A stretch of 32,401 bases of DNA from a virus: the IMG/VR virus record IMGVR_UViG_3300042340_000166, positions 1 to 32,401 of that record. The stretch is one strand, 5' to 3'. The notes below the pieces were generated by a model that saw only the letters and a list, made by a program, of their open reading frames with translations, was not told the DNA's origin and did no database searches. Position 1 is the stretch's first letter. Every line of letters begins with the position of its first letter. Made by a program: the position numbers and the translations under genes. Positions 1-32,401 of the stretch are shown piece after piece.

Positions 1-2
1 GG

Positions 3-125
3 CAGATGCGTATCTCGCGCCCATGCCCGAAGTGCCTTCCTTGGTGTGCCAAGGTATTCGGCAGGATCTTCTACACGATGGACGATGGCATCCATGAGTT
101 CGACATGGACATCATGAAGATCTAG
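3..125 (+). CDS. Possible C-terminal end of a plus-strand gene, cut by the left edge
   Basis: A plus-strand frame is open from the window edge to a TAG at 123-125 and encodes about 40 residues. It has a Cys-rich stretch (CPKCLPWC) and ends in an acidic tail (HEFDMDIMKI). Codon choice (AAG, GAG, ATC, TTC, GAC) resembles the real genes of the window. If real, it converges on the putative tape-measure gene and the two stop codons share the palindrome CTAG at 122-125. I do not recognise the protein. A competing minus-strand frame that starts at 95 and runs off the edge cannot be excluded, so this call is weak. Confidence 0.35.
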   Translation, partial: QMRISRPCPKCLPWCAKVFGRIFYTMDDGIHEFDMDIMKI

Positions 126-2041
126 AATGCCAGTGTGGGTCTTGCGCCTTGGAATCTTGGTGACATGTCGATTCCAGCCTGCTGCCTTGCGGAGGGGGGA
201 GTCGATATCACTGCATTGTTGTTGTTCTGAATGCTTGTGCTTGGTGCCACGATTGGCTGCGTCATGTCGGGAAGCGACTTGAGCATTCCGTTTTCCGAAG
301 ATGCGCCTGGAAGCGATGAACTGGACGGTGGCTTTGGAGCGAGATCGGGATACTTAGCCGCCTTTTCAATGTCATAGTCCGATGTTCTTGTTCCCATCAG
401 CGTAGTGTCTTCAGCACCTTGAGTCACTCGACCAGAACCAAAGAGTCCACCAGCCTTTGCCGAAGGTAGGCTGAGTTTTGCCGACATGAATGCTCCACCC
501 GACAGATACTGTGCCTTCGTGTATCCCTCCACGAACTTGTTTCCATCGAACAGCGAGTCCTCGAAAACATTATACTGATTTGAGTATATGTCGAGCAGTC
601 TCTTGCCGAAGTCTGCGGCTCTCCTGCCGTCTGGACCATCTTGTTCTATTTCATCAAGCAACTTGACGAACTTCATGCTTTCGTCTTTTATCTCGTTCCA
701 TCCATCCGCGAGCATTTGCCCCGTCGTTGGATCGTTGATGTTCTTGATGTTCATGTCATACAAGCCCTGATACTGCGACATCTTGAAGTTGAGCCTGTCG
801 AGGGATTCCTCCACGACAGGATACTTCGAAAGGGAATCCGCACCGAATGCTCTCGTATCCTGTGCTTGCATGGACTGCATTCCGCCACCAGTGATGGCTT
901 TGTATGCCTCAACCTGTTCCTTGGTGTTCGTACTCGACAGGGTGTTGGTGATGTTCCCTGCCTCATCCACGACCATGTCGATGCCGCGCGCGCGAATCCG
1001 CTCTCCGCTGGGAAGAGTGCTGATTCCAGCCTCGTCCTGTGCATTTGCTATGTCGAAGTCGGTGGTTCCAAGTTCCTCTGCGGTCTTCAGCGTAGTTCCA
1101 CCCTGCCCATCGGAAACCGCGTATTTCTTCTTGACTGTCTGTGCGCCGCGATTTGCGCCAGCCTTGAGCATGTCCTCGGTCTTTCCTTCGATGGCATTCT
1201 TTATTATCAAGCCAGCACCCGCCGCAAGCAGGAGTGGGAGGAATGCCGTTGTTATGAAGGGAACGATAGCCTTGAGTATCGTTCCTAGCACCCCCGTCAC
1301 CGCACCGAGGCTTGATACGAGGGCAGTTCCGATTGGACCTATCAGTTTGCTGACGAATGAACCAAGCCCACCCGAGAACATCCCCAATATGGGAGAGAGA
1401 AGGCTCGACAACATTCCAAGAAGCCCCTTGCCACCGCCTTCGCCAGCAGCCTTGTTTCCACCGAACAACTTGCTGAAGAAACCTTGCTGCCTTTGCTCAG
1501 ATTCAAGTTGATCCTGATCGTCCTCGCGCTCCTGTTCTTCGGCAATCTCTTGTTGCTGTAGAGCATCCAGATTATCGGGTGCTGCATTTCCCGTCGCGAA
1601 GGTTCCGATTGTCCCCATCATGCTCTGATGGATGTCCTTCAGGTAGATGTCGATGCGCTCCATGATCATTAAAAAGTCGGAATCCTTGGCAAAGGTTACG
1701 GGTACGCCCTTGTCATTCCAAAGTTGCACTATCTGCTTGATCTCAGCAAGCGCACCAAGATCCTTCCTTCTCTTCTCCCGATCCTCAATCTCCTGCTTGG
1801 TGAGTTTCCTGCCCTGCTCGTCCCTACCCGTGGCTTCATATAGTTCGCGTTTCTTGACCTCAGCCCTGTCGCGTATGATCTGCGATCCTGGAATCATGCG
1901 TAGAAGAGGCGACTTCGTGACAAGATTGCTCTGCATCTGTAGCAACGATGCCTTGAATGCCGTGCTTACAGCCTCCTTGGTGGAGTACTGCATGTACTGC
2001 ATCTGCTGATTCGGGGTCATTGATGGGTTTGGTAGTGCCAT
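122..2041 (-). CDS. Putative tail tape measure protein (T4 gp29 position)
   Basis: This 639-residue protein would fill the tail tube and set its length, like T4 gp29 (590 aa). What is seen: a Met/Gln-rich start, a charged helical stretch (about residues 55-190, rich in Lys, Glu and Gln), a long Gly/hydrophobic segment (about 205-282) and a low-complexity Pro/Ser/Asn-rich tail (about 560-639). A hydrophobic middle between polar helical parts is common in tape measures. The gene lies just after gene 26 and the short -1 frame ORF, where tailed phages usually place it. The ATG at 2041 is 4 bases past the TAG of that ORF, with only a weak GAGA-type ribosome site. The name rests mostly on position and composition. 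A different cyanophage-type virion protein with a membrane-like segment is the main alternative. Confidence 0.55.
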   Translation of the reverse strand: MALPNPSMTPNQQMQYMQYSTKEAVSTAFKASLLQMQSNLVTKSPLLRMIPGSQIIRDRAEVKKRELYEATGRDEQGRKLTKQEIEDREKRRKDLGALAEIKQIVQLWNDKGVPVTFAKDSDFLMIMERIDIYLKDIHQSMMGTIGTFATGNAAPDNLDALQQQEIAEEQEREDDQDQLESEQRQQGFFSKLFGGNKAAGEGGGKGLLGMLSSLLSPILGMFSGGLGSFVSKLIGPIGTALVSSLGAVTGVLGTILKAIVPFITTAFLPLLLAAGAGLIIKNAIEGKTEDMLKAGANRGAQTVKKKYAVSDGQGGTTLKTAEELGTTDFDIANAQDEAGISTLPSGERIRARGIDMVVDEAGNITNTLSSTNTKEQVEAYKAITGGGMQSMQAQDTRAFGADSLSKYPVVEESLDRLNFKMSQYQGLYDMNIKNINDPTTGQMLADGWNEIKDESMKFVKLLDEIEQDGPDGRRAADFGKRLLDIYSNQYNVFEDSLFDGNKFVEGYTKAQYLSGGAFMSAKLSLPSAKAGGLFGSGRVTQGAEDTTLMGTRTSDYDIEKAAKYPDLAPKPPSSSSLPGASSENGMLKSLPDMTQPIVAPSTSIQNNNNAVISTPPSARQQAGIDMSPRFQGARPTLAF

Positions 2042-2045
2042 GTTT

Positions 2046-2234
2046 CTATCTCAGTTTCTGCTGCTTTAGCCGTTCATTCTCTTCCTTCACATGCTTTAGC
2101 AGGAGTGTCGTGTATATCTCCCTTTCCCACGGAATCATATTCTCCAACTCTGTCAGTGAATACTTGTAGTGCTGCATCATGGCGAAGTTCGTTTGATACA
2201 GGTTTCCAAGCGAGTCATGACAGAGGTTCAGGTA
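2046..2234 (-). CDS. Short -1 frame ORF after gp26, probable frameshift extension (tail assembly chaperone T domain)
   Basis: From the T run to TAG at 2046 this frame encodes 62 residues containing HYKYSLTELENMIPWERE and a charged helical end (VKEENERLKQQKLR). It resembles the small domains after tail chaperones in many phages (a hydrophobic/aromatic run, then xSxxELxxMxxxER). The first ATG in the frame is at 2180, has no visible ribosome site, and would cut off family-like sequence ahead of it (LGNLYQTNFA). The frame is open upstream only to 2268-2270, inside gene 26, with no ATG, GTG or TTG. The likely route is a -1 slip from gene 26, giving a fusion of about 294 residues (232 from gp26 plus 62). 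If initiated at 2180 it would be a 44-aa protein. Confidence 0.65.
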   Translation of the reverse strand, partial: YLNLCHDSLGNLYQTNFAMMQHYKYSLTELENMIPWEREIYTTLLLKHVKEENERLKQQKLR

Positions 2235-2929
2235 AAAAAATCCTTTAGCCCTCTGAAATCCGTCTTGAAGTCATTCTTGCAGAAGATGCACTTGCATTCG
2301 ACCGTCTTGCTCAGGTAGGGTGTCTTTCTGTAGAAACTTCCTATGTTCTCAAACTGTGCCGTGCTGAGTGAGTTCACGAAGTTCACTATCTCGTCCTTAG
2401 TGAAGTCCTTCTTGTCGTAAACTTCATCGCCATCGAAGACCATGTCTATGGATTCAGCGATGAAGTCGATGATTCCATCGGCACTCATCTCATCCATGTT
2501 CTTGGTGGCATCCGACAGCCTTGGATAGCGCATGACCACACCGAGTTTGTCCGTGAGCATTATCTTGTTCGATGTGTTTTCAGGAAACACGACCTCAAGT
2601 TCCTCAAGATTTACGCTGATGTCGGTCATCTTCTCGCAGGAGGGGCATTTTATCCTTGCTTCGACCACTTCTCCAACAGACTTCGCGCGGATCCGTATGA
2701 ACAGATACTCTATGTCGAACATCGACAACTTCTGAACATCATCTACACCGTCAACGCATTGCTTGATTATGTCGCACATGCTTGTGAGCATCTGTGCTGC
2801 ATCCTTGCTTTCAAGTGCCATGAACAGTATCTTCTGCTCCTTCATGAGGAATGGGCGGAAGAAAGTTGTCTTCTTGGTTGATGGTATGGTGACGGGATAC
2901 TTCGGTACTGCTATCGTGGGTAGTGGCAT
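2228..2929 (-). CDS. 26: gp26-like baseplate hub / tail assembly protein
   Basis: This 233-residue protein matches the T4 gp26 baseplate family. The start has the typical pattern of a Pro-rich strand followed by FRPFLMKEQKILFMALES, and the end is GLKDFF. Two CxxC pairs (95-98, KCPSC; 214-217, CIFC) could bind one zinc ion. The ATG at 2929 has a good ribosome site (GGAG, 5 bases upstream). In T4, gp26 is needed for hub assembly. Here its place just before the putative tape measure, and the -1 frame ORF that overlaps its end, suggest that it also works as the tail assembly chaperone, like lambda gpG. The family call is firm and the chaperone role is inferred. Confidence 0.85.
   Translation of the reverse strand: MPLPTIAVPKYPVTIPSTKKTTFFRPFLMKEQKILFMALESKDAAQMLTSMCDIIKQCVDGVDDVQKLSMFDIEYLFIRIRAKSVGEVVEARIKCPSCEKMTDISVNLEELEVVFPENTSNKIMLTDKLGVVMRYPRLSDATKNMDEMSADGIIDFIAESIDMVFDGDEVYDKKDFTKDEIVNFVNSLSTAQFENIGSFYRKTPYLSKTVECKCIFCKNDFKTDFRGLKDFFT
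2234..2240 (-). promoter_or_regulatory. Candidate programmed -1 frameshift site (T7 run) at the end of gene 26
   Basis: On the minus strand gene 26 ends GAT TTT TTT ACC TGA. In zero-frame phase the heptamer is T TTT TTT, so P-site and A-site tRNAs can both re-pair fully after a -1 slip. The next codon becomes TAC and opens the 62-codon extension. A purine run, AGAGGG, lies about 8 bases upstream, similar in kind to the Shine-Dalgarno-like stimulator of dnaX. I did not find a convincing downstream stem or pseudoknot by eye. Confidence 0.6.
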
Positions 2930-2948
2930 AACAACTCCATTGTTTAGA

Positions 2949-3674
2949 TCATCTGTTTCTGAAAATCGCGTTCGGCACTATCTGCTGTACTTGTACTTGC
3001 TGAATACCTTTGTTCAGATTACTGAGAAGGGTATTTTCTTCTGGGGGAGGAACATCTCCGCGTGGGAAGATTCTTCCTATGACATGGTATTCCGAGTATG
3101 ACATTGTGACGGTGACGGTCGAGAACTGATCCTGTGCTTCCGTGTTCAGTTCCATCTCTCCGACAGACTTGCAGAACACATCGTAAAGTTCGACTCCATA
3201 GGTCTTGTTGTCCAGTGGGTCGAGTTGGTATATCTTTAGGGACACGCGGTACTGATCGGGATATATCAGATCGGAGGTGATGGGTGAGATTATGTGACCG
3301 ACCCATCGTTCGAACATGTCCCGCTCGAACATGTCGAGTCCGACGCGGAAAGTCATCTGCAACTCGTTGGCATAGTTGGCTTCGTAGGGAAACTCCCTTG
3401 GAGGACCATATATCTTGTGTGGCTGAGACTGTATGGATCTTCCTGGTATCGACAGACTGATGCAGTTTCTCACAAGCCGTTCATTCACCGCAGCATTCAT
3501 GTTGGTGAACTCAAAGGTGAATCGGTTTGTCTTTGAGTATCCACCCTGAGACACGATTGCCGCTATCTGTCGGGTTATGTTGCTGCTGACAGGATCAACA
3601 AACTGACTGCCGTTCGTTGCCGCTGGCGATGTGTCTGGTGATGGTATTCTGCTGGCTGCTCTCTGTAGTGCCAT
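2949..3674 (-). CDS. 54: Tail-tube-fold protein, probable gp54 tail tube initiator
   Basis: This 241-residue protein has the pattern of the T4 gp19/gp54 tail-tube fold: an N-terminal polar region (1-40), then NRFTFEFTNM, a strand with SIPGRSI, GPPREFPYEANYANELQMTF, a FERWVGHI helix, a sheet ending VSLKIYQLD, and a closing VGEMELNTEAQDQFSTVTVT. In T4, gp54 sits on gp48 and nucleates tube polymerisation. gp48 is the first gene of the divergent operon here, which favours gp54 over the tube protein gp19, usually found beside the sheath gene. The ATG at 3674 directly follows the TAA of the upstream gene. Telling gp54 from gp19 needs a profile search. Confidence 0.65.
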   Translation of the reverse strand: MALQRAASRIPSPDTSPAATNGSQFVDPVSSNITRQIAAIVSQGGYSKTNRFTFEFTNMNAAVNERLVRNCISLSIPGRSIQSQPHKIYGPPREFPYEANYANELQMTFRVGLDMFERDMFERWVGHIISPITSDLIYPDQYRVSLKIYQLDPLDNKTYGVELYDVFCKSVGEMELNTEAQDQFSTVTVTMSYSEYHVIGRIFPRGDVPPPEENTLLSNLNKGIQQVQVQQIVPNAIFRNR

Positions 3675-4361
3675 TTATGGTGTTCCGTAGCCAAGTTGCC
3701 TGATCTTCTTGAACGAGTCTTTCCATACCTTCGATGGTTTTCCGCCGATGAACTGATATGTCGGCAAGTAGATCATCTTCATCCAGTACTGCGGTGGTAT
3801 CCTGAGAACCCTGCCACGCACATTGTCATATTTGTACCTTCTGACACAGACTCTCCCATATCTATTGTTCGGTTTGAAGAGTTTCTGCATGTTTATGCCT
3901 AGGATTCTGCTCTCTTCGTCCAACTCTGAACCCGACATGGTGGTCATGAGGTTCAACAGAAGCATCCTGCGTAACTTTGGTTCGATGTAGTGCAGGTTTA
4001 TGCCAAGGAATGACTCCGTGGAGTCGAGGTTGTCGAGCATTCGTATGACAAGCGGAAACCTGTCCCAATACTGCAAGTTCTGACTTTCGGGTTGATAGGC
4101 GAAGGTATACATCATTCCTTCTCGCTTACGCGGCACGAAGAAGTCGGGAATGCTGTTCTGCAATATTCGCGTCTTAGCCCTGCTGTCAAACTGAGTTGTC
4201 TTTGTGATCTCCATGTAGGCTTCCGTGGCAAACTGCTCGTACCAAGCCATAGCCTCCTCGGAATCGTCTTCCGTTGGTTCATCAAGATCGGCATCCCGCA
4301 TGTTAGCCATCTGAAGCATTATTTCGCGTAGGCTGATGTTTGGTTCTTGTTTCTTTGCCAT
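3675..4361 (-). CDS. Conserved T4-like phage protein of unknown function (possible DNA end protector)
   Basis: I chose the ATG at 4361 (228 aa, MAKKQEPN) because its A is also the last base of the gp4 TGA (TGATG), a common coupled arrangement here. A start at 4409 would overlap gp4. Notable motifs are MYTFAY, YWDRFPLV (98-105) and FLGINLHYI (118-126), followed by a helical region and a basic C-terminal half. I remember this YWDxFPLV...GxNxHY pattern from T4-like phages of marine bacteria, where it is usually unnamed or tentatively called DNA end protector (gp2). In T4, genes 2 and 4 are neighbours, which fits. The sequence alone does not prove that role. The N-terminal 40 residues are very acidic (DEPTEDDSEE). 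Confidence 0.5.
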   Translation of the reverse strand: MAKKQEPNISLREIMLQMANMRDADLDEPTEDDSEEAMAWYEQFATEAYMEITKTTQFDSRAKTRILQNSIPDFFVPRKREGMMYTFAYQPESQNLQYWDRFPLVIRMLDNLDSTESFLGINLHYIEPKLRRMLLLNLMTTMSGSELDEESRILGINMQKLFKPNNRYGRVCVRRYKYDNVRGRVLRIPPQYWMKMIYLPTYQFIGGKPSKVWKDSFKKIRQLGYGTP

Positions 4362-4816
4362 CAGTTGCTTATCCCCAGTTCTTTTTCCGTAAGCACTATG
4401 AACTTCCATCCCTTAGTAGCCGCATATCTCCTTGCAGCCTCCCACTTGTTCTGGTTCTTCACATACTCAAGGGACTCAAACAGGTAACTCTTGGTCTTTC
4501 TCTTCGGTTGCTTGGGCGGCTTGGTTTTCTTCTCTGGCTTGATCTCGACCAGATAGGTCTGCAACTTGTCGTCCTTCTCCCGCACGGTTATCCTGAAGTC
4601 TATGAAATACCTATGAGTCTTGCCGTCCATGTCGTACTTGTATGGGACAACCGTTGACTCGCTCGACCATTCGGTTATGGATTCCTTCAGATCGCAGTAG
4701 TCCATGAATTTTCGTTCCCAAGAACTTCGATAAATAATCTTAGTGGGATCTCCCCGATACTTTTTCGGGTTCTTGGGTTTGAATAGACCTTGTAGAAATT
4801 TTTTCTCAGTAGCCAT
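4361..4816 (-). CDS. 4: gp4-like head completion protein, PD-(D/E)XK nuclease fold
   Basis: Starting at the ATG at 4816 the protein is 151 aa, almost the T4 gp4 length (150 aa). An in-frame start further upstream (4978) would extend antisense through gp48 and looks spurious. N-terminal features are FKPKNPKKYRGDPTKIIYRSSWERKF. A nuclease-like core follows: E34 in the first helix, D73 (YFIDFRI), then E91-x-K93 (LVEIKP). It ends with a helix and FIVLTEKEL. gp4 joins the packaged head in its last maturation step before tail attachment. The start lies 2 bases from the divergent gp48 start, so both 5' control regions lie inside the other gene. Confidence 0.85.
   Translation of the reverse strand: MATEKKFLQGLFKPKNPKKYRGDPTKIIYRSSWERKFMDYCDLKESITEWSSESTVVPYKYDMDGKTHRYFIDFRITVREKDDKLQTYLVEIKPEKKTKPPKQPKRKTKSYLFESLEYVKNQNKWEAARRYAATKGWKFIVLTEKELGISN
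4729..4736 (+). promoter_or_regulatory. Candidate T4-type late promoter for gp48 operon (GATAAATA)
   Basis: GATAAATA followed by ATCTTA matches the NATAAATA core used by T4-like late sigma factors (gp55), with TATAAATA in T4. It lies 82 bases ahead of the gp48 ATG and inside gp4 on the other strand. A small hairpin (CCCGA at 4753-4757 pairing with TCGGG at 4765-4769) would fall in the leader RNA. Confidence 0.5.
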
Positions 4817-4818
4817 AG

Positions 4819-6387
4819 ATGAGCAGCATAAACAATCCATTCCAACTCCAAAACCTTCAGAACCGAGTCTACCGCGAGGGGCAGGATATACCGCGAGACA
4901 TAGCGTTCCCAACCGCAGGATCGGTCGGTCCTTCCGTGTTGAAGCCTTTCGTCGGTCCTGAGAATGAAACCCTGTCATCCATCATCAGCAATGATGGAAA
5001 CTTTCAGGGAAGGCGTTCTCTTGACCTAAAGGACATTGATCCAAGCGGAAGGAATGCCTTGCTGGACATTCCATCGTTCCTTTTCTATCCACAGGATCTC
5101 GGCAAGAACCGAAGATATCATCATTTCATCACATTCAATATCTATCAGGGAACCTCGGATGAGGTTCAGTTGCAGACAAGACAGAACAACCTGATGACCA
5201 GCACCTTCCTCGCGAAGGGTGGCTTTGGTGCAGGAACCCAACTTGCGGGAAGCGAGCAACAGGCAAGGGTCACGCTCGGTCAGGTGGGATTCACACAGGA
5301 ACAGATCACTCAGTTCGTGAATGCATTCGTAGGAGCGACGGGAACACTACAGAGCCTCGGGATCACCACCGACGAGCGCATCAACGCACTTGAGCGAACC
5401 CTCAATGGCGAGTTCATAAACCTATTCAACGACGCACAGGTCGATGAGAACGGAGTCAAGCGCGTCGATGCTGGCGTTGTTTCGTCCACCTTGAGTGCAA
5501 TAGGTGGTCAGTTTGCCAATATTGCAACGGAGTCGGTGCAGTTCCTTGCTGCATTCATTGAGGCAGGATACAGGGACAATACCAGCAAGGCAAACCGACC
5601 AAGGATGAACTCGGAGGAAGTCGGGGTTCGCAAGAATCAAGATGGAACCAGCCGCAAGGTGAACAAACCACTCAATGAGCAGATGATACTTCTTGCAAAC
5701 AGGCGTTTCAATCTGGCGAATGTGAAATCCAAGGATACGATCTGCCTGTACATGCCGCAGAAGATAGCATTCAATGACAATCTCATCTATTCTGAAGAAG
5801 ACATGGGAATGTCAAAGGTGGTCCTTGACTCGGTTCTGATGAAGCGTGGCTCTATTTCAGCAGGAGTTGAGAAAGTAGCAGTTGGTGGAGTAGCAAATCT
5901 CATAAACCAAGCCACAGGCATGGTTGGTCTTGAAGGCGTCAATCTTCAGGCAGTCAGGAATGCCGCGACAAGGTCCGTGGCAAATCCAAGAAGAGAGGCT
6001 ATGTTCCGCGATGTTGGACTCAGGACTCACTCGTTCTCGTTTCAGTTTGCCCCAAGGAATCCCGACGAGGCAGAGATGGTTCTCAACATAATCCGCATGT
6101 TCAGATACCATGCTCATCCAGGTCTGCGCGGAGGTGGTGGTCACTTCTTCACCTTCCCTGCTGAGTTTCAGGTTTCATTCCACACCATAACCGAAGGCGG
6201 AATAGTACTCACGAACGACAATCTTCCCAAGTTGCCAAGACTTGCATTGCAGTCGATCAGCGTGGACTATTCGGATGCCGGTGACTTCAAGACATTCACC
6301 GATGCCAAGCCAGCGTTCATCAGACTGGATCTTCAGTTCCAGGAGATGGAGCAACTTACAAACGAACACATCATCCACGGATACTGA
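4819..6387 (+). CDS. 48: gp48-like baseplate tail tube cap
   Basis: This 522-residue protein matches the gp48 tail-cap family. Its clearest region is the C-terminal third from about residue 392: REAMFRDVGLRTHSFSFQF, NPDEAEMVLNIIRMFRYHAHPG, the Gly-rich turn before FFTFPAEFQVSFH, and a tube-like sheet to the end. It is longer than T4 gp48 (364 aa); the extra length is mainly a mid-N-terminal helical/Gln-rich part (about 110-290). gp48 caps the hub and, with gp54, forms the platform on which the tube polymerises. The ATG at 4819 has no clear ribosome site, since the upstream bases also encode the start of gp4. gp53 follows after 3 bases. Confidence 0.85.
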   Translation: MSSINNPFQLQNLQNRVYREGQDIPRDIAFPTAGSVGPSVLKPFVGPENETLSSIISNDGNFQGRRSLDLKDIDPSGRNALLDIPSFLFYPQDLGKNRRYHHFITFNIYQGTSDEVQLQTRQNNLMTSTFLAKGGFGAGTQLAGSEQQARVTLGQVGFTQEQITQFVNAFVGATGTLQSLGITTDERINALERTLNGEFINLFNDAQVDENGVKRVDAGVVSSTLSAIGGQFANIATESVQFLAAFIEAGYRDNTSKANRPRMNSEEVGVRKNQDGTSRKVNKPLNEQMILLANRRFNLANVKSKDTICLYMPQKIAFNDNLIYSEEDMGMSKVVLDSVLMKRGSISAGVEKVAVGGVANLINQATGMVGLEGVNLQAVRNAATRSVANPRREAMFRDVGLRTHSFSFQFAPRNPDEAEMVLNIIRMFRYHAHPGLRGGGGHFFTFPAEFQVSFHTITEGGIVLTNDNLPKLPRLALQSISVDYSDAGDFKTFTDAKPAFIRLDLQFQEMEQLTNEHIIHGY

Positions 6388-6390
6388 TCC

Positions 6391-7260
6391 ATGTACGACA
6401 AACTCCCCAGAGTAAGATACATCACGCCGCAGGGATACAAGGAAGTATCTGACATAACGACCACGTTCCGCGTGAAGCAGATTGCCATCGATGAGGGAGC
6501 ATATCCCATACAGGCAACCGTTCCCGAAGGAGACAGACCAGAGATCTATTCTGATCGCGTCTACGGAAAGTCAACCTATCACTGGCTGATACTCAACATG
6601 AATCAGAAGGTGAATCCATACTACGAATGGGTTCTCTCGCCATCTTCCTTCGACAACTATGTGAACGAGAAGTATCCTGGCTATACGCTGTTTCTCCTCA
6701 GCGTCAATGGTGTGAACGGATTCACGGGTTCATTCAGGACAAACGACATCGTGTTTGCCACGGGAGTCACGAACCCCAATCTACAGCCGTCCATTGAGTC
6801 CTCTCTGAAGAATGCAAGAGTGGTGGACTTCGATCCTGCATATTGCAGGTTGGTCATGGAGTTCACGCAGAAGACTGCATGGCTTCCGCAGGAGGGCGAC
6901 TACATCGCCGGTGCAAACACAAATGCAAGGGGCGAGGTGAACTACTATGTCGCCAAGATAGGAAAGGTGATCGAAAGCCCATATGCAGCCCACCACTTTG
7001 AGAACACGGACGGCGAACTTCTCAATCCCACTCTTCCCGTCACCCTGCACAACAAGTTCGTCGGATCAAGCGATTTTGGCTATACATTTGGTGCGACTCC
7101 TCTTGGCAAGTACATACTTGAAGACTTTGGATCATACACCATCACAAACAGAGAGCATGAAAGCACGATCAACGATGCGAACAGGACAATCACCCTGATA
7201 TCGTCGCAATACATCCGCGATGTTGACAGGGACATAGAGACTATCTTGAACAATGGCTAA
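6391..7260 (+). CDS. 53: gp53-like baseplate wedge protein
   Basis: This 289-residue protein has the gp53 signature in its first 90 residues: YKEVSDITTTFRVK, then DRPEIYSDRVYGKSTYHWLILNMNQKVNPYYEW, like the IYGNPQLYWVLLMCN-type stretch of T4 gp53. In T4 this part is LysM-like and clamps neighbouring wedges together. It is longer than T4 gp53 (196 aa) through an added C-terminal beta-rich half. The gene lies between gp48 and the hub gene; its stop overlaps the next start by 8 bases, suggesting coupled translation. Confidence 0.85.
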   Translation: MYDKLPRVRYITPQGYKEVSDITTTFRVKQIAIDEGAYPIQATVPEGDRPEIYSDRVYGKSTYHWLILNMNQKVNPYYEWVLSPSSFDNYVNEKYPGYTLFLLSVNGVNGFTGSFRTNDIVFATGVTNPNLQPSIESSLKNARVVDFDPAYCRLVMEFTQKTAWLPQEGDYIAGANTNARGEVNYYVAKIGKVIESPYAAHHFENTDGELLNPTLPVTLHNKFVGSSDFGYTFGATPLGKYILEDFGSYTITNREHESTINDANRTITLISSQYIRDVDRDIETILNNG

Positions 7261-8572
7261 TACATCAGCAATACAGGAAACATACACCGACAATGGATAC
7301 GATCTGCTGAGGCTTGAGGTATCCTCAAACTCAGGTGGAGATCCATTCGATCTGAAGGATGTCTTCCTTGAGATCGCAATCTATGAATCCGTTTTCGATG
7401 ACAAGATGTACGGGGAAATCCTGATCAAGGATGCTCTCAACCTTGGCGAGACTATTCCCCTTGTCGGCAACGAGAAGATATACATCGAATACAAGACCAA
7501 GAACACCAAGAACAAGCCTGTTTCCATATCTGGTCATATAGTCGCACCTATGGGAAAGGCAAGAGCCGAAGGTGAGAAGGTCGAAATATACAAGTTGCAG
7601 TTCATTTCTGAGGTTCAGTTTGCAAATAGGTTCCGCAGGATCGCATCATCGTATTCGGGTGAGATAACGACCATTGCGGCTAAGATATTCGCAGACAACT
7701 TCAAGGAAGAGTATTTGAAGAACTTCTTCTTCAACGAAATGACGACTACGAAGCACAAGTTCGTTATTCCATACTGGTCGCCGCTATTCACCCTATCCTG
7801 GCTAGCACAGAGGGCATATTCCGCAACCCCATCGTACTTCATATTCTATGAGGATGTTGATGGATTTCACTTCAAGAATCTCCTGAAGGCAATAGACGAA
7901 GATCCCGTGATGAACTACAACGTGGAGCCAAAGAGCGGTGGCAACCTTGGAAATGTTAACTCCTACATGTCAAAGGTGCAGGACTATTCGGTTACTTCAT
8001 TCTTCGACCGTCTTGAGGAACAGGCGGGTGGAATGTACTCAAGTGCATTGCTCACCCACGACATAACCAAGAAGACCTATGTTCCATATCAATACGACTA
8101 CAAGAGTGGGTTCGCGAAGTCCAACCACCTGAACCGCTATCCGCTGTATCCAGAGCAAAGCCAGATGGCAGATGTGATGTTCAAGAGCAATGTCTGCTTC
8201 AGGAACCTTCTTCCCGTGCAGACAAAGAGATTCGAGAGAATAGAGGACAACGAGAAGTTGGAGAACTATTTCCTCGACAGGAATAGTATGCAGAAGCAGT
8301 TCACCACATTCAGGGTGACGATCACGGTGCCTGGAATATCCACTCTCCGCTTGCTCGACACGGTCTATTTCCGCATACCAAGAATCGGATACATGGACGA
8401 AAATCGAACCGATTGGGAGGATCCATATCTCACTGGAAAGTACCTGGTGATGTCGATCAGAACGGTCATAAATAAGTTGAGTGGGTACAGGACAACCATA
8501 GAGATGTCCAAGGATTCGCTCATCAAGGGCATTCCTGATAAGTTTGAGAAGAAGAGTCTTAATGTTTTATAA
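7253..8572 (+). CDS. 27: gp27-like baseplate hub protein
   Basis: This 439-residue protein fits the hub family of T4 gp27 (391 aa), which forms the trimeric socket for the gp5 spike. The N-terminal domain has the usual pattern (VFLEIAIYESVFDDKMYGEILIKDA, then IPLVGNEKIYIEYKT). A middle part covers the IPYWSPLFTLSWLAQRA helix. The C-terminal half returns to a beta barrel with TTFRVTITVPGISTLRLLDTV and GKYLVMSIRTVI. These features are known from tail hub proteins of contractile phages. Its position two genes ahead of gp5 agrees. The assignment is by fold pattern and place, since residue identity to T4 gp27 is low. Confidence 0.7.
   Translation: MANTSAIQETYTDNGYDLLRLEVSSNSGGDPFDLKDVFLEIAIYESVFDDKMYGEILIKDALNLGETIPLVGNEKIYIEYKTKNTKNKPVSISGHIVAPMGKARAEGEKVEIYKLQFISEVQFANRFRRIASSYSGEITTIAAKIFADNFKEEYLKNFFFNEMTTTKHKFVIPYWSPLFTLSWLAQRAYSATPSYFIFYEDVDGFHFKNLLKAIDEDPVMNYNVEPKSGGNLGNVNSYMSKVQDYSVTSFFDRLEEQAGGMYSSALLTHDITKKTYVPYQYDYKSGFAKSNHLNRYPLYPEQSQMADVMFKSNVCFRNLLPVQTKRFERIEDNEKLENYFLDRNSMQKQFTTFRVTITVPGISTLRLLDTVYFRIPRIGYMDENRTDWEDPYLTGKYLVMSIRTVINKLSGYRTTIEMSKDSLIKGIPDKFEKKSLNVL
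8467..8474 (+). promoter_or_regulatory. Candidate late promoter core (CATAAATA)
   Basis: CATAAATA followed by AGTTGAG lies inside the end of the gp27-like gene, 111 bases ahead of the 46-aa ORF and about 255 ahead of gp5. It fits the NATAAATA late core but deviates at the first base and could be chance, so it is weaker than the three GATAAATA sites. Confidence 0.3.
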
Positions 8573-8584
8573 TGGAGATATATC

Positions 8585-8725
8585 ATGGATAAGAACGAAC
8601 AGCACGTTATCACGCCGCAGGAAACCGAAGAGAAACTCCGCAAGTTGCCATACACCAAGGAAGAACTTGCTGATTGGGAGCGTTGGGGAAACGAGAACTT
8701 CGGATACCCCGAAAGGAAAAGATGA
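8585..8725 (+). CDS. Small charged protein of unknown function between hub and spike genes
   Basis: A 46-residue ORF reads MDKNEQHVITPQETEEKLRKL then PYTKEELADWERWGNENFGYPERKR. The start at 8585 has a strong ribosome site (GGAG, 7 bases upstream), the best evidence that it is translated. The protein is very polar, with 10 Glu, no Cys and two Trp in WERW. It may be two short helices joined at KLPYTKEEL. It lies between the gp27-like hub and gp5, suggesting a role in spike or hub assembly, but I recognise no family. The stop is followed by gp5 after 3 bases. Confidence 0.7.
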   Translation: MDKNEQHVITPQETEEKLRKLPYTKEELADWERWGNENFGYPERKR

Positions 8726-8728
8726 TAG

Positions 8729-9877
8729 ATGATGGAGTTCATGGGTCAGGGCGGATTCGTCTGGTGGTTTGGTGTCGTTGAAGACACCAATGATCCATTG
8801 AAACTCGGCAGGGTTCGCGTCAGGATTTTCGGATACCACACCGAAAGCAAGGGATCGATACGGACATCCGATCTCCCTTGGGCGCATCCGTTGCAAGACA
8901 TAACAAGTGCTTCGATCAGTGGGGTGGGACGATCCCCCACTGGTCTTGTCACTGGATCGCATGTCTTTGGATTCTTCCGTGACGGCATGGATGCACAGCA
9001 GCCTGTGGTGATGTTCTCCGTTGGTGGAATACCTGCGGAGAAGGCAGACAAGACAAAGGGATTCAACGATCCAACGGGAGTCTTTCCAACGGAAGTCGAT
9101 GTTCCTGACACCAACAGGCTTGCCACTGGCGAAGAGACTGAAAAGACCATAGTCGAGGGAAAGAAACTCGGTGTTGACAAGTTGGTTCCCGTTGCATGGG
9201 ACTCGCTTGAGACTCAGAGATGGAACGAACCAACCACTCCATACAAGACGGAGTATCCCAACAACAAGGTTTTTGCGACCAGATCGGGGATGGTGGAGGA
9301 GTGGGATGATACACCGAACAAGGAACGTCACCACACCTATCACCCATCGGGAAGTTTTGAGGAAGTGGCGAACGGATGGGAGAACGATCCCAACGGCACG
9401 CGCGTCCACAAGGTGACGGGAAACAACTATGAGTTGATCGCTGGCAGCGATTATGTCCATATCAAGGGGACCGCAAAGATCACCGTCGATGGTGATGTCA
9501 GCGTTCTTGTTGGTCCACGGGCTTCGGGTGGAAACCTGAACATACAGGTTGACGGCAATGTCAACCTACAGGCACTTAAGGATGTCCGTGGCATAGTCTA
9601 TGGTTCGTGGGATCTTTCCGTACTTGGCGATCACCGCGAGACGATCATCGGCAACAAGTACACCCGTGTGTTTGGAAACTGCGTCACCGATGTGGTTAGT
9701 GGTGGCTTCGTGGTGAGTTCTCTGAATGATGCCGTCATAAAGACCAAGATAGGAAGCGATCTTTATGTCTCGGGCAAGGCAAGAAGCATCAAGTTGAACA
9801 GCCTTGCCAGAACAGGTGAAGCAGCGGCTGATCCCTTCATCATTCCAGGAATATATCCAATACCATTCGGAGCATAG
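8729..9877 (+). CDS. 5: gp5-like central spike protein without lysozyme domain
   Basis: This 382-residue protein has the VgrG/gp5 plan. An N-terminal OB-fold domain (about 8-100) begins WWFGVVEDTNDPLKLGRVRVRIFGYH and includes LPWAHPL and VTGSHVFGFF. A linker follows (about 100-200), then a repetitive triple-stranded beta-helix (about 225-345) with regular strands such as IQVDGNVNL and TIIGNKYTRVFGN. T4 gp5 is 575 aa and carries a lysozyme domain between OB fold and needle. That domain is absent here, as I recall for many T4-like cyanophages, so the cell wall would be opened by another enzyme. ATG codons at 8729 and 8732 are both possible. A PAAR tip protein is two genes downstream. Confidence 0.85.
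   Translation: MMEFMGQGGFVWWFGVVEDTNDPLKLGRVRVRIFGYHTESKGSIRTSDLPWAHPLQDITSASISGVGRSPTGLVTGSHVFGFFRDGMDAQQPVVMFSVGGIPAEKADKTKGFNDPTGVFPTEVDVPDTNRLATGEETEKTIVEGKKLGVDKLVPVAWDSLETQRWNEPTTPYKTEYPNNKVFATRSGMVEEWDDTPNKERHHTYHPSGSFEEVANGWENDPNGTRVHKVTGNNYELIAGSDYVHIKGTAKITVDGDVSVLVGPRASGGNLNIQVDGNVNLQALKDVRGIVYGSWDLSVLGDHRETIIGNKYTRVFGNCVTDVVSGGFVVSSLNDAVIKTKIGSDLYVSGKARSIKLNSLARTGEAAADPFIIPGIYPIPFGA
8917..8942. other. Inverted repeat inside gp5
   Basis: CAGTGGGG (8917-8924) pairs perfectly with CCCCACTG (8935-8942) across a 10-base loop. It is in the coding region for the OB fold (GVGRSPTG). No T run follows, so it does not look like a terminator. Confidence 0.4.
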
Positions 9878-9880
9878 AGA

Positions 9881-10081
9881 ATGTCATCTGCTTTCAACTG
9901 GAGGGGAACATACGATCTTTCTGCAACCTATGTGGTTGGGGATGTCGTGTACTTTCCCGACGATGAGTTCACCTACATCTGCATAGAAAATACATTTGGT
10001 ATTCCTCCCTATCTGCCTTTTTCTGGATTCGAGAAGGTATCGGGTGTCGATATCAGCAATCTCGACGGAGGGGTATTCTGA
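9881..10081 (+). CDS. Small carbohydrate-binding-like protein in the spike cluster
   Basis: This 66-residue protein has the look of a type 5/12 chitin-binding-like module: WRGTYDLSATYVVGDVVYF, then YICIENTFGIPPYLPFSGFEKV. The spaced aromatics (W7, Y11, Y17, Y24, Y32) with GDVVYF are typical of this fold, common in phage baseplate and fibre proteins. A single module as a separate gene between gp5 and the PAAR tip suggests a spike accessory or a sugar-binding part of the baseplate. The start is 3 bases after the gp5 stop and its own stop overlaps the PAAR start (TGATG). The fold is inferred from pattern only. Confidence 0.6.
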   Translation: MSSAFNWRGTYDLSATYVVGDVVYFPDDEFTYICIENTFGIPPYLPFSGFEKVSGVDISNLDGGVF

Positions 10082-10344
10082 TGCCAAGCATAGGAAGAGT
10101 CGGTGCCGATTTCGCCGGTGGTGGAGTGATACTCAATGGCTGTGCCTCGGTAACGGCAAATGATCTTCCCGTTGCTCGGTTTGGAAGCATCGTGCAGGAT
10201 CATGGGATAAACGAACACAACAGGGCTAATATGGTCACGGCAAACGAGTCTGTCACCGCAGAGGATATTCCCGTCTGCTGCACGGGTTCTGTGGCATCGT
10301 GTGGGCATATTTTGATATCAAGCAGCGATGTGGAGGTAGGCTAA
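10081..10344 (+). CDS. PAAR-type spike tip protein (T4 gp5.4 equivalent)
   Basis: This 87-residue protein fits the PAAR cone that sharpens the end of gp5 or VgrG spikes. The short repeats are N-terminal MPSIGRVGADFAGGGVI, the middle VARFGSIVQDHG, and the end VCCTGSVASCGH. Candidate metal ligands near the apex are H41, H46, C66, C67, C74 and H76; PAAR tips usually hold one metal with three His and one Cys. The position just downstream of gp5 agrees, and it would be the first part to meet the host membrane. Confidence 0.8.
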   Translation: MPSIGRVGADFAGGGVILNGCASVTANDLPVARFGSIVQDHGINEHNRANMVTANESVTAEDIPVCCTGSVASCGHILISSSDVEVG

Positions 10345-11214
10345 ATGACTTGGCAGCAGAATCAACCCGGATATCCCAGCATATTCAATCCTGCGAATTG
10401 CAGCCTCATATCCCAACTTCTCCCACCAGGTCCGAAGAAGTTCCTCAATGACTTTCTTGAAGGAAATGCATTTCGCAATCCGATTGCGGGTGCAGCGCAG
10501 ATCCTACAGGAGAAGATGGGTGCGAACCTGTCGCAGATAGAGGGTCTTAGTGAACTGACAAGCGATCTCGACGGGTTGAACGATGCTCTCGGTGGACTGA
10601 ACGGGGAACTCAGTGCATTCATAACCCACACCAATCGATTGAGCGGAATCAGCATAGACGGAGACAATGGACTGCTTCCTAGGCTGGATCAGATCATTGG
10701 AGTCATGTCAACCTACAACTCCATCAAGGATCTCCTCAAGGATCCCGAGCAACTTCTTGAAGACAACTTCTCAAATGCATTCTCCTCCCTCAACCCACAG
10801 ATCGTTGGACCGTTCTTCGACAACTTCGGTCAGAACATGAACAACATATCTGCATTCCTTGGTGAGATTGAGTACCAACTCAATCAGGGTGGGGCTACTG
10901 ATCTTGGGGAGTTCGTTGGGGAACTTCGCCAACTGACCGACAACGTAAACGCGCTTTCAAATAATATCACAACTTTGATAAATAACGATAATGCTGCATT
11001 TACCCTAGCACTTGCAGCCGTAGAGCGTTATGCACTTGGTAACAGCATAATCTCGACGGCACTACTCGACCCGTGCTTTGGTGGGCAGTTGATGAAAAAC
11101 CTCATATTGAATCCAGATTTCAGTAAGTCAATGGATGAGATTGCGACTGAAAATGGTGTGAAGATCGAAGGTTCGCCTGTTAATCTTCTAGACCATATTC
11201 CAAGCCTCAAGTAG
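10345..11214 (+). CDS. Helical protein of unknown function in the baseplate operon
   Basis: This 289-residue protein follows the PAAR gene directly. It is predominantly helical by eye: long stretches of Leu, Asn, Gln and Ser with heptad-like spacing (about residues 60-130 and 175-235; LTSDLDGLNDALGGLNGELSAF is a good example), few aromatics and only two Cys. It has no signal peptide or clear membrane segment. Proteins of this kind and place are listed in T4-like cyanophages as virion structural proteins without a role. It could be a hub or chaperone-like part for spike assembly. A possible late promoter lies inside it at 10977. The stop lies within a short hairpin at 11200-11220. Confidence 0.75.
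   Translation: MTWQQNQPGYPSIFNPANCSLISQLLPPGPKKFLNDFLEGNAFRNPIAGAAQILQEKMGANLSQIEGLSELTSDLDGLNDALGGLNGELSAFITHTNRLSGISIDGDNGLLPRLDQIIGVMSTYNSIKDLLKDPEQLLEDNFSNAFSSLNPQIVGPFFDNFGQNMNNISAFLGEIEYQLNQGGATDLGEFVGELRQLTDNVNALSNNITTLINNDNAAFTLALAAVERYALGNSIISTALLDPCFGGQLMKNLILNPDFSKSMDEIATENGVKIEGSPVNLLDHIPSLK
10977..10984 (+). promoter_or_regulatory. Candidate late promoter core (GATAAATA) inside the helical protein gene
   Basis: GATAAATA followed by ACGATAATG is identical in its eight bases to the site ahead of gp48. It lies about 270 bases ahead of the GAF-like gene and could start a transcript for that gene and the wedge genes. The coding sequence here (TTLINNDN) is AT-rich, so a chance match is possible. 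Confidence 0.4.
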
Positions 11215-11220
11215 GCTTGG
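11200..11220 (+). other. Intergenic hairpin between helical protein and GAF-like gene
   Basis: CCAAGCC (11200-11206) pairs perfectly with GGCTTGG (11214-11220) over a 7-base loop that holds part of the stop codon. No T run follows, so it is not a standard intrinsic terminator. It may slow decay of the upstream message or reduce coupling to the next gene. Confidence 0.5.
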
Positions 11221-11252
11221 ACTCGCTAAACATCCTAAAGTTCGGAGAAGTC

Positions 11253-11882
11253 ATGGATACTACAGAGTACTATAAGTGGTTTGAAACCGGAGTGATCGTT
11301 GCTATGGTCATTTCGGGGTTCACATATGCCTTGAGCAAGGCGTTCAAGTTCATGAAGGTAAAGAAAACCAAGAAGGACGAAGAACGGTTCAACTATGTGA
11401 ACATGCGGATATGGAACATGATAACCAGTGTTCGGGAAAGAACGAAGGCTTCCCGAGTATCCTTGGTTCAGTTCCACAACGGGGGAAAGTTTGCGGATGG
11501 CTCTTCCATGAGGAGAATGAGCATCTCAAGTCAGACCTGCGACCCAAAGATATCCTCCACCATGCAGTTCCGACAGGATGTTCTTGTCAGTAGGTTTGTC
11601 GAGATAGTCGAGATGCTACAGGAGAACGATCCCCGCATCAGGATGGTTTCTCAGCAGCGCGACTCGAACACCAAGAAGTTCTACGAACTTCACGACACCG
11701 TCGCATTCTCAATTTTACCCATCTATTGCAGCGACAGCATGATCGCACTGGGCTACATATCTGTTGAATGGTGTGATCTTGGAACTTTGGATAAAATGGA
11801 TGATCAGGAACTGCTTCCCTTCATTGAAAACACCAGGAGTCAGATCGCATTCCTCATTAGTTCCGCAAAAGACTATCGATGA
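11253..11882 (+). CDS. Membrane-anchored GAF-like protein of unknown function
   Basis: I start this gene at the ATG at 11253 (209 aa) because GGAGAAG lies just upstream. A TTG at 11217 would add 12 residues but has no such site. There is one N-terminal membrane segment (about 12-31, VIVAMVISGFTYALSKAF), a Lys-rich stretch after it (KFMKVKKTKKDEER), then a soluble domain with VSLVQFHNGG (69-78), SMRRMSISSQTCD and ILPIYCSDSMIALGYISVEW, the usual ending of GAF domains. The positive residues after the segment suggest an N-out, cytoplasm-in arrangement if inserted in the host inner membrane. A soluble sensor-like domain among baseplate genes is unexpected. The last 4 bases overlap gp25 (ATGA). Confidence 0.65.
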   Translation: MDTTEYYKWFETGVIVAMVISGFTYALSKAFKFMKVKKTKKDEERFNYVNMRIWNMITSVRERTKASRVSLVQFHNGGKFADGSSMRRMSISSQTCDPKISSTMQFRQDVLVSRFVEIVEMLQENDPRIRMVSQQRDSNTKKFYELHDTVAFSILPIYCSDSMIALGYISVEWCDLGTLDKMDDQELLPFIENTRSQIAFLISSAKDYR

Positions 11883-12277
11883 CCGATTTTGTAAGAAAGA
11901 ACATCTTCAAGGATCTGGACCTCGACTTCAGCCCCCACCCCGTCACCGCAGACTTGCGTAGAAAGACGGACACGGAGGCTGTCAAGAGAGCGGTACGCAA
12001 CCTTGTATTGATGTCGCGGTACGACAAGCCATTCAAGCCCGAGATCGATTCCCGTATTCAGAAACTTCTGTTTGAGCCAGCGACCCCGCTTGTTGCTATG
12101 GCAATACGATCCAACATAATGGACATACTTACCCGTTACGAACCGAGAGCAAGGATAAACGACGTACAGGTCATATTTGATGCCGAGTACAACTCTTTCG
12201 ATGTGACGGTTTCATTTACCGTCCTCAACTCCCGCGAGGTATCAAAGGTGTTCGTAAGCATAGAAAGGCTAAGGTAA
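11879..12277 (+). CDS. 25: gp25-like baseplate wedge protein
   Basis: At 132 aa this equals the length of T4 gp25. It has the GPW/gp25 fold features: an N-terminal DLDLDF strand with TDTEAVKRAVRNLVLMSRYDKPFKPEIDSRI, the helix LFEPATPLVAMAIRSNIMDILTRYEPR with the conserved EPR (88-90), and closing strands VQVIFDAEYNSFDVTVSFTV. In T4 it binds gp6 and helps start sheath assembly. It directly precedes gp6 with a one-base overlap (TAATG). The family is lysozyme-like in fold but has no enzymatic activity. Confidence 0.93.
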   Translation: MTDFVRKNIFKDLDLDFSPHPVTADLRRKTDTEAVKRAVRNLVLMSRYDKPFKPEIDSRIQKLLFEPATPLVAMAIRSNIMDILTRYEPRARINDVQVIFDAEYNSFDVTVSFTVLNSREVSKVFVSIERLR

Positions 12278-14115
12278 TGCCAAATCGCGTACTCACTCCC
12301 GTCACGGAACTAGACTTTGACGGAATAAAGCAGAATCTAAAGAACTACCTGTCAACGACTCAGGAGTTCTCCGACTATGACTACGAGGGATCGGGAATCA
12401 ACATCCTTCTTGATCTGCTTGCATACAACACGCACTATACTGCCATGTATGCCAACATGCTTGCATCCGAGTCTTTCCTTGACTCTGCCGTCCTGAGAAA
12501 GTCGATAGTCTCGCTTGCAAAGAACCTTGGCTATGTCCCCAACTCCAAGAATGCAGCAACAGCCACGGTGTCCCTCACCTTCGGTTCCACGGCTGGTGTT
12601 CCAAGCACAGTGCCAATCGGAACCGTGTTCACATCGACCAAGGATGGAAACAACTATCTCTTCAGCACAACCGAGTCCTTTGAGATAGATCGCACCGCTG
12701 TTCCATACAAGTGCGAGAACATCACTCTCAGGCAGGGAAGATACAGGACAATCTCCTATGTCTATGATCCCGATAGCAACAGGACGAAGTTTGAGATTCC
12801 CTTTGCCAATGTGGACAAGGATCTCACACTCATCTACGTCATGGGATCTTTGTCTGATCTTGGTAGCGCAGATTTCAACTGGAGAGAGAATACCGATTTC
12901 CTCGACATAACCTCGACCAGCAAGGTCTATTTCATAAACGAGAACTATCGCGGAAACTATGAGGTTTCATTCGGTGATGGAATATTCGGACAGAAGCCAG
13001 AGAAGGGCAACTACATCGTCATCGTCTTCTTTGAGACGGATGCTTCCCTTGGCAACAACATTGGAATCAGGGATACAGCGACTTCCTCCTCGTTCACCTT
13101 CACGGGAATCGGTGGAAACGACTTCGATGCCACCGTGACAACCGTCACGCCAAGTTCTGGTGGTGCCGAGAGGGACAGCGAGGAAAAGATCCGATATGCG
13201 GCACCGAAGTACTATCAATCGCAGAACAGGACAGTCACCGCAAGCGACTACGAGAGCATAGTCCTGCGCGAGTACACCGATGCCGAGTCTGTTCGCGTAT
13301 GGGGAGGTGATGAGAACGATCCACCCGAATACGGCAAGGTATTCATCTCCATACTTCCGAAGAACACCCGCGTACTCAGCGATGCACAGAAGGAAAGCCT
13401 GATCAAGAACGTCCTTGACAAGAAAAAGATCGTGACGGTGCAGCCCGAGGTAGTGGACGTTGACTACACATATGTCCTTGTGGAATGCTTCGGCACCTAC
13501 AACTCAAATGCCGCCTTCACATCGGAATCATCCGTGAGGGATTCGATTCGTGCTGCCATCGTTGGCTATTCGAACCTAGCCCTACAGGTCTTTAATGCTC
13601 CATTCAGATACTCAATCATCAGTAGACAGGTAGATCTTTCGAGCAACACGATGGTGAGCAACAGGATCTCCACCAAACTCATGAAGAAGATCGTTCCTGT
13701 GTTCGGCACATCGAACTATAAACTTTCCTTCGACATAGCACTCTATCATCCCGTCGATGGGGCTGCTTCCATAGTCACCACCTCCGTGTTCAAGCACCGC
13801 GACGAAGACAACAACGTGAAGGACTGCTTCATTGAGGATGACGGCTATGGAAGGCTTTCGATATTCACCAATGTCGGCGTTGAAAAGATCCTTGTGAAGA
13901 GAAATGTCGGCACCATTGACTATCAGACGGGCAAGGTGAATCTGGTCGGATTCGCACCTACGAGTTCCGGCAAACTGCCATACATCAAGTTCATCGTCAC
14001 GCCAGACCAGAGATTCGACATAGTCCCAAAGAGAAATCAGGTTCTCCTTGTGGATCAAAGCATACCTGAGTCGATAGTGATAAACCTACAGGATGCGGCT
14101 GCTAGAAGGATCTGA
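12277..14115 (+). CDS. 6: gp6-like baseplate wedge protein
   Basis: This 612-residue protein fits T4 gp6 (660 aa), which dimerises to form the inner ring of wedges and belongs to the Baseplate_J family. The first 90 residues are diagnostic: ELDFDGIKQNLKNYLSTTQEFSDYDYEGSG, INILLDLLAYNTHYTAMYANMLASESFLDSAVLRKSIVSLAKNLGYVPNS. A middle region contains ENTDFLDITSTSKVYFINENY, then FGDGIFGQKPEKGNYIVI. Next come AERDSEEKIRYAAPKYYQSQNRTVTASDYESIV, a widely shared baseplate J motif, and a C-terminal beta domain. The start overlaps the gp25 stop, and the stop overlaps the next start by one base. Confidence 0.92.
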   Translation: MPNRVLTPVTELDFDGIKQNLKNYLSTTQEFSDYDYEGSGINILLDLLAYNTHYTAMYANMLASESFLDSAVLRKSIVSLAKNLGYVPNSKNAATATVSLTFGSTAGVPSTVPIGTVFTSTKDGNNYLFSTTESFEIDRTAVPYKCENITLRQGRYRTISYVYDPDSNRTKFEIPFANVDKDLTLIYVMGSLSDLGSADFNWRENTDFLDITSTSKVYFINENYRGNYEVSFGDGIFGQKPEKGNYIVIVFFETDASLGNNIGIRDTATSSSFTFTGIGGNDFDATVTTVTPSSGGAERDSEEKIRYAAPKYYQSQNRTVTASDYESIVLREYTDAESVRVWGGDENDPPEYGKVFISILPKNTRVLSDAQKESLIKNVLDKKKIVTVQPEVVDVDYTYVLVECFGTYNSNAAFTSESSVRDSIRAAIVGYSNLALQVFNAPFRYSIISRQVDLSSNTMVSNRISTKLMKKIVPVFGTSNYKLSFDIALYHPVDGAASIVTTSVFKHRDEDNNVKDCFIEDDGYGRLSIFTNVGVEKILVKRNVGTIDYQTGKVNLVGFAPTSSGKLPYIKFIVTPDQRFDIVPKRNQVLLVDQSIPESIVINLQDAAARRI

Positions 14116-16124
14116 TGCCTAATCAACTACCACTTCTCTTTGGCGGAACGGGAAGCCCACCCGAAGTACAGACACTCAGGTTGTCCGAGGAGTCTCCTCG
14201 TTTCCTCAAGAGATTTGGTCCTAGCAATCTCATCGTAGATCAGGTTCCAGACTTCATAAATCGGGATCATGTTGATTTCCGTAGATTCGTTGAGGCATAC
14301 TACGAATGGCTTGAGCAGTATCAGAATGCATTCGGAATCATCGATGCATTCATGGAACACACCGATATCGATCAGAGCATCGGGATGTTCACACAGGACT
14401 TCCGAGCAATGTACTTGCAGAACTTCCCCATTCAACTCGCAACCGATGCCAATGGCAATGTGATCAGCGAGGCAAACTTCCTCAAGAATGTCAGGAACTT
14501 CTATGGATCAAAGGGAACCGAGAAGGCATATAGGTTCCTGTTCAGGCTGATATTCAATGCCGTGTCCGAGGTGAAGTATCCGGGCGAGGACATATTGAAA
14601 TGCTCTCATGGCAGATGGATCGAACGGACATCGCTGAAAACCACCAACGATGGCGGAACGGCAAACTATGCGATGGCAGGAAATCAGGTGTACCAACTTG
14701 ATCCGATCAGCGGGGATGTCTCTGCATCTGCCACCGTCACCGAGGTCACTCAGTATCGCAAGAGATACTACGATGTGAACGAGGTGTTCATAAAGGACAT
14801 CTTCGGTACATTTATCCCCAACAGGACTCTCTACTGCAACACGGGAACTTCCGATCTTGAGGAAGATGTATATCCTGTCGTGTCGCGCATAGATGTGATC
14901 AACGGTGGATCCGAATACAGCGAAACTGATGATGTCACTGTAAGCACCAACGGAGACGGCATCGGGCTTCATGTAAGCATCGAACTTGTTGATGTGAAGG
15001 GCGTGATCAAGGCAGTCAAGATCATAGATTCAGGAGTCGGCTATAGTGGTACTTTCACCAGCAGCATTGCAACCAACAGCGGTGATGGCAAGGCAGTCAT
15101 ATCCCCCGTGGTCGGAGCAGTGACGAACTATACTGGCTTCTATGTCGGAAACAACGGAAAGTTGAGTTCGAACAAGAAGATATACGATGCCTACTACTAT
15201 CAGGAGTTCTCATATGCCCTGAAGAGCGAGATATCGTTCTCACGCTACAAGGAACTCTACAAGAAACTTGTGCATCCCGCAGGATTCAAGATGTTTGGCG
15301 AGATGTTGGTGAAGCGGGACATAGTGGATGCATTGCCGTTCCATTCCGAGTTTCAGAGATATGAGTTGCCTTTCATCGGGCATTATACTCCGTACAGGCT
15401 AGGAACCACAGCCGACCTGTACAACAAATATCTAAATGGATTCAATCCGCGGGGAAACACATACAGCGCAAACCAGGCATATGGTGCAAGTGGTGGAAAG
15501 TTGTTCATAGAACCCGTTGGATTCACTTTTCTATCAGGAACAACATGGACAGCAGTAACGGCAACGGGATCTTCAAACAACATCATAACTGCAAATATCT
15601 TTGAGTTTGTCCGCATAGGGGAGACTTATGCTGCGGCATATCTCAAGCAAATAGATTTCGACACGCTTGCTGCTGGATTTGGTGGAACAGGGTTTTCCGA
15701 AGGTTCCAACATTATCATCACAAATAGCGGTGCGGTTGGATTCACTGCCAACATAAAGATGATTAGAAATGGTTTGGGAATAGTGGTGGAATCTGGTGCA
15801 ACGGCTCATGATCCTCAAGGAAAGCCTCTTGGAGCAAGCGGTAGCGTCGAGGGCTACATAGAAGCACAGGGATTGAGTTATTCGTATTGGGAAATCTACC
15901 ACCACCCAAACATCAGGGGAATAGTGGGTCTTACGAACATATGGGAAGGTGGAACAGGCATAGGTGCATCGTTTGGGGCAGTCTGCCTCAAGCCTTTCAT
16001 GAAGATGCCATTTGGCTATCACTTCCACTCAAATGCCATCGGCACTCCATACGAAGGCACTACGGGCAGCAACAGGGAATATGGATTGATTGAAAGTACA
16101 ACTTTAGTATCTCCGAACTTCTAA
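14115..16124 (+). CDS. Baseplate structural protein in the gp7 position
   Basis: This 669-residue protein has an N-terminal part I recognise from T4-like cyanophages: VPDFINRDHVDFRRFVEAYYEWLEQ, FRAMYLQNFP, then FLKNVRNFYGSKGTEKAYRFLFRLIFN and YPGEDILKCSHGRWIE. A repetitive beta part follows (about 190-345) with INGGSEYSETDDVTV and IIDSGVGYSG. A second conserved block is SFSRYKELYKKLVHPAGFKMFGEML. The Gly-rich end has short aromatic strands. The gene sits between gp6 and gp8, where T4 has gp7 (1032 aa), so it may serve as the wedge backbone, but I see no sequence match to T4 gp7. The beta repeats could instead bind another baseplate part. Confidence 0.7.
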   Translation: MPNQLPLLFGGTGSPPEVQTLRLSEESPRFLKRFGPSNLIVDQVPDFINRDHVDFRRFVEAYYEWLEQYQNAFGIIDAFMEHTDIDQSIGMFTQDFRAMYLQNFPIQLATDANGNVISEANFLKNVRNFYGSKGTEKAYRFLFRLIFNAVSEVKYPGEDILKCSHGRWIERTSLKTTNDGGTANYAMAGNQVYQLDPISGDVSASATVTEVTQYRKRYYDVNEVFIKDIFGTFIPNRTLYCNTGTSDLEEDVYPVVSRIDVINGGSEYSETDDVTVSTNGDGIGLHVSIELVDVKGVIKAVKIIDSGVGYSGTFTSSIATNSGDGKAVISPVVGAVTNYTGFYVGNNGKLSSNKKIYDAYYYQEFSYALKSEISFSRYKELYKKLVHPAGFKMFGEMLVKRDIVDALPFHSEFQRYELPFIGHYTPYRLGTTADLYNKYLNGFNPRGNTYSANQAYGASGGKLFIEPVGFTFLSGTTWTAVTATGSSNNIITANIFEFVRIGETYAAAYLKQIDFDTLAAGFGGTGFSEGSNIIITNSGAVGFTANIKMIRNGLGIVVESGATAHDPQGKPLGASGSVEGYIEAQGLSYSYWEIYHHPNIRGIVGLTNIWEGGTGIGASFGAVCLKPFMKMPFGYHFHSNAIGTPYEGTTGSNREYGLIESTTLVSPNF

Positions 16125-16125
16125 T

Positions 16126-18435
16126 ATGGCAAACAACGCTCTCAAGACTCTACTGAAGACCGATCTGATAGACATCATCAGAGGAAGTCTATCGTCAAAC
16201 AACAACTACTATCTCTTTGTCAGTCGAGCAGTTCCTTACGAGGATGTTGCTGACACGACAGTGGTGGAGAGCGATAGCGTTCCTCCTTCAATCGGTGAAT
16301 CGTCAAGGAATGCATATGACACCTACAGGAACATGCTGTTTCTCAAGAGACTCCGTCCTGAGAACATGAGGCTTGTCATACCGAGGGTCAACTGGACTTC
16401 GGGATCGGTCTATACTGCCTATTCAGAGACAACCGACATGGCAGGTAAGTCCTACTATGTCTTGACCACCGAGTTCAATGTCTACAAGTGCATGGGTGCA
16501 AACGGAACATCGCGAATCATGCCGACAGGCAAGTCCAGCGAGGTCATCTCGCTTGCCGATGGCTACAAATGGAAATACATCTATTCCGTACCCGAGGATG
16601 ACATTGAGTTCCTCACCCTTGAGTATATGCCTGTGTTCACGGCATTTGAGGATTTTGCAGAGCAGAAGGAAGTGCAGAATACCGCTCTTGCTGGCTCAAT
16701 CGATTCCGTATCGATCAATGCAAACCTAAGCCCGACATTCGACAAGATATTCAGAAACACAAGGTTCATCAGCAATCTTTATGCCGAGCAGATAAGAACC
16801 GATCTTTCGATAAACGTCAACACGGCTGGCTCATCGTACATATCGTTCGTACCCGCTGGAGAGGAAAGCGATCCTGCCAACGACTATTGGAACAACTATG
16901 CGGTCTACATCAGCGGTGGTCCTGGAGTCGGTCAGTATCTCAGGATACTCGACTTCACGAAGGCAGGAACTGGCGTAAGTTACTTCTATGCCAACGTGAC
17001 TCCATCGTTGGAAAGAACAATAGACGGTAGCAGTGAGTTCAAGATAGTTCCCTACATCGTCGTTGATGGCGACGGACAGGATGCCGTTGTGGTCCCAACC
17101 ACATCTTCGGTGAAGAAGATAACTGGTCTTAGTGTAATCAATTCTGGCAAGAACTACACATATGCCAAGCCAAGAGTTGTCACCGAGAGCGGAAGCGTGA
17201 CCATAGGCTCTGCTGTTTCAAACTTGAATGCATCGATGTCTGCAAATCTTTCCACTCCCGCAGGGCATGGAGCGAATGCGATAAAGGAGTTTGGTGCAGC
17301 AGACCTCATGGTGGTGATGGAACTTGAGGGAACCGAAGGTGGCAAGTTTTCGGTGCGGAATGATTTCCGTCAGTTTGGAATCGTCAAGAAGCCATATCTC
17401 AACGGGGGCTTGACCTTTGCAGGAGAGGAAGAGGCAGTCTCCCTCAAGGCATTGATTCGAAAGCAACCGAACAAGAGCGACCTGTATCAGCAAAACACCT
17501 TTGTTCCTGGAAACTACATCTACGGATATGAGAGCAGGGCTAGTGCAAAGATTCTGGATTCGGAAGTCATTCCAGGATCAAGATTCCACAGGCTAGTTCT
17601 TACCGACATAGTCGGAAACTTTAGGTTCTCCGAAGACTCTTCGGTCAATACCCGCATATACTACAATGCACTCTACACAGGTTCCTTTGGAACTGGCGAC
17701 ATAGTCAATCAATATAAGAATATCGTTGGATTGACCCTCTCTGCTCGCGGTGAGATAGTTTCTTATGACTTGCCAGAGAGAAACTTCGTCGTGAAGACCA
17801 CATTCGGTGCCTTTGTCGCTGGCAAGACCCTGACATTCCTTGGAGCGTCTGGTGGATATACCATGAACACTCCGTCGATAGTCGATGTTGACGAGGAGTT
17901 TGGCGAGATGCTGAAGCAGATTCAGTCCGGACAAACATCAGGAAGTCAGTTCTTGAGGTTTGCTGGTGATGAGAACTTTGGCAGACTTGCCTCGACGGCA
18001 TTCGTCCCGACGCTCATTGAGGATCTTGGAGAATACAGCACGACGACCAAGTTGACCATCGTCTCTTCGGGTTCTCCGTTCACGGATGGTGTAATCGTCG
18101 GTGCTGCTGCGGATGGAACCATAAAGCAGACGAACAGCACCACGCTAAGACAAGTCACTGGCGATGTGGTGGACTTCGTGGTGCCAGGTGGAGTCGGGCT
18201 TACGGGAACCATTCACTTGAGCAATGTCAAGGGTTCCTTCAACACCACCGACGCACTCTTCTTCTCGTCATATGGTCTGACGGCTGAAACACAACTGACA
18301 AGCACCACCATAAACAACATTGTGCAATCCGAGATCGACATAGGTTCCGGAGAGTTGTTATACATAGAAAATATACGACCTGTAGAGAGAAATGTCGAGC
18401 AATCCGAACAATTCAAGATTGTGATCGGCTTCTAG
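16126..18435 (+). CDS. 8: gp8-like baseplate wedge protein, long form
   Basis: The first 175 residues match the T4 gp8 pattern seen in cyanophages: KTDLIDIIRGSLSSNNNYYLFVSRAVPYED, SRNAYDTYRNMLFLKRLRPENMRLVIPRVNW, GKSYYVLTTEFNVYKCMGANGTS, and DGYKWKYIYSVPEDD...LTLEYMPVFT. T4 gp8 has 334 aa; this protein has 769, with a long beta-rich insertion or extension (about 210-700). In T4 gp8 lies in the outer wedge and helps hold gp7 and gp10. The ATG at 16126 follows the previous stop after 1 base, with no ribosome site visible, so translation may depend on coupling. Confidence 0.85.
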   Translation: MANNALKTLLKTDLIDIIRGSLSSNNNYYLFVSRAVPYEDVADTTVVESDSVPPSIGESSRNAYDTYRNMLFLKRLRPENMRLVIPRVNWTSGSVYTAYSETTDMAGKSYYVLTTEFNVYKCMGANGTSRIMPTGKSSEVISLADGYKWKYIYSVPEDDIEFLTLEYMPVFTAFEDFAEQKEVQNTALAGSIDSVSINANLSPTFDKIFRNTRFISNLYAEQIRTDLSINVNTAGSSYISFVPAGEESDPANDYWNNYAVYISGGPGVGQYLRILDFTKAGTGVSYFYANVTPSLERTIDGSSEFKIVPYIVVDGDGQDAVVVPTTSSVKKITGLSVINSGKNYTYAKPRVVTESGSVTIGSAVSNLNASMSANLSTPAGHGANAIKEFGAADLMVVMELEGTEGGKFSVRNDFRQFGIVKKPYLNGGLTFAGEEEAVSLKALIRKQPNKSDLYQQNTFVPGNYIYGYESRASAKILDSEVIPGSRFHRLVLTDIVGNFRFSEDSSVNTRIYYNALYTGSFGTGDIVNQYKNIVGLTLSARGEIVSYDLPERNFVVKTTFGAFVAGKTLTFLGASGGYTMNTPSIVDVDEEFGEMLKQIQSGQTSGSQFLRFAGDENFGRLASTAFVPTLIEDLGEYSTTTKLTIVSSGSPFTDGVIVGAAADGTIKQTNSTTLRQVTGDVVDFVVPGGVGLTGTIHLSNVKGSFNTTDALFFSSYGLTAETQLTSTTINNIVQSEIDIGSGELLYIENIRPVERNVEQSEQFKIVIGF

Positions 18436-18447
18436 GAGCAAATGTAG

Positions 18448-21400
18448 ATGCCTTCTTACGACCCAGATCTATTCAATGTTGATCCATACTATGACGACTT
18501 CAGTGAGGAAAGAAAGTTCCTGCGGATGCTGTTTCGACCTGGGTATGCCGTTCAGGCGCGAGAACTGACCCAACTACAGACCATCCTACAGAATCAGATT
18601 GAGCGTTTTGGAAACAACATCTTCAAGGATGGCAGCAACATCATCGGTGGAGAAATATCCACTCAGACTCTCAGTTATGTTCGCATCAATCCCAACACAA
18701 CGACCACCCCGATAGCCGAAGTCACGCAGTCCGATCTCTACGGGCATAGGCTGATTCAGCGCGACGGGGACGGAAACATAATATCCAAGGCTATCGTCGT
18801 TCGCTATCTTCCGAGATACAGCGATGCCGATCCGTATGGAGTTGCCATCATATCCTATATGACTGGCACTGAGTTCACGCCAGATGCAGTCCTTGAATGC
18901 GACAATCCCGACAAGTTGTTCTCGGTACGGGTTCCTCCGGCTAATCCAAACACCCCTGCAACGGGCAGGGTACGAATCGTAGCCATAAGCGAGGGAATCT
19001 ACTATGTGAACGGGCATTTTGTCCGCACCAACGAGCAGATTCAACCCGCATATGTCGTGACCAACAACATACGGGTATTTGCAAATCCAACCGGTATCAT
19101 GGGCTTTGAGGTTCTCTCAAACATAGTCACAGAAAGGGATGACTATACCCTCAAGGATCCTGCTAATGGCAGTTACAACTACAATGCTCCCGGCTCGCAT
19201 CGCTTCAAGATAGATCTTGAACTCAAGTTCCTTGCTTCGATTGCTGACGAGAACTTCATAGAACTGGTCGTCTATGAGAATGGCGAAGTCATAAAGAAGT
19301 TCGATGACACCCAGTATTCGGATCTTGTCAAGTTGTTTGCCCAAAGGACATACGACGAGAGCGGCAACTATGTCGTCAAGCCATTCGACATCTCGTTCCG
19401 TGATGGAGACTCGACCAAGGTCTTTGCCGATGTTGGTTCAGGAAAGGCATATGTCTTCGGCTATGAATATGAATCCAAGTTCAAGGACATCGTTGAGATT
19501 CCCCGAGCAAGGACCGCGGGAAACTACACGGATGCCCGTGTGGACAACTACTACGGCAACTATGCTGTCGGCAAGTACTACCCCGAGAGCGGGGACCGAC
19601 TCAACTCTCTGTTCTCAAGCATTCAGTCTGGTGAGAGAAGTCTTGCATATCAGATATACGGAGCAACCGCACAGGTTCCATCGACCGAGTATCTTGACAA
19701 GGCTCTGTTCGAGGCATTCCTGCTCAAGGTGGAGCCAATCGGAGCCACTGCCTATTCGACTGAAGGCGGGACAATGGAGTTCAAGGCATATCTGTCGAAC
19801 ATAACGCAGATCAATGCCACTGGCGATATAAATCAGCCACTCAATCTATATCTCTACTCATATGCAACTGGTCTTTCCACGAAGATCATGAGCGATGTGA
19901 CCTTGTTCCGCTCGACTCAGCCAACGAGCCAGTCGAGACTGCCCAAGTTGTACGATGCTGAGGATCAGAATCTGCTGGTGCGCTTGAACGGAAACACCCC
20001 CACCACTATGGTGAAGGATGTGAATGCCATATCGTTCGTCGGTGAGGTTTCCCGTGGCTTCGTGGTTGACAATGCAAACCGCTTCCCGTTTGTCTCGCAT
20101 GGGCAGGGATCGAACTATGCATGGTGCTTTGAGAATGGATTTGTCCCCAGCGGCAACGATGTTGTCATCGATGAAACCGATGGGTACTACCTCGTATATG
20201 AATCGGGTACGGCACTTCGCCGTGGAACCATACTCCGCATCGTCGGGGAAAACATCACGGTTCCGACAGGACAGACCAAGGTAACAGGCAAGATCACTGG
20301 TGACGGAGACTTCGTGCAGATAACATCTGCATTGCCCCTTGGTTCCTACTACCTTGTGGGAAAGACGAAGGCAGACTCCATCAACATCCCACAGAATCCC
20401 GTGGGCAAGGTGAGGCAGAAGACCAAGGCAACCTACAGCGAGGTCATTACCAACACCATAAACACGCTCAACGTCTTCAAGCGCAACATCAGGAGAAACT
20501 CCGTTGGTGATGTGGTTTGGATGTACTTTGTTCTTGACAAGGCAGATGCCATCAAGATAGAGAGCATCACCGATGGTGCAGGAAACGACATAAGCGACGA
20601 GTTCCTTTTTGATACTGGTCAGAGGGATGCTGTGTATCTGCTCGGCAGAATATATGTCAAGCCAGACTACTACACGAAGTATGCTGAGAACACCACATTC
20701 CAGATCAATGTGACCTACTCGTACTACGAGCATTCTGGATATGGACCAATCACCCGCGAATCATATGCTGGCGTTTCATACGATGACATTCAGGTCTTCG
20801 TAAGCCCAAGAACTGGCGACTCCGTCAATCTTGCGAATGCCGCAGACTATCGCTATCTTGCCAAGATCGCAGGATATGTTTCCTCTGGTGCCACAAGCGA
20901 TGCAGTTGGATCGACCACACCAAGCAATCTGTTCAACCGACCCGTGATTCGCTACAGCAATGGATTGATACCCGACAAGTCAACCGTGGCAAGCACCCAT
21001 GTGGCATATCTTCCACGCATTGACAAACTCGTCGTGTCGAAGAACATTGCCGCAGACGATGCAGCGGATCTCACCACTCTACAGAGGCTTGGTGGAGTTC
21101 CCAGCGATTCTCCCGTCATTCCAGAGGATATCACGGACTCAATGACGCTTTTCGTCCTCAGTGTCCCTGCATACACCTTCAATGGCTCGGACATAAAGGC
21201 ACAATCGATTGGAAACACCCGATACACCATGAAGGATATCGGTGATCTTTCGAGCAGGATGAATGCCATTGAGCAGACGGTCGAACTCAGCGATATCGAA
21301 CAGAGCGTGATCTCGCGCGACTTGAGGACAAGCGCCGGTGCCGATGCAGTCAAGAGGGCTATTCTCGTAGATACCTTCAACGGGCATTCGGTTGGAGATG

Positions 21401-23655
21401 TGTCTGACGAAGACTACCGCTGCTCCATAGATGTCGAACGCGGGCTGCTTCGCCCATCGTTTGAATCCAATGCCTATTCATTCCGCTACGCTGGCTTCGA
21501 TCCAGGCATCACCCTGACAACGGACAATATTCTCTGTGGTGACTACACAGGAACATCCTTCATCTATCAGGACAAGGCAAGCGGAACCATAAACCTTAAC
21601 TCGTTCTGCCTTCCAAACTGGGTTGGAAACATCGTACTCACGCCGTTCGCTGACTACTGGTACGACACTGTCACAAGACCAATCGTGCAGTTCAACGACG
21701 ATGGGTCGAATGAAGCATGGCAGATCAGCAACATGAACAACAACAATGGTCATGGTTCGCAGTGGAACGATTGGGAGAGCCTGTGGAACGGCATCTCAGT
21801 CGAACTCAGCGAGGCTGAAAGCAAGAAGAACAGCGACTTCTTTGCAAGGGTCCGCGAGAAGGAAATCGATCCTGTCGTTGACAGGAGATGGAATGCCAAG
21901 ACCAAGGTCCGCAGGTTCACGATTCCCCTCGACAAACTCCGTGACAGGTTCTCTCCTGCCATTCGCAAGAAGGACTACTATGTTGACATTGGGTACAGCA
22001 CGCTGATCAACAAGAGTGTCTGTCCATACATGCGTGGTGTCACCCTCACGTTCGATGCCCACAACATGAAGCCAGGAACTCAGGTTCATGTATTCATGGA
22101 CAATGTCAATATGAATCAATACTGCACCGTCAATGGTGCAACCGGTCCATTCACGACATCGCTCGCGGATGGCTCGGTGACTGGGATCACAATGAGCGTT
22201 CCAGATGGAACATTCGTTGTCGGTGACAAGATAATCCGCTTGATTGACGATGCAAACAACAACATCGAAAATGCCACTACCATTGCAGAGGCTACCTTCT
22301 ATACCACAGGGACAAACTACGAGAATCCATTTGGAATCTCCTCAATCAGACCCGTGGATGTCAGAAGGAAGACTCCGAACAGCAACAAGGTAGTGAGCAA
22401 TCCGCTGTATCGCAAGAAGAGCATAAACACCACGAAGTATAATCAGTGGATTGATCCTCTTGCACAGACTTTTGAAGTCAGCGAGAATGACAATCCCAAT
22501 GGCGTGTTCCTTGCGAGCGTGGATCTCTACTTCTCCACAAGAGACAAGGAACTTCCCGTCACGGTGGAAATATGCCCCGTGGTGAATGGAATCCCAAATC
22601 CATCTGTCATACTGCCATTCAGCACCGTGACTCTCAGCCCATCGGGTGTCAATGCCAGCGAGAACACCCCAAGGGCAACCAACTTCAAGTTCTCGACTCC
22701 AGTGTTCCTTTCACCTGGCTCATATGCCATTCTCGTCAGGACGAACAGCCTGAGATACAATGTCTATGTGGCGAATATCGGAAAGAACGACATAGTCACG
22801 GAAAAGAGAATATCGTCCACATTCAGCGGAGGTATGCTCTTCAAGGCACAGAATGCATCGGAGCCAGTTGGTGATGCAAACACCGATCTTATGTTCCGCA
22901 TCAATCGCTGCAAGTTCGATGCGCCTGGTGGTTCGATCATACTTAGCCATGTCAATCAGTCGGAAGACTTTGTTGCTGATCTCGTACAGCCCAATGTGTT
23001 TGCATTCATTCCACAGAACCTGACCCTATCGACAAGCATACTTGTAGGTCCAAAGGAATACAATGCCACGGTGAACAGGAACCTGCGGCTTGATTCTCCA
23101 TTCACCGTCAACGAGTCTGCGGACTTTGAGATGATTTTCAACCTGGGTGGAAACAACACCGATACGGGAACCTTCATGATCGACCTCGACAGGACGAATG
23201 CCGTGGTGGTGAAGAACCTCATCAATGCCAGCGAGAACAGCACCAATGTCGAGGAGGCGATATTCTCGGGAAGAGATGACGATACCGCCAGATACATTTC
23301 AAAGAAGGTTCTGATTCCCAATGGGCAGACTGCCAAGGAAATCAAGGTCATTCTGGATGCAAACATCCCCAAGGATACATTCATCCGCGTATATGCGAAG
23401 ACATACAACTCGGAGCAGATCACCTCTGATCTGGTTGGATACAAGAGAATGGCAATAGAACCGACAAGCGAGTTCTTCGTCGGCGGCGTGTTCACGAACT
23501 CGCTCAACGACAACGATTTCAGGGAAGCCACCTATTCAGTGGTTCCAAGTGGAACGGATTGGTTCAATGTGTTTGCCATCAAGGTCTGCATGTATACCTT
23601 GAACTCGGCAAAGGTTCCCGTTGTCAAGAATCTCCGTGTGGTGGCAATCGAATGA
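18448..23655 (+). CDS. Very long DUF4815-type baseplate / fibre-base protein
   Basis: At 1735 residues this is the largest protein in the window. The start (FNVDPYYDDFSEERKFLRMLFRPGYAVQARELTQLQTILQNQIERFGNNIF) is typical of the DUF4815 family. About residue 850 is HVAYLPRIDKLVV. At about 931-1010 are LSSRMNAIEQTVELSDIE and ILVDTFNGHSVGDVSDEDY. At about 1331-1500 is a jelly-roll-like domain (WIDPLAQTFEVSENDNPNGVFLASVDLYF). Large proteins of this type are known as baseplate periphery proteins in T4-like cyanophages and are thought to take the place of T4 gp9/gp10 in holding fibres. The ATG at 18448 has a strong AGGAG site; the stop overlaps the next gene (ATGA). Confidence 0.8.
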   Translation: MPSYDPDLFNVDPYYDDFSEERKFLRMLFRPGYAVQARELTQLQTILQNQIERFGNNIFKDGSNIIGGEISTQTLSYVRINPNTTTTPIAEVTQSDLYGHRLIQRDGDGNIISKAIVVRYLPRYSDADPYGVAIISYMTGTEFTPDAVLECDNPDKLFSVRVPPANPNTPATGRVRIVAISEGIYYVNGHFVRTNEQIQPAYVVTNNIRVFANPTGIMGFEVLSNIVTERDDYTLKDPANGSYNYNAPGSHRFKIDLELKFLASIADENFIELVVYENGEVIKKFDDTQYSDLVKLFAQRTYDESGNYVVKPFDISFRDGDSTKVFADVGSGKAYVFGYEYESKFKDIVEIPRARTAGNYTDARVDNYYGNYAVGKYYPESGDRLNSLFSSIQSGERSLAYQIYGATAQVPSTEYLDKALFEAFLLKVEPIGATAYSTEGGTMEFKAYLSNITQINATGDINQPLNLYLYSYATGLSTKIMSDVTLFRSTQPTSQSRLPKLYDAEDQNLLVRLNGNTPTTMVKDVNAISFVGEVSRGFVVDNANRFPFVSHGQGSNYAWCFENGFVPSGNDVVIDETDGYYLVYESGTALRRGTILRIVGENITVPTGQTKVTGKITGDGDFVQITSALPLGSYYLVGKTKADSINIPQNPVGKVRQKTKATYSEVITNTINTLNVFKRNIRRNSVGDVVWMYFVLDKADAIKIESITDGAGNDISDEFLFDTGQRDAVYLLGRIYVKPDYYTKYAENTTFQINVTYSYYEHSGYGPITRESYAGVSYDDIQVFVSPRTGDSVNLANAADYRYLAKIAGYVSSGATSDAVGSTTPSNLFNRPVIRYSNGLIPDKSTVASTHVAYLPRIDKLVVSKNIAADDAADLTTLQRLGGVPSDSPVIPEDITDSMTLFVLSVPAYTFNGSDIKAQSIGNTRYTMKDIGDLSSRMNAIEQTVELSDIEQSVISRDLRTSAGADAVKRAILVDTFNGHSVGDVSDEDYRCSIDVERGLLRPSFESNAYSFRYAGFDPGITLTTDNILCGDYTGTSFIYQDKASGTINLNSFCLPNWVGNIVLTPFADYWYDTVTRPIVQFNDDGSNEAWQISNMNNNNGHGSQWNDWESLWNGISVELSEAESKKNSDFFARVREKEIDPVVDRRWNAKTKVRRFTIPLDKLRDRFSPAIRKKDYYVDIGYSTLINKSVCPYMRGVTLTFDAHNMKPGTQVHVFMDNVNMNQYCTVNGATGPFTTSLADGSVTGITMSVPDGTFVVGDKIIRLIDDANNNIENATTIAEATFYTTGTNYENPFGISSIRPVDVRRKTPNSNKVVSNPLYRKKSINTTKYNQWIDPLAQTFEVSENDNPNGVFLASVDLYFSTRDKELPVTVEICPVVNGIPNPSVILPFSTVTLSPSGVNASENTPRATNFKFSTPVFLSPGSYAILVRTNSLRYNVYVANIGKNDIVTEKRISSTFSGGMLFKAQNASEPVGDANTDLMFRINRCKFDAPGGSIILSHVNQSEDFVADLVQPNVFAFIPQNLTLSTSILVGPKEYNATVNRNLRLDSPFTVNESADFEMIFNLGGNNTDTGTFMIDLDRTNAVVVKNLINASENSTNVEEAIFSGRDDDTARYISKKVLIPNGQTAKEIKVILDANIPKDTFIRVYAKTYNSEQITSDLVGYKRMAIEPTSEFFVGGVFTNSLNDNDFREATYSVVPSGTDWFNVFAIKVCMYTLNSAKVPVVKNLRVVAIE

Positions 23656-23825
23656 AAAGCGACTACATTCGTGACAAGAGTACCGGTGCCTTGATATTGG
23701 TGAACAATGAAAAGGCAAAGACGATACTCAAGCAAAGAAGCATGGATGATGAGATTAGGATTCTGAAAAACGAGATAAATATCTTGAAGGAACAGGTAAA
23801 GCAACTACTAGCAGAGAGAAACTGA
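23652..23825 (+). CDS. Small coiled-coil protein after DUF4815 gene
   Basis: The ATG at 23652 overlaps the previous stop (ATGA), giving a 57-aa protein. An upstream in-frame start at 23559 would read antisense-free but out of frame within the previous gene and is less likely. The protein starts with SDYIRDKSTGALILVNNEKAKTIL and continues with a short amphipathic helix (DDEIRILKNEINILKEQVKQLL), a probable coiled coil. Similar 50-60 aa proteins (a short loop with STGA, then a coiled coil) are known next to fibre genes of T4-like marine phages, without known function. It may trimerise fibres or connect them to the baseplate. A GATAAATA late promoter core lies at its end. Confidence 0.8.
   Translation: MKSDYIRDKSTGALILVNNEKAKTILKQRSMDDEIRILKNEINILKEQVKQLLAERN
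23774..23781 (+). promoter_or_regulatory. Candidate late promoter core for fibre cluster (GATAAATA)
   Basis: GATAAATA, identical to the site ahead of gp48, lies 46 bases upstream of the fibre gene ATG at 23827, inside the coiled-coil gene. A start site there would leave a leader of about 40 bases. It is well placed to give separate, stronger late expression of the adhesin cluster. Confidence 0.5.
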
Positions 23826-23826
23826 G

Positions 23827-26388
23827 ATGCCGACAGGTCCAGCAAGCAGCAGTTACATCATCCCCCCACTGACCCTTTCGGACACGTTCTACGAATGGTA
23901 CACCGTGACAAACACGGAGATCATCGACAAGTTGAACCGACTGAAGGTCTATCAACTTGCTGGTGCAACTGGCATCGGGGTGAACCTTGCGGACACTGGT
24001 GTTGCCACCATATACCTTGCCGATTCGATTCCTGGCGATCACTCCTTCGAAGGAAACATCACCTTCAACGGAACCGTAACCACCATCAACACCAACCTTG
24101 TGACGATAGATGACTACAATCTTGTCCTTGGAGCAGTAAACTCAAATGGTGGGACAGGCGGAACATCGGATACAATAATCACAAATGCAGGTGGTGGTGG
24201 ACTTGTCATCGCAGGTGCTTGCGGAGACAAGTACTTCCTATGGAAATCATTTGATAGTGGCGGAAAGACATATAGTGCATGGCGTATCAGCGATGCCCTT
24301 GCATTTACTGGCGATGCAAAGTTCTACTCAAACAATAATCGATTCGTGTTCTCCGAGGGCAATGACGGAAGCCCATCCTCAAAGTTGATGGTCACAACAT
24401 ATGATGGAAACACTGTGGATGTTGAGACGATGTTCTCGGCAGGAACCACGTTCTCCAACATCAGCATGTTAAGCGACGGATCATCTCGTCTCATCAACTC
24501 CTCGGTTGTGAAGAGATTCGATTCAGTCACGAATATCTCTGCCATAGGTCTTACCTTCGGAATGGTGATTCGGCACGATATTGCAACTGATGGTATCACT
24601 CTTGCAAAGGCAGACACGGTCAGCAATGCAGAATCAATCGGCATTGCAGTCAATGTGAACAGCACCAAGCAGTTTGTGGATGTAAATCTTCTTGGATATG
24701 TCACTGGAAACTTTGGCAATGCAATAGCGTCAGCAGACAGCATGAGCGTTCTTGGTACAGGTGAGTTCTACTTCCTCTCGGACAGTGAGGCAGGAAAGAT
24801 CACCAAGACAGCACCGACTGTCACGGGAAAAGTGCGTAAACCTGTCCTGTATGCCCTTGCATCCGACAAGGCTATGGTAATGAACTATGTCGGCAATAAG
24901 ATTGTCGATGTCGATTCGATCTACTCCAAGTTGAATGCATCCACGGTCATCATCAAGCATGAACCGAATCTGTTTGCCGTTGGAGAAACTGTCCGGTTTG
25001 AAGAGGGAGTCACCGCTACGGATCGCCCCTATGGATCCTATGTGAAGGCATCCTGCAACAGCACGGAAGAGGCAGAAGCACTTGGAATAATCTCCAAGAT
25101 CAACTATGGAGGCAACTCTGCTGCATCCCTCATGACCGTGTCGGGCTTCATCGACATGAGTGCATCGGGCATGACGCTCATGCCAGGATCAGTATACTTC
25201 CTCGGCGGTGATGATGGAAAGATCACAACTGAGTCTCCGATTACTGTCAACACCGTCAGGAAGCCAATACTCGTTGCCATCTCACCAACCGCAGGAATCG
25301 TGCAGAACTATGTTGGTCTTGTCATCAACACCAACACAGATACAGGCACAAGCATCCTGATACCACAGAGCGGTTCTGGATTTAGAAACAAGTTGATCAA
25401 CGGAAACTTTGATTTCTGGCAGCGAGGAACTACCTTTGGCTTCAGGAATCCAACATCCGAGCCAGATCGCTATACGGCAGACAGGTGGAAACTGGTCAAT
25501 ACTGGTGGATCGACTGCCGATAGACTTGGCGTTGAGGTTAATCGTGTCGCCCTTGGAGTTGGCGATCTTCGCACATCGAATGTCTATTCTCCACATGGTC
25601 TTGAGTTCAGCATAGGCACGGGAGGCTTTGGGGCTACGAGCGAGACATATCTGTTTCAGAGAATAGAAGGAGTCGAGCAGTTCCCGAATGGCTATGCCAC
25701 CGTGTCGTTCTATGCAAGATCCACAGTCAGCAATGCTAAACTTGGTGTTGCATTCCGCAGGGATTGGGGTGGTGGAACTGCACCCGACTATGCAACCACA
25801 GGTGTGGAAAAGAACTCGCAGAAGAACTCCGGCTTCGTCATGAATGTCCCAACGACATGGACAAGATTCTCACATACATTTGCACTTCCCGACGCCCGTG
25901 GTGGATTGACTGGAAGCAATGGAACCGATGGACCAGAAATAAAGTTCTATATTCGTGCTGGTTCCGATCTAGTGGGAGAGGATGTTGTTGAGGAAATCGA
26001 TGGCAATCTAGCAGGTGTAAACAACTACAAGATATATGTTGCACAGGTTCAGTTTGAGTATGGACAGGATGCCACCCCATTCGAACTCAATGATCCAACC
26101 TCGGAGTTCAACCGATGCCTTCGTTACTATCATACCACGAATGTCATCACCCCATATAAGGATGTGACTGCTGGATCTGCCGTTGTCAACAATGACGCAA
26201 TATTCACCGACTCATCCAAGGTGGTGGTCAGATATCCTGTTGAGATACGGGATGCAACGGCATCGACCGTTGACATCAAGACAGATGGTGTCACCATCAC
26301 CACTCTAGTCAAGGGAAAGCGTGGATTCCGTGCGGATAAGTCTGGTGGAAATGCTTTCATAAACTATCAAGTGGAATCGGAACTATAA
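23827..26388 (+). CDS. Modular tail fibre protein with carbohydrate-binding-like C-terminal part
   Basis: This 853-residue protein is a likely host-binding fibre. N-terminal SDTFYEWYTVTNTEIIDKLNRLKVY probably attaches to the baseplate. A beta-strand shaft follows (about 70-215; GNITFNGTVTTINTNLVTIDDYNLVLG is a common phage-fibre pattern). Two related modules come next (about 238-358 and 373-500), each with GxVIRH or GETVRF, then YFLSD or YFLGG plus GKIT, a KPVL or KPIL turn and an NYVG end. From about 518 (NKLINGNFDFWQRGTTF...YTADRW) there is a carbohydrate-binding-like jelly roll. A conserved fibre end (FNRCLRYYHT) and a small C-terminal domain close it. Host and sugar target cannot be inferred. 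Confidence 0.8.
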   Translation: MPTGPASSSYIIPPLTLSDTFYEWYTVTNTEIIDKLNRLKVYQLAGATGIGVNLADTGVATIYLADSIPGDHSFEGNITFNGTVTTINTNLVTIDDYNLVLGAVNSNGGTGGTSDTIITNAGGGGLVIAGACGDKYFLWKSFDSGGKTYSAWRISDALAFTGDAKFYSNNNRFVFSEGNDGSPSSKLMVTTYDGNTVDVETMFSAGTTFSNISMLSDGSSRLINSSVVKRFDSVTNISAIGLTFGMVIRHDIATDGITLAKADTVSNAESIGIAVNVNSTKQFVDVNLLGYVTGNFGNAIASADSMSVLGTGEFYFLSDSEAGKITKTAPTVTGKVRKPVLYALASDKAMVMNYVGNKIVDVDSIYSKLNASTVIIKHEPNLFAVGETVRFEEGVTATDRPYGSYVKASCNSTEEAEALGIISKINYGGNSAASLMTVSGFIDMSASGMTLMPGSVYFLGGDDGKITTESPITVNTVRKPILVAISPTAGIVQNYVGLVINTNTDTGTSILIPQSGSGFRNKLINGNFDFWQRGTTFGFRNPTSEPDRYTADRWKLVNTGGSTADRLGVEVNRVALGVGDLRTSNVYSPHGLEFSIGTGGFGATSETYLFQRIEGVEQFPNGYATVSFYARSTVSNAKLGVAFRRDWGGGTAPDYATTGVEKNSQKNSGFVMNVPTTWTRFSHTFALPDARGGLTGSNGTDGPEIKFYIRAGSDLVGEDVVEEIDGNLAGVNNYKIYVAQVQFEYGQDATPFELNDPTSEFNRCLRYYHTTNVITPYKDVTAGSAVVNNDAIFTDSSKVVVRYPVEIRDATASTVDIKTDGVTITTLVKGKRGFRADKSGGNAFINYQVESEL

Positions 26389-26398
26389 GAGGAACAAC

Positions 26399-28249
26399 AT
26401 GGGAAGTAGCGCATTTGATCCAATAGCACTAGCGGATGTCCGTTCTGTAAAGAACAAGATAGACATGGCTGGCATCACCTCCGATGTATTCACAGTTGGA
26501 GATGTGATCCGCTATGATCCTGCCACCGACACATACTTGCGAGCGATTGCAAACAACGAAACAAATGCAAACTTTGTTGGAGTTGTGGAGTCAATAGATG
26601 CCACTAACTTCGTTGTTGTCTACTCGGGTGAAATATCCCTTCCAGATAGCCTGATGTCCACTATTGCAGGTAGCACCACTGCACAGGTTTTCTATCTTTC
26701 TGATACAAATGCTGGTAAACTGACAACGACGGCACCATCAAATCCCGGTAGCGTCATCAAGCCTGTCATCATAACCACAGGAACCGTTGACGATGGAACC
26801 CCATCATTGGATTCATATCTGGGTACAATCGATGGAATCGTGGTCAACTCCATAGGATCCCGCATATCGGGCGACTCCACGGTTGATCTCAGTGACATAC
26901 AGCCCGTGGGAACGGTGTCTGCATTTGCTGGCAACACAGGGCAGATCCCAACTGGTTGGGACATCTGTGACGGCGGATTCCTCAGCATATCGACATATGG
27001 CGACCTGTACACGGCACTGAATGAAGGAAAGATATACGGCTTCATTCAAACCCTGACTCTAAATCGGGTGTCTAATAGTGGAAACGGATTCCTGAACAAC
27101 ACCAATATTGCAGGAGCCGTGTTCTATATCACAAAGGCAGGAAATGCAGAAGGCATCAAATGCACCATCATCAGTGGAACGGTCAATGCTGATGGAACAC
27201 AGGCAACCAATGTGACTGCCTTTGTTGATCCGATCTATGTGAATGGACCACAGGTTGGCACATATCACAACTCCGAGTTGGTGGCGGGTGAACAAGGTAG
27301 GTTCTACATTGGAAACACACCACTCAATGTGGTGTACAGCATCGCTGCTCCGACAAAGACTCAGTTCAAGAAACCCGATCTCAGGGCAAGGTTCGTCGTA
27401 GGTGATTCGCGTGGCATCACGGGGGTGGAGAACACGGCATTCAACTCATATACCGTGGGCATGGCTGGTGGTGAGGAAGAACATGCCTTGACCACAACGG
27501 AGATGCCGATACACAACCACGGAGTCAACTTCACATCTTCAATAATCAGCCCTAATCTATCTACAAGTTTCAATCTTCAGACTTCTACCGAGGGTTCACA
27601 CAGTCACATCAATATTGGTTTGCAAAACAATGTGAAACTTGATCTAACCGGATTCGACAGCGTCTACACGACAAGCGGAACACCACTTCCGAATGCAGGT
27701 TCACACAACCACGGTGTCACGGGAACCATAAATGTTGGTGCAACCAACTTTGAACCACAGATTGACGGCTCTATAGGAAATGCTGGCGGAAACCTCGCAC
27801 ACAACAATGTTCCACAGTATGTCGCTCTCTATTGGATCATAAAGACTCGCAAGGATTCCTATGCCAAGATCCTTCGATTAGGTCCATCAGGCGGCGGTGC
27901 CGTGATAGGAAAGAATACTGCGAAAAGATGGGCTAGATCAAGCAGCGGGGCTGGTTGCACCGTCGATGCCTCCTATGGAGTTTGGGGTGTTTCTCGCGTA
28001 TCGCAAGGAAACTATGTGTTTCAACACAACCTCATCGATGAACTAGGTTCCACCAATGCGGACAAATACATAGTTGAGGTTGCAGTGACTAAAAATGGGT
28101 CTGGTCTGACTCAGATGTTCGTTGCCAATCCTTATGGTTATGGTGGTCAGACCTTCGGTGTTCAGGTATATGAATTGATCGGTGCAACCCATAGTGATAA
28201 CTTTACTTACTTGAATGTCACGATGTATGGTGGCGGAACTGCGCTTTGA
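26399..28249 (+). CDS. Tail-collar-domain fibre, short tail fibre-like
   Basis: This 616-residue protein starts with a third copy of the module seen in the previous gene (about 22-150: TVGDVIRYD, VFYLSDTNAGKLTT, KPVI). A phage tail collar domain follows: IQPVGTVSAFAGNTGQIPTGWDICDGGFLSISTYGDLYTAL (168-207), resuming at FKKPDLRARFVVGD (323-336) after an insertion of about 110 residues. It contains HALTTTEMPIHNH (362-374), SHSH (400-403), SHNH (435-438) and VPQYVALYWIIK (471-482). HxH motifs bind metal along the axis in T4 gp12. The last 120 residues are likely the receptor-binding tip. AGAGGA precedes the ATG. Confidence 0.82.
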   Translation: MGSSAFDPIALADVRSVKNKIDMAGITSDVFTVGDVIRYDPATDTYLRAIANNETNANFVGVVESIDATNFVVVYSGEISLPDSLMSTIAGSTTAQVFYLSDTNAGKLTTTAPSNPGSVIKPVIITTGTVDDGTPSLDSYLGTIDGIVVNSIGSRISGDSTVDLSDIQPVGTVSAFAGNTGQIPTGWDICDGGFLSISTYGDLYTALNEGKIYGFIQTLTLNRVSNSGNGFLNNTNIAGAVFYITKAGNAEGIKCTIISGTVNADGTQATNVTAFVDPIYVNGPQVGTYHNSELVAGEQGRFYIGNTPLNVVYSIAAPTKTQFKKPDLRARFVVGDSRGITGVENTAFNSYTVGMAGGEEEHALTTTEMPIHNHGVNFTSSIISPNLSTSFNLQTSTEGSHSHINIGLQNNVKLDLTGFDSVYTTSGTPLPNAGSHNHGVTGTINVGATNFEPQIDGSIGNAGGNLAHNNVPQYVALYWIIKTRKDSYAKILRLGPSGGGAVIGKNTAKRWARSSSGAGCTVDASYGVWGVSRVSQGNYVFQHNLIDELGSTNADKYIVEVAVTKNGSGLTQMFVANPYGYGGQTFGVQVYELIGATHSDNFTYLNVTMYGGGTAL

Positions 28250-28258
28250 GGAGAATAG

Positions 28259-30088
28259 ATGGGCGAATTTTCTGCACATAGGATAACGATATCCCCCGGC
28301 GAAAGAGTTGTCATTGCCACGCAAGTCAACCTCTATGTCAGTCCGTTCGGAGATGATGTCCTCAACTCAGGTGTTGAGGAAGATTCTCCATTCAGGACTC
28401 CAAATCGTGCCATAGAGTGGCTCGGAGACAAGTACATCTCCGACTTTGGATTCGTCACCATCAACTTTGCTCCTGGAATCTACGAACTTGATGATCAACT
28501 GATCTTCGATCATGAGCAGGGAAACAGAGTGGCATTTGTCGGAGCAGCCCCAAAGACCTTGCTGCTTCAATATGTCAGCGGCTATGTTACGAGTGGATAT
28601 ACCACAACTGGTCTAAACAAGTTCTACTCTGGCGTTGTTCATGGAATAACCATGTCATGCGTCCTTCCAGATGACAACACTACCTATGCTTTCATCACAT
28701 CTGGAAATGCCCTGTCATCGACATATGGTGTAAGTGGATCAGGAGTCATTATAGAAGACTATGATCTAGTCTATGACAATGACTACAATCCCGCATACTT
28801 CTATGCCGCCTATCCATATCACCCAAGAAACAACATTGCAAAACAGGGTTCAATTCTAGGATCACACAAACTGACCGGGTTGAATCTTGGAACAGTTTCA
28901 ATTCAGTCATCTGTGAGAGACGATTGGTTCTGCATTCCTGCGGGTTCATCTCTGTCATGGGGAAGAATGTATGGAAATCCACAGTTTGGAGTTACCTACA
29001 TCTCAGGTGCCTGTGCAAACAATCCCGCTGATAGAACTGAAAGTGAAACCAATGCGTGGTTCATTCCATCAAATAGAATACCAGGACCACCAGAACTTGA
29101 TGTCCGTGGACACTATCTGAGCAGTGTGCCAGTTGGTTACTATGGGGGAAATGCAACCACGGGTATTCCTGTTGGAGCCACAACAAACTTTATTGGAGCA
29201 ACATTCCCAAATTCAAGTTCACTAGGATTGACTGCAACTTTTGTTTATGAAGGCATAACTCAGACCAATTTGATTGGTTGGTACAGCGCAACCGGTCCTG
29301 CTGGTTCTTTCCTTAATGACACCATTGCATTCGGCAAGAACTACCACGAACATGCTGCTGCAAATGGATATGCTGGACTTGGCGGCTCTGGTGCATGGAG
29401 AAGCATCAATACCAACAGAGTCACGGTCAAGATAATGCCGACAGTCTTCAAGAGATATGGAAACATCCTCAAGATCGGAAGTGGTGGTCTTAGAAAGATC
29501 AAGAACATCTTCATGGATGGCATCAATATGCCAGCGCACTATGCCTTGTTCGAGACTGATGATGACATCAGCAGCAACAAATATGCCATCTACTCGGTAA
29601 GGGCAAGGCTTGGAGAAAATGTCATAAATGAACCTGCTGGTCTTGGAGACAGCCTTTGCAGCAATGTTGGGGTCAAGGATTTCCATGTTGGTTTCTTTGC
29701 GAATAATGGTTCCGATGTCAATCTAGGGAAGATCGTGGTATCCAACTGTTCGTATGGAGTCATTGCTGCCAATAGATCAAGCATAGTCACTACAGGAAGC
29801 GTTGTGACAGGAGCCGCAGCAACTGCATTTGGATCCTACAATTCTTCAAGTCTCCTTGCAAACAGATGCTTTGCCTCGTTTGTTGGGCAGTCTAGGGTTG
29901 CTTTTCGCATAAAGGGAAGCAACACCGCTCTCAACATAGACTCGTTCATTCCTGGTCAGACATACACCACCCCTGATCAAAAAATAAGAGGTACTGTCTG
30001 GAGTTGGAATCCAAGGCAAAAACTACTAAACATAGCAGTAAAGGTCGGTCTTCTTGAGGGAGGCGACCCAGTTTCTCAGCATTACTAA
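28259..30088 (+). CDS. Beta-helix, pectate-lyase-like fibre protein
   Basis: This 609-residue protein starts with LYVSPFGDDVLNSGVEEDSPFRTPNRAIEWLGDKYIS (25-61) and FVTINFAPGIYELDD, a pattern I know from right-handed beta-helix domains in T4-like marine phage adhesins, similar to DUF1565/pectate-lyase proteins. Later strands (about 450-560) such as VNLGKIVVSNCSYGVIAANRSSIVTTGSVV show repeated Ser/Asn ladder-like rungs. An aromatic insertion lies between (about 130-330). It could bind or cleave a polysaccharide; catalytic residues cannot be identified by eye. GAGGAGA precedes the ATG. Confidence 0.75.
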   Translation: MGEFSAHRITISPGERVVIATQVNLYVSPFGDDVLNSGVEEDSPFRTPNRAIEWLGDKYISDFGFVTINFAPGIYELDDQLIFDHEQGNRVAFVGAAPKTLLLQYVSGYVTSGYTTTGLNKFYSGVVHGITMSCVLPDDNTTYAFITSGNALSSTYGVSGSGVIIEDYDLVYDNDYNPAYFYAAYPYHPRNNIAKQGSILGSHKLTGLNLGTVSIQSSVRDDWFCIPAGSSLSWGRMYGNPQFGVTYISGACANNPADRTESETNAWFIPSNRIPGPPELDVRGHYLSSVPVGYYGGNATTGIPVGATTNFIGATFPNSSSLGLTATFVYEGITQTNLIGWYSATGPAGSFLNDTIAFGKNYHEHAAANGYAGLGGSGAWRSINTNRVTVKIMPTVFKRYGNILKIGSGGLRKIKNIFMDGINMPAHYALFETDDDISSNKYAIYSVRARLGENVINEPAGLGDSLCSNVGVKDFHVGFFANNGSDVNLGKIVVSNCSYGVIAANRSSIVTTGSVVTGAAATAFGSYNSSSLLANRCFASFVGQSRVAFRIKGSNTALNIDSFIPGQTYTTPDQKIRGTVWSWNPRQKLLNIAVKVGLLEGGDPVSQHY

Positions 30089-30100
30089 AGGTTGGAATAG

Positions 30101-31102
30101 ATGCCCGATATTGACGAAACATCATCTGGTACTGGTGTTGATCCAGGCGACTACGCTGGAAGTAGCGACATCGGCAGCGGTGGAACTACGGTTGTCGGGG
30201 GGACAACAGTGGTCACTCCAGGAACTGCTCCGACAAACTATCAGTATGACATAGTCAATCTGTACACGGGCGGTGGAAATGCATATCTTGCATCAAGCAA
30301 TTCAAGCATGTCCTGCCTTTCATCTGTTGCCGTATTCTCCCGATCATCTGCATTTGCTGCTGTGGATGCTTCTAGTGCAAACATCAGCAACTGCTCGTCA
30401 TATGCGTCGCAGATAGGATTCAATGCCAATCTCGCATCTCAGATGTCTATCAATACCTCAGTATCTGCTCTAGGTGGAACAAACTACCGAGCAAATGGTT
30501 CCTCGACAATGGAGGCTTCATTGTCTGCTTCGGTGTTCCCTGTACTGTATGGAGTGCATGTCACCAACACATCTTCATGGAACAGCACTGAGTTCGAAAC
30601 CATGACCGCTTTCTGGGCTACGACAAGCCCTGTCCCAACCCATTATCGATCATCTAGCAAGTCATTCTGCAACAACTCGTCTGTGGAACTTACAAAGAAG
30701 CAAACTGCTGGTCTTTCTGGACCCAAGTTGGATGCAAGAAACATCAGTTTCATCTGGTCACAGATATACAGAGATAATGTCACAGGTGCTGGTTTTGCTG
30801 GAGAAAATTTGGGAAGAACAATTTTTGATACCAATAGCGACATAAATGCTAGTTATCGATTTGTCCCACTGAATCATTCGATAGATTATTCAAATGCAAC
30901 TAGTGCTGGAGTGGGTGATCTTTCAGATGCGGCAACGATATCAAGAACTGGACTATTTGCAATGATGGCATTCGGCAGGGATGGCTATAGATCGGTCAAG
31001 CCTCCAGCATACTTGTTCGCACCAGAAGATGGATCTGGATTCTCGGGTGCTGGTGGGTTGACAGCAATATTCTCAGCATCTGCGCTGATAAATGCATTGT
31101 AA
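30101..31102 (+). CDS. Ser/Gly-rich adhesin with beta-helix-like rungs
   Basis: This 333-residue protein begins with a flexible Gly/Ser/Thr-rich region (1-45; DIGSGGTTVVGGTTVVTPG). Short repeated rungs follow (about 52-150), such as YLASSNSSMSCLSSVAVF and ISNCSSYASQIGFNANLASQMSINTSV. These resemble the Asn/Ser ladder near the end of the previous protein (VVSNCSYGVIAANRSS). The C-terminal half (about 160-333) has mixed strands and no clear family. It is probably a partner adhesin of the preceding gene. No enzyme motif is visible. The start follows a weak AAAGG-type site. Confidence 0.65.
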   Translation: MPDIDETSSGTGVDPGDYAGSSDIGSGGTTVVGGTTVVTPGTAPTNYQYDIVNLYTGGGNAYLASSNSSMSCLSSVAVFSRSSAFAAVDASSANISNCSSYASQIGFNANLASQMSINTSVSALGGTNYRANGSSTMEASLSASVFPVLYGVHVTNTSSWNSTEFETMTAFWATTSPVPTHYRSSSKSFCNNSSVELTKKQTAGLSGPKLDARNISFIWSQIYRDNVTGAGFAGENLGRTIFDTNSDINASYRFVPLNHSIDYSNATSAGVGDLSDAATISRTGLFAMMAFGRDGYRSVKPPAYLFAPEDGSGFSGAGGLTAIFSASALINAL

Positions 31103-31111
31103 GAGGAAAAC

Positions 31112-32401
31112 ATGGCATACAGACTCTGCACATTCGATTCATTTGGAAAGTTGATATCCATAGATCCCGCCAAGTACAGCGATGATCAGGATGTCATTCC
31201 AACTACAACCACCTTCAACCCTAATGTTTTTTCGTTTGTTGACGAGTCTCTATTGACTGGAGTTGCAGTATCCGATTTCGGTTCGGACATAGCGGATGGT
31301 TCTCCCGATCTCATCGGAGAGGATATTTCAATCTCTTTTCCAAACAGGTCGGCTCAGTATGATCCTCGGGTGGAAGTAACGCTTTACATGCCAAATCCCC
31401 ATCCGTATCTTGTACACAATAGGAAAGTGGTTCAGGATATAACCAAAGTTACCACGGTCTTCAATACAAGCGACAGAAACACAAGACCAGTTCACAGCAC
31501 TACACAGAAGAAGTTTGGTCCCACATCAGGAAAGTTTACCCGAAGCGACGTTGGGTATACAGGCGGATTCCTTTACATAACCAACCTCAGCAAGACCGAT
31601 TATGCCGGTGTTTCTGCTCCACACAACGATATTGCGAGAACTGGCGTTCCATCCTACTCAATGGAACTGTTTTTCTATCCAACCACTTTTGCAAACAACT
31701 TCACCTTGTTACAGAAGGGACCGACAGGAGCAAGTGCAAACTGGAAACTAGGATTCGATAGTTCTGCTGGCTTCCTTCAGTTTGCATGGCAGTCATATGG
31801 AAGCACTGGTGGATACAACTACTCTCAGAACATCATCAATGTATCTGGTATGACTACGAATTCATGGCAGCATGTCGCTGTCTCGGTAGTTCGCAACACG
31901 GGAACAGCCGGTATTGTATCCTACTTGATATCGGGATACTTCAACGGAACAAATAGATTCAGTGTCGGTGTCACTTCTGGTACTTTTCCTGAAACAAGAT
32001 ATGGGAATGGGATCTATGTTGGAAACAACCATCTAGGTACAGAAGGATTCAATGGATATATCGATTCATTGAGGATACTTGAGTCTGGAACTACTACAGG
32101 ATTCTTTGGTCCATCTGGATATGGGTTTCTTCCATATGCTTCAGGAACACTTGGTGTTCCAACGCTCAGTGGATTTACCAGATCCTCGCAAACCATAGCA
32201 ATATTGAATTTCAATGGACTACCAGAAAGCAATAATTTCTATGGTGAGAGTCTCGACTATATCAGCGGAACCGTTGCAAACATAGTTCCGCTAACCTTGG
32301 AAAGTGCTGGATTCACCGCAGGTAGCGTAACCAATCTTGTTGGCATGGGAGTTCGCGACATTGTTCGATATACCATAGGATATACGGCTGGTGCAACCGC
32401 T
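31112..32401 (+). CDS. LamG-like (concanavalin-fold) virion protein, cut by right edge
   Basis: The ATG at 31112 has AAGAGGA upstream, and the frame stays open for 430 codons to the window end, so the protein is incomplete. After an N-terminal region (1-135) with NPHPYLVHNRKVVQD, residues about 179-335 show the LamG/concanavalin pattern: YSMELFFYPTTFANNFTLLQKG, WKLGFDSSAGFLQFAW, SWQHVAVSVVRN, a FNGTNRFSVG strand and GYIDSLRILES. This domain binds sugars or proteins and is common in phage structural proteins of marine origin. A second beta-rich part starts after about 345. It may display a lectin-like surface on the fibres or baseplate. Confidence 0.75.
   Translation, partial: MAYRLCTFDSFGKLISIDPAKYSDDQDVIPTTTTFNPNVFSFVDESLLTGVAVSDFGSDIADGSPDLIGEDISISFPNRSAQYDPRVEVTLYMPNPHPYLVHNRKVVQDITKVTTVFNTSDRNTRPVHSTTQKKFGPTSGKFTRSDVGYTGGFLYITNLSKTDYAGVSAPHNDIARTGVPSYSMELFFYPTTFANNFTLLQKGPTGASANWKLGFDSSAGFLQFAWQSYGSTGGYNYSQNIINVSGMTTNSWQHVAVSVVRNTGTAGIVSYLISGYFNGTNRFSVGVTSGTFPETRYGNGIYVGNNHLGTEGFNGYIDSLRILESGTTTGFFGPSGYGFLPYASGTLGVPTLSGFTRSSQTIAILNFNGLPESNNFYGESLDYISGTVANIVPLTLESAGFTAGSVTNLVGMGVRDIVRYTIGYTAGATA

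Follow-up and report, generated by a model that had tools for sequence, protein, structure and literature searches.

Predicted -1 frameshifting on a conserved T run joins gp26 to a gp51 domain in T4-like viruses

Introduction

In a 32,401-nt stretch of viral DNA (IMG/VR record IMGVR_UViG_3300042340_000166, positions 1 to 32,401; hereafter the window), gene 26 of a marine T4-like virus stops shortly after a run of seven T, and a second reading frame, displaced by -1, carries on beyond the stop codon. The locus raises the question of whether the two frames are joined by ribosomal slippage or whether the downstream frame encodes gp51 as a separate small protein, as the GenBank annotations of relatives assume. 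Our analysis favors the former with a probability of about 0.92: the gene 26 product would be the short tail assembly chaperone (TAC-N), -1 slippage on the T run would yield a 294-aa gp26-gp51 fusion (TAC-NC), and both would act as chaperones for the tape measure protein.

Results

Gene 26 is followed by a gp51 domain in the -1 frame

Gene 26 starts with ATG and its 3' end reads GAT TTT TTT ACC TGA (Table 1). The open -1 frame begins 43 nt ahead of where the gene 26 stop codon ends and runs to a TAG at 2048-2046; a slipped ribosome would read TAC CTG AAC CTC TGT CAT GAC and onward, 62 codons in all before the TAG, for a predicted fusion of 232 + 62 = 294 aa. The sequence-only reading had described this gene end, a 62-codon extension overlapping gene 26, and a fusion of that length, and its coordinates and numbers proved right. 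The run of seven T is the single such run in the window, and runs of six T are rarer than in shuffled sequence (5 versus 15 expected), so the run at the junction is not a by-product of base composition.

Table 1. Coordinates of the features discussed, with the evidence for each.
Feature	Position	Strand	Evidence
Putative tape measure protein, 639 aa, directly downstream	122..2041	-	Position, length, hydrophobic segment about 245-280
-1 frame extension, TAC-C (gp51 C-terminal domain), 62 codons + stop	2046..2234	-	PHROG 634, T4 gp51 similarity
Possible downstream RNA stem	2150..2223	-	-23.8 kcal/mol, z -4.4
Gene 26, TAC-N (short form), 233 aa	2228..2929	-	PF12322 T4_baseplate 8e-60, PHROG 150 2.3e-64
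Slippery heptamer T_TTT_TTT, zero-frame phase	2240-2234	-	Read from sequence; T_TTT_TTN in 120/120 loci, 71/71 clusters
Shine-Dalgarno-like AGAGGG, candidate stimulator	2254-2249	-	Duplex with 16S 3' end -6.3 kcal/mol; family synonymous-site enrichment
Tail-tube-like protein (tube or gp54-like), directly upstream of gene 26	2949..3674	-	PHROG 45 tail tube 2.6e-28

Profile comparison revealed that the extension is homologous to T4 gp51. The extension matched PHROG 634 (gp51 "baseplate hub assembly catalyst") with an E value of 3.7e-26, and residues 200-246 of T4 gp51 were similar to it when T4 gp51 was left out of the extension profile. The extension also matched the C-terminal end of the gp26 PHROG profile (1.6e-7), and the N-terminal part of T4 gp51 aligned with T4 gp26 (2e-6; 4e-7 with hhalign). 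On these alignments, T4 gp51 is a gp26-like N domain followed by the extension, in effect the whole fusion made from its own gene, and this composition leads us to expect TAC-N behavior from gp26 and TAC-NC behavior from the fusion. The AlphaFold model of the gene 26 product (pLDDT 85.8) had gp26 proteins from numerous phages among its matches. Its third PDB match was 2ob9, the HK97 tail assembly chaperone, a weak fold similarity that agrees with a chaperone role but is not significant (probability 0.75, E 0.94), and a search of the gp26 profile against the sequences of solved structures gave no match.

The slip site and its phase are conserved

Scans of IMG/VR and of isolate genomes identified 121 loci with both domains. 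In 120 of them the junction carried T_TTT_TTN and the gp51 domain was displaced by -1 from the gp26 frame, and the sole exception was Aeromonas phage 25, which has a stand-alone gp51 as in T4. The last base of the heptamer was C in 86 loci, T in 31, A in 2, and G in 1. The isolates in the set included the Kyanoviridae P-TIM40, S-CAM1, ACG-2014d, S-SSM4, HTVC008M, and Melnitz-2, as well as Vibrio phage nt-1, Pseudomonas phage pf16, and Sinorhizobium phages phiM9 and phiM19; T_TTT_TTC was also read by eye in Syn1, S-P4, Aeromonas AsFcp_2, Rhizobium IC12, Stenotrophomonas Yut2, and Asteriusvirus SD-2_S15. The canonical heptamer was absent in three distant gp26 relatives, the Ackermannviridae JA15 and dinky and Vibrio phage K476. 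A start codon overlaps the gp26 stop in JA15 and K476, and the vicinity of the gp26 stop in Salmonella phage dinky lacks a usual start codon as well.

When the 120 loci were grouped at 70% identity into 71 clusters, the T run was kept in all 71. The codon preceding Phe-Phe, which specifies S, D, N, A, or G, ended in T in 71/71 clusters (expected 59%). The first of the two Phe codons was TTT in every cluster, compared to 66% elsewhere. The gene 26 stop lay anywhere from 7 to 31 nt from the start of the heptamer, with the heptamer itself staying in place.

Homopolymers are prone to sequencing error, and the arrangement could in principle reflect such an error, a misassembly, or the decay of an ordinary fused gene by one frameshift mutation; its recurrence across 120 distinct contigs and isolate genomes refutes this reading, to which we give practically no credence. 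Slippage of RNA polymerase rather than the ribosome on the T run would be conceivable for the seven-T homopolymer present here, but in 43 of the 71 clusters the site is six T followed by C, and a run of six T is short for transcriptional slippage. Furthermore, the heptamer always sits in the zero-frame phase that tandem tRNA re-pairing requires, which makes a transcriptional origin of the fusion highly improbable compared to slippage by the ribosome.

The pre-ATG segment of the extension is selected in the -1 frame

We also compared matched pairs over the stretch between the gene 26 stop and the first ATG of the extension. Differences fell at -1 frame third positions in 225 of 368 cases (p 1e-27, a value that is too small because the clusters are related). 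The first 50 codons of the -1 frame contained a stop in none of the 71 clusters, and the zero frame contained one in all of them. These sequence comparisons indicate that purifying selection acts on the segment as read in the -1 frame.

A separate start for gp51 fits the locus poorly

The sequence-only reading had maintained that the -1 frame offers no start before codon 19 and no ribosome-binding site at the first ATG, and both statements were confirmed: no ATG, GTG, or TTG precedes the ATG pair at 2180/2177, and the first of these, extension codon 19, is not preceded by a Shine-Dalgarno sequence. Its further claim that a start at 2180 would discard conserved-looking sequence also held, as such a start would drop HDSLxNYYxTNFA, where the domain is most conserved. 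A usable start was missing in most relatives; in 45 of the 71 clusters no ATG, GTG, or TTG near the junction could start the extension, and among all 71 clusters no candidate start in the remainder had a well-spaced Shine-Dalgarno sequence. An ATG overlaps the gene 26 stop in some relatives (e.g., L004, nt-1, and phiM9), where stop-start coupling could act.

Such overlapping starts, and the internal ATG used by annotators in Syn1, S-P4, HTVC008M, and Melnitz-2, are the grounds for regarding gp51 as a separate small protein that arises by re-initiation or from the ATG at 2180. That protein would lose HDSLxNYYxTNFA even though the segment is selected in the -1 frame, it has no ribosome site, and its production would leave the T run without a reason for being kept in 71/71 clusters; moreover, the homologous segment of T4 gp51 sits inside a longer protein. 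We thus consider a separate gp51 to be very unlikely and ribosomal slippage to be the preferred reading. Among deposited genomes, gp51 is annotated from an internal ATG, with loss of about 17 conserved residues, at L036 4753-4890, L046 1564-1707, L133 1264-1395, and L134 1264-1401, and the gp51 domain is unannotated in S-CAM1, ACG-2014d, and S-SSM4.

A Shine-Dalgarno-like element precedes the heptamer

A GAGGG sequence ends approximately 9 nt before the heptamer, a position that was compared across the 71 clusters. The conserved E-G pair at this location is encoded by GAG GGN much more frequently than in other places, with GAG in 35 of 46 cases compared to 28% gene-wide; at seven further columns with a conserved Glu, GAG makes up 19-38%. 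The mean energy of the duplex with the anti-Shine-Dalgarno sequence was -6.25 kcal/mol versus -4.92 kcal/mol in synonymous recodings, none of 300 recoded sets reached the observed strength, and the same recoding comparison detected no pairing excess at eight control positions. The GAGGG is badly placed for initiation of gp51 because there is no start codon at the normal distance. The codon usage and duplex energies point to the upstream AGAGGG as a likely stimulator of slippage. A downstream hairpin or pseudoknot is a possible, unproven candidate for this role, strongly folded in this virus (Table 1) and weakly mirrored in relatives, with a mean z across the family of -1.4 compared to -0.3 in a control region, a mild excess.

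The junction lies between tube-like and putative tape measure genes

The order of genes is tube-like, TAC, putative tape measure. The counterpart of the tube-like gene is annotated as gp54-like in HTVC008M and nt-1. Homologues of the 639-aa protein occupy the same place in the two nearest relatives (L002 and L003); PHROG and Pfam searches returned no profile that names it, and it did not match the HTVC008M tape measure. Its position, length, and hydrophobicity or composition make it a putative tape measure. It is also very fast evolving, with sequence matches in only the two nearest relatives, and gp26 and gp51 are found far more widely. Elsewhere in the window, an ORF at 11217-11882 with a TTG start and an N-terminal hydrophobic segment lies in the baseplate gene cluster and has PHROGs of unknown function as its only relatives.

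Discussion

From the sequence, homology, conservation, and selection described above, we infer that slippage occurs in this virus and that a minority of ribosomes undergo it. Most ribosomes would read through GAU UUU UUU ACC UGA and stop, producing the 233-aa gp26. In the remainder, the P- and A-site tRNAs(Phe) would both shift back by one base and re-pair on U UUU UUU, probably aided by pairing of the upstream AGAGGG with the anti-Shine-Dalgarno sequence of 16S rRNA, and these ribosomes would continue with UAC CUG AAC and onward to form TAC-NC. By analogy with lambda gpG and gpGT, many copies of TAC-N and a few of TAC-NC would coat the tape measure protein, recruit tube subunits, and then leave.

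The likeness to lambda is one of layout, in that the gene for a short chaperone and its -1 frameshift-extended form comes immediately before that for the tape measure, the latter being putative in this virus. The slip sequence in lambda is GGGAAAG, whereas that of this virus is T_TTT_TTT. Lambda proteins were absent from the profile search results, which thus showed no sequence relation to G/GT; the lambda tail chaperones are reviewed in PMC5009743. The gp26 and gp51 domains of T4 are homologous to the gp26 and extension of this virus, but T4 makes the two forms from two separate, divergently transcribed genes with no frameshift. Escherichia coli dnaX resembles the present site in having a Shine-Dalgarno-like sequence shortly upstream of the heptamer, at a spacing of about 10 nt. 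It differs in slipping on A_AAA_AAG with a strong downstream hairpin, compared to T_TTT_TTT and a weakly supported structure here. The internal Shine-Dalgarno sequence of dnaX is described in PMC5600365.

We lean slightly toward regarding the T4-like TAC site as a two-part cassette, in which T_TTT_TTN is combined with a conserved internal Shine-Dalgarno sequence that would set the TAC-N:TAC-NC ratio as in dnaX, and toward the stimulator being one that may be undescribed for tail chaperone genes. Passages of papers that cite Vladimirov et al. 2022 contained no description of the upstream element.

Frameshifting in T4-like chaperone genes is itself not a new proposal. In their abstract, Vladimirov, Gautam and Davidson (Virology 2022;566:9-15) reportedly named T4 genes 26 and 51 as T4-like tail assembly chaperones. 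Passages of the PRFect and Adele papers cite that study for these chaperones, as well as for poly-T frameshift signals in T4-like TAC-N genes and the two-gene alternative (PMC10885494, PMC12846349). According to these passages, the frameshift proposed in 2022 was of the same -1 kind, with a T run as its site in a number of T4-like groups, and the genes are reportedly the same; the present virus is a metagenomic relative. The link from gp26 and gp51 to the lambda G/GT frameshift system, as put forward in the sequence-only reading, is supported by the sequence tests but had already been published in 2022. What is added here is the breadth of conservation and the likely upstream stimulator.

Many deposited genomes misannotate gp51, which is either started about 17 codons late or omitted. 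Across many uncultured and isolated marine T4-like viruses, the "hub" proteins gp26 and gp51 look like tail chaperones of the lambda G/GT kind, and the two-gene arrangement of T4 appears as a departure from the frameshift layout.
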